From Polytrichum commune (taxonomy: Eukaryota; Streptophyta; Polytrichopsida; Polytrichales; Polytrichaceae): DNA of 64,000 nucleotides. Shown here one piece after another: positions 1 through 64,000 of this stretch. Under the pieces are notes generated by a model that had not been told where the DNA came from, searched no databases, and worked only from the letters and a program-made list of their open reading frames with translations. The DNA lies in assembly GCA_950295325.1 (NCBI GenBank), contig OX485806.1, forward strand, positions 14,014,001-14,078,000. Reading direction: 5' to 3'. A program made the position numbers and the translations under genes. The stretch's first letter is position 1. Every line of letters begins with the position of its first letter.

Positions 1-1291
1 CCTTCAAGGTCTCTAGAGACCAAGTGGGGGAGCATCAAGCATGATGTCTCGAAGTTTTGTGGTGCGTACAAGCAGGTTTTGGATTGTAGAGAGTCGGGCA
101 CTTCACTAGAGGATGTGCTAGATCGTGCATTGGAATACTATAGAGACAGACACCCCAAGCAACAAGGATTCACCTTCCTGCATTGTTGGGCTTTGTTGAA
201 AGAGGTGCCCAGGTGGTGGGAATCTCCTCTGGACGTCCAGAAGAGAAATCACGGTGGAGAGGGGAGTCCGGGAGGTGTGGCTATGGCAGCCCGGAGAGCG
301 GTTGTGCACACGCAGCCTGCTGCTGTTGTCGAGGGGGATGCTGTGGAGGGTGCCAGCGCCGAAGGGGAGGGTTTTGGTAGTGTAGAGAGCGCAGCCCGGG
401 AGTTGGTGAGGCCCAGGGGCCAGAAGGCATCGAAGCAAGACCTGGTGGAGGTTGGGCGCCGAGACTCAATCTTGAAGTCTCAGGCAAGGGCTATTGAACA
501 AATGGCCGCCGCCAACATGCGGAAGGCGGAGGCAATGCAGGACCACTCGGCGATGGCATTGTTCAAAATGAACCTGGATGAGTTGGACCAAGGCGCCAGA
601 GAATACTTCGAGCTTCGACGCTCCGAAGAATTGGAGAGGATAAGGCGCCGAATTGATGCGGAGAAGAGGGTGGCCGACCAGGAGAGGGTGGAGCATGATA
701 GGCTCATGCTGGAGCGGGAGGCAGATGGGCTTCGGGGGAAACGACCGAGGACTGCACCGACGAACGCCGCTCCTGTAACCGCACAGACAGCTCCCTCGCC
801 GAGAATTCCTGCTCATGTGCCCGAATCGACAGCTCCCTCACCGAGAATTCCGAGTCCTCCTCCGGTGGCACCTCCTTCATTGCCAGGTAAGGATTTTTGC
901 AATCTTTAGGGGTTTACAGGCTTCAGGGATTTCTGCATTCTTGAGGTACTGGCCGCTCGGGAGACCAGCAGAATTCTTTTCTGCTGGTTTGGTTTTGTTT
1001 TTTTTTTGGATTTCTTATTCGGCTGTGCTCTTTTGCAGATGATTCCCAAGGTGACTACTGGGAGGATTCAGGGATCATCCCAAACACCCAACACCAATCT
1101 CAAGCACCAAGCATTCAATCTAATTACCAAACACATAGAAGTGTAGCCAGCTCTCACCCTCAAGGATTGTATAGTGTAGAAAACTCAAGTGCAGTGGATG
1201 GAAATCCCAATGTGATTCTAGGAGGTCAAGAATATGTGTACAGAAACTTTGGACAAGGTCTAAACCTAAATGCCCATTTCTACTCTCAATG
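1..1291 (+). CDS. PIF/Harbinger ORF2: SANT/Myb-like partner protein (5' end off the window)
   Basis: The reading frame is open from base 1, so the protein starts upstream of the window. Its first visible residues (RSLETKWGSIKHDVSKFCG) and the following block ending HCWALLKEVPRWW match the SANT/trihelix-like partner protein of plant PIF/Harbinger transposons, known in this family to help the transposase bind element ends. A charged coiled-coil stretch (roughly bases 480-720, many E/R/K) and a Pro/Ser/Thr-rich tail follow. An intron fits GTAAGG at about 889 and TTTGCAG at 1033-1039; after it the frame runs to TGA at 1289-1291 with an Asn/Gln/Ser-rich end. The transposase lies tail-to-tail at 2229-3533 (-). 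No stop or frameshift is seen, so the gene may be functional. Family assignment is firm; exact splice points are inferred. Confidence 0.8.
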
Positions 1292-1339
1292 ACAGTGTAT
1301 TTTATCTCAACTTTCTGCATTCTTCACTAGCCTCTGAAT

Positions 1340-1680
1340 TTCTGCAATCTGCTATATTGTTGTGGCCTGTGAAAGCTGGTAGAGTCTGAAATTTGTTCAA
1401 ATGTAGTAGACTGCGAACTGTGCTAGGGTCTGAAATCTGGTGATATCATGTAGCCTGTGAAATCTGATAGACTATGAAATCTGTTGATATGTAGCCTGTA
1501 TGGCTACACTCTGAAATCTGCTGAAATCATTATAGACTCTGAAATGTGCACCCGAATGTTTTTAGACTCTGCAATCTGCAGCCGAATGGTGTAGCCTGTA
1601 ACCTTTGCTAGACTGTGAAATGTACTGAAATGTTTGATAGACTTTTTGTAGCCTGAAATCTTTACTGCACTCTATTTGTT
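1340..1680. repeat. degenerate short repeat (TAGACTCTGAAATCTG-like)
   Basis: About a dozen imperfect copies of a 20-30 base unit, such as 'tagactctgaaatctg' and 'gtagcctgtgaaatctg', follow the ORF2 stop inside the Harb-0 element. Spacing is irregular, so this is a quasi-periodic tract and not a clean satellite. A comparable CTGCAGACTGTA-rich tract lies inside Harb-1 at 38640-38960. Confidence 0.6.
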
Positions 1681-1712
1681 TCATTTGCTTGATTTCATAT
1701 AGACTTATGAAT

Positions 1713-1848
1713 GACACACAAAGAACTTGATTTCATATAATCTTATCAGTGACACACAAAGAACTTGATTTCATATAATCTTATCAGTGACACACAAAGA
1801 ACTTGATTTCATATAATCTTATCAGTGACACACAAAGAACTTGATTTC
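1713..1848. repeat. 38-bp tandem repeat, about 3.6 copies
   Basis: The unit begins GACACACAAAGAACTTGATT and ends ATCTTATCAGT. Copies start at 1713, 1751, 1789 and 1827, a strict 38-base period with almost no divergence. A decayed partial copy lies just before (about 1688-1712). It falls between the two converging Harb-0 genes. Near-identity implies recent expansion. Confidence 0.9.
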
Positions 1849-2228
1849 ACGCATAAAAATGAACAAACAGTGTGATTGGCTATCACATTGATGGAAAGAA
1901 GAAACTCGAAAAGAATCTAAAATCGACATGTGAGCAGTTCATCATGTTGGTCACTAAGATTACCGTTGAGCCTTTACTCTCTTTCATGACAAAGGTCACA
2001 GCTACGGAATTCTTCCACTCGATCAATATTGTTCAAACCCATGAAGTCCAACATATTGGAAGTACATGGGCAAGTGTTTTCTTTGCTAGAATAAGATTAT
2101 ACACAAGAAGAGACTGCACAGATTCACATCATGAAGCTCTCTGATTTGCAATCATTTCTTGAGGGTCTTTGCTAAGCCAACTCTATAGCTTCATTATATC
2201 CAATCCTATATTGCATTACAAATTAAGT

Positions 2229-3533
2229 TCACCTAGCACGTCCTCTCAACATCCAAAGGTGGTCAATCAAATCATTTCTCAATGCAAAATGGGACTGTAC
2301 ATTCTCTATCTCTCTAGTCCCACTTTGCAAATCATAGAATGTGAAGGGGGAAGGGGTAATTGCCACTGGAGCTCCAAGATCAACAAGAGGCTCTAGGCCT
2401 AAATCACGCTCATCCTCTATAATCATGTTATGCATAATGATGCAAGCGATCATGATGTTCGTGATGACACCTAGATCCCAATGCCGCACTGGATTTTTGA
2501 TGATGTCCCATCGAGACTGTAAAACGCCAAATGCCCGCTCAACATCCTTCCTAGCACCCTCCTGGCACTTTGTAAAATGCTGCTTCATCTCACCTTGAGG
2601 CTCATGAATTGGGTGCACAAAACAAGACCAAGGTGGATAAATCCCATCAGTGAGCACGTAATACCGGGAGTAGACATGGCCGTTTACCTCGAATGTGAGG
2701 TCTTGCCCAGGACCCCGCAACATCTTCAACAAAAAAAGGGAACGGTCTAACACATTAATGTCGTTGTTTCCCCCTGGCAACCCAAAGAAGGCATGCCAAA
2801 TCCATAGACTCTGGTTAGCGACTGCCTCCAATATAATGCTCCTGTTCTTGTCCTTGTCTTGGAATTGCCCTTGCCATGCAACGGGGCAATTCTTCCAATT
2901 CCAGTGCATGCAATCTAAACTACCAAACATCCCTGGAAACCCCCGGTTCTCATTGATACTCATTTGCAAAACCAAATCGTCCCTAGATGGTTCTCTCAAG
3001 TATGTAGACTCAAAACAACCCCTTATAGCCACACAAAACCTCCTCATACACTCTTGGGCAGTGGACTCACCCAACCTACAATATTCATCGGTTGCATCTG
3101 CACCCGAACCGTATGCAAGCATGCGAAGTGCAGCAGTACACTTTTGCAACGGTGATAAGCTCAAGCGTCCACAAGCATCCAGTTTTTGCAAAAACCATGG
3201 ATCAAAATTGCCAACCGCATCCACAATCCTCAAGAACACCTCCCTCCGCATCCTAAACCGTCTCCTAAACACGCTAGGTCCATAAGTCGGGTTGTCCGAA
3301 AAATAATCAGTCACCAACAAATTATGATAGGTTTCCCTATCACGAAACACATTCTTCCTTCCAGGTACACTCCCACGAACCACGGGAGTAGAACTACATT
3401 GCCCCAAAATTTCAGATGACACAACATCAACCATCTGCATGAATAGCTCATTCTCAAATTCATCCTCCATGTCTTCTTCAAACCCTAAATCAAAACATAA
3501 GTTTCTCTCAAGCTCATCCTCCCAACTATCCAT
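2229..3533 (-). CDS. PIF/Harbinger DDE transposase (DDE_Tnp_4 type), intact
   Basis: An uninterrupted 434-aa ORF of the usual length for plant Harbinger nucleases. The frame stays open further upstream, but the first ATG is at 3533, giving an acidic N-terminus (MDSWEDELER). Candidate catalytic residues are D207 in GSLDCMHW, D258 in GGNNDINVL or D296 in YVLTDGIYPPW, and E332 in KDVERAFGVLQSRW; the HNMIIED segment after it is also typical. The enzyme should cut and rejoin element ends and make 3-bp TTA/TAA target duplications. With the open partner ORF at 1-1291 this looks like a potentially autonomous element, unlike the decayed Harbingers at 33-45 kb. Confidence 0.93.
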   Translation of the reverse strand: MDSWEDELERNLCFDLGFEEDMEDEFENELFMQMVDVVSSEILGQCSSTPVVRGSVPGRKNVFRDRETYHNLLVTDYFSDNPTYGPSVFRRRFRMRREVFLRIVDAVGNFDPWFLQKLDACGRLSLSPLQKCTAALRMLAYGSGADATDEYCRLGESTAQECMRRFCVAIRGCFESTYLREPSRDDLVLQMSINENRGFPGMFGSLDCMHWNWKNCPVAWQGQFQDKDKNRSIILEAVANQSLWIWHAFFGLPGGNNDINVLDRSLFLLKMLRGPGQDLTFEVNGHVYSRYYVLTDGIYPPWSCFVHPIHEPQGEMKQHFTKCQEGARKDVERAFGVLQSRWDIIKNPVRHWDLGVITNIMIACIIMHNMIIEDERDLGLEPLVDLGAPVAITPSPFTFYDLQSGTREIENVQSHFALRNDLIDHLWMLRGRAR

Positions 3534-3649
3534 GACACCTTCCCAACAAGAAAGATTTACAAGTCCTAACCCTAAAACCACACAAAATACACTCCCCTCA
3601 ATAACAAATCGCCACACATGCCCTACAATCTCAAACGATAATTCAACAG

Positions 3650-3960
3650 CTTCGAAAAAGCTTGCAGCTCTGGCCCTTTCAACTCTGGTTTCGGGTGATC
3701 AGCTACTGGAGTGCTCCGGTTTCAGGATAACAAGCTCACACAAAACTATGGCCAACTGGCAGGCCACGCAGGCTTGCCACCCACCGCGGTGGCCCCACCC
3801 AATACCCTTCCCGCGCGCATACAGGGGGCCCTTGCAGGGCGCCGACTGGGCGGCCCTCCCGGCACGGCCCTCCCTCCAAATTAAGTGCCCGCATCAATGC
3901 CCGTTGCTGGGACCCTTTGCCGTGAGCCGACTGCAGATGCCCTCAGGCTTGTAATTTGTT
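3650..3960. mobile_element. GC-rich right end of the Harb-0 element
   Basis: Upstream of the transposase start the DNA turns abruptly GC-rich (about 3740-3950, runs such as GGCCCTCCCGGCACGG) and returns to AT-rich after about 3955. GC-rich ends also occur in Harb-1. The matching left TIR lies outside the window, so the exact terminus and target duplication cannot be set; 'gcttgtaa' at about 3947-3954 is the most likely edge. Confidence 0.45.
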
Positions 3961-4090
3961 GTCGTATATATATAGATGGCCATGAGCTCAATTCGGCGTC
4001 CTATATCTTGTTATCTAATAGACAATTTCCTTTGGATAAGAGCTTTATAGTTGGCAAACAACATATGGCATAACTTGTACTTACAGCATA

Positions 4091-5510
4091 TCCCACTAAG
4101 GTAGATGGGTCTTAAATAGTCACTTTTTCAGACTAGTTTTCTTCTCCTAGGATCATGGAACGTGCAATTAGGGCGGGCCAATGTTCAAGTTTGAAGTGTG
4201 CACATGCATTTCAATGTGAAGGGCTTCAAAATAATCACACTTCACTCAAACTTTTTTGCAACACTTCACCAAAAAAAACACTTGATATTGGCCAATATGA
4301 GAACCATATGATGTCTCACTATATTGAAGAAGCACATGCAACAAAATGATGCACTAAAATTATTTAGTTTCCCTACATAATGCACTTAATCATCATCCAA
4401 CTCCAAAGGCAATGCCCTCCGGTTTTTGGTCGATTTCCATGTGTCAAAAATTCTAGCCCAACCCATAATTTCCATCGGAAGACCGCATTATGACACTCGC
4501 ATCAATGCATTCAATGTTTCAAGTTTCAATCGACTTTTGCAATCACTCCTCACCCAATTTTGTTTGGAAAATCCATGTTCACATGTAGTTGTGCTTGCCA
4601 AGTGGAAGTTGTAGTTAGCGCCGAGTCGAAGTGGCAGAGTCGAAATTGCAGGAGTTGTTGGAATTTGGAAGTGTCTGCTAGAGTGCCAAGATTGGAGTCC
4701 AACTATTTTTATTGTTTGCAACTTGCAACCACTATATTTTGTGACATGCAGTTTTTGGAGAGGCCTTCACTGTGAAGGGTGGAAACATTACATAGCATAT
4801 TTTTGTGAAGTGCCCAAAAAAAAAAAAACTTTTTTGACGGCCAAAATGTTGACAGGTGTTGAAGACTTCAATATTGAACATTGGGGCCAGTTCACACAGG
4901 GCCCCAAGAGTCCTAAGTCCCACTCATGTTAGCAAGTCCTGACTTGTGATCCTCAAGTAATCAATGAAATGTGGTTAAATATCATTAAAGTTGCATCTTG
5001 ATTATTTTATGTAAAATTATTCGCAGGACTTGGGTTGAGAGTTGGGTCTAACTTTTTGCTCGACCCAATTCGCAACACAAATCCCAAGCCTCACCTCCAT
5101 GTCATAGTTGGGACTTAGGACTTGGGACCCCGTGTGAAGTGGTAAGTCCCAACTTCCATGCTCTCAACGGTTGAGATTGCATGGATTGACCCTCATGTGA
5201 CTTGGGGCTTAAAATTTGGGACCTCGTGTGAACCGGCCCTTAGTATGAGATGGTTAGCGAATCCAAATCGAGGTTATAGGCACTTTCCTCATAAGTTTTG
5301 GAGCTCATGTAAACTTCTTATTCATCATCAAAGTTTGGATTCTTAAGTGGTCCCTTGCTGATGTTGCCTATTGAGCTTAGAGTGTTCATCACATTTTGAG
5401 CACGTAGTTCAATTTCCTTTAAACACGTGTATGTTCGGTATCCATTCTCGAAGCTACAACCCAACTACATACCATGCAAATACAAGCGCCCATATAATAT
5501 AAGTATTTGT
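4091..5510 (+). repeat. MITE-C copy 1, split by a later insertion
   Basis: MITE-C is a dispersed repeat of about 380 bases recurring through the window. Its left part reads like 'aaggtagatgggtcttaaa', its middle like 'gatggttagcaaatccaaat', and its right part ends in a sequence like 'ctaaccacataccac'. Here the left part (4091-4170) and the rest (5243-5510) are separated by the 1069-base element at 4171-5239. The two flanks join into a sequence that aligns with the uninterrupted copies at 21306 and 48024. Confidence 0.7.
4171..5239. mobile_element. Non-autonomous Harbinger-like element (contains MITE-B), TSD TTA
   Basis: TTA at 4168-4170 and TTA at 5240-5242 flank 1069 bases whose ends read GGGCGGGCC... 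and, reverse-complemented from the right, GGGCCGGTTCACACGAGG. No coding capacity is seen. The right 356 bases (4884-5239) form a MITE-B unit of their own, starting GGGCCAGTTCACACAGGG. The element interrupts MITE-C copy 1 exactly at TTA, which makes the boundary assignment strong even though the left TIR is imperfect. Confidence 0.7.
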
Positions 5511-5748
5511 TGAGAGCAATAGTTTGAATCCAAGAAGTTTACACTAGGGTTTGAGTCCAATGTATGAGAAATTGAAGTGATGCTAGTGTGACATCACTTT
5601 TCCGTCAAATCTCAACAATCCTCGTTGGAGATACACTCCTCCTAGTTTGAGAATCCTTTCTTCAAGCTTTGCACCCAATGTTGAGTCCACATGAAAGGTC
5701 CCTCAACAAGTGTGTTGGACCATGAGTTGTTGAATTTGGATAGTCTAA

Positions 5749-6223
5749 GGGCCACTTCACACACGAGACTGAGAGCCCGTGACCATTGCACTTCAAGCAC
5801 TCTCATTGGTGGAAAGGGCACAGCCGGTCCAAGATCGCTTCACAATACGCTTGAGGGACCAACGGAGTATGTGAATGCAAGATGGATGTAAAGTCTACAT
5901 GGATTCCTACGTGGCATCGAATGGATCATGTTTCATGGTCACTTGGACTATTTTTGAAAACCACCTTTTGGAGGTAGGCCTAACACAAAACCAGGAGACC
6001 ATGACACTTCGAATGCTTGCAAACATTGATTTATTCTATTTGATCATGTGCGAGGACCCGCATGAATAAAAATTCATTGAAATAGCATTCGGTTGAGGGT
6101 CTGGTCACATATGACTTCACATTACACTCGAGATCCCGTGACCACACCACGTGATTTTGGAGGTGTATTGGGACGGCCTTTTGGACCATGGTCACGGCTC
6201 TTGGCTCGTGTGTGAAGTGGCCC
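5749..6223. mobile_element. MITE-A copy 1, TSD TAA
   Basis: A 475-base element with TIRs GGGCCACTTCACACACGAG and its complement (CTCGTGTGTGAAGTGGCCC), flanked by TAA at 5746-5748 and 6224-6226. It has no ORF of note. Two further full copies lie at 44786-45283 and 59157-59655. The TIR start and 3-bp A/T duplication fit the PIF/Harbinger (Tourist-type) class. Confidence 0.92.
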
Positions 6224-8319
6224 TAATATTCATGCAATGATGATAGTCACACTGATCAAGTTGTCACGAAGGTTGTCATGATAGGATTGTCACATGACAG
6301 GGCCCACTGTCATCTCACCAAAGAGAAGGGGGGGGGGGGTAAATATTTCACCCTATATATGGAAAATAATAAGCAAACAAACCACTACAAGATTATTTGC
6401 CCCATCGTCGGGCACTAGCTTGCCCAAGAGAGAAAAAAAAACAAATAAATATAAGAAATAAATAAATTAATAGCAATGAAAGCCACAACAACTCAAATAA
6501 TTGTACTTTCGACCGACCAACTATGAGTTTGCTCGAATAATTGGATAACCTCCATCAACTCGTGACGAAATATTGGTGTCCCAAGATGGCCCCCGGGGAC
6601 GAGTGTCACGTCCTATAATAGTCATAAGTGACGTAAGAGTCAACCCCCTCCTCCCATCAAACTAAATGCATGTGCAAGGAGATGCTTCCGGGTTGTGATG
6701 CCGAACTAGAATTTTCCACCCGAAATTCGAATGTGTCTTCGGTAGAAGTAAGAATAATGTGTGGTGTGAAACTCCGTGTTTCCATGTGATTATTCGTTCC
6801 AAAAGGTTGAAGCACCGTTTGATATATATGATACGAGCTCGCTCATTGGCGAATGGTGTTGACATGCATGGCCTCAATAAGCCACACATAACATAGGTGA
6901 CTTGCTCACTTACACGCCTCCCAAGGTTCATCATGTTTTTGCCTACTAAGACCCCTCGATGGCCACCGCACTTTTCATGTGACAAGTATAGCACGGCATG
7001 GACAAAGTCATGCCACACATCATACATTGCTCATCGAAAGAAGGGATTTTTCCCTAAGCTTTTGCTTGGTGGGCCAGACCGTCATGGGGCTTGTGATTAG
7101 GGGCGGGTTCCCCAAGACCATGCAAAATGGCCATAGAAATTCTGCACACTTCCAACTAAGAATCGCTTACTGAATTCTGGTGTGATTGACAAAGGTTCGT
7201 CCCATGTGTAGCATAATACAACATTACTACGCAACTACGTGATGGGCTCTTTCCAAAGAAAGAGATTATGTTTCAGATGTTCTTGTATCTCACAAATGTT
7301 TGTCAAAAAGTTCACATTACATTGTTCGAGTGTTCCCCATGAACAGGGAATCAAAGGAGAGTTGTGCTCATGTGATACATGGTCCCGTGAAACGTAGCCA
7401 AGGAGTTTTGTAATGTTATGAAAGCACATCTTTAAAGCAAACAATGACTTATAGTGGTTTTTTTTTTTTTTTTTTTAATTTTTTTTTATGTATAGGTGCG
7501 TATTCAAGTTTGGAATAGTTTGCATGGTACAAGCATGGACTTGTAAATAAGGATGGTTTCCATGAGACCATGCAAAAGGACCACATACACATTGTCCAAG
7601 AATTATTTTTGGACATATTTGTTCAAAATCCTAATGTTTCCAAGTCCAACCGGTTACATGTTGTGATCGTTCGGGTTTTCTTTATTAATTTGTGGTATAT
7701 TCGTTAGATTCCTCTACGAACAATGGGTGATTTTCTTGAAGCCCTCAACTTCAACCGGTTATTTCTCAAACTCGACCGGTTCATCTATAACTAGTGGTTG
7801 CTCGGTTCTTCCCGTTCATTGCACATAAACCTTTTATTATTAAAACTAAAAGTCAGTTATGGAAATCAATGTGATAGATTAAAAAATCAAGTGTACCATA
7901 AAGTATGCCTAATGTGGGCAATGACCTATTCACCAAGAAAAAACAAACTCAACTCTCGTGTTCACTAGAGTTGGAGTTTGCTAATGTGGTTATGTAATTT
8001 CTACTACTTTGTGACCAAACCCTTGGATGTTTAACTGCCTATAGGTACTCAAAAGACAATATTACCCTAAAAGATGTAAAAAACTTATTATATATACCCA
8101 AGTGGTATTAAAGCCGGTGATATCATCTCAACAATCGTTTCATGTTCTTTGGCTTTTGTGTGAACCAAAAGATGTGTAAGTAGGGTATGAAATACGGGGA
8201 GGATGTGTGGTAAAGGTTAAGTTATTGATTTCTATTGTCTTTCCACGTGTGACCATCACGAGTGTCTTCCACTCGTGATGGCAAGGTTCAACTTTCCATA
8301 TGATCTAAGGTATTGTGGG

Positions 8320-8680
8320 TGTTATTTGGTTTGGTTTTCATGTTCTCCAACTCCTACCGATTAGATGTACACAACAACAAAACTCGTGTTGCATAAGCAA
8401 ATCTACGATGAAACATCTTTAAGAACTAGATGAAAATCATATTTCTTTTGATTTGATTATGGTTATCGGAAGTGCATGTTCGTTGATTTCTTAACTAGAT
8501 ACATAGGTCCTCCCGGTTGTGTTCATTGTTGAGTGTATAGTAGTAATTGATATTTGAAGACGTAGTCCAATCTCTTTGAAGCATATGTATTTATGATGTT
8601 TGCTTGTCGATCGTCACTGAACCACATACCAATCAAGTTTAGGGTTCCGATTAAGACAAGGAGCCACTTAAGATCCATCT
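8320..8680 (+). repeat. Dispersed repeat family G, copy 1
   Basis: Contains 'catgttctccaactcc', 'actcgtgttgcataagcaaatc' (in part), 'ttatcggaagtgcatgttcg' and 'aaccacataccaatcaag'. The same blocks in the same order occur at 58790-59153 and, more diverged, at 9545-9915. It ends 'aaggagccacttaag'; the equivalent site in copy 3 is where MITE-A copy 3 has inserted. No protein is encoded; termini are not resolved. Confidence 0.65.
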
Positions 8681-9544
8681 ACATTGACCCCTAAAACTTG
8701 TTTGCTAGGTTCCAACACCTTAAATCAAATACATTTACATTTACTATGAAATATGACATGAATAATGCCATAACATTACTCATCTCCTTGGTTCCATTAC
8801 GTGGGACCATGTATTGGGTGAGCATTCAGGTTGTGTATTGTATTTGACAACAAATTTTAATTTATGTATTATTTTGATTGTAGCCTCTTTCTTTGGAAGC
8901 ATATCATCATCTAGTTGTTAAGTAATGCTATGGCCAATGAACAAGAGAAAGTTTGTGAACAATGTTTTATATAAAATTATATTACCAAGGCGATGACTCG
9001 AGTATGGTGGGGCACAATGTAACATGGGTATCCCTCCCCATAACACAACCAAGGCTGGACACCTACCTCTTTGAGCTAGGCCCCTGCCAACATTACTTAA
9101 GGCAAAATACAATCATTCATATTATAGCATGTTTTCTTTGATACGTTCTAGAATATTTGACCTTGAAATTAGCATCAAACGTCCCACATTAGTGTAGAAG
9201 GATATATTTGCGATGAATTAACCACAAATATATGGGGGTCATGTTTTTACTACATCCCCTTTACCTTTGTAATAATGGTAGGGGCCCAATTCAAAGAGGC
9301 AAGTGTCAAGCCTTGGCCCATTACAATCAACCCCCTCTTCTCGGCCGAAATTCAATATGAAATTGGTACCAACTGGAATGCATGTTTCCGTACGATTTAA
9401 TGACAATGGCATGACAATCTTAGACAATTCCATGTAAAGTTGGACACTTCTTTACAAATCAATTTGAAGCATGAGTTAGAAAAGAAACATGTAAGCTCAA
9501 CTTAAGGTAGAAATGCCTATATATGCATACACTTTGAGCACTAC

Positions 9545-9915
9545 ACATGTCGAAGTTATGTGGGATGTTAGTTGGTTATTTTTCTTAATCGGATACCTAT
9601 ACCTTAAGGTACGTTGATGTTATTCAAATTCCTTTTATGGCTCTCCATTTGTTATTGATCATATTGACTTCTTCAATTGTGTTGCATTAACAAAGCTATG
9701 ATGAAACATCAACAAAAACCATTATAAACAAAATCAAACCTTCCATGAATCAATGATCGTTATTGGAAGTGCATGTTTGTCAATTCCTTAATTAAAAGTA
9801 AACACAAGTGCTCCCAATTTGTGTCTCACAAATTGGCCTCAAATCATTGTTTCCAAGAGAGATTATTTAGGACTTAATCTATAGGTGTTTTTGAGCATCC
9901 AACCATACAAATACG
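9545..9915 (+). repeat. Dispersed repeat family G, copy 2 (diverged)
   Basis: Shares the ordered blocks 'gttgcattaacaaagc', 'gatgaaacatc' and 'ttattggaagtgcatgtttg' with copies 1 and 3 but has many more changes. Boundaries are approximate. Confidence 0.45.
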
Positions 9916-10734
9916 ATATCGGCCTTTGTATGAGCTAGTATCCAAAAAAACATCAATTGCCCACATGACAATATGAATGAGAACTAGTACATATGTGAAG
10001 GTATAATGGGTGGGGTAGAGGATTGAAAACAAATTTGAACCCTACTGACATCATAAAAAATAAATGACGGGATGAGACCCAATTAGGATGAAACTTTTTT
10101 GCATAAGATTTCCAACCAAATTTTGAACCTTTGAGGCTTGAAATCTTTACGTTTGCACCGAATGTGATTTTTTTCCATAGCCTTTGCAACATGTAGCACT
10201 CCTTTTTACATCTAATCTTACATAGTTATTTTTGAAGTGACTCCAGAAGCTCTAGTTACCAATCCCAACAATAGATATTTGAAACATAAAATAAACTAAA
10301 TCCTTGCAAATTTTCGTAGCTTCCTAAGTACACACGAGTGTTGTTTTCCTATCTGACACATTTCCTAGTGTATCACGAGGTTTAGTCCAAATCCAACGGA
10401 AGTTGGGGGCGCTGGATGACTTTAAAAAATTCTACAAGGATGAGGTTTAGTCCAAATCCAATGAAATTGGGGACGTTGGATGCGAAATTCATTCATTCAT
10501 TATGACAAAAAGTTTCACCTCCATTTTAAAAAGTCCAAGATCCCATTTGAAACAAAAACCCATCAAAAATTGATCATTTTGGGTCCCTCAGGGATTTAGG
10601 GGTTAACATGATGTATCTTTATAGTGGTTGTTCTTTGATCCTCACCTAATCACACACCAATCAAAACACAGGTGTCGACGATTAAGAAATGTAACATCCG
10701 CCGCATACCTTAGTGAAGTGTATGGCACAGGGGA

Positions 10735-11923
10735 TGGGCTCCCATGACTCGGCCCAGCCCGCGCTGGGAAGCGGGCCCCACTTCCACCCAGCCCGCCCCA
10801 GCCCGGCCTGCTGTCCCAGCCCGGCCCGTCCCAGCCCAGCCCGTCCCGGCCCGGCCTCGCTCTGGTCCCCGCATAAGGGCGTGCATAAACCACAGCCCCC
10901 GGAGATCTTGTGTTTTCTCCAGCACTTGAATCTCCGTCCACTTTACTTTCTTACCGCTTCCGGGGCTCCCATCCATCGCCGCACTGAGCTCGGGCTGCAT
11001 CCAACAGCCGGGGAACTTCACAGGGCCGTCTTTCGAGGTATTGCATGCCCTATTGGGCCCCCTTTTCAGCCCGAACACCCGTCTTGTGCCATCCCAATGC
11101 CACAGGTTGGGGGCTTAGGGCTGCCAAATGTGCGTGCATCCGGTGACTCAAGTTTAAGGGGCTTCCCGAGGCCTCGGGATCTGTGATTTTCGCGTGCGGT
11201 TTCGTAATTTTTGTATTGTTGTTGATGGTGAGGTTTGCGCCCCCGTGCATGTGGCTTCTCTCGTTCCCTGTTCTCAGTCCTGTTGTTCTGGTGTTATTTA
11301 CAGTGCCGGGTCTTGCTGCTCGGGATCAGTGTTTCTACAGCTGTTTCGAGCCGGGGTGGTGAATTAGCTGTAGGCATTTCTTCTCCAGTAGTTCCGGAGA
11401 TAGCCGTGCTCTGCTCTGCGTTGGTTTCCATCTCTGCTGCTGAGATTAAGCTTGTAGGAATTTGAGGTTTTGAAAAGGCCTGCTGCTGCCTGGATCTTCT
11501 GGTTCTCGGGATTTTCTTCCACCAGTTTCTTCGACAGGCGACATCCATTTTCTTGATGATGGTTTTATGCTGATTACCTCAGGTCGCAGCATGTGCTCTT
11601 GATTTTATTGCATCAGCGGCGGGGTTGCTCCGATTCTGTGTGTTAGCATAAGGAATTGCTTTCCTTATTTTGGCGGTGTTGTAGGTTAGAAAGGTTTCGG
11701 TACATTTGATCATCAGTCAGCTTGTGGAGCTCATTTTTGAGCTCACCGTATTGGATTGTCAATGCGGTGCTTGGAGTTACCTATTCTCTAGAAGAACTCC
11801 ATTAACTTTTCTTATCCTCCAAGATTGGACTTACATGGTCGGGATCTGAGACCGGTTTAGCAAGTATTTAACGTTACTTTCTCACGTCTCAAGGAGGGAG
11901 AGAGAGGGAGAGAGAGAGAGAGG
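10735..11923 (+). promoter_or_regulatory. Promoter / 5' leader region of the epimerase gene
   Basis: Base composition changes sharply at about 10735 into a C/G-rich tract of CCCAGCCCGGCC-like repeats (to about 10865), then stays moderately GC-rich up to the coding start. A purine run of GAGAGAGGGAGAGAGAGAGA type at 11892-11922 sits directly before the ATG and is probably 5'UTR. The long leader may contain a non-coding exon and intron, but no splice pair can be fixed. ORFs read through the GC-rich tract on both strands are composition artefacts. Confidence 0.45.
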
Positions 11924-12853
11924 ATGGTAGAGGTGGTGAGGGATGGGGCCACAGGGATGGAAAAGGTTCTGCTTAGGGAACCAGGGGGTGCATCCGCTCA
12001 GATTCATCTCTTCGGAGGGCACGTAACCTCGTGGAAAAATGACAAGGGAGAGGAGCTGCTGTTTCTGAGCTCCAAGGCAATATTTAAGCCTCCCAAGGCA
12101 ATTAGAGGAGGCATCCCGGTCTGTTTCCCTCAGTTCGGTGGGTTTGGATCACTGGAACAGCACGGATTTGCCAGGAACCGGATGTGGAGTATAGACACTA
12201 ATCCTCCTCCTCCTCCATCTGTTTCAGTTACTGGAATCAGCAAGCCGTATGCGGATCTTATTCTGAAACCTTCAGATGATGAGCTCAAGATATGGCCACA
12301 TAACTTTGAACTTTGTCAGAGGATTGTGCTAGGGCTGAACGGGGAGCTCACTTCAGTTATTCGCGTTCGTAATACAGACAGCAAGCCATTCACCTTCACA
12401 TTTGCTCTACACACTTACCTCTCGGTGTCAGACATCAGTGAGGTTAGGATTGAAGGGCTTGAGACTTTGGACTACCTTGACAATTTGCATGACAAGGAGA
12501 GGTTTACCGAACAGGGAGATGCGATTACATTCGATGCTGAAGTTGATCGAATCTACTTGGGCACTCCTACCAAGATTGCTATCATAGACCACGAGAAGAA
12601 GCGAACATTTGTCCTGAAGAAGGAAGGTCTCCCTGATGCGGTGGTGTGGAACCCGTGGGAGAAGAAGGCTAAGTCTTTGTCCGATTTCGGTGATGACGAG
12701 TACAAACACATGTTGTGTGTAGAGGCAGCTGCCGTGGAAAAATCCATCACTTTGAGACCAGGAGAAGAATGGAAAGCTCGTCAAGAGATTTCGGCTGTGC
12801 CTTCAAGCTATTGCAGTGGTCAACTAGATCCTAGTAAAGTGCTCAACGGGTGA
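11924..12853 (+). CDS. Glucose-6-phosphate 1-epimerase-like protein (aldose 1-epimerase superfamily)
   Basis: A 309-aa intact ORF of normal length for the hexose-6-phosphate mutarotase group (yeast YMR099C and plant homologues), which interconvert the alpha and beta anomers of glucose-6-phosphate in the cytosol. Visible signatures are the phosphosugar-binding RGGIPVCFPQFG (61-72), HGFARNRMW (80-88), the probable catalytic His163 in FALHTYL, the KERF segment (191-194) and the probable catalytic Glu267 in LCVEAA. No signal peptide or membrane segment. The ATG follows a GA-rich leader. The whole coding region is one exon, whereas the other three cellular genes in the window have five to eight; this could be a retrocopy or a lineage with lost introns. 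It looks functional. Confidence 0.93.
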   Translation: MVEVVRDGATGMEKVLLREPGGASAQIHLFGGHVTSWKNDKGEELLFLSSKAIFKPPKAIRGGIPVCFPQFGGFGSLEQHGFARNRMWSIDTNPPPPPSVSVTGISKPYADLILKPSDDELKIWPHNFELCQRIVLGLNGELTSVIRVRNTDSKPFTFTFALHTYLSVSDISEVRIEGLETLDYLDNLHDKERFTEQGDAITFDAEVDRIYLGTPTKIAIIDHEKKRTFVLKKEGLPDAVVWNPWEKKAKSLSDFGDDEYKHMLCVEAAAVEKSITLRPGEEWKARQEISAVPSSYCSGQLDPSKVLNG

Positions 12854-15800
12854 TTTGACTCCAGGGATTGTTTAATTATATGCCGTCTCTGTTCGGTCGA
12901 ATTAGGGTTGAAACGATCAGCACCGAACTTCGTATTCGAAAAAAACATGTTGTAATTGTCGCATTGAAAGACATACAGAAGCGTTATAGGTTTATCATTC
13001 GTTAACTAGTTTTTGTGAACTACGTACCGAGCGAAGAGGGCAGCCTAGTCCCTGCATTGCTTACTGAGAGTGGCACGATGAAAGACAGAAGAAAGACATA
13101 TGTTTTTGATGAGATCTTTGGAACCAATAGTAGGGTTTAAAGCTTATAGGTGATGGAGGGCTTTTAGATGGTGGTGGCTGTCTTGTCTGTCGGCCATGCA
13201 ATTATTCTAAAGTACCCCTGGCAATACACAGGGAGTGTCAGAGACACCTGTCTAAATGAGTTAGTGCTCTTACCAAGGAGATGTGCAGGTTGCAGCAGAT
13301 CTGCTTGGTTGGAAGATCATCCAGGTGTTGGCATGACATCTTGTACGTGAGAGTCCCTCCTATCTACATACTTACAGTTGCATTGATATTCTGGACATTC
13401 AAAGTTCTGGCTCCTACTCCTATTATGATAGTTACATGTAGTCTTAATTGTATAGTTGTGTATTGTACATTTGTCTGGCTGTAGGTACTGAAATTAGTAA
13501 CAAGTGTCCTTTTTAAGGAAGCGTGCATTCAATCTGCATAGCGTTTGCTGGAACTTTGTTTTGGCAGCCCATGCGAGTGATTCAGCTTTTTAGTTGCACT
13601 GTTTGCATCAAAAGATGACTGAAGAATATCCTGGTTAGATCTTTGATACCTGGTTACAGGAAATCCTCGGATCAACCTTCAACTGCTGGGCAACCTTGCC
13701 TCTGGCACTTCCTTTCCCTTATAGTCTTATTTCTCTTGTGCTTGATTTTGTATTGGTATAAGAAACTTCGGCAATACACCAAGATATGTTCTTAAGCGAT
13801 TGGGTATGCAGATTAAGGTTTCCTATTCCTATGCTAGGTTTTCGTAAGTTTTAATTTTATAGATGCGGGATGTACATCTAGGTTATATGTAATGGAAGTG
13901 TCTACACAATCTGCATAGCGTTTGGTTGACCTTCAAATTTGTTTTGGCAAGCCCAGATTGATTTAGCTTAAAGAGTCCACTGTTTAGACCACATAAAATT
14001 TCCTAGGTAGATCTCTGTTGCCTTGTTGCAGAAGACCCTCTTCATCTAGGTAACCTTGCCTCTGGCATTTCCTCCTAGTCTCATTTCTCTTCTGCTTGAA
14101 TTTGTAAAGGTACTAGAAACTTCAGCAATGATGATGGTCTGAAGTGATTTGATGTCTGATTGCTCCATGTAACAGGTTGCTGCCATTTAAAAAATTTATT
14201 GGATTCTTTGTAAGTGCAGATACACAGAAGCCTCACTCTAGTTATTTGCGGCACTGCACTTTGGAATAGGTAGAATGCGTGTTGTGATGACTTTGCAGGC
14301 TCGCCGATCTACTAGTGTTTTCAAAGCTTGTGGCCACTCTTCTTGATTAGATACTTGTGTTTGAATGGTATATGCGGTAAGGTTTTTAGTTAAGAATGGA
14401 CATTAAGAGAGACTTGTGTTGTGATGCAAGTTGTGCATGTGCTCAAAATATACCAAGCTATCAACGTGCAAATGTTATCACGAGTGGGAGGGTTGTGCGG
14501 TCTTTTAAAGAGAAGTCTTCATTTTGACCTCCTGATACCTTTTTCAGCTCGCCTCTCATTTTGAACTTGAAAATGAGAATATCCCTGGCCGCCTTCGACC
14601 CCGTGGATGGAAACTATCCTCGTAAGAATCTCATCACTTCATTCAAATTAGGAATTTCAAATTCCATTATGCTCAAAATGATGAAATGGCCAACAGTAGA
14701 AAGAATCCACTTCCATAATTCCATGCTTAGGTGCATTAGGTTTTGAGGCACCAATTATGCGAAGAATCGAATAAACCAGAGCATGAACATTTATGCAGCA
14801 CTCGAGACCTGAGCTCTCCACATGGGTCAATGCAGTCATCCATTATTTCTCTCCAATAATAGTGTTTGGGAATTCTTTATGACAAAGTTGAGATTTTTCA
14901 TTGGGTTGCCCTAACATGGTGATTTTTAAGAACAAGTACTCAACCTAAAAGCATAAAAGGTTTGAAGCTATTGTTATAGAGTCCGTGGCAGTTTGGGATT
15001 AGCCTTGACAAGTGTTGAAATGGATGTTTACTAGGTTAATGAGATCAAATCTATACCCATTGAGATCTCAACACCAGCTTGCTCACCTGCCCTCTTGGTT
15101 AGTAAGTCAAGCAATATCACTTTCTTGTCACTTTGTTGAAGAAGGGGCTGACACTTGGCATAATCTACAACCATGTGGAAAGCGTCTTGGAGTCTATTTC
15201 ATCATGAGGACAACCCAATAACATCAAAGAGATGTTACTAAAGATTGAAACTCTTTCCATCTCTTGGGGAAGAAACTAGACTACCTCCATCTCAAATAAG
15301 AATATGGATTGTACTTAAAGCAATCATTGACACCATAAGATTTTTGTTGCTTATTGCACCTTGAATCATAGCTTGCCATCGAAATTGGATGGTGGTCAAC
15401 TATCCCTATACAACCCCATTAGAGATTAGGCAAGTTTCAATCACTATTTGAGAAGGCATATTAGGGAGTCTTAAGTCTTTCTTTTAAATAGACCATCAAG
15501 TTGATATTAGGCTCTACCTCATAGAGGCTAGTTGGTTTTACACTACCATGATGTATCTTTAGTCCCATTCACCTCTTGGTTTTCCAGACTCTAAAATCAA
15601 TTTCATTCATTGAAACCAATAGATGAAAATACGGTCATATTTGACTATAGTTATGCTATATCCGATATGTGATTTGAACCAAGTCATGTATTTAAAGTTC
15701 ATATGTATGTATTGGTCCAATTGGAAGCATTAAACTTGATAAATGGGTTGATTCTAGATGGGCTCACTTTTGACAACCATTCAAAAATCAATGTATGTAT

Positions 15801-16871
15801 TTTTAACTGCTTTTATGTGATGCTTTGAGGCTTAACATGGATTAACGTGTTTATGGGAATTACTGTTAAAATACTTAGAGTAGAGGTGCCCATAACTAAA
15901 CACTTAAGAGATTATGCACCAACTCTGGAGAAGTATAAGGCAATGCAAATTAGGATTGCAATTTTTTTGGTAATTTTATTCCTTACATTGAAATTACCAT
16001 AATCTTGAAGCCAAAAGTTGGCTTGAACGTGTTACCAATGTTTAAGTCTACCATAATTGCTCATTCCTCCTCACATTAGCACTCAAAACCATGACACGTG
16101 TCATGGCACTATTGGTTCCAACATGATCAACATTTAATCTCAATCCAATTGAAATTTCAATACCCTATAGATGTTGATGGGGTCTTGATTGGGAATATGG
16201 CAATGTACACCCTAAACTCTGTGATATCAACCTCCATAATGTCACACTCTCTAATATCCCGAAATTGTAGGGAACGAATGTTTGTAGTTCAAATCTCACT
16301 CCTCATTGTCACATTCCTCTCCCTTATATCACAAAATTTGTCATTAATGCAAACCACCCAAGAAGTCAACCCACCCCCTTGCATTGCACCATGTGTCAAC
16401 ATGTGGAACGTCACCTTCTAATTCTTATTCTTCTTATGCCACTTGTTGAATGTTGGCGCATGCGTCTGCCACATCACCCAGGAAGGCCAAGTGGAGTGGA
16501 CCACACTAGCGTAGGTGACGGGACAACGAATTCAAATTGTCCTCACATCTCCTTTGTGTTATTCCACAATGTCACATGCTACACTAATTCTTTAGTATCA
16601 CGCATCCATGCTAACATTACAAAACTCCATATTATCACGTGCACTTTGGTTGCCACAGGTGTAATACTACAGAGTTTAGAGTGTACTTTTCTATTCATAT
16701 AGGTCCCTTCCTATATGACCTATATGATCATATAGGTCATATACTTGATGGGGACTATGGCAATGTACTCGTGCGAATTCTCCACCCACCATAATATGAC
16801 CATTTAGTGAAGTTTCATTCTTTATTCTGGCAGAGAAGGAGTTCCCACATCACTTGTAATTCAAGTCTAAG
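12854..16871. other. Intergenic stretch without a supported gene
   Basis: The first 200-300 bases are probably epimerase 3'UTR. A diverged direct duplication occupies 13526-14135 (separate entry). The rest, including 16098-16700 with two overlapping 107-aa ORFs, is AT-rich and shows no recognisable protein. A palindromic 'tcctatatgacctatatgatcatatagg' type run lies near 16711-16740. Confidence 0.6.
13526..14135 (+). repeat. Diverged direct duplication (two units of about 250 bases)
   Basis: The unit at about 13526-13785 ('aatctgcatagcgtttg', 'aaccttgcctctggca', 'agtcttatttctcttgtgct') recurs in order at about 13910-14135 ('aatctgcatagcgtttgg', 'aaccttgcctctggca', 'agtctcatttctcttctgct'), about 370 bases on. 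Identity is partial, so the duplication is old. No ORF spans it. Confidence 0.75.
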
Positions 16872-19800
16872 TTACTGCAACCTTGTAGTAGCATTTCGTA
16901 GTAATAAGTCATCAACTGAAGCATCCAGAGGAACTGGATAAGCCGACACTCGCTGTGGTACTGGTGTCAAATTTTCACTTGGAATTTCCATATCCACTCG
17001 AAGGGCTGCACGCAGTGCGAGTGTGATGGGGCCAACCTCTCCTGGAAATGAGAAAAAAAAACAAACAAAAAAACAAAGCCAATCTGTATATTAGCAACGT
17101 AGAATGCCCAGTAACATGTTGACGTAGAGTGGCCTTCATCAGTTAACTTTTTCCAATTAGTCCGCTTCTCTGAGGTTATGAAACACGAGATTAGTACAAG
17201 ATGATTACACTGATTATCCCAATTAGAGTGGGTTACTATTCAGAGTTACACAGTGCTATAACTATTTAATGAGAATATAATGTTTTACCAAGTGAGGTCA
17301 TTTGTGTTCTGTATTGTTTGTTTGTTGGTAATCATTGAACTCTTGAGGAGGACGTTATTGCACTGTGGATCTCTGAACAGTAACACACATGGGATGATCA
17401 GTGTAGCGAATCCAAATGGGGGGTTGTAGTCATTTTCCTCACAGCTTTCAGAGCTCGTATGGAAAATCTAATTCACACTCAGAAGCGAAGATCCATTTCC
17501 TTCCGAAATGATCATATAGGTCCCTTCCCATCTATGTTCACTATTAAACCTAGAATAGTAAGCAAGATTCGAACACATACTCCAATCTGTTCAAAACACA
17601 TGATGTCCTAACCAAACTCACATACTACTAAATGAAGGGGGCCTCCTTCCACCGCCAGCCTTTGTTTATATTATTATTATTGTTATTATTATTTGAATTA
17701 CCTAAGATTTACTCCACTTGCACTAGAACCTATATATAAGGTAGACAGGTCTTTAATGGTTGCTTTCTCTTGTTTGCTATGAAATACAACTTGGCTTTAC
17801 AAACTCTAGGTGTTGGTTGATCCGCAAATGTGGATGGAGAAGGCATGTTCAATCGCAAAGCAATTTGGAACCCGCCTTGAATTGTAATGAGTTTTCAAAG
17901 GTGACTGCAAGGGTGCCATATATTGGTCACACACAATCATGTTGACTATTCGAGTTATCCTTGAACTCGATGGCACTATTTGTCACAAGTCGGTCCTCTA
18001 TGATTTTTCATTGGATGTTTTGCATGCAAAAACAATAGTTTCTTTCCACTTGTGAGGGTGCGTGCTCGAAGGTCAGGAAGGTCGTGTTTGAATCTGAATG
18101 AAGAGCAATTAATTTTGGTTCATTTAGGGCCACATTCATTTTAGCACCTCTTAGCATGCCAATATGATTTTGACCGTCAATGAACTGATATAGAAAGCTC
18201 TTTGTTCAAACCTCCACATGACTACCTCCAAGCATGCACCGAAAACTTACCGAAGATGAAAGGTGTTGAATGCAAAACAATCAACTCCCAACCAAAAGTC
18301 ATGTTGAGTTAAGAGGATAACTCTATTGAGTCTAAAATGGTTAAGAAATTTTAAACACTAGAGATCTATTTTGAACACACGATGCCTTTTTTGATGTCCG
18401 TTTCTAGATCCACACCTTACCACGCACAACTCAAGTATAGGTGGCCATTAAATATGAGTAACCAAATTAGGCCCACTTATCTTAGGTTGCTTGAGGATGT
18501 TATGCAAGGAAAGTGTAGGAACAATTGAGTTATCCTTTCATTCAATCCGAATTTTGGTTGGGAGCTGGTTGTTTTGCACAAAATACTTACTTTCCATGTT
18601 CGGAAGTGTTCGGTGCATGCTTGGATTCGGTGTGGAGGATTGAATGAAAATTTTCTATAATGTTTCATTGAGGGCCAAACTCATTTCGGCATGCCAAGAG
18701 GTCTTAAAATGTGTTTGGCCCATAATGAACCCATATAGAATGTTCCTCGATCGAACCTCCACACCAACTCCAAGCATGCACCAAGAACTTTCCAAACATG
18801 GAAGGTGTTGTATGCAAGCAATGAACCTCCCTACCAAAAGTTGTGCCGAGTTAGAGGATAAATCTTGAGTCTAGAATTCTTAAGAAGGTTCTGAACACAT
18901 AGTCTCATCTCATTTGAACAAAGTTGCCTTTTCAGTGTTCATTCTTACATCCACAACCTAATCATGCACCACTCAAATATGGGTTTAGGGTTTAGGGTTA
19001 AGACAAGTAACCTAATTAGGCCCGCTTAGCTTAGGCTACTTAAGAATGTTATGTGAGGAAAGTGCAAGGAAGAAGGTTCTCTTACCATTGCCAATACGTT
19101 TGCCGTCCCACTCGACAATGGGGATAGCCAGCACACCACTACAGAGAAGCATCGCTTCCTGAGCCTCCTTCGCTTCTTTCAATGTGATTTTCTTCAACTT
19201 TATGCCCTTGAGACCTGGAACGGCATTCGCTTTTACTAACTCGGGTACAAGCTCAATTGTTCGCCGGGCAGTGCATCCGGATAGAATATTCTCAAATGGA
19301 GGAAGGAGTAACTCGCCCTCTTTTGAAATCACCCCAACATTCATGTTCTGCCCTTCCGCAACGTATCCTTCGTTATCCAGCCAAATCCCCGCACTCGCAC
19401 CCTTCTCTTCCGCCTCACACATCACGAGCGCGTTCGGCAAGTAGTTTGTGGATTTTATTGTTGCGAATTTTGGGTCTTTTATTGGCACCCTTGAGGTTAT
19501 TACCTGCAGACATTGTAAGGAAAGCTTTGTTCAGGCAGACGTATCTAAATCAAACATAGCAATAAACTGGACACCTATACTGATTTGGGTGGCATGTAGT
19601 TAGGTGTGAATCTAAGAACGGACACCAAAAAGGCATCATGTGTTTAAAAGAGATTGGAGCAACTATGTGCTCAAAGAATGCTAACCATTCTATGCTCAAT
19701 AGTCAGCATGATTTGGGGGGACGTATATGACCACTTCATTAGCAGAATCTTCACTTTGTTAATGCTTAAGATATCCACATGAACTCCGAAGCTTTTGAGG

Positions 19801-22800
19801 CAAATGGTTAAGAGGCACGATTAGAATTTGCTAATCATGTCGCACTAGTTGCGTGGAATATATATCCTACAAGAAGTGGGCAGGTTGGAAGAAGTTTCCA
19901 ATTAAGATCCATCTTCCTTGGCAAGTCAAACCAGAAAGTTGTAGAAGACAATGAGGCATACTTTACGCTATGGCCAATGCCTGTGAGCATGAAATTTTCA
20001 AAGGCCCTTGAAACTCATCTGAAGGCCCTACCATGAAAAATTGAACTTGAATTATGTGTGATCACAGTTGTTCAAGTGTAGTGTAAAGACATATGCAATG
20101 AGGCTCCCGAACAGATCCTATTTCCTTACAATCTTATTCACATGAATGCTTCCGCACAATAAGTTATGATAGATCACAGGTTGTCAGATTTTGAAGTGTC
20201 ATGTGCTTCTAGTTTTGTGTTAGACCCACCTCTTTGAGGTGGGCTTGACGCATAATCCAGTAGACCACGAAATAGTATCCATTTAATGCTGTGTAGGACT
20301 CCATGTAGATTTATTTTCTTCCATTCAAACTTCCTTGGTCCCTTAGGGACTCGAGCTCCAGTTTAAACTGAAGTGGGACTGTCCCGGCCTTTTCTACCAA
20401 TGAGAGATTTTAAACTTCAATAGTTACGAGCCCTCAAGCTCCAAGGTTTGCGGGTGTCATTCAGATACTTTTCTTAATCGAAGACCTATATTTGATTGGT
20501 GTGTGGTTTGATGAGGATCAAAGAACAAACACCATAAGGACACATGTTTGAAATTGACTGGACTTTGTCCTTAAAATTTATCAACTACTCCACATTCAAT
20601 AGTGAACACAATTAGGAGGACCTATGTATTCAGTTGAGAAATCAACAATCAAATTAGGGGAGGTTTGATATTCAATCCGAATTTCTGCTAATGCTTCATC
20701 CTAGATTTGCTAATGCAACACAAGTTTCATTGTGTACATAGAGTCGGTAAAAATTGGTGAACATGAAACAAGAACCGAATAACACCCACATACCTTAGTG
20801 TAAAATGGCCCTGAATTTAATTGGAATGAAGGAGAGGGGCTTATACATACCTTGATACCAGTTTTGCATTCGTCATCGAAATGATTCTTGTCCACCAAAA
20901 TCGCATACATTAGCGACTTGTCACATTCCAAGGCAGAGATATCAAACCCTCCTCGTCCAACAGATAGCCAATACCTTAAAATTCCTGATTTACACTCCCC
21001 TGCTGCCACTGTTTGTATCAAGATGTCTCTCATTGTCGCTCTGTCAAATGGCGGAGTAATCTTCGCTTTTGCAGCTGACCTTAGAAAGCGGTCTAGATGA
21101 GCATCTAGCTCATAAAGGTGCCTGCAGAACTGAATATTCAGCAATCTAAGTTGCTTCCCCAATTTCTTGAGCTTGGACAACAGCAAAAACCAACATCACA
21201 AACATCCGGAGGCAAAATTATTATGTGGAGAAGATAAAACGTTGAAATAACATCATAGATTCTTCATTAATGTGTCATAATTGTATGGTTTTCTTCTTTT
21301 GCTTCGAAGGTAGATGGGTCTTAAATGGTTAACTTTTAAGCCCACTTCTCGTATAATATGAAACACACGATTAGTACAAGATGGTTAGCAAATCCAAATC
21401 CAAATAGAGGCCATAGTCATGTTCCTCATAATTTTCTCAAAGCTTGTATGAATCATTATCAAACTGAAGATTCTCATTCTCATTAAGTGGTCATACATCT
21501 CCCCCCCCCCCACTGTGATGACTATTGAGCATAGAATGGTTATCATAATTTGAGTATGCAGTCCAATCTCTTTTAAAAACATGTTTGTTTGGTATCCATT
21601 CTTGGAGCCACACCAAACCACAAACCACTCAAATATAGGTATCCTAATAAGAAAAGTAACCATATAAGCAAATTGTCTATCTTATGATGTGCCAATTTTA
21701 AACTATAAGCAAATTGTTGCATAAGAATAAAACATAGATTATGACATGATTACATTATACACCACTAGGTTTTTCTTCTTTTAAAAAATGTAATGACTAC
21801 ATAATATACCAACCTTTGGACATTTGTGATGAAGTTCAAATTACTCATAGAAGCCAGAGAGATACATTTTGACAGTAGGATAGAAGACAGGATTACTTTC
21901 CATCAGTTTTTTAAATAGGTTTCCAACATGTGAATGCTAATACGGTATGCGGGTTATTTTCAGTTAATTTTCTTCATCAGACACCTATATTTGAATGGTG
22001 CGTGGTTATGGGAGGATCAAACAACAAACCCCACATTTTGGAAGAGATTGGACTATGTCTTGAAATTTTATTAATCCACACAAATTTTATTAATAGTTTA
22101 CTACTCCATACTCATTTGGAACACAATTGGGAGGACCTATGTATTCAATTAAGAAACCAACAAACATGCACTTCTGATAACCATACTTAAATCAAGGCTC
22201 GTCCGATTTTCATCCGAATTTTGCTGATGCGTCACTGTAGATTTGCTAATGCAACACAACTTTCATTGTGTATATCTAATTTGTAGAAGTTGGAGAACAT
22301 GACAAAGGAAACCGAATAACACCCACATACCTTACTTCGTAAAAGAATGAGCACCAGATGCCACCATCACAATGTTTCGTAATATTCAAAATTGATACAA
22401 TTTGTTAGGATTCTTGTGATAACCAAAATACACTAACACCTCAAATCCCTGTCAAGTTCATGTAGGTATGTGTTCACTTTTCGTTACTGTGTCCTACATA
22501 TACAAACATATCAAAATTTGATATTTTATTTTTCATTTTTTGCTGATAATTAATTTGCAGAGGCTACATACCCATTATGGAGGATAGCTGTATCAAAAAC
22601 AGAATGACCTCTATGCACCATGTGATCATCAAGTGGCAGAACCATGGCCGCCACGTCTGTTGTGATGGCACCCACCAGACTCGAATACATCGATCGGAAC
22701 GGCTTCAATTTACTTGAATTAGCCTCATTCTGGAGCCTCTGAACAATCTGCCACACATTCAAAATCCATCACTTATATCAAGTGTTGAAAAACAATTTCT

Positions 22801-23717
22801 AAGTTATATCAAAATTCTATGTGCATCATTGCTCCTATCAACATGAAGTTGGCAACCATGTTATGTCTGGAAACTTTAGTGGCAGCGGTACTAATTCCAA
22901 TTGATTGTATCAGTTGGCCCCAACCATATATAACAAGATTCTATACCTAGTCCTCCATTACATGCTAAAGGGAAAATTGCAAGTATGTGGAAAAATGTAG
23001 CATTATTTTGCCCAGTTTTACTTAAATTTCAGTTGGTGAATTGTGCACTACATATGAGTCTCTGCACCTGCTCAAGACCAGTGTTGGACCAGTATATAGG
23101 TGAAAGCATGGTATCAATAACAACTTCAATAATGATATCAAAGACCCTAATCGTAGGTATCAAAATTCTAATACTAGTTTAATATTGACATTTGGTGGGT
23201 ATGTCAAAGGTGAGAGAGAATCTTTGCACACATGAGTTATTATTCGGATCAATCCATTCTAAACCATATTGATACTTGGGCGATTTTACCTAGGTGTGAA
23301 GGTTATTGCATGGTATATAGACCCGAATGGTATTGGGAAGAGAAAAAAAATACTGTCAAAATACTCAGACCCCTACTGGTGTCAAAACATGTGAATCCTC
23401 ATTATAGATACCCGAATGGTACAACAAAAAGACGATTCCAGTCCAACACTGGTCAAGACCCTTTTGTTTAAAAGGTTTCCTATTCTTTTTACAAAAACTT
23501 GACAATACCTGGAAATTTCAGGTAATCAAGCTTCTCCAAAGAGAGATTCACCTCAGGAACTGACAGAAGATTTCCACCTAACCTGGCAAGGAAGAAAAAT
23601 AAAGGAACCCAATGGGATTTTTTGCATTGAAATGCAACTAACCTCCGCAAGGCCAAGCACGGGGATGCTGCTGACATTTGAAGAACCATTTTGGAATCCT
23701 CCTGCCTCTTCGCTCAT
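16872..23717 (-). CDS. Fold-type-IV PLP enzyme (D-amino-acid / branched-chain aminotransferase-like), five exons
   Basis: Exons in coding order: 23717-23643, 22747-22572, 21121-20851, 19503-19086, 17041-16872; all have GT/AG ends and the 1110 bases give 369 aa in one frame. The protein matches the plant 'D-aminoacid aminotransferase-like PLP-dependent' family (class IV, related to BCAT and aminodeoxychorismate lyase). Landmarks: DDHMVHRGHSVFDTAI in exon 2, YELDAHLDRFLRSA in exon 3, the predicted Schiff-base Lys191 in ATIKSTNYLPN, Glu224 in VAEGQNMNV (pyridine-nitrogen ligand position), ILSGCTARR, and IGNGEVGPIT across the last junction. No transit peptide is obvious. The substrate cannot be told from sequence. 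All four introns are 0.9-2.0 kb and carry MITE relics. The start at 23717 is the first ATG in frame after an upstream non-ATG stretch. Confidence 0.92.
17195..17400 (+). repeat. MITE-D fragment in intron 4 of the PLP gene
   Basis: 'ttacactgattatcccaatt', 'gttactattcagagttacac' and 'gagaatataatgttttacca' follow the same order as in the copy at 61642-61830. It corresponds to one arm plus interior of the MITE-D element at 53159-53381. Confidence 0.6.
18110..18960. repeat. MITE-F: two adjacent fold-back units in intron 4 of the PLP gene
   Basis: Unit 2 (about 18520-18960) contains an arm near 18600-18640 (GTGCATGCTTGGATTCGGTG, then TGGAGG) whose diverged complement lies near 18757-18785 (CCTCCACACCAACTCCAAGC). 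The whole forms an imperfect fold-back about 300 bases long. Unit 1 (about 18110-18385) is a partial direct copy ('ctccaagcatgcaccgaaaa'). A third copy is at 51058-51312 in the O-fucosyltransferase-like gene. Confidence 0.65.
19563..19870 (-). repeat. MITE-C copy, reverse orientation, in intron 3 of the PLP gene
   Basis: 'ttaggtgtgaatctaagaac' is the complement of the right part of MITE-C. The block continues through 'catgtgtttaaaagagattgg' and 'tgaccacttcattagcagaatc' in the order expected for an inverted copy. Confidence 0.6.
20070..20440. repeat. MITE-A relic in intron 3 of the PLP gene
   Basis: Carries the internal blocks of MITE-A in the copy-3 orientation ('tgttagacccacctctttga', 'gtagaccacgaaatagtatcc' in part, 'ttctaccaatgagaga'), but both TIRs are too diverged to define ends. 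It is older than the three full copies. Confidence 0.5.
21306..21665 (+). repeat. MITE-C copy in intron 2 of the PLP gene
   Basis: An uninterrupted copy beginning 'gaaggtagatgggtcttaaa' and ending near 'aagaaaagtaaccatataag', with a C-run at about 21501-21510. It serves as the reference showing what MITE-C copy 1 looked like before insertion. An inverted partial copy follows at about 21955-22200. Confidence 0.7.
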
Positions 23718-24097
23718 CCTACAGATTAGTTCACAACCCACAATGCCACACGTTATGAGTTGATGCAATCTCTGACAACATCTACCCTACAAAACCTCAT
23801 CACAAATCCCTAGTTCCACATGCCACCAATGGTTACAAGTTTCGATCGAACCCACAAAATTTCTCCCTCAGTTCTTTCTCCACTAAACCCAAGAAATCGA
23901 TCTCTTTTTAAACACCAAACACTTTTTTTAAAAACACATCCGAAACACAATTTCCACCACCAAGAAACTAGAGAGCTCTCCAGTTTCCAACACAGTCGCT
24001 TTAAACATCCAGGCAAAGAAACGAGAGTAACAGCATAGCCTTTGAACAAACTGAGCAGTCGATCACATCGCATATCTACAAGATGGATTTTTTTGTG

Positions 24098-25018
24098 GGC
24101 CAGTTACCCAAGCTGATTGATTTCCATTGTGAAATCCGACACCAAGGCCTTCCTTTTCCCCACAAGAAACTTGAAGAGATTTGTTTCGGAGCCCCAGGAG
24201 CTCCTCAGAACTCACAAACCTCACTCATGGACAAAAGTCTGAGGAATCACAAGAGACTGACTCAAGTCACAACAGTTTGGTCCATATGGGGTCCCAAGTC
24301 CCACTCATGTGCAGCAAGTCCCAACATGGAGACAACGTCCCAAAGTTTGAGCCTCAAGAAACCATTAAAGTATGGCTTATATCCATTGAAGTTGAATCTC
24401 GATTATTTTATGCAAAGATTATTCTCGAGACTGTGGTGAGAGTTGGGTCTGGCTTTTTGATTGGTCCAACTCTCAACACAACTCCTGAGCTTTATCCCCA
24501 AAAAAGTGTTGCTATGTAAGTATCCATGTCATACTTGGGACTCGGGACCCGTGCGAAGTGGTAAGTCCCAACTTCCATGCTCTGACTCATGGACAAAAGT
24601 CTGAGGAATCACAAGAGACTGACTCAAGTCACAACAGTTTGGTCCATATGGGGTCCCAAGTCCCACTCATGTGCAGCAAGTCCCAACATGGAGACAACGT
24701 CCCAAAGCTTGAGCCTCAAGAAACCATTAAAGTATGGCTTATATCCATTGAAGTTGAATCTCGATTATTTTATGCAAAGATTATTCTCGAGACTGTGGTG
24801 AGAGTTGGGTCTGGCTTTTCGATTGGTCCAACTTTCAACACAACTCCTGAGCTTTATCTCCAAAAAAGTGTTGCTATGTAAGTGTCCATGTCATACTTGG
24901 GACTCGGGACCCGTGCGAAGTGGTAAGTCCCAACTTCCATGCTCTCAACAACTACGATTTCACATATTCACCTCAAGTGAATTGAGACTTAGGATTTGGA
25001 ACCCGTGTGAACCGGCCC
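24098..25018 (+). mobile_element. MITE-B copy 2 with internal 362-base tandem duplication
   Basis: 24227-24588 and 24589-24950 are near-identical tandem units (period 362), differing at a handful of sites. The right end reads GTGTGAACCGGCCC followed by TTA at 25019-25021, as in the element ending at 5239. A possible decayed left TIR is GGGCCAGTTACCC at about 24098. ORFs that repeat in both units are by-products of the duplication. It sits about 0.4 kb upstream of the PLP gene start. Confidence 0.8.
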
Positions 25019-25385
25019 TTACATATTTATTTTGATGGCATTGTCTAATTATTTACCCAATTGGATGTGACATATGCATCTGATTGGATTTGAATATTTT
25101 TTTTTAGGTTTTCCTGTGACTATCGTGACTTATAAGGAGTTGAAGTGTAGACTTGGACAAACTACTCAGGAATTAAGTAAAGTCCCCCTTTGGATTTAAT
25201 CATCATCCATTGGTTGCTCCAAAGTTTTTGAAACAGAGATATATTTACACGAAAGAAAGAAAAAGAAAGAATGAACTCGGTGTTATACTGATGTGAATTT
25301 GAGCCTGTTGTTGATCACCAACAATGTTGAATAACATTTGGGCACATGAGCAAGGCTTTTCTTTTGAGAGCAGGGATGGTTTGTT

Positions 25386-25410
25386 AAGGGTTTAGGGTTT
25401 AGGGTTTAAG
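25386..25410 (+). repeat. Interstitial telomere-like repeat
   Basis: 'aagggtttagggtttagggt' is about three units of the plant telomere repeat TTTAGGG. A two-unit run lies at 18981-18999, and a TTTAGG variant run at 27049-27072. Confidence 0.75.
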
Positions 25411-25569
25411 GTCGGTTGTCACTATCACATGAAGTGTGACAGTTGGCCACTCTTGACTTGCGGCAGTATCCTTTATCTCTATTGGGCAGGCTTACATTAA
25501 GTAATTAACCTTAACATTAGGTGTCACATGCAAGATCAATGAGATAACCCAAGAACCTTCGGTTTTACC

Positions 25570-26345
25570 AATTACCATTACACTAAATATGATATTTAGT
25601 GTTTGATACACTAAATACAAATGCATACACTAAATGTCAATAACCCTATGGAAGTAAGTAACATTAAATGTAAACTCAAACACTAAATATCAACTATGAT
25701 AGTATGTGGAAGTTACATGTTTTAATTTAATGTTAGTAAGGATGTGAAATTTTTTATAACAATGATAAAAGGAGAATTCTAGCATATCTTCTAGCAAATC
25801 TTCTAACACAAATTGTCAAGGAATTGAAAATTAGTGTTGAGCAGTGTAGGTGGTAACAACATTAAATATAATCCAACACTAAATATTATATTTAGTGTAC
25901 ATATGCTTGCTTGGTTTGGCAATACATAGATGGGTTGGTGTGAAGGGTTGGCTATATTACTACACTAAAAATGATACTTAGTGTCACCCATTCTGATTGT
26001 CTTGCTCAATACTAATTGTAAATCGGGGTATAGTGTCACCAACACTAAATGTTCACACAACATTATTTGTCATTCCTTGTACATTTTTTGGGGGGAATAT
26101 AGATTTACAGTGTTGCAATTACTATCACTTCCCAAGTGATTTTTCATCAAAATTTCAATCATCCTCGACAATATTTCATCACAAGTTGTTGACAAGAGAA
26201 GGTAGGGTGTTGACCAACGGATGAACTCATCCATCATCCATGACAGTATTTGTTCACTTTTTCATAAGAATTGTTATTCGAACAGTTAACCATAGTGGCA
26301 CAAAATACCATATGATACTAAATATCATCTTTAGTGCAATTTACT
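25570..26345. repeat. Cluster of ACACTAAATAT / ATATTTAGTGT palindromic motifs
   Basis: The motif CACTAAATAT or its complement appears repeatedly (about 25585, 25612, 25630, 25680, 25871, 25886, 25965, 26043, 26316, 26331), often as back-to-back palindromes such as 'cactaaatatgatatttagtg'. The same motif forms the outer TIR of MITE-D (53159-53381), so this cluster is probably a pile of nested or decayed MITE-D ends. Confidence 0.6.
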
Positions 26346-27784
26346 TTAGTTGACTGGGCCTCAGCAAGTTGGCCCACTCTCCACACACTTTAATCTTAGG
26401 CAAGCTTTAGATTTCAAAACCACTAAGATAACAGAGAATGGGTGACAATACATCCTCATAAGCACACACTCACATTTCTAGCAAGCTAAAGGATTTTCCT
26501 TTTTTTTTAAAAAGAAAAAAAGTTTAAAGTCTTCTATTCTACCTAGAAATGACAAAGAAAGCATGTGAACATAGATAAGAAATCGTTAAGTAAAGGAATT
26601 AGTTATCAAGTGTGCATGTATTGTCTTGATTACATTCTTAATCGTTTAAACTCCCTTTAAACTCTCCCACGTGTGGTAAGAGGGTGTCAATCACAAGACC
26701 ACTTGAATCATATGGCATGTTCCCAGGGTCTCATCGGCCCTTGGCTCTCACATAAACTTTGTAGCACCGTCAATATAACTCCGGTTCTCTCTACGAAGGC
26801 AACAATTGACTGCTCACATCATGAGCTACACGGGGACATTCAGGTCGATTTTTTTTTTTTTAATGATGACGTAATTAGTCATTTTCAAGGGTATCGTGCT
26901 CGTATTTTAGATGGATTTTTGGAGAAATAAGTAAGAACATATTTTTGAGTGACGTTATTAAAAGGGAAACTTAGCTGAGAGCAAGAGAGATCCAACGGTA
27001 CGCTGCGAGATGCAGTGATGACTTTTAGCCAACATCTACAATTTTAAGTTTAGGTTTAGGTTTAGGTTTATGTTGCAACATAAGCACTCCAACAAATGAC
27101 AGTAATTAATGACGTTTTGAGACAAGAGTCTATGCAGGGCCCCGGGGTCCTGCCATAAGGTTCACTTGGCGAGGGCGACTATTGTAAAGAGAGTGCATGC
27201 CCCACACTTGGTTCGAGGTCAAGGGGAAAAGCAGGGAGAGGGTTGCTTACCTCCAAAAACGGGTGCTTGTACAGGTGCCAATGCTGGCCCATTGGGACTC
27301 TTAGAGAGTGGGTCAGGTTGAGGATGGGAGAGCGCTAAGTGCCAAAAATACTGAGACCCTAGAAAACATTTCGAGTAAACTTTAGATCTCAGAGCCAGAG
27401 ACAATCCTGAAGGCTGACCCACAGTTGTAAAGTATGTAGCAAACACGGTTGTGACATAAAGATTCTGTGAGTAAATATAAAATTTGCTTGGGTATTTGCT
27501 TAGTGGTGAAGATTGGTTAAAGACCAATCATCACCAACTAAAATGCAGTACACTACAAAGTGGCATAATAAGGTTATGAACAATGGTGACTTCCACGTCC
27601 TTAATATATGTGTCAGCATCAAAACTCCACTGAAAATCAGGAAAAATGTTGGATGAGTTCAGATTGCAGAGAAAGGTTCTCGGAAATACACAAAATTCTG
27701 CATTGTGAATTGTAATGCAGAAGTAACTTGGACTGCATATTCCCCAGCAAAGGAAGAACATCATCATCATGTACAAGGCACTGG

Positions 27785-30700
27785 TCACTTCCGTTTGAAC
27801 CGAGCTAGTGCTCCAGGGATAGAATCAGACGCTACGCTAACAGGTGCTACAGGCTCCTCTCTCGACTTCGTTTGTTCCCTGATCTTCTCTTGTGTGGACG
27901 CGACAACAGTCAACTGCTTCTTCCTATGCCGCCTACTTGGCTTATCCTTTCCTTTGGCTTTGTGTTTTATCTTCACCTCTTTCCCTGCCGCAATTGCATT
28001 AGCAACATTGGCTGCATTCCTTAGTGCCGCAGCTTCCTTCTGGTTCTCCTTCCCTGATTTCAGGATGCCACCTATTTGATCCGGGTCAATTGTGATAAGG
28101 TCAGGTGGAAGCTTATCCAAAAGCCGGTGAACTTCAGCCTCCCGACGCTGCTTCAGAGTCTCATAGGGGTTGGCTACATACGAATCAAAATTGGGCTCTC
28201 CAGAGCCAGGAACAAGGAGAGAAGAGATTCCCATTGAGTGGCCTACTGCCAACACATCCTCGTATGGGCAGAACCCAATGTCTTCTGCTTGCGCACCTTT
28301 TGCCAGTCTGTGCGCCATGTAGGGCTTTGCCTAAAACACATCATCACAACAAGGTCAACTAAGGTCAAATAATGAGAAATATGCACCACCTCCACTCTTT
28401 TGTTTTGTCACTCAAGGGTGATTTATCGATCTCATTCGCAAGTTGGACCAAACTTTCCCAACTCATGTCTCACATTTGTGTTTCGTACCTACTGGATACA
28501 AAGAAGTGGCAGTTGAAAAAGCTATGTAAGGCTAAGGTAGATGGTTCCTTAAATGGTTACCCTTTCCAATTTGCCCACTTCTCCCAGGAGATTCAGCATG
28601 CGATGAGTATTAGAAAATAAGACAATCCAAATTGAGGCTGTGGTTAATTTCCTCACAATTTTCGGAGCTCATATGCATGTCTTATTCATTGACATAATGC
28701 AGATGCTCTTTCTTCATCAATGATCACATAAGTCTCCTGAATTGTGTTGACTATCAAACCTAGAAAAATTAACAAACTTTGAGCACATATTCCAATCACT
28801 TTTAAACACATGTCATTTGGTTTCCATTCTTGGATCACACCTAACCACAAAAAACTGCAATAAGATAAGTAACCAAAGTAGACCAAACTAACTTACTACA
28901 GAATCACACTTACATTTATCAACATTGAGGACGCACCTGTTTAGTCATCAAAGCATCTCGCCATATCTCAACTTTGGACCCACATCCAACCGCAATTAAA
29001 CCTCTTTGACTGATGTCAATGGACTTTGGCGTCGTTGGCGCAAAATACGTGTGCAAGGGAACAAGCTTTCTCACATCCCAAATCTTCACCTTCCCATCCA
29101 TTCCGCCTGTAACCATCTGGAGGCCCCCTTGTTCAAAGGCAACAGCCGTCAAGGGACCGTGGTGACAAAGCATTGTCACGAGAGGGGTACCCATGTTAGG
29201 AGACCACATGGTGACTGTCCCATTGCTGTGTCCCAAGCCAAGAACGGCATTATAAGGGTTCATGCGCAACACTCCTCCACGACCCAAGTGGGTCTTATGC
29301 TGGGCTACTAAGAGCCCAGTACTCGTATCTTGGTATCGTAGAATTCCAGCCTTGTCCACACTTGCAAGCAGAAAATGGTGAGGTAGAAACTCCAGTTTTA
29401 ATGGCGATACATGGTCCTGCACCAATTCAGAAGTAACATTCGTGCAGGTCAGATAAGGCGTGTAATAATTTACGGGCAAAAAGTGTCACATGTCATCATG
29501 TGAATGCTTGGTCTCTTAAAAGATAATGTAAAAATTGAATTTAGTCAGAGACATGCCTAATCAGACCTGAACTTACAGTACTTTTTCCATCAGGACATGT
29601 CTGAATCCTGTGCAAGTGGATCATAACAAAAATGGTCTTCACAGAAAACATCAATCTAGATGACAGGGCATAAGTAGCAGCAAAGTAAGTGCAAATTTAT
29701 GAGATAGGTTGCCATAGGTAGAACAAAACATACCCGCATACAATGGATTTCCACTCCCCTCCTGTCATAGATAAAGGCATTTCTGTCCAATTCAAACAAC
29801 CAAAAGTGAGAAAATCAAAGTGTAAAGAGTTTCTAAATTCTAATCTTCTTGTAGGCTGTACACTAAATTGAAGAGATACCAAAGCACCCAGCCGTTAGAA
29901 AATCTTGTTCGTCCTAATCTGATCAGGAGAAACTTTGTATGTTCCATTACAGGGAAGTGGAGCAAGAGAGGTAAGAACATACTTCTTCTGGGCTACTGCA
30001 AAAAAAGTCTCATTGTGCAAAAACTTGACGTCCCGTATGGTCTCTCGTACCTGCATAACACACTCCTTTGATTAGCAACAAAAACCACAAAATATCACTT
30101 CATGTACTGACAAAATAACTAACAGATAGTGACAAATCCATAGAACATATAGGGAGTCCCGGATATGCTTTCCCAGCTCAACAATAAGAATCAGTGAGTT
30201 CTTGTATCTCAACCTGTATCTCCATCAAAAGCCTTGATTTCTTCCAGTCCATGATTGCAAGGTGTCCTTTGCGTCCGCCAAGTAGCAAATATCTGCCATT
30301 CAAGTCGTAATCCGTTGTGTATGGACCTAGTGCTGTACCCAGTACAGAACCAATATGTCAGACAAGTGGAACATGCAACACATATGTTCTAATGTTTATG
30401 TCAAATAATCTGCCCATATGCTGATTAATTTCTCATTTTCAACATTTGAGAGCTGTCAAACCGAACTAGCCTTTCAAATCAATCTCTACGCATCTATCTA
30501 AATAAGTAAAAGTCAGAAATACCAAGTTCTGTCTGTCAACAAATTACTGATGTTTCAATGGAAATTCTGCTGCACAGGATCACAGAAAGTTTTTTTTGAA
30601 AAGAACCTGGCAGTTGCAGGTCAAAGGCTTTTCGGGCACTGGTAATGTCCACTTCTTTTACAATGGCCTCTTGACCAAAGTGGCGAGTGTCCTCTAAGTC

Positions 30701-32622
30701 CTCTGCTTCCAAGTAACCAGCTTCACTAGGTAATAACCACTGGAAGACAAAGCACAAGAGGATTTACTTTCACACTCATTCCAAATCAGAAAGAATTGAT
30801 GTAGTTTTGACTCCATCCAACAAAAGGGAGTACAGCCAGACCTGTTGAATTTTGGATACAGTCAAGGCAGCCTCTCCAAAGAGCCGTTCCCTTTCGACCA
30901 TCTGTCCTTTCAATTTCTTGTCTGTGATGTTCTGCACAAATCACAGGCGACATCAATTCATAAGAACAGCTAAACATATCCAGATAATAACTAAACAAAT
31001 AACTAAACAAATAACTAAATATATATTGGCTGCACTTGATAATTATTCTATTCTCTTCTCCAATTTCCCGAGCCTATGCTTGAATATCTGGGGATTACAT
31101 CCATTCCCAACTTTGGCTTGCAGTGCAGTTCATATTACTTCTGTGTCAACCTGGACATATCTTCAACTTACTTGCTTAAAAATTTTCAGTGGCCCTGTTT
31201 ATTCGAGAAACCTAGTAGAACATCTGAAAGAACTAGTCATCAAAGGAACACCTTATGAATTGACTATAAAAACTGCAGTATTGGCAGACCAAATTACTAA
31301 AAGATTGTCAAGCATTCATCGAGTGATAAAACTTGGTCTAGGACTACAAGCTAAGCTCTTGGGGCATGACTTCGTGATTCGTCTGCAAAATAAATTGTTA
31401 CTGATCCTGAAATTAATTGCAAAACTGACAAAACTGGATCACATCAGTAAAGGCTTTACTATAAAACATCTATGAAATTGAGGTGCATTATCGCACCATG
31501 AATCAACAGAGAACTAAAAATATGGTTGTCACACTTGACTATACAATGAATGTAATGTTTATGCCATTGGATTAGGAAAACCAGGCATTGAGATTTCTCT
31601 GCATTAAAGCATCTACTGAAATAATGAGTCTTCCAAGAGGAGTACTCAAGCTGCAAACCCAGACAGTAACGTGAATATGCGTAAGAAAAACCCTTGTAGA
31701 GATGAAGTAAATTACTGAAGGTCATTAAACAAATTTGGAGGAAAGGTTCTGGGTCCTTAATACGCTGATTCTCTATTGCTGCACATAAAACAACCTTCTC
31801 CACTATAATTGATAATAATGTCAAAAAATACAAGAGGGGACGAGTTGATTCTAAATCCTAAGACATCAATATTTGAAGTTGAGAGCAACTTACCACTTTG
31901 GCCAAGGACTGTGACTATAAAATTGCGAGTGCTCTTGAAACTCATCCGAAGCAAATAAAATGAACAATTGAAAGTTGATTTTGTGTGCTCACGGGCCTTC
32001 AAGTGGTGTGTAAAGACATGTGCGACCAGGCTCTCAACTGAACGCTATTTCATTACCATCCTATTCATGTGGGGCCTTCCACACAATGAGGTGTAAGAAA
32101 TCAAGAATTGTGAGATTTTTAAGTGTCAATGTCCCTCAGTTTCGTGTTAGACCCACCGCTTTGAGGTTGGCTTTGCCTCAAAATCCTGTAGACCATGAAA
32201 CATAATTCATTGCATGTAATATAGAACTCCAAATTGGTGCCTTAGACTCTCAAGCTCTACTGCAAAGTGAAGTGGCCCGGTCTCGCCATTATCCACTAAC
32301 GAGAGATTTTAGATTTCAGCAGTCATGGGCCTTCGAGCTCTAGTGTTAAGTGCCCTTTAGAGCTCAAGATCACTAACTAAATTCATCATAAATGGACTGC
32401 AGAGTAGAGCACCTTCAAGTAGGCAGGCGCTGCAATTTCATTCCCTGCGCCCGCGCTCTTAGAGACCTCATGACGGCGTCCACCACCGCCCTTCTCAGCC
32501 TCTCCAACACCCACAGGTCCCGCAATTTCGATTCCATTTTTAAGAGTTTCTGGTTGTCGAGGTTGCTTTGCAGACGGTTTTCGCTTCAGTGCACCCTCCG
32601 CCTTCCTCTTGACCGGTGCCAT
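27785..32622 (-). CDS. UTP7: UTP7/WDR46-type WD40 protein of the small-subunit processome, eight exons
   Basis: Exons in coding order: 32622-32413, 30931-30842, 30739-30607, 30332-30214, 30050-29983, 29782-29734, 29416-28937, 28330-27785. All junctions are GT/AG and the 1695 bases give 564 aa without a stop. The family (yeast Utp7, animal WDR46/BING4) is a U3 snoRNP component needed for 18S rRNA maturation in the nucleolus. Signatures: a basic N-terminus (MAPVKRKAEGALKRKPSAK), QQWLLPSEAGYLEAE, LGPYTTDYDLNGRYLLLGGRK (first 20 residues), the WD-like repeats (KIWDVRKL, GLGHSNGTVTMW), then the BING4 C-terminal domain from residue 384 (FCPYEDVLAVGHS, LVPGSGEPNFDSY, NPYETLKQRREAEV) and a Lys/Arg-rich tail ending ALARFKRK. 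Intron 1 (1.48 kb) carries a MITE-A relic. Telo-box motifs lie upstream. Confidence 0.96.
28530..28905 (+). repeat. MITE-C copy in the last intron of UTP7
   Basis: Begins 'ctaaggtagatggttcctta' and ends near 'agtaaccaaagtagaccaaa'. It makes up most of the 606-base last intron. Confidence 0.65.
32000..32340. repeat. MITE-A relic in intron 1 of UTP7
   Basis: Shows the same internal order as MITE-A copy 3 and the relic at 20070-20440 ('gttagacccaccgctttgag', 'gtagaccatgaaacat', 'gagagattttagatttc'). TIRs are lost. Confidence 0.5.
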
Positions 32623-33434
32623 GGCTCAAAAGTTGAGCAGCGACAGATTAAGAATCTTACATTGCCAACTCTCGGTAATCGTAATCAGAAATGCAGAAAA
32701 TTATGAACTCGATCGTTCTGCAGCAAGTGAGTAGGGATAAAGTAAGAAAGAGTGTATGTTAGAGTTTAAGCAAGAGTTAGGGCTTAAGGAAGACTATGAG
32801 TTTGGGGGCAAACGTGGAGGCATCTAGGAATTAGCACTTCAATTTGAGACTTGATTCATCGAACAATAAAACCCTAAACCCTGCAAGGGTTTAAGATTCC
32901 AATAAAAACCCAACCAGAATCCACTCTGAATATCCTACTCGCTTGATTTGTTCATAAAAATGTAATAGAAAGAACTAGAAATAGATAAATTTCCTTCGGT
33001 ACAAGGAGAATACAGGACCAACCCTAAACCCCTAAACCCTGGACTCGACAATCTCTCAATGGAAAACACACACCACATATCTTTCTGCCCGGGAATCATT
33101 TAAAAAGACTGCAAGAGACAGAAGGAGAAGAGGTGTAGATTCCTCTTCAGCGGCGGCAGCAGCAGCAGCACAGAGAGACAAGGATAGTTACCTGCTGGCA
33201 ATGTGGGATTTAAGAAGCGAGAAACATTGCAAGTGAGAAGTGCGCAAAAGAGTGGAAATGTGTTGCAAGTAATTCAGCACTAACCACGAGAAATATTTCA
33301 GGAGGCAGCGGAGCGATGTCTCCTCCGTCCCTGGAGATCCGAAGCGGAAGAAATCGCTGTCCCATCCTGCGAAACCCTAGGTTTACAAATCAACCCGGCC
33401 CGTTCTACACTGACCCGGCCCGGGGGTCAGTCTT
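32623..33434 (-). promoter_or_regulatory. UTP7 upstream region with telo-boxes
   Basis: AAACCCTAAACCC-type telo-boxes lie at 32869-32883 and 33021-33040, about 250 and 400 bases upstream of the ATG. Telo-boxes are known to be enriched in promoters and leaders of plant ribosomal-protein and ribosome-assembly genes, so they fit this gene. A short CAG repeat (33156-33171) and possible leader introns also lie here. The transposon nest begins at 33435. Confidence 0.6.
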
Positions 33435-33606
33435 GGGCCGCTTTACACCTAGAGGCCGGGCCAATTTCCCTTGAGGCCGATTGCACAAAATTTCAGCCTT
33501 TTTTGGGTTGGAGGCCGGCCTCTACTACACATTATAATAAGGGGTACCACACCCCCGGCAGGTAAAGCTAATGGGCCCCCTCCATTGGCCCAGCCCGGGG
33601 CCGTAC

Positions 33607-36600
33607 CACAGTCCGGGGAGTTCTGTAGAGAAACCGGCTAATTGCCGAGGTTTCTTGAGGTGGCTCGGATTTTTGAAATGTCTCCCGGAAGTGGTCTTAA
33701 TAGTGCAAAATTTATCGGTTGATAGCCCCCATTTCGTAATGTGTTTAGGCAATTAGCCGGCATTTTTTTTTCTCGTTTAGGCAATTTCCGGAAGGTCTAA
33801 AGTGTGGCCGGTTTTAAATTTTGGTGGTAGATGTGTCATTATCATTAATTCAATTTTTCTTGAAGTGTTTAGGATTTATTACTTTGGGCATTCACTCTCC
33901 ATTTATTGTCATCTAAATAGTATCCTTAGCAGGATTTGAACCTAGCAAAGCCCCTACCATTTAGGGCTAAGGATTTAGCCTTCGGAAAATACAAGCACCA
34001 CAAAAGGGTCAAAGTATTATCCGGAGGCTAGTTAGTATTGAAAAGTCACAAGATTTGCGTATCATTGCCGTTAGTATCAATTGCACCAAACGAACAAGAC
34101 ACACCACTCACACTCACTGTATTAGGAGAATTCAAATAAGAAGAAGGATTAGCATACAAAAAACGGTACTTACTGTCTTTCTTCCAAAGTGGGATAGCGT
34201 CACAAATTATGTCATCCACCCCCTCATCTGGCTCTTCCAAAGCAATTCGCAGCATTGCATCGAGATTCCTACTACCCAACTTATTTCTAACTTTGGTTTT
34301 GATCAAATTTTGCACATTGAAAGCACGCTCACATGTCGCAGTAAAAACACATTGCACATGAGCTAACGTTGCAAGAATAAGGAGGTTGGGGTACCGTGCT
34401 TGCAAAGCATGATTCCAAGTTATCATGCCCCACAAATCCCTGAAATTCTTATCCCCCCCCCATTCCGTAGTGCATTGAAGCTTGAAGGCCAAGAATTCAC
34501 GCTTACATACGGTTTGGTCGACAAGAGAAGGAGGCTTGAAGCTTCCATGTGAGCGGTCTACTCCATAATGGCACAACAAAGTATCTAATTTTGAAACACA
34601 CCAATTTTGCAAGCCCACTTGCCCTGAAGGCATATTAGTTGGATTCAAAATCTTAAAATAAGAAATCAAATCATTGTCACAAAAACGTACATCAAGGGCA
34701 GAACAAACAGATTGTGCAAATTTTTTCTGGAACATCAATGTCTCTTCCAAGTCAGTACCAAGCCTAGAACGTGTCATATGGAAACTGTGAAACATGGAAC
34801 CTCTTACCTCAGATTGCAACCTTTTCAAGTATCCACCGTGAGGACCGTAATCAGACAAAACATGAAAACCAGTGGACTCGTTAAAGACATCAACATTCAA
34901 ATCACAAGAATCGACAATAAACATCATACAAATTTGAGCCACTTCAGTACGCACAATACTGCCCACAGTGGTAACATCCACGAACTTCAGCTGAAATACC
35001 TTTGACAACATAGCCAACGAGTGAAGAATGTCAGCCAAAAAATACATAATATAAATATATTTAAACTGACCCAATTTTTTTAAAACAGACTTTACAACAA
35101 CTTCACTTTCATCAACATCTTGGAAAAAAATGAGGACAGATTCAAGTGAATCACAAAGGGAACTAATTGCCTGCCATCTCCTTAACCAAGGAATTTTGTG
35201 ATAACGCTTCATTGTTTTTTTGGAATCAAACAATTGTTCTTACAAGGTTGTTAATGCATGTTTGCGCTTACTAGATTTGTGAAAAAAAACTGGAAATGAA
35301 ATTTATCAAAACATCTATTTCAGTGGATATAACCTTACAATCCGGTGTTTTGGCATCCAAAGCAACAAGATTTGTGTGATGAGCGACACAATGACAGGCT
35401 AAGAGGAATGGATTAACTTCTTTGAGTCGTATTGAAACGCCGGTTTGAGAACCCACCATGCTGTTGGCTCCATCACTACCAAAGGCCACTAACTTGCATA
35501 AATCCAAATCCCACAACTTTAACTGGGAGATGACACAATCAAAAATTGAAGCTACATCTTTTTTACCGCCATCCAACTGCAACAGCCCCAAGAAAACAGT
35601 TATGGGCAGACCCTCCTCTATAATGGTTGCAAACATAACAAGATGTCCAGTGGCACTAATGTCTGTAGATTCATCAACCATAATGCCAAAAAATGAAGAA
35701 TTACGAATCCTACAAACTATTTTCTGCTGGACTACTATGGATATGCAAAATATCAAATCACTGCAAGCTTTTTCATCCTGATACATACTAGCTGTAATAG
35801 GAGCATTGACAAACATGAGCAATTTACAGATAGCAGGAAATTTGGAATACGGGAGAGACTACTTCCCTGTGAAGTAGGCGGCTTTGAAGAGGGTTTGTAG
35901 AGCTTCATCACAAGCACGCTGACCAGCAAAAATTGTTTTTTCCATGATTTTCTCTCCGCTTGTGGATGTCCAAACAAGCCTTTGATGTACGTTCGAATGG
36001 GAATGGTCTGTAAATGCGCTGACTTTAAAAAAATTTGATCCGTCTTTGGCATAGACAGAGCGGCCATCTTTCTCTCTACAAATCTTACAAAAGATTTTTC
36101 CCTCCGAAGTAGAGTAGTCTATCCACTTGAACTGAGTCGCCCATTGCTCCTTCCATATAGCCCGATTTGTAGTGGGACTTTGAACAGAGATGTTATTCTC
36201 ACTTGTGGAAGAATCAGTGTCGCAGCTCTTAGCAAAGTAGGCGTCCCTGATCGACTTCTGCCGCTTAGCCATAATAGAACCTGAAATCAAACAGAAACAA
36301 TTATGCTTCATAAACAAAATGAAAAAGAAAAAGAAAAAAAGAAACAAAAACAAGTGAAACCTACTTGTCGCCACGCCCCGCCACGTCCCGCCGCTCCCGC
36401 TCCTTCTCCTTCTCCGTAAATTTTTCCCTTTAAGGATGCCTCCTCAGTTCAAGCCAAGGGTTATGGGACTTCGCAACACAGAGTTCACTCACAGACTACG
36501 CAACATACAGTTCGCTCACAGACTTCGCAGCACAGAGCTTTCTCGGCTCCCAATCTAACAGAATCCAAGCACAATCCAAGCTTTTTCCTCGGCTAACAGA

Positions 36601-37307
36601 ATCCAAGCTTTCTGCCTCAACTTTCAAGCTTTCTGAGCTAAGAGTTCGCACATGTTCTGAGCTTTCTGAAGCTTTTTGCCTCGAGTGTATGATTTCTCCT
36701 AGGTTTTCACAGGTTTCTAAGAGTTCGCACAAATTTCTCCTCCTAAGAGTTCGCACATGTTCTCACAGATTTCTCATCTAAGCTTTCTAAGAGTTCTCAC
36801 AGGTTTCACAACTCAAGAATTTCACAACTCACAAATGCTTCAACAACTCACAATGCTTACGACCACACAACAACTCTCTCACACAATTAGGGTCCAAGCC
36901 TCCAAAGTGCTTGTTTGTGATACCAACAACAAAACCTTCACTACTACGGAGTCAAAGTTGTGGCGGGAAACAATGGGAGCCCTAAACCACAAGCCCCTCT
37001 AACCCTAAACCACAAGCCAACAAGGCATAGTCTCCAAGACTCCAACTATGCATAGTATTGAAAACCTTACCTAAAAATCATATATTTGGTCGGCTGCCCG
37101 CCATGAAATTTTTTTTTCAATCGGCAATTTGCCGTGGATGCTCTAGGGCAGCTTGCCGAAATGCCGGCATTTTTTTTCCTAATCGGCCCATTTCCAGAAA
37201 CCTTCATTTTCTTCCGGAACCCCTTCCTAAACTTTCCAAATTCATTCGGAAATTCTCAAAATCAACCGGCTAGCTCGTAACTAACTGCCGGCACTACCCA
37301 TTCATTG
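33607..37307. mobile_element. hAT element inserted near the left end of Harb-1
   Basis: A hAT transposase relic occupies 34046-36272. GGGCCGTAC occurs directly before (33598-33606) and directly after (37307-37315) the proposed element, consistent with the 8-bp hAT target duplication GGCCGTAC. Imperfect terminal similarity is seen: CAGTCCGGGGAGTTC (33609 onward) against the complement of the right end, TAGTGCCGGCAGTTA, followed in both by an ACCGGCTAATT-like block. Ends are therefore good to about 15 bases. Confidence 0.7.
34046..36272 (-). pseudogene. hAT transposase (TTF zinc finger, DUF4371, hAT dimerisation), disabled
   Basis: The start ATG is at 36272 (MAKRQKSIRDAYF). A TTF/BED-like zinc finger follows (KIFCKICREKDGR ... 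DHSHSNVHQ), then the DUF4371/RNase-H region (FGIMVDESTDISATGH, VAFGSDGANSMVG, CHCVAHHTNL), then IPWLRRWQAIS and the C-terminal dimerisation part (FTATCERAFNVQNLIK). This is the ZMYM/TTF type of plant hAT. Three lesions are visible: an in-frame TAG at about 35859-35861, a one-base frameshift in a T run at about 35284-35290, and a TAA at about 35236-35238 where the family has a sense codon. It cannot make full-length transposase. Confidence 0.88.
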
Positions 37308-37771
37308 GGCCGTACTACCTCACCTGCGGCAGTTGGGGGCGCGGGAATCCTCGTTGGCCCCTGGAAGTCGGCCCTGCAAGTTCCAGGGGGCGGAGGCTGG
37401 CCCTCCTACCCCCCGGCGCCAGGCCTCGTCCTTTTCTACAGGGTGGACAGGGGAGCTGCGGGCATGCGGTCCACGGTGGCATTTTCAAAGACTCCCAACA
37501 GTCTGCAGCAGCTGCGGCCTCCTCCCTTTCGACCAGCTGCTCCCGGCTCCAGACCCTGTTCCTCACACGGCTCCAGACCATGTTCCTCACACTGCTGCAG
37601 ACCCTGTTCCTCACGAAGCTGGTTTAGGCTACCATCAAGTGCAGCTCCAAGTCCCCACCGAATTGCGGGTTTTATTTTTTATTATTTTTTAATTCCTATT
37701 TTGGTTTTGTGTGGGTTTTTTTGCTTCCTTTCAACAACTTCCTATTTTATTGTTTATTGGGTTGTGCTTTC

Positions 37772-39674
37772 CATGGAATCGCAGAAGAATGGTGGGGAAG
37801 CGGGTGGTGCCAGTGGTAGTGTTGTGACAGGTGGAGTCCCCCTTGTTGCTGTCTCTGCAATTTCTGGACAACGTCCTCCCATTCCTCCCGCACCATTCTT
37901 TCATGGCTTTCCCGGGCCGGGGAATCAATTACCGTTTCTATATTCCCATTCCTACATGCCTCCAATTCAAGGGTTTGGGTTTGGTGCTCCCGCCCAAGGC
38001 ACTCCTACCGCCACAATTGATCTCACGGGTGGTTCACCAAAACGATGCCCCCAAGATACCGTCATTGACCACTCCATGTCAACCAAGAAACGGAGAGCCC
38101 CCCGGAAGAAACTTGAAATTGTCGAATTGGACGATAGCAAAGACGATGTTGAGCTCTTGAAGAATGCTCACCATTGGAGGGACCATTGGGTCATTCACCT
38201 CATCTCGGTACGGGGGGAGATGCAAAACACATTCAACTCACCGCCAAAGCAAGGTGTGCCTCTTGAATTTCTTTTTTCCCTTTTTTTTGTACTTTCATTT
38301 TTGCTTTTGCTTCTTCGTGTGTGCATCCCAATTGCAACCTGCTTACTTGTTTCCCTCATTGCAAAAGTATGCACATCTATTGATTTCATTTGTTTCTTTT
38401 TTCACATGGAAGGTGTAATTTGTCGCCTCTAACCCTAAAAGCATTATATTCGTTAATTTGAGACGATGGTTTGGGTAGTCCTACCTAAACCATGTTGATA
38501 TGAGTTAAAATTTGGGTTCTTCATATGAACACCCGCTTCAAATTATTTGCATCTTCTGCCATTCTCCAATATCTATGTGATTTTATCCATGTTCTTATAT
38601 TTGTGACTATCTCTAAATGCCAAAAAAATCCCAAATTAACGCAGCCTGCCCTGTAACGCGTCTGTATCTGAATTCAGATTGTAATATGATCAGTATACAT
38701 AGACTGTATACTACAGCTTGTATATTCCATGTCTCTGCAGTCAATACATTCTGCCCAACACTGTAATACAGTGCATATTTTCAGGTCTGCAGACTGTAAC
38801 CATCACTTGTCTGCCTGCACATTTTATTGCTGGTGCAGGGTGTAATGTTGTCTGCCTGATTACTACATGTTGTAGCCGACTCTGCAGGCACAATATAGTC
38901 TGCAGACTGTATTTTACAATCTGCTGGTACAGACTGCGCTGCTGGCCATGACAAGTAGATTGCAACGCATTTTTTTTTTGGCGAAATTAAAACAAAATCG
39001 GTTTTTTTTTTGGATTTAGGAAATGTGCAATGTGATTTGTCGGTTGCAATTAATAGGTTCAAATTAGTCATGCTTAAAAGCTACTTGAATTTATTTAAAA
39101 TATTTTGATTTTTTCAATCTTCATATGAATGAGAAATGTTTTGATTCAACATTGTTTTGATTCGACATTGTTTAGGAATTCAAAAGGCATTCACCAAATA
39201 TTCATTCAACGTGTGCGTATTGAAATCATGGCTTGTTGTTTGTAATCTTGTGTAGGTGTGGACAATTGGTCCCGGTTGCACCTGAAACTTGTGTCCCTCT
39301 GTCCGGATTTTCCAAATGACAGCGAGGCTTGCAGGACGAAATGGAGTTCCATTTACAATGACTACAAGGAAGACAAGGCCACGAACATGCGCTCCGGATC
39401 CGAACGTTCGGAAAAATGTCGTTGATACCAACTTGTGGACGAGTTCATGTCCGACCAAACGCTTGTTGTGTCACATGCACACGCGGGTGCAACAGATCCA
39501 GATGGTCCTAAAGCCGCAAGCGCATTATTCACCATCGGCACGGTACACAAGAGTGGTGAGAGCACATCGAAATCTCCCGAGCCTAAGCGTAAGGATGACA
39601 TTTTTCTAGAGCGATGCCTTGGTAGAATTGAGGAGAATAGCAAGAATCTTATGGATAATTTGAAGGCAACATGA
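37772..39674 (+). pseudogene. Harb-1 ORF2 (SANT/Myb-like partner), one nonsense codon
   Basis: Exon 1 begins with ATG at 37772 (MESQKNGGEAGG), has a Pro-rich region, a basic patch (TKKRRAPRKKLE) and the typical WRDHWVIHLISVRGEM...NSPPKQ motif, ending about 38251 at AAG/GTGTGC. Exon 2 starts after TTGTGTAG at about 39254 (VDNWSRLHLKLVSLCPDF, then RTKWSSIYNDYKED) and runs to TGA at 39672-39674. A TGA at 39421-39423 interrupts SEKCR-YQLVDEFM where the family usually has Trp. Otherwise frame is kept, so decay is light. Confidence 0.8.
38640..38960. repeat. CTGCAGACTGTA-rich tract in the Harb-1 ORF2 intron
   Basis: Short words CTGCAG, AGACTGTA, TCTGCCTG, CTGTAATAC and their complements recur irregularly over about 320 bases. 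Similar in texture to the tract at 1340-1680 in Harb-0. Confidence 0.5.
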
Positions 39675-39746
39675 AAATGACTTTATTGATGAGCATGCAA
39701 CAAACAATGTAAAAACTAGTAGAAAAGCTTTAAAAACATATTATCC

Positions 39747-41156
39747 CTATTCCTCGTCATCGATGAAAATTTGTGCAATGCACGCCTTTGTCTTTGTCAT
39801 CCAAAGACTCCTTACAATGCTATTCCGTCTTGCCGATAACTCTTTGAATGATTTTCCGGTAATGCTCATTGTAATTTCAAATGCCATAGCGTCTTCTTGC
39901 TTTATGTATTATAGAGTTTCTCTTTATTGGTCATCTATGCCGGCCAAACCCTACAATGTCAAGTTTACCACAGCCATTCGCTCGCGCATGGTTGAGCCCG
40001 GTTGTTTTGGTATTGCCAGTCCGTTGTGCACCTCCTCCGTGGTCTCCCGCATCCATTCTTTTCTCCAAAAGGTGTCCCCGAAAATTGTGCACATGTTGTG
40101 GAGGACCAAACACGTGGAAACCAAGTCGGGCACATTCGTTAAATACACATCCACTCTCTTCAAGAGAATTCGCCATCTACCTTTGAACATGCCGAATGCT
40201 CGTTCCACGCACATGCGTGTAGAACTTTGGACAAAGTTCCAATGATATTTCTCGCGTGAAATACCGTCTTTGTGGCCCTTAAAGGAAACCAACATCCAAG
40301 GTCGACATGGGTACGCAACATCGCCAACCAAAGTATATGGCGAGAGCTTGTCTGACTCGCAGTACTGGCCGATTGCAGTCCTACCCCACAGGTTAGCATC
40401 GTGCATCGAACCCGCCCATCCTAAGTCGAAATCCTAAAACAAACATTTGGCTGATACAACGTCCTGCAAAAGGATTGAATGGAATCCTTTGCGGTTGTAA
40501 TAATCTGGAGCATGTAGTCGGGGTGCAACAATGGGTATGTGAGAGCCATCTATTGCACCCACCACATAGGGGATCTGGTGCAAGTCTTTAAATTCATGTG
40601 CATATTTTTCCATAGTGGAAGGAGAAGGTCAGTTGATGAATTTCCTTAGCAAATTTTTTTTATGACACCACAAAATTGGGAGATGATTAGTTGACTAGAA
40701 GACATGGCAATTTTGTACAAATCGGCAATGCACTGCCTATAATTACATGTGGCCAATCTAGTAATTGATACAACAACTTTCACCTGAACAGGAATGGCCA
40801 AACGCATGACCGTGTCTCGTCTCTGCAAGTCGGGTACGAGAGCACTATACAAGTACTCAAAAGTCGAGACGTCCATACGCATGCGCCCTTTGAACTTCCT
40901 CGCATTGAATAAACCCAACAAGTTATGGTCGAAGAAACTTGTTTTAAACAACCCTCGATCATGAGCCCATAAACGTCGTTGTTGTCTCCCACTCCACAAC
41001 TTCAACCCGTGCATTGCAAGTGTCAAACCTAATTGTTGCCAGTGCCACAATAAAACCGCCTCCCGCCTCCTTGTCTCTCGAAATACACTCTAGAATGGCG
41101 AACAAAGAGAGCTGAAAAATTAGCAAAATGCAGAACCTATGGACATCGGGGTCCAT
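39747..41156 (-). pseudogene. Harb-1 transposase, disabled
   Basis: Reading the minus strand from about 41156, Harbinger blocks appear in order but in shifting frames: RRDTVMRLAIPVQVKVVVSI, a block reading PYVVGAIDGSHIPIVAP near 40530-40590, then GDVAYPCRPWML, RMCVERAFGMFKGRWRILLK and CLVLHNMC, with a terminal AQIFIDDEE and stop at 39747-39749. Lesions include an in-frame TAG at 40434-40436 just before DFDLGWAGSMHDAN and frame changes near 40640 and 39950. The key D and E motifs survive, so decay is moderate. Confidence 0.85.
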
Positions 41157-41690
41157 GTTGGCAACAACCCTAGAAAAAATCTATCAAGAAATTGTGGTGA
41201 TATATCCTAAACCGTAAACCTTGAGGAGGCTTGTGGAAAGAGAATGCAAGGTTATGGAATGATGAAGCCCCTGGTCTGCTCTGCTCCCGGCCCCTGGTCT
41301 GCAGAGACCGGGAAGCTTCCCCGCAGGTCCCATAAACCGGCCCTGTCATATTTCCCTCTCCCGGCCGTGAGGCTCCTGGTACCCCTGCCGGCTAGGGTCC
41401 GGCCTACTTTGCTAGGCTTAAGGCTAGCCTTTCGCCGGTGGAGCCCTGCCGCAGGTGTGGCTAGCCCCTAAGATTATAACGGGGGCCAATTTTCCCATAT
41501 GTAAAGGCCCTCGGGCCAAGAAGTCAAACCGATTAAATAAATTTAGCAAAATTTTAGTCCCTCTTTATTTATTTTCATTGTCATTTGTACAGGATGGAAT
41601 GAACATAGACGGAAGATTTTAGTTGCTCTTGTGTTCTTCATGGGCGTACGACATGTTATGGCGGTTGTTGCAATTTTGTAAAAAATTGCT

Positions 41691-42898
41691 TTGTATGAAC
41701 ATTATGTTGCCATGACAATGGTGTTTGCTACGATGATTGTGGAGAGTAGTTTGTCTAGGAGGACACGGAGTATCTGGATGTATGACCGGAGTATTATTTT
41801 TGCGGACAGATTGTTATTTGGATGTTATTCGGTTAAGTTATTCAAACAACATACAAGGTTACTTCCCGAAACTTTTGATTATTTATACGGTGTCTTATCT
41901 CCATCATTAAGTCGTAAGGATACAAATTTCAGAGCATCTATTCTTCTTAGAAACCGGATTGTTCTTTATTTGAATAGACTTAGTAGTGGTAATTCATTAT
42001 GCGGTTGTGCTGAAAGTTATGGAATTCATGAAAGTACTGCTTCTATCATTATAAGGGAGTTTTGTGCAGCAATTGAGAAACATTTAAAACCAGTAGTAAT
42101 TGAAAAACAATCTAAAGCTACATTGAATAGAATTGCAACCGAGTTTGAGGAGCTTAGGGAATTACCTTATTTAATAGGAGCGGTTGATGATAGTCATATA
42201 CCTATTATTGCTCCTCCTATAGATCCTACTTCATATTATTGTAGAAAATGTTTCTATTCAACTCTACTTCAAGGTGTAGTGGATAGCAAATGTAGGTTTT
42301 AGAATTATGATTTTGGATGGGTTGGGCGCTACCATGATTAGACTTTGTTCCAAAATTCTGATATTGGGAAAAAATGATGAAATGTGAACTATTGCCTTAC
42401 AAACTTATGGGTGATGTTGCTTATCCAATGAGACCATAGTTCTACTCTCATTTTAAAGGTGGAAAAGATGGATTACTTAGAGCAAAGGCACATTGGAATT
42501 TTATCCAATCATAAACAACAATGGTGGTAGAAAAAACTTTTGACGTATTAAAAGGGAGGTGGAGGATACAATTGAAAATAATTGACATGCCTCTCCAACA
42601 TGTACCTAAATTGGTTACTACTTGCATTTTTCTTCACAACTTGTGTATAATACACCGAGACAAATTTGATAATGAATGGACAAAAGAAGGAGAAAGAATC
42701 ATGCATGGAGAGAGTACAAATCAACTTAGACATCTAGAAAATGTAGATATATTTATGGCGGCTACACAAGCTACAAAAAATATGAGAAAATATCTAAAAA
42801 TTGACGAGGTTGAATCAGAATCTATGCAAATTGAAGACCTTGAAGAAACTGTGATAAATGTAAGAGAAGATGAAAATGAGAGTGTGAAGGTTGTATAA
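41691..42898 (+). pseudogene. Harb-2 transposase, disabled
   Basis: Blocks in order: RLLPETFDYLYGVLSPSLSR, NRIVLYLNRLSSG, LPYLIGAVDDSHIPIIAPP, stop, NYDFGWVGRYHD, KLMGDVAYPMRP, AHWNFIQS, VVEKTFDVLKGRWRIQLK, CIFLHNLC, and an acidic C-terminus ending at 42896-42898. TAG codons at 42300-42302, 42339-42341 and 42437-42439 each sit where the family usually has Trp; a TAA lies near 42510 and a frame change between 42345 and 42400. The catalytic Glu context VVEKTF departs from the usual VERAF. The frame stays open upstream of 41691, so the true start is unclear. Confidence 0.85.
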
Positions 42899-43058
42899 AC
42901 AAAAAAGACAAAGAAGTTAGGATAAAAAATTTGTTGGTGCAAGCAACACAAACACATGAATTACTAGCTCAATATTTTTGGGAAGCGCATTTGAGGATGG
43001 AGGGTAAAATTCTCTTCCCTCGTGATCATGATGCATCTGATTCGAAAGATGATTAATT

Positions 43059-44266
43059 CTAAAGTTTGTCTATAAGCCTATCCATCTGTCGGTCTATCAT
43101 CTCTAATAAAGTATTGGTTTTCTCAAAATTATTTACCATGACTGAACTGTTTTCGGCCATTTGTGCGAAAACTCCATGGCATCTTCTTGAAAATTCTTCT
43201 TGTCCACCTTGATTGTTGAATTTGGAGTCGTTGTCATAGCTGGAATTGGAGTGTCATTTGAATACAAATCATTATCATTGTATGTGGTATTGTCTTTGAC
43301 ACTAACCGAATCACTAGTGGATGTCGTCACATGCTTCATTACGGTTCCAATTTGATGTCATTATTGATCAAAAGAATAATAAAACTTACAAGGGTGACAA
43401 TCTGATCCTGAAATTACATTTGTCAGCTTATCTTCTTTGCATAACTTGTACAAGGTATTGAAATTTTTTTGCAACCCTCGGAAGTTCGGTTCAATCTAGG
43501 AATTACTGCAATCAAACGAGCATGCAATTTCAACCATGTATCCACCCCTGCACATAACACGGGAGCATCATAAGGGCGATAAATTACAAAGTTGATTCTA
43601 GTTTAATTACTACATATGGGATGAAGTAAACATGGTGGAAAACAATGTAGAATTGGTAGTACGAGGTATACCTTGCCTCGCGCGCCCGAGGTGGAAGGAT
43701 GAAACCTTAGCATCCACAACTTGCTCTCCCAAGGCTTGCCCCAAGCATTAGGGGGGAAAGGGGGGGCTTGGGGGCGAGAGGTGAAGGTCTTTAGAAAGGC
43801 CAAATTGGCCAAATCTGAAATCTAAATTTTTTTTTCAAAAAATTTAGGTTTGCAAAAATCTTACTTTGTTTTTTTGCGTTCTTAAAAAATTCAGGTTCCA
43901 TCTCACCGCGCATTGCAATCATTGTCTTCACGTCACGATCCTTCCAATTCTTTGAGCTGAATTCTTCATCTTCTTCCACCTCCTTCACGTTTTTTTTTCG
44001 AGGTTTTTTTGAAGTTGTGACTTTTTTTCTTCTTTCGGTGCTACTGGAGGTATAATCTGTACATCCTCATCCCCAATCTCTTCCGTAGCCTTTCTCTTCA
44101 ATTTACTTGCACACATGTCCATAATCAACGGAGGCGGAGGAGGAATATGATTTCCACAAGGTGGTTGAAAAAATTCGGGAACCCCTACACTACCTCCATG
44201 TTCTTGTAAAGGAGCTCGATAGGGTTGGAAAGCATGAGCTTGAGCACTTTGATACCTTTGCATCAC
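43059..44266 (-). pseudogene. Harb-2 ORF2 (SANT/Myb-like partner), disabled
   Basis: Read on the minus strand: MMQRYQSAQAHAFQPYRAPL, a Pro-rich stretch, a basic/acidic patch (KLKRKATEEIGDEDVQIIPP), a frameshift in an A-run at about 43990-44000, then WKDRDVKTMIAMRGEMEPEF and KNAKKQ, an intron, then VDTWLKLHARLIAVIPRLNR near 43500-43560 with further frame breaks, and a C-terminal heptad-like end (LLEMIDRQMDRLIDKL) with its stop at 43059-43061. Same order as the partner proteins of Harb-0 and Harb-1, but the most decayed of the three. Confidence 0.75.
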
Positions 44267-44785
44267 CTCATATACTTCACTAGAATTTCATCCACTCCTC
44301 TCTAAAGACCCCTTCATGCTAACCTTAGATACGGTAGCAACAATCTTGCAAGCGCAAAAAAAATTCAACAAGAAAAGCTCTAAGGAAAAAAGAAAAAAAA
44401 GACAGAGATAGAGAGAGAGCGAGAGAGGAGAGGATGAAGTCACGATGAACCATAAGAGCCGTTCAGATTTCCACATAATCCAACGGCGTTGTTTTGCTGA
44501 AAAAATAAAAAATTTATTGGAAAAAATATTTTTTTATTAAAATCTGACATTGGCCCCTAGGCCATGAATTGGCCTTCCATTTTCGGTGCACCCATTTGAG
44601 TGAGCTCGGGCCGTGTCAGACCATCTATTTTTTAATTAAAAAATTCATACCACCAAATCGGCCCGGCTTCTAGGTGTAAAGGGGTTGGGGCCGATTTTAG
44701 CCTTTTGGCCAATCACAAGTGAGGATTTCAAGCCTCTTATACAACGAATTGGCCCGGCCTCTAGGTGTAAAGGGGCCCTAACTTA

Positions 44786-45283
44786 GGGCCACTTTACACA
44801 CGAGACCGAGAGCCCGTGACCGGTACACTTCAAGCACTCTCATTGGTGGAAAAGGCGGAGCCGGTCCAAGTTCGCTTCACACTACGCTTGAGGGACCCAT
44901 GGAGTATGTGAATGCAAGATGGATGTAAAGTCTACATACATGGATTCCTACAAGGCATCAAATGGATCATGTTTCATGGTCACTTGGAATGTTTTAAAAA
45001 CCACCTCTTGGAGGTAGGCCTAACACAAAACTGGGAGACCATGGCACTCTGAATGCTCACAACCGTTGATTTATTCTCTTTTATCATGTGCAAGGACCCG
45101 CATGAATAAAAATTCATTGAAATAGCATTGGGTTGAGGCCCCGGTCACATATGACTTCACATTACACTTGAGAATTCGTGACCACACTATATGATTTTGG
45201 AGGTGTCTTGAGACGGCCTTTGGACTCTCTTTTGGGCTCTCACAATTTCATGGTCACAACTCTTGGCTTGTGTGAAGTGACCC
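44786..45283. mobile_element. MITE-A copy 2, TSD TTA
   Basis: A 498-base element beginning GGGCCACTTTACACACGAG and ending CTTGTGTGAAGTGACCC, flanked by TTA at 44783-44785 and 45284-45286. It starts only 8 bases after the right end of Harb-2. Same orientation as copy 1. Confidence 0.9.
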
Positions 45284-45286
45284 TTA

Positions 45287-48200
45287 ATGTAGATTCGTCT
45301 TTAATGGTTATTTTTTTAGATTGGTCCACTTCTGTTAAGATGATGTAAGGTCGAGGCATCTATAACCAATAAAATAAGAGAGTTTGCATCTGTTTAGGAG
45401 GAGTAATAGTGTGGAATCGTTTTTCTTGCAAAGAGGAATGAATTCTAAGGAGAATGTAAATAAATAAAACGGTGAATATGGAAATTGCTATAAAGTTTGA
45501 AATGGTAAAGTTAGGTAACACATAGTTGATTTAAAGGTTCACCCATAACCACTCAACTCAATGTTAATGTTTGGCTACAATAGTAGTCAAAACTCTCATG
45601 AGGATACTCGATCACAAGCCACCACCACCTAACTTGAACTCCATTCACCTAAAAATAATAAATCTCATCCATGTTGGCATTACATGACCCTCGTGAGTAA
45701 TGAAATGGACATGGTCGACTCTGGATGCCTTGACCTTAACACGCAATTAAGGTAAAGGGTGTTAGAGCCAACAACCTAGAATTTTACATAATAAGTACAT
45801 CTTGATTATGAGAATGTTCACTATGTGAACAATAAGGCCCCCCACAATTACAAGTGACAACACAATTTTCAATTCAAAAGTTTGTATTTATTTCAATATT
45901 GTGTGTGTGTGTGTGGGGGGGGGGGACAAAGACTTGCAATACACCCAGTCTTTTTTGTCTACCTAGGAATGAATTTTTGATTCAAACAACTACCATGTTC
46001 ATGCCAAATACCTCAAGGTATTTGATATATTTGGCACATGGTTTAAGGTGTTGCTACCTAAAGGTAGATGACCCATTTTCAACTAGTTCACCAATTTAGC
46101 ATATCCGTGGTTTAAGTATAATCAGAGAAAATTTCCCCAAGTAGAGAAATAAAAATTAAAAATTGATCCATACCATGACATGACATGACATGACATCATT
46201 GATTAGAGATTGATATTGTGCTACATAAAAATGAGTTGGCCTAAGCTGTGAAAATGGGGTGGTGGTCATGAATGGGTAAGCTACCTTACTACAAGATGGT
46301 TAGCAAAACCAAATCGAGTTCAGAGCCATTTTCTTGCCAGAGCCACTTCCCTCATAATTTTCAAAGCTCATATGAATATTTTATTCATTGTCAAAGTGAA
46401 GATGCTCATGCTCATAAGTGGTCAGTCATGTTGACTATTGAGCCTAGAAAAGTTATCATATTTTGAGCACATAATCCAATTCCTTTCAAACACATGTATT
46501 TCTGGTATCCATTCTTGGAGCCACACCCAACTATATACTACTCAACTATAGATGTCCAATTCAGATAAGTAACATAAGTAGGCATGTTAATCTTACCATA
46601 GAGTGTTGTTTGGTTCAACACTTGGAGTGTTGATAGCTACACCCTACACCCTAAATTCTTTACCTATATTTGATTGGTGTATGGTTTGGTGAGGATCACA
46701 AAACAAATACCATAATGTAGACATGTACCATAATGTATCAAAATTTCTCAACCTTTAAATTGATATACCTTATTACGTGCAGTGCCCACATGAGTAGGAT
46801 GGTCATGAAATAGCATTCGGTTGAAGACCCGGGCATGTACATTACACTTGAAGGCCCAAGGCCACACAAAATTCAATTTCAATTGTCCGTGGATCTATGT
46901 TCTTGGTTGATTTTGCTCACAATTACATGGTCATGGCCCATTGGCGGCTCAAACCCAAGGCTTTGACTTGGATTCCATGGGAACTTCGAGGTCAAGCCGC
47001 CCAAGGATGGGTGACCTTTCTAGCACTTGATTTCCAATGCACCCTACCACCTATGATCCACTCAATCTTAGTGAGGACTATCTTGGTGAACTAAATATTT
47101 TCAACGTGGAAACCTAGAGGCTTGCCGGAGGGGGGGGGGGGGGAGGGGGAGAGACATGTGTTGTCAGCTTGTCCATGGATGTTAAGGTATTCACCTCCAA
47201 AGTAGGTAGTAGTTGTCAGAGGCCCTCTAACTCTTGTAGTGCTCATTATGAGATGACATATAGACTCAAGGGTTGTTGTACACAAGAAGCCAAGGCCAAT
47301 CTGAGGCACTTACATGCGTATTCCTTGTATGTGATTCGTTTAACCCATTAAGCCAACACCAAGGCCTTTACATGATGGAGTCAAGGCCATTCCCTTTAAA
47401 TTTGTATTCTTATGATGTTAAATCATAATCTAGCGCACTAAAGACAAAATTGGACATTACCTTGGAGAAGAGAATTGGATCAGACCAAAATGGAAAGCCA
47501 ATTTGCTTCCTTGGGGCCATGTTAGAGCTTCCTCCCTTCTTGGCATGAGTCAACATTTTGTGTGAAACCGCCCTTACACCAACTTGAAAATGAAGCAACA
47601 CCAATATTCATGCCAATGCCAACATCGGAGTTGTCTTTTTTTCTCGGTCATGGCCCTTGACCATAAGGTGGACGTGCTCAAACCGAACATAGCAATAATC
47701 AAGACACCTATGTTTGAGTGGTACGTGGTTAGGTGTGAATCTAAGAACGGACATTAAAAAAAAAAAAAATGTGTTTAAAAAGATTGGACCACATGCTCAA
47801 AATATGCTAACCGTTCTAGGTTTGATAATCAACATGCTTGTGGGAACCTATATGACCACTTAATGAGCATGAGAATCTTCACTTTGACAATGAATGAGAT
47901 ATTCATAAAGAACTCCAAAAACTACAAGGCAAATGGTGCAATTTGGTTTCACTAATCATCTCACATTAATTGCGTGTTTAATACCCTATAAGAGGTGGGT
48001 GTAAAGAGAAAAGTATCCATATAAGGCATATCTACCTTAAGATAGATGGGTCTTGAAAGGTTACTTTCTAGACTAGCCTGCTCTTTTAGGATATGAAACA
48101 TGTGAATAGTTCAAGATGGCTAGCAATTCCAAATCAAAGCCATAGTCACTTTCCTCATGATTTTTGGAGGGCATATAAATATCTTATTCATTATCAAAAG

Positions 48201-48799
48201 TGAAGATTCTCATGCTCATTAAGTGGTCATATAGGTTCCCACCAGCATGTTGATTATCAAACCTAGAACGGTTGGCATATTTTGAGCATGCGGTTTAATC
48301 TTTTTTAAACACATGTCTTTTTTTTTATGTCCGTTCTTAGATTCACACCTAACCACATACCACGCAAATCTAAAGTGGCCAAATGAGATAAGTGACCGAA
48401 TTAGGCACATCTACCTTAGTGTAAAGTGGCCTTCAAGCGCATATGGGAGTAGCAGGGACGTGCTTGTCATGCATTCATGGATCCTGTTACCGAACTTACA
48501 TGGATTTGGGTTTCTTCCTTTGATTTAATTGTTGCAGCAGCTTCAGATTTAGGTCGTCTCTTGAATGGATCTTGTGTTTTTGGTATGCTTTTGCAGGGAG
48601 TCTTAACTTTTGCGGTACAAATGGCAGTTCGATTGCAGAAATCATTCCAAGGTTGGTGCAAGCACACAGTGCCTGATAAGTTACAAGGAATCAAGCTCAG
48701 TTCTCCAGTCGATAGATAGGTATCATAGAGCATACTCTTCCACGATGCTGCTGAACACTTTGGGAACACTTTCAACCATGGATTACAACCAGATAATTT
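45287..48799. other. Gene-free stretch with MITE-C copies and simple repeats
   Basis: No supported gene. It contains a GT-run passing into a G-run (about 45900-45925), a GACAT pentamer repeat (46174-46196), a MITE-C copy at about 46277-46600, a MITE-A-like fragment near 46790-46860, a G-run at about 47129-47146, and the inverted MITE-C pair at 47688-48434. Confidence 0.6.
47688..48434. repeat. Inverted pair of MITE-C copies (fold-back)
   Basis: The left arm (about 47688-47990, minus orientation) contains 'ttaggtgtgaatctaagaac'; the right arm (about 48024-48434) contains its complement 'gttcttagattcacacctaa' at about 48335-48354, and other blocks pair in mirror order ('gagcatgagaatcttcactt' against 'aagtgaagattctcatgctc'). 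A transcript across it could fold into a long imperfect hairpin. Confidence 0.8.
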
Positions 48800-49395
48800 C
48801 TGCAAACTGCTTTTCCACCACATAAGATTGGAGTGTAATCGTCGTTGTAGTTGTGATTGAAAATGAGGCTTTATGACCGAGTAAGGAATTATGTATGAGA
48901 TCATCGACTCTCAAGCCATCAACATCATCATCATCATCATGTGCATGGTTTCCTCAAGGTTTTGCAGATGGTATCCACAACCTAAACCTGCAAACTGCTT
49001 TTCCACCACATAAGAACGTCAAAACCTTAGATTGGGGTGTAATCGTCGTTGTGGTTGTGATTGAAAATGAGGTATTATTACCGAGTAAGGAATTTTATAT
49101 GAGATTATCAACTCTCAAGTCGTCATCATCATCATCATCATCATGTCCATGGAGTCCTCGAGGTTTTGCAGATGGCATCCACAACCTTTATGCATACCCT
49201 TAACCTGATTTGCGTTTGGTTTCTGCAAACTGCTCGTCCACCACATAAGAACTTCTAAACCCCAGATTGAGGTGTTATGCTCGTTGTTGTCATTGTCATT
49301 GAGGTATTATACCGAGTGAGGGAACATTGAGGTTTTGCAGATGACATCCACAACCATCATGCATATCCTAACCCTGAGCTCCCAAAGTAACTTGA
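48797..49395 (+). repeat. Three tandem diverged units upstream of the O-fucosyltransferase-like gene
   Basis: Units start with TGCAAACTGC at 48801, 48989 and 49224 (spacings 188 and 235). Each continues with 'ccaccacataag', a 'cgtcgttgt' or 'tcgttgttgt' block, 'accgagt', a CAT/ATC triplet run in the first two, and 'aggttttgcagatg'. The array ends about 160 bases before the coding ATG, so it lies in the promoter or leader. Confidence 0.8.
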
Positions 49396-49551
49396 CAGAA
49401 ACCCTAAACCCAAACAGGCTGCTGCGGCTGCAAATTCGCATGAGTCTTTGCAGAACCATGTGCACATAGCCCCGAAGTGCTGAGAAAAAGAAAACAGAAA
49501 AAACAATTGTGTCTTAGGAAGAAGCACAGGTCACATTGCTGCCCCATTGCA

Positions 49552-52500
49552 ATGGCGTGTCAAAGGGCCATAAAACCCCACTCTGCTTGTAGGTCTGCTT
49601 CGAAGTCAATTTTAGTGCTTCTGTTGGTGGGCATGCTCTTTATGAGCTTTGGGTTCTGGTTTCTGGGGTTGCAACGATGTGGGGTCATTTCAGGCCGACA
49701 AGGAAATTTTAAGATTGGCGAAGATGATGGGAGGAAGAGATACTTGTATTGGGGCCCAGGAATTGATTGTCCTGGAAAGCATTGCCTCCAATGTGGTGGA
49801 CTTGGCCATCAAGAGTCGAGCCTGCGATGTGCCCTTGAGGAAGCTCTTTTTCTCAACAGGTTGGCAATCAATCCACCTTCCTCAAATCATGTAAACCTTC
49901 TACTACGACCTCTTCTGAAGTATGTGAGCCTGTAACGGACACTTCCAGCTCCACATACGGGTTTGGCTGTTGAATGGGATCGCAAATTGTCGCATCCAGA
50001 AAGCAATTGTGAAACACCAAGATTGTCGTTTAAAGTTTCACATTAGGAGTTGACATAGAATAGGGCAAGAGTTTACAATGATTATTCTCTTCTTCTTTAA
50101 ACTGCCACCAAGACCCTCCCAATTGTGTTAACTACCGAACATAGAATGGTGTCCTCATTTTGAGCACATTGTCCAATCTCATCATAGCACGTATATTGGC
50201 GACGGTTATTAACTATAAGCCTTGCCATATACCACTTAAATATAGGTGTCAAGACAATCTTTGTGATGCACAAATGCTTACTGGAGATCAAGACAATTCC
50301 TGATCCGATCCAGCAGCCGAAATTGTATGTGGTGTTGGAATTTATGCAATATACCATTATCAATGAACACCCTGTTTCCAAGACCTACCTTATGTACACA
50401 ACTAAAGAGAAATCTTAATATTGTATTTTGATTCCCACAAAATATGTGGCATGTGCAGAACATTTGTGTTGCCATCAAGGATGTGCATCTCCAATAAACA
50501 CAGTCGTGTTGGGCTGCTCGTCCCGACTCCGCACGTGATCAATAATGAGACAGGGTATCCTTTCTAAACTCTCCATACCTGATCCTGTTGGAATTGACAA
50601 AGATTTCAAGTTGGAGACTGAGCGACTTCTTGTGGTGCATAAATTACCATCAATAAGTCTTTCATGAATATTTGATTGATTGATTCTGCCTTGCAAGTTT
50701 GAGGTGTGGCATAAATTGTTTGACCATCTCATGTGAAATTAGTTCCACCAATTTGTCTCTTGCAGCACCCCACAAACTCAAGATTGTCTGCTGGATTCAC
50801 TTTACGATTTGAACTTGATGTCACAAACGGTTCCTGTCATCTCATCAAACTCCAGAGAATGGCAGGATGTACTGAAGAGAGATGCAGACCATGTCTATGT
50901 TGAGGGAATCAAGAGAGATCAACTCAAGAAGGATTTGTCATTTTCTCGCGCACCTGTTATCAACCGCACCCCAAACAGGCTGGCTTGGTAAGTTCACAAC
51001 ACGTGTTTTTTTCATCTTCCATACTTGTGATAAGTATTCCATTTATCCTCTAACTTAACATGACTTTTGGTCGGGAGTTGGTGATTTTGCATACAACACC
51101 TTTCAAGTTCGGTAAATTTTCAGTGCATGCTTGAAGGTAGTGTGGAGGTTTGAACAAAGAATATTCTATATCGCTTCATTTGAGGGTCAAACTCATTTTG
51201 GCATGCCAAGAGGTGCTAAAAAGAGGTTGGTCCTCAATAAATCGAAATAGGTTGCTCTTTCTTCAAATTCCAAGCACTACCTCTGAGCATGCACCACAAG
51301 TGGAAAGAAATGATTCACATGAGATACAAAACCACCCCTAAAAAATGATAGGGGACCAACTCTCGAAGAAATGTCCCATGGAGTTAACAGATAACTGCCA
51401 TTTCTTTACTTCTATCTTCGTGCACCATCTCACCGATGTTGGACTCAGGTAAGGTAATTAAGTGTCCCTATTGTGGGCACTTCCAATTCCAAAGAGAATG
51501 TTGACTGTTGGATCAGATTGGGAATTGACTTATCTAGTTAGCAGATGCAAATATGAATTATTACATTTCCACTTTCCGAACCAGAGTTGAGATGCAAATG
51601 TTATAGGCAATCAAAGTGAAGATTGTTTTTCTCTTTAAGTGATTGCATAGGCCCTACCAATTGTGATGTTCACTTTTGAACCTAGAATGGCCTCTATATT
51701 TTGAGCATGTAATCTCATCGCACCACATGTCTTGCAATGTCCATTTTAAACTACCAGCCTTGCCATATTCCACTCAAATAACATCTGAAGAAGAGTGACC
51801 ACCAAAAGGGCCCACATACCTTACATGTTGAAATACTCCAATAAGCACACAGGAGCAGATTTGAAGCAACATGCACTTATCTGTAACATTCGTTCTATTG
51901 CATGGCAGGTTCACTGAATGCAAAAATAGGCATAATTACAGCACAATTATGCTTCCTTACTCTTTTCTTCCGTCAATGGCTAACCCCTTGCTTCGAGCTG
52001 CTGCGGACAACGTAAGCCACTTCCAGCTTCCAATAAATTTAGTGTGTGATGCACTGCAGTTACTCGGCCTTATTTCTTTCCATTATCTTATTTGACCTAG
52101 ATCATGCTTCAAATCCTCACAGGACCAGCAGTCCTACTCCAAGGGAGTTGAGATTCTCCAAAACTTCTCAGCTTTGGTAGTTGTCCTGAGAATATGGTAG
52201 ACAGTGCAAAAATCTCCATTTTAACCATTGAATATGGCTTTTATATCAGATTGATAAAAGGGGATTTTAACGCACCTTGAAACATGCCTTGATTGAATTG
52301 CGTGTGCAAAGGTACTCTCAAACAAGGCATTTAGGTCTTTTCATTTTCAATCCTAAAACTGACTTGCAAAGGTTACTGGGCCAATACTGCATGCTCATCG
52401 TACACATGAACTCCATATCTATCATCAATCTTGATCGCCCATCTCTTATGAGAGACGACATTCAATTGTTGAGGTTGGGAAGGAGTTTGAGGGTTGAATC

Positions 52501-53986
52501 TCTCTCAATAATTGGTGCGCAATAAAGAAACAGATGGACTTTGTGGGTGGATTGAAGATGTGGTCTTGCCACGGTCTTGCAATCCAAAAAACTAGAAAGC
52601 CAACTATCGAGAGTATCATTTTGCAGTGACCATAGGAGTTGCTCTTACAGAGTTGGATCTTTGGTTTAAATTGAGGGATTCATTGCCACCTTCAATGTCA
52701 AATTCAATTCATTGTCTTCATGTGTTCTTTGATAGATCAAGAAGCAGCTGGTAGACTACGACGCCTTGCATGTTCGAAGGGGTGATAAATTGAAAGTGCG
52801 AAAAGACAGATTTGGAGTGCTCCGAGCTATGTATGCTCACCTTGATCATGACACTCAACCTGAGCACATAATAAAAAGGATTGAGAACCTGATTCCAGAG
52901 GGCCGAACTCTCTTCATTGCCACTGACGAAATGCAACCTCATTTTTTCGACAAGCTGTCGTCGAAGTAAGCAGTACGCTATATTTCCGATTTCCGATTTC
53001 CGATTTCCGATTTAGTGTGGCATTACAATTAATGTGCCACGTGTTTATCATGGGCCACACTAAGTAGTAGTACCATAAAACTCTAAAAATGTTCAAACTC
53101 TAAAAAATTGATGTATTGTCTTGTTACAAACCACTGAAGCCTCTTGCCACAGTAGGAACTACCCTAATTATTGTATTTAGTGTCACTCACTATTTGGAAT
53201 TACACAATTCTAGAACTATTTACTGTATATCTCATTTTTTGCCAACAAAGGTCAAATTGGTTGTGTGGACATTATAGAACATTAACATCTATACTTGGTA
53301 AAATTTTACATTAATATCAAAAAGATATAGCATTGTGTAACTCCAAATAGTAAGTGGCACTAAATGCAATATTTAGTGTAGTAATTAATTGTAAATCACG
53401 CAGCCCACAATAATAAAAACTAATGAGAAACGGTATTACTAGAAATATGATATGGCCCACTGTAATTAGTTAAATTTAAAGTTTTGTGGGTTCATGATGA
53501 ATAGCATAGCCCACACTAAATCAGATATTAAGGGTAGTGACTTTGCAGCACTCGAAATTTTCAACAAATTGGAGTGATTGCACTATAAACTCACCTGATA
53601 ATGCATTGTTGTCATTTCCGTGGTCATCATCCTTATCCCGCATAGTTAGAGTTCTGTGATTTTGGATTTCTAGATATCAAAATCCTAATTTCCTCTCTGA
53701 GAAGGTAAACGAAGTTTGACAAGTTCCACAATCTTTGTTATATGCGTTGAGAATTGGAAATGTTAATGACCTTGTGCTCAGGTACAGGATCATGAGAGCA
53801 TGTAATTTCTCTGAGAAACTGAGCCCTTTGATCAAAAACAACTATCAACTCTTTATCGTTGAGCGCATGGTGCTTCTTGGTGCCAAAGTCTTGGTGAAAA
53901 CATGGAAGGAAAATGCAGGTGACATTAGCCTCTCTGATGAGGAGAAGAAAAAAATCCAAAGGTGGGAGCCGGTAATTGTGACATGA
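49552..53986 (+). CDS. O-fucosyltransferase-like type II membrane protein, six exons
   Basis: Exons: 49552-49859, 50459-50554, 50766-50987, 51909-52011, 52736-52965, 53782-53986; 1164 bases, 387 aa, all phases agree. A short basic N-terminus is followed by one hydrophobic anchor (about residues 19-41, ILVLLLVGMLFMSFGFWFLG), then a luminal domain with YLYWGPGIDCPGKHC, GHQESSLRCALEEALFLNR, FVLPSRMCI (exon 2), SLYDLNLMSQTVPVI, IMLPYSFLPSMA, HVRRGDK (255-261), HLDHDTQPEHI, LFIATDE and NNYQLFIVERMVLLGAKV. These match a plant family annotated as O-fucosyltransferase-like, probably Golgi-located; the acceptor is unknown. The ATG at 49552 is the first usable one. The donor of exon 2 (GG/GTATCC) is weak and is the least certain junction. 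A telo-box-like AAACCCTAAACCC lies at about 49400. Confidence 0.9.
51058..51312 (+). repeat. MITE-F copy 3 in intron 3 of the O-fucosyltransferase-like gene
   Basis: 'gtcgggagttggtgattttg', 'gtgcatgcttgaaggtagtg' and 'ttttggcatgccaagaggtg' follow the same order as at 18540-18700. The returning arm (near 51270-51305, 'gagcatgcacc') is shorter than in unit 2. Confidence 0.6.
52982..53014 (+). repeat. TTTCCGA heptamer repeat
   Basis: Four near-perfect copies of a 7-base unit (ATTTCCG) begin about 15 bases after the exon 5 donor site of the O-fucosyltransferase-like gene. Confidence 0.85.
53159..53381. mobile_element. MITE-D copy with long TIRs
   Basis: The left end CTACCCTAATTATTGTATTT and the complement of the right end CTACACTAAATATTGCATTT continue matching for about 55 bases (both include ACTATTTGGA and TTACACAAT). 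Total length is about 223 bases, so nearly half is TIR. It lies in the last intron of the O-fucosyltransferase-like gene. Target duplication unclear. Confidence 0.8.
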
Positions 53987-56900
53987 GCTGGTTTGATAAA
54001 TCTGCAGTGAAATTACGGTGACAGTCACATTACAGGTATGATTTCTGTCTACCCAGAATGGTCCCCCAAGGATTGTTGTTTCCATGCCTTGGCTGGGGAT
54101 CCTCTTGCAATTACAATAATGTCCTTCAGGAGTGTATTGAACTCAAAAGAGACATGTGAACGTTGGACTTGTGACCTACTTTAGTGGACAGAAAGTTGAC
54201 TTCAATTTGAAGAAAGAGAGACCCCTTCAGGTGTGTGGGCCTTGTGTGTCACTCCTCTTAATTGGGCACCTAAATTTGAGTGGTAAATTGCAGGGCTTGT
54301 AGTTAAGAATGACACCAAAACGACATGTGCTACGATGAGTTTGGACTATGTACTCAACATAGACACTAGTTTAGGTTTATTTGTTAACACAATTGGGAGG
54401 GCATATGTGATCACTTAGTGAGAAACTTAATTTTTCACTTCGACTTATTATATTCTTTGCAACTCAATATCAATCCAGATTCTTGAAATGACAACCTGCG
54501 AGATTTACAATTGCTAACCATTTGAGACAATCCAATAATGAAAATTGTAACTTTACTTCCAATGGTAAGTGCTCACAATAGGGCCACACACTTGAGTAGC
54601 ACAAAACGTAAAGCACAAAACTTCAAGCACTCACACATTTTAAAGTGCCCGAGCTCAGTGAAGAGAATATCAATCTTTTTATATCGAGAAAAATCCCTAC
54701 ATTGTAAATTGAAGTTGACAATAATGTGCTCATATTCATAAGCCATTCTAAGGTATGCATGTCTTCGTTGGAAACTAGTCTTAAACAGATGCCTATATTT
54801 GAGTGTTATATGGCAAGGCTTGTAGTTAAGAATACACACCAAAAGACATGTGTTATTACAAGATTGGACTATGCGCTTGAAATAGGACACCATTCTAGAT
54901 TTGGTAGTTAACATATTGGATGGGCCTACGTGATCACTGTGACCTCTAATAACTTTTGCATCTCCATCCCAAGGGGGTGACTGAGAAAAATTTAGCTAGA
55001 ACGGTGCAACCAAAGATTTGGTGTAGTTTATTATTTGTACCTAAAATTTTGAAATCTTTGAGAGGTAATATACAATGGATAAAATTTCCCATAATACACC
55101 CTGCAATAATACCCCTTGGTCGCGCATGTGATATACAACCCTCCCCAAAGAGTCACAAACCCCCCCCCCCCTCCAATGACCTCCACTCCAATTTTGACAA
55201 TGGAAACAACAATCTTCATGATTCACAAATGCTAACTACATGAGATAATTTGCGATCCCATCCAAAGGCCAATACTTGACTGTGGACTTGAAGTGTTTGT
55301 TGGAACCATGTATCCTGATATCTAAATTTGTGTACCTTAGTTGGGGGGTATGAGGAGGGTATGAGGTATAGGCCCATTTGAAAGTTAGGACACTGTGTCC
55401 CATACATGTATCCTATTTTAAATCCTGAAATTCTCTCAAATCTTGAGATGTGGAACAAGGTTCCCAAAAAATTCACCCAACTTTCAAAATAGGCTTTGAT
55501 GCATGACAAGCTAATAAGCTCTTAATAGGATTTTTTTCTCAAAGAAGGATCAAACCCATAGTTTCATTGCAACTTGGTAGGAATGGCTTTAGTAGCATTA
55601 GGGACTTTTGGGACCCTGAACACAACCAATTCCTTACTAGCACAACTATCACTCAAAGGTTTAAACTCAACCAAAGGGAAATACTCACCATTGACATCAT
55701 GGGAAATGCTTTGCCTATCTAATGGAAGCAACTTATCCAACAACATAGGATACATGCTCCCATTAGTCAATAGATTGATTGCTTTGAAAGTGAAGACCAA
55801 AATGCCCATGTGGCCACTATTTCCCAAACTCGCTAGTTTTTTTAATCCGATTCTTGACAAATGTTCATGGGCTCCCTTCCCCCCACCAACCCTCAACGGC
55901 TCTTAAGTCCCAATCAACACGTGCATAGTGAATGTGGAGGCACCAATGGAACTTAAAATTACCATTAAGGCACGATGCTTTATTTTGATCATACACTCCA
56001 CCCTCGATAAATGTTACACTTATAAACGTTAACTCATTATATTTGTTAACAAAATCGTACTCCCCTCATATTGCTAACTAGAATGTTAACTATGTTAAAT
56101 GTTAACAATAATTTACTCCCCTCTTTGTTAATTTGCCACTTATAAATGTTAACCTACGAAATACATCCAATACTGTGTGATGACATCCATTACATTGACT
56201 CACAACCTTTCAAAGTGGCAAAAGCCACCAAATTTGACTTTTGTGATCAAATTATTCATCTAGACTATATTGATTCTTATTTTGTTTCATAAAAATAAAA
56301 GATTGATTTGATACACATATTTTATATATGATAATTTTGCAAAACTCTCCCTCCACAATTGTAATGAATTTATATTTGTTAAGCATTCAAAAAGCTCCCT
56401 TTATAACTGTTACAATGTTAACTCACTATAAATGTTAGGAGAATTTTACTCCAGAGCCTAACATTTATAGAGGGTGGACTGTAATTTGCACCATCCACAA
56501 AGGAGGGAAGCTAGCGGTGAGCGGTAACAAGAGATATAAGTTTCCGTTTTTAGAATATATTTCATGAAATCTGAATAGTTTGGCTATAAATGGAATTCAA
56601 GGGGACATTTGACATTAAAAAAAAAAAACCCTACTATCATGGAATTCATGCTCTACATCTTGTCAAGGGATCGGTTACCATGTAATTAACCAAGTATTTG
56701 TAGATCTAGAATAAACCTTAATGTATTATTATAGTTTGAATGTTAATAAATGGAACTCAAAAATAGCTACAATTACCTACCAATTATTAGAATTTATATA
56801 TCAACAATCTATTAACATCGCATCATGATGATATATTATTGACTATTAGTGCTTAGCAATAGTTGCAACCTTATATGATATTATGATTAGGGTATGATGC

Positions 56901-58789
56901 ACATGACCTTGTTGTAGTTCAAAGTTATAGCTGCATACATGATGGTGTTTGCCATCATGTAGTCAACCTTACATGAATATATGATACACATGTGTTTGTA
57001 GTATAAATCCATTGGCATTTCTTCTCACTGTGGCATATGTTGTAAGTGTTCTACTCTCCCATTTGTTCCTATGCTTTGCAGCATGTGCATTTGGATTGTG
57101 CCAAGTTTTTGGAATTGAAAACCTACATGTTTTGACTAAATATTTCATCCCAATGTTTGCTTACAAATTAAAAACCTCATCCCCAATTCACTTTTGCTTT
57201 CAAAGTTGAGAAAGCTTTTAAAGAAATTTCTTAGTCGTTTGATGTAGCTCATGAGAATTTGACCATGAACATTCATCATTGAAGCCAAGGAAAGGATAGA
57301 ATCTAGATTTACCAGTAAACAAACATTTAATTCATGAGGTAAGCACAAATACTATCAACTTAAAGAAAAACTTTAGAATAGTGATTTGTAAATCTACCTC
57401 TACTTTAAATTCTCAATAGTTATTTTATTTGTAAACAACAAAAAATTATAGTAAACAATAACTCCCCCTTACATATATTATAAATATTAATGCCTCTAGA
57501 AATCTCCTTTTATATGCTCATGTTACTTAATTTGTGTTTTCCAAACAACATACTTTCTTCTCTAAAGGGAAATTTAAAAAAAAAAATCAAAGTATTTGTA
57601 CAAAACTAGGTGGAACAATATCCCTCCCATATGTGTACTTTGTAAGCCAAAATTTTAATACAAGCCTTAGCTACTGGATTATAGACTTGTATTGTATGTA
57701 TTTTATGTATTTTATGTATTTTATGTTGGGTTATTGGATGCAAGCACACATGTTTTGTTACAACAAAATTTATTAGTCAAAATCTAAAATTTGCAACAAC
57801 TAGTATTTAATAAAAATGATACCAATCCAACATTGGTTTAATGCTGCCATCATAAGAGGGAGTAAATCAAAAGACATATCATATAGCTAGCACATAATTA
57901 TGGTTGTAACTAGGTCAAATTATATGCATCTATAAGTTTCGACCAATATCAGGGGGTGGGCAATATTGGTACAATACAACATTCAAGAATAGTATCATTA
58001 GTAACATGGTAGTAATAAGGTTTAGGTAGTTGGGTAGTGTAGACTAGAAATGGTAGCTAAGATGGGTAGTAGATAGAATTCCATTAGAGCTACCGACCTT
58101 TTTTTGATCACACAACAACATAAATGCAAATTATGAAAGTAAATGTGTCATGGAGAGGCGGAGTAAAAAAACTAAAAAATGTGATTTTTTTATTTTTTTT
58201 TGCAATTCTTAATAAAGGCATTGACCAAACTGGGATCATTTATTGATGTTTATGTATCTACATGTGAATTGCTTTTAGTGTAATTGTGGATTTCAAACAT
58301 TGAATATAATCTCTATGTCTATGTGGATTACACATGCATTTATTCAAGCCCATTATTATAGTAGCGCTATTTCATCGCATTCGAGAGAGATTCTACCATA
58401 TCGAATGTCATATTGGCACCATCATACAATACTCTATCATCACCTCATACTGGTGGCTCAATGATGAAGATGATCTCCATTAGTGACGATGAATAACCTA
58501 TCCAAAAAGTTTTCAGAAAATCCTAATGGAGTACATAAGGTCATCATTTGTTCCATGTTTGTTCAATTTTGAAATCATTCAACATGTTATTTTCCCAAAA
58601 AAAAATTCAAAAATTCAAAATGTTATGGTAGATTGCAATGACATGAATGATTTGTAAATGAAAAGAAGAAGAAAAAGAAAAAAGAAAATTGTAAATGACT
58701 ATTAAGATGTACGAGCGGTCGAGAAGAGGACCCGCAAGCCACACTTCACCGTTTAGCTTAACTGATGGATTACAAATGGCAATGAACGT
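53987..58789. other. AT-rich intergenic stretch
   Basis: No supported gene. It contains inverted MITE-C fragments (about 54240-54450 and 54760-54930), a C-run near 55159-55170, a region rich in 'aatgttaac' words (55990-56460), and a 9-10 base TATTTTATG repeat at 57696-57726. At 55564-55906 both strands carry a 110-aa ORF; the minus one has a plausible composition but no family I recognise. Confidence 0.55.
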
Positions 58790-59153
58790 GTCACTAAGGT
58801 ATATGGATGTTACTTGGTTCCTTTTTCATGTTCTCCAACTTCTCCGATTAGATTTACACAACGAAACTCGTGTTGCAATAGCAAATCTCCAATGAAACAT
58901 ATGCAAAAACTGGATTGACAATCGAACCTCCCGTGATTTAATTTATAGTTATCGGAAGTGCATGTTTATTGATTTCTTAACTAGATACATAGATCCACCC
59001 ATTTGTGTTCATTAGTGAGTGTAGAGTCGTTATTAATAATTGAAGACATCGTCCCAACCTATTTAAGAATGTGTCTTTATGATGTTTGCTCTTTGATCCT
59101 CACCAAACCACATACCAATCAAAGATAGGGGTATGGTTAAGAAAAGGAGCCAC
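58790..59153 (+). repeat. Dispersed repeat family G, copy 3
   Basis: Ordered blocks match copy 1 at 8320-8680, including 'ttatcggaagtgcatgttta' and 'aaccacataccaatcaaag', ending 'aaggagccac' directly before the TTA target of MITE-A copy 3. Confidence 0.65.
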
Positions 59154-59156
59154 TTA

Positions 59157-59655
59157 GGGCCACTTCACACACGAGCCAAGAGCCGTGACCATGAAATTGT
59201 GAGAGCCCAAAAGAAAGCGCCCAAAGGCCGTCCCAAGACACCTCCAAACTCACATAGTGTGGTCACGGATCCTCAAGTGTACTGTAAAGCCATATGTGAC
59301 TGGACCCTCAACCAAATGCTATTTCAATGAATTTCTATTCATGCGGGTCCTCACACATAATAAAATAGAATAAACCAATGGTTGTGAGCATTCAAAGTGC
59401 AAAGGTCTCTTGGTTTTGTGTTAAGCCTACCTCCAAGAGGTGGTTTTTGAAAAGAATCCAAGTGACCACGAAACATGATCCATCCGATGCCATGTAGGAA
59501 TCCACGTAGACTTTACATCCATCTTGCATTCACATACTCCATGGGTCCCTCGAGCATAGTGTGAAGCGAATTTGGACCGGCTCCACCTTTTCCACCAATG
59601 AGAGTGCTTGAAGTGTAATGGTCATGGGCTCTCGGTCTCATGTGTGAAGTGGCCC
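59157..59655. mobile_element. MITE-A copy 3, inverted, TSD TTA
   Basis: A 499-base element beginning GGGCCACTTCACACACGAG and ending ATGTGTGAAGTGGCCC, flanked by TTA at 59154-59156 and 59656-59658. Its interior is the complement of copies 1 and 2. It sits at the edge of repeat family G copy 3. Confidence 0.92.
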
Positions 59656-61641
59656 TTATTAAGAGTCAAGACCCATCCACAATATGGCTCAAGTCCCATG
59701 TACCCCATCGAACCCATCCATTTCCTTTAGAAAAGTTGTTGGGATCATGCATTCTCCCCTTTGTGAAAGATCCGAGTGGCATGTATCCGACATGATCACA
59801 AAGTAGATGGGGTTGGCCATGACCCATTCCAACATGACCACATAAATAAGCACGCGAGAGTGTGTGGAACCGGATGGTTGTGCCTCCAATGCCATAATCA
59901 CCCGCTACTTTGTATAGGTTGCACCGTTCTCTTCACCAATAAATGCATCCATGATGACCTTCACAATTGGGCACTCATCGGATGCCATGTGGTGTCCTCA
60001 TCAATGCATACTCATGTAAATTTTCATTTTATTAGTAGTACCAAAACAAGGGTTAATGGTTGATCCACATAGAGGCACCTTGCTATTGACATTGGTGACA
60101 TCAATGATCCCAATTGATGACAACCCTTGTTTCCTTCCACATGCAACAAGTGGTTGTGTGGGATGTGTACACGGGGTTCAACTCTAGGGCTTGTGTGTCT
60201 TGTGTGGTCACTCTCTTGGTTGAGCACTTGTATTGGAATGGAATATGAAAATCTTTGTAACTGTGAATTGGGTCCATACATACATTTGTTTTACAGCTAG
60301 ATTGTACGATGTGCTCAAAATTTGTCAGTTGTTGTGGGTTCGATTATTAACTCGTTTGGGAGGACATGTATGATCACTCAAAGGAGAAGAGGAACCTCAC
60401 TTTGACCTCGTATAACTTATGGATCATAACTTTGATTCTACAACTTGAAACAATAGTATGCGTGGTTTTTGTATAGTTGTTGACCAGATAAGATGATATC
60501 TTATTCGATCAACTGGTCAAAATTGTTTGTGGAGTTGGAAGTGCCCACAAACAAGGCCCGTAAAAGAAAGAAAAGAAGAACCAACATCAATGTTTTTTCA
60601 ACAACTAACTTACAGTAGGAGCCCACATACCTTATGCAATAACCAACGAATATTTTTTTTTTTGTCTTTCTCTTCTTTTTTCCATGATTTACTCACAACA
60701 ATGAACAAGGAGAAATTTAAGCCAACTTGGTCACTATCCTTACTTTCTTATTATCAATTGGTTATTCATTTAAATAATTCAATTCATTCTTGCAGTTTAC
60801 TTTGGATAGTAAAATCTCCAAAACTATTGTTTCAATTCATTTCCTAGAGTTTTGATTTTGGGCTGGTAGTTTGGGAAAATGAACCAGTTCATGTGTAAGT
60901 ACATCTAACATTGTCTTTTAGTGTCATAAGGTATTTTACAAGTATTGTCACCCCAATGGACATTCAATTCATCCAAACCTCAATGATCGAAACAAAGTTT
61001 GGTATATTTTGCATCCTAACATTCTTGTAATGGAATGTTGTCATAAATGAATGAAACTTCGATGAAAATCCACTTAGTAAGTGACAGTGAATACAAAATT
61101 ATAAGTCCATAATGCCCAAAAAAATTAACAAGGAATGATAAACAATGTTAGGTTTGCATTTATTGTTTAGTGGTGACATTACACAGGCGGTTTTAAGTTA
61201 GTATTGCGTAAGACAAATAGAATCGGTGACACTAAGTTAAATACAATGTTTAGTGTAGAAGCCGGTTATCCACGTTCATTGATTCACGGCCGCCTTTGGC
61301 ACCTTTTGTATGAACACTTGAACACCTTTCCCAACCACCAAGGTGGGGGCTTAAATTGGTGACTCTTGCAATTTGTTGAGTCTTTCTCATCATTAACATG
61401 CTCGAGCACGCAACCCACCCACATTTTGTGGTGAATACAAAACGTGGAGCCGGTATACTTACAAATCACAAGACTACTTGTACTCCTCTATGTAGTGAAG
61501 TGTCATGCATTTCAACTTCACACTCATGCAATTTTAGGAGTTTTGTACGATGATTGATGGACAATGATGTGATGTGGTAAGGAAGTTGCCCATTCCCACC
61601 GATTATTATTGTTCTTTTAATTTTGGGTGCCTTTGTTGGCA

Positions 61642-61830
61642 CTACACTAATTATCCCAATTAGTGAGTGTTACTATTCAAGTTACGCAATGCTATAATCG
61701 TTCAATGAGAATGTAATATTTTACCAAGCAAAGTTATTTTATGTTTTATAATGTCCAAACAACTTATTGAACATGTGTTAGTGACGATTGAGATCCTGAG
61801 TAGGAGATTATTGCACTGCATAATTTCAAA
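61642..61830 (+). repeat. MITE-D fragment
   Basis: 'ctacactaattatcccaatt', 'tgttactattcaagttacgc' and 'gagaatgtaatattttacca' align in order with the fragment at 17195-17400 in the PLP gene intron. Another MITE-D end ('aatgtttagtgtag') lies at about 61245-61258. Confidence 0.6.
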
Positions 61831-62104
61831 AAGGAAAACACATGATAATAAATGTAGTACCCCTCCGATTCCATGTCAAATAGTTCAGGCCAAACAAAAT
61901 CGAACATACAAAAAGATCCACGTCATGACAAAAGTGAAGTATTTATTCGTCACATGGCTCTACAATTGTAAACTTGTGATTGTACTAGAGTAGAGAAAAA
62001 GTCTTCTTATATGTGTTCACACAACCACCGCTCATTTTTTAGCATTCAAGTGTTGCAATGATGCATTCACTTAGTGACCACCTTCCATTTCTCAAGCATG
62101 TACA

Positions 62105-62653
62105 GCCGGTTTACACCATGGACCATGAAGTCGGACCATGGAAGATGGCCTATTTCCATGGTCCGACTTCAAGGTCCGATTTCTTAAAAAATAAATTCAA
62201 AAAGCCTTTGGTCCCCCCACTAGGTGTAAACCGAATGTGGACCAAGAGGAATGACCATGCACCAAAAAGTGATGGTGTTGAATACTTTTTCATATATGCC
62301 TAAAAATGGCAGTTTTGAGAAAGAAAAAAAATTCAATCTTGACCATTCTCTTGTCTTCATCTTCTCTTCCCCCATAAAGAAATTCATTAAAAACTATTAT
62401 AACAACATTTCTTTGCCATGGGGCCTTTTTGTACTAGAGCACATCTTTTGCCATTCCCACCACGAAACATGTTGGACCCTGTCAGTGGATAATGTAGGCC
62501 TTAATATATGTCTTTTGGGGACCTCAAACTCCATGGTCACTTTGATATTTTTTTTCTTGGTATACACCAAAGTGGTCCCAAGACGAGTTCAACAACCAAT
62601 CACAAATTTTACAGGGCCTTGGGACAACTTCATGGTCCATGGTGTAAACAACC
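62105..62653. mobile_element. MITE-E with internal perfect hairpin
   Basis: The left end GGTTTACACCATGGACCATG and the complement of the right end GTTTACACCATGGACCATG both continue into AAGT, a TIR of about 24 bases. The right outer edge complements to GGGGTTGTTTACACC, resembling the Harb-2 and MITE-A ends. Inside the left end, 62127-62143 and 62154-62170 form a perfect 17-base stem with a 10-base loop. No ORF of note. Confidence 0.8.
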
Positions 62654-63121
62654 CCTCAGTGTTGCAATGATCATATTTCTTGGGAGTGGTTTTACATGTT
62701 AACTATGGGCAAAGTATTCACATGACGTCTCAAATTTATTTGCAAATGATGCTTCCTCCATGTGGTTCACATCGTTGATTGAACAAACAACCAATAGATA
62801 CCATGAGATAGAGATGGGTATAGTCCACCTCCGATATCTATTAACACTTCGGAACAAGGAATCTTGTAACATTCATTTGGTGTCAACACTTTAACACTTA
62901 TTGGGCCGGGGGCAACATAGACACTTTGTAACACTTACATGAATAACACTTGTCTAACTTTGGATTTTGAAACAATAACATCTATACAATTGAAGGATGA
63001 AAGTACACAAGATAAGAATGTCATCATACATCTAAGCGTAATAAGAGAATGAATCTAAAGTAGTTTGATGAGATTCTTGTGCACGCCAAGATCTTAATTC
63101 CATTTGAAGTGTTCAATTGTT

Positions 63122-63439
63122 CTAGATGAGACGTGTAACATCAATAGGGCTTTGTTCCCAAAATTGTTTCAAGGTCACTGATGCAATTTTAACATTTTTG
63201 AATCCTACTTTATCTACCATCTTGTCACAAATTTGCACATTATCAACTTCTTCAATGGGTTCATAATTAGTTCCATCACCCATTTCATGAAGCATACATA
63301 TAATTTCATCCTCAATGGGTATGTAGAGATTGCTTAGAGCAAATTCCATATCATGATTGATGAACTCATGTGCATTCACAGTGGGTCCAATTTCACTCAC
63401 TGCAGAAGTCGAATACATGATGGACCTAATTCGATTCAT
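63122..63439 (-). CDS. Hypothetical 105-aa ORF, weak support
   Basis: Starts MNRIRSIMYSTSAVSEIG and has an acidic, protein-like composition (EEVDNVQICDKMVDKVGF, LKQFWEQSPIDVTRL) that differs from the low-complexity ORFs around it. I recognise no domain, and no neighbouring exons are apparent. It may be a piece of a decayed element or a chance ORF. Confidence 0.2.
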   Translation of the reverse strand: MNRIRSIMYSTSAVSEIGPTVNAHEFINHDMEFALSNLYIPIEDEIICMLHEMGDGTNYEPIEEVDNVQICDKMVDKVGFKNVKIASVTLKQFWEQSPIDVTRLI

Positions 63440-64000
63440 TCAAGTTATAAAATTTCATAACCTCGCTTTCATCCAACTTAACAATTATCGAGGTGTTCAT
63501 TGAAGAGGGGAGCGTAATTTTTATAACTTCTCTTAACATTTAAAAATTAATGTTGGCACTTACTAGTGTACTCTTTGGATTCTCTTGGGGGAGCACAATT
63601 TTTCTTAACACATAGGCGAATTTAACACTTACTTGGGCAACGCATGGATAACACATATCAAAGGTGAATTTTATGGTAACAATAGGATTATATTTTTGTG
63701 TTCTTTGTTTCTAGTGCCTTCATTTTCTTCCGAACTTGGAACCTCCATGGTAGGCTATTTGGTTGAAGATTGGGCTTCCATTAGAATACGGAATAAGTGA
63801 CCTTGCTAGGGTGCTTTGCATAACACTACCCACTTGAGGGAGGGTGGGACACCCCCTTACATGGCAAACCTGAAAAACTATGTTTTGAACAACATGGGCT
63901 CTCCACTACACACCAAATTGCACCATGTGAAGTTTGGTAGATAATGGTCACTAGGTCGACCAACTCCACCGATCATGTCTATCAAATGGCCATTGTTGAA

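Follow-up and report, generated by a model that had tools for sequence, protein, structure and literature searches.

A three-level nest of a hAT element and two Harbinger elements in Polytrichum commune

The locus described here raises the question of whether three DNA transposons were inserted one inside another, in which order, and whether the position of both inner elements near a left end reflects a targeting preference. The window, i.e., the whole stretch of DNA that was analyzed, comprises 64,000 nucleotides (C4:14014001-14078000 of a 408-Mb assembly), and all copy searches were run in the window's own genome. We consider it almost certain that the three-level nest (hAT in Harb-1 in Harb-2) is real and that it arose by three independent cut-and-paste insertions. 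The elements are nested, both inner ones have their own target duplications, and the order of insertion was Harb-2, Harb-1, hAT. All three elements also occur at other places in the genome, so the nest is not a product of chance.

Outer element and its uninterrupted copies

After subtraction of the inserts, Harb-2, Harb-1, and the hAT measured 3413, 4219, and 3701 bp, in line with the ordinary sizes of ~3.4, ~4.2, and ~3.7 kb given in an earlier, sequence-only reading of this stretch. The outer element has the following features:

33435-44778: Harb-2 (PIF/Harbinger type), outer element, 3413 bp without inserts; based on TIRs, uninterrupted copies, and DDE_Tnp_4
33435-33540, plus strand: left 106 bp of Harb-2, with the TAA that Harb-1 duplicated as its last three bases (33538-33540); other copies continue directly into the sequence from 41472 on
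41469-44778, plus strand: second TAA (41469-41471) and right part of Harb-2; copies are continuous across the join
41682-42898, plus strand: Harb-2 transposase region, fragmented into open frames 41682-42302 and 42515-42898
44655-44684, plus strand: subterminal TIR-like repeat of Harb-2, a family feature

The 32-bp TIRs of Harb-2 (33435-33466 and 44747-44778) differ by one mismatch, exactly as had been read from the letters. The sequence-only reading had also proposed aligning the joined flanks of the interrupted elements with other genomic copies. For Harb-2, the query consisted of 285 bases (33435-33540 plus 41472-41650) and gave 883 first-look candidates, of which 40 were scored. The join was spanned in 39 of the 40 scored matches (85-95% identity), and the sole nonspanning match was the window itself, aligned from query base 104 onward. 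Copies L001-L005, L007, and L008, which had both ends in the fetched stretch, were 3386-3499 bp long and were free of Harb-1; these full-length copies reach the right end and also contain the TIR-like repeat. In L006 and L009, the join was intact and other insertions were present further in.

Since this query favors Harb-2 copies with good left ends, a second, center-anchored search was run (query 42880-43130; 52 candidates, of which 40, including the window, were scored). A left end from the outer-join search could be paired with 35 of the 39 other copies. Direct alignment reached the left end in L065 and L069, and the left ~980 bp were missing from L067 and L068.

In the transposase region, frame 42515-42898 matched the Pfam domain DDE_Tnp_4 as one fragment, barely over the cut-off (E 1.2e-5; 25.4 bits versus 24.8). 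Neither frame 41682-42302 nor 43985-44287, a candidate for the second gene (ORF1), had a Pfam match. The second gene of PIF/Harbinger elements, ORF1, is Myb-like. Two proteins are needed by these elements, according to an excerpt of PMC2836001.

Middle and inner elements

Features of the middle element are as follows:

33541-41468: Harb-1 (PIF/Harbinger type), middle element, 4219 bp without the hAT; flanked by TAA/TAA; uninterrupted copy L018
39951-41089, minus strand: Harb-1 transposase region, two open frames (39951-40433 and 40646-41089)

The claim that Harb-1 is flanked by TAA held: the triplet is present at 33538-33540 and 41469-41471. The TIRs are imperfect and start with GGGG. The middle-join query (33541-33606 plus 37316-37450; very common words skipped) yielded 11 candidates, all of which were scored. 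L018 (C6:1545754-1545960) matched bases 1-200 of the joined flanks at 86%, three partial matches (bases 38-179, 76%) crossed the join at 66/67, and one further candidate touched it weakly (bases 60-165). Over 4.1 kb, L018 carries Harb-1 without the hAT, at 90-91% in two long parts and at 79 and 81% in two shorter ones; it is also flanked by TAA and has two extra G at its left end. Among the 11 candidates, only the window and L018 matched the first 37 bases of the joined flanks, and the search revealed no further copy of the nest. Frame 39951-40433 matched DDE_Tnp_4 (E 5.9e-21; 75.2 bits versus a cut-off of 24.8) and Plant_tran (E 1.6e-5), and no Pfam match was obtained with frame 40646-41089 or with the candidate ORF1 frames 37281-38432 and 39286-39609.

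The inner element comprises the following:

33607-37307: hAT, inner element, 3701 bp, with ends CACAG...CATTG; ends and TSD length (8 bp) confirmed in other copies
33599-33606, plus strand: left hAT target-site duplication GGCCGTAC, 8 bp
37308-37315, plus strand: right hAT target-site duplication GGCCGTAC, 8 bp
34046-36443, minus strand: hAT transposase region, three open frames (35859-36443, 35271-35858, and 34046-35239)

The hAT had been described as flanked by GGGCCGTAC. This 9-base sequence is present at 33598-33606 and 37307-37315, but the duplication proper consists of the 8 bases GGCCGTAC. The additional G on the right belongs to the hAT as its final base: in four other copies, the element ends in CATTG and an 8-bp duplication specific to that copy comes directly after it. 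These copies (L021, L022, L026, and the first of two in L040) have the same ends and a perfect TSD each, so that together with the window five different TSD sequences are represented. When the first 200 bases of the hAT were used as a query (271 candidates; 40 scored, window included), 39 matches started at base 1 and one at base 2. Motifs of the CANNG type occur at hAT ends. Here, the left end reads CACAG and the complement of the right end CAATG, a likeness of CANNG type alone, with no longer repeat seen between the ends. Of the Pfam matches, zf-C17orf113 (E 1.7e-12) and Dimer_Tnp_hAT (E 6e-6) were over the cut-off, and DUF4371 (E 3.7e-7; 30.7 bits) was under its cut-off of 32.1. In L040 (C2:15688101-15694322), two identically oriented hAT left ends are separated by 5.9 kb; the first belongs to a short copy of ~1.2 kb with its own 8-bp duplication.

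The proposed order and superfamilies are supported, since uninterrupted copies and Pfam domains agree. Furthermore, in the Harb-2 and Harb-1 copies examined, homology ran across the joins, and none of them carried the same inner element as a fixed component at an identical position. The PIF/Harbinger element Harb-2 inserted first, adjoining single-copy DNA. Harb-1, a PIF/Harbinger element of another family, then entered Harb-2 at a TAA located 106 bp inside its left end, and the hAT was the last of the three, entering Harb-1 at GGCCGTAC, 66 bp inside its left end. Each insertion was probably the work of the transposase of its own family. The nest is presumably a relic, as judged from the hAT and Harb-2 transposase regions, which are spread over several frames. 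This decay is read from broken frames and is least secure for Harb-1, whose frames may be split by an intron.

Several other features were observed in the window. A MITE of ~500 bp lies outside the nest and starts 7 bp past the right end of Harb-2:

44786-45283: MITE, probably of Harbinger type by its ends; flanked by TTA/TTA

Further copies of the MITE are located at 59156-59656 and 5746-6226. In addition, there is a direct tandem duplication at 24220-24945 (364 bp, 98% identity) and a long, palindrome-like inverted repeat at 47713-48368 (79% identity over 672 alignment columns).

Position of the inner insertions near left ends

Both inner insertions lie close to a left end; the chance of both being that near either end is ~0.002, a value counted after the fact. 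One explanation is that Harbinger transposases in this genome are drawn to existing Harbinger ends, so that the TWA of an earlier copy is re-used and full-length elements such as Harb-1 land near the ends of others. In favor of attraction to ends, there are four exact head-to-head pairs of Harb-2 ends that share one TWA, versus ~0.0003 under random placement of 675 exact ends, an expectation that ignores the TWA requirement, which would raise it. These pairs, however, re-use the TWA beside an element and not DNA within its end, and we regard this explanation as improbable. The exact pairs are located at C2:8090971, C3:13836378, C3:29063424, and C7:13804747; L012 is one of the four, and L013 is a further head-to-head pair with a mismatch. 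Within Harb-2, 9 of the 137 TWA sites are located within ~110 bp of an end. For PIF/Harbinger elements, an excerpt of PMC2836001 describes a 9-bp extended target preference.

The sequence-only reading had gone further and suggested that both insertions were targeted to element ends or GC-rich terminal DNA. The GC content is consistent with this at first sight: it is 0.50 in the left 106 bp of Harb-2 versus 0.38 in the whole element, and 0.70 in the left 66 bp of Harb-1. However, it is 0.42 in a 52-base interval surrounding the Harb-1 insertion site, and the 60 bases upstream of 20 hAT copies had a mean of 0.42 (42%) and a maximum of 0.62, versus 0.70 in the window. The hAT flanks were those of 20 of the 39 other listed left ends, and the samples used for end preference are small. 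One of these hAT sites was 64 bp outside a MITE end, one was ~124 bp outside another hAT end, and a third had just an 18-base match to Harb-2.

The interruptions in the 39 other Harb-2 copies of the center-anchored sample also argue against such targeting, since none of the eight that were counted lay within 110 bp of an end. They were found at 378, 1029, 2706, 2927, 2932, 3023, 3042, and 3127 of 3413, the nearest being 286 bp from an end. An insert of 374-1592 bp, or a break followed by at least 565 unmatched bases, was counted as an interruption. In 24 of the 39 copies (L041-L064), the right half alone was aligned, and the left half was judged by the distance between the outer-join and center matches, which deviated from that of the window's joined element by -121 to +22 bases. 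In L051, L053, L054, L058, and L064, no continuation of the element past the break was found within the fetched stretch, which makes insertion and truncation indistinguishable. Left uncounted were the breaks of L067 and L068 (at 987 and 976), a short duplication in L005, internal deletions, and the right end of the diverged copy L066, which is unmatched from 3156, 257 bp from the end. Based on the 39 Harb-2 copies and the 20 hAT flanks, a preference for element ends or GC-rich DNA was rejected as very unlikely, and the nearness of both insertions to left ends is most simply, and best, read as coincidence.

Five of the eight counted interruptions (L051, L053, L054, L058, and L064) fall within 2927-3127, a 200-bp interval picked post hoc. 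Sequence found in the insert of L009 recurs in the tails of L053 and L064, and the L064 tail also has sequence in common with the insert of L006. L054 and L058 have common sequence just past a GA repeat, and their interruptions may represent one shared event.

Integrity of the outer element

The flanks of Harb-2 in the window, CTT on the left and TAA on the right, do not form a matching 3-bp TSD. A perfect 3-bp TSD was present in all 15 other copies printed with both ends (TAA or TTA in 13, TCA in L007 and L015). No paralogous empty site was found; in the window's own genome, the 200 bp flanking Harb-2 on the left had no match other than to themselves. As a query, the left 106 bp of Harb-2 gave 949 candidates, of which 40 were scored, and it had 100% full-length matches at 40 listed places elsewhere. 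Beyond these 106 bp, Harb-2 of the window differs from seven full-length copies by ~5-13%, depending on the segment. The mismatched TSD and the contrast between an identical left end and a diverged remainder would be expected if Harb-2 were a chimera, i.e., if the left 106 bp derived from one copy and the right part from another and the two were joined by recombination or gene conversion after the insertion of Harb-1.

We compared differences private to the window's copy by segment. There was 1 in the 106 bases of the first segment, 4 in the next 79, and 41 in the 806 after that; the step from 1/106 to 4/79 across the Harb-1 site, which points in the direction of a chimera, is not significant (Fisher p 0.17). 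The first 185 bp are also the best conserved in seven other copies, although these were chosen for a matching left end. In most segments, the window's copy is about twice as diverged as the seven others (41 private differences versus a mean of 17, 86 versus 42, and 80 versus 33); in the last segment the values are 19 and 13. Moreover, a single interrupted element is consistent with the TAA on either side of Harb-1 and with the contiguity of the joined copies, and the loss of 2 bp (AA) from a former left TAA would account for the TSD. After this comparison, a chimera built from a pristine left end retains low weight and is very improbable, and we keep to a single Harb-2 element interrupted by Harb-1. 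An assembly artefact joining unrelated copies can practically be dismissed, as misassembly would hardly yield two exact target duplications, each of its superfamily's proper length, together with base-exact joins in agreement with independent copies.

Nine of the 40 places with an identical left end were fetched. One was a long copy (L009), and eight (L010-L017) were short Harb-2 derivatives of 509-533 bp, with the left 106 bp identical in 8/8. This identity suggests that the derivative may have been amplified recently.

Discussion

The nest is a clean, base-exact case with a readable order, and it helps to place three transposon families in relative time in this genome. It leaves knowledge of transposon targeting unchanged; for the study of targeting, the head-to-head Harbinger pairs with one shared target triplet are a better entry.

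The nest is of an ordinary kind, and nested DNA transposons, including a Harbinger in a related Harbinger, have already been published. Nested MITEs of maize and rice were reportedly described by Jiang and Wessler in 2001; those are nonautonomous MITEs, whereas full-length elements of three families are involved here. Coding MULEs of the same two plants have nested insertions in more than one-third of the candidate coding elements, with Mutator-like hosts, unlike the hosts in our case (excerpt of PMC3903597). In carrot, DcSto1 hosts a nested DcSto2 or Tourist-like MITE (excerpt of PMC3695323). As in the present nest, DNA transposons of different families are nested there with TSDs of the right type, but they are MITEs, and two levels are described. 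Finally, MtPH-M-2-IIa and MtPH-A6-4-IIa of Medicago truncatula are nested PIF/Harbinger elements, and MtPH-M-2-IIa resembles the nest as a composite of two such elements with a further nested insertion (excerpt of PMC2213677). In Medicago, however, the two PIF/Harbinger elements are related and the further nested sequences are gypsy-like retrotransposons and an unidentified element with a 5-bp TSD, whereas the two Harbingers analyzed here belong to different families and the innermost element is a hAT.
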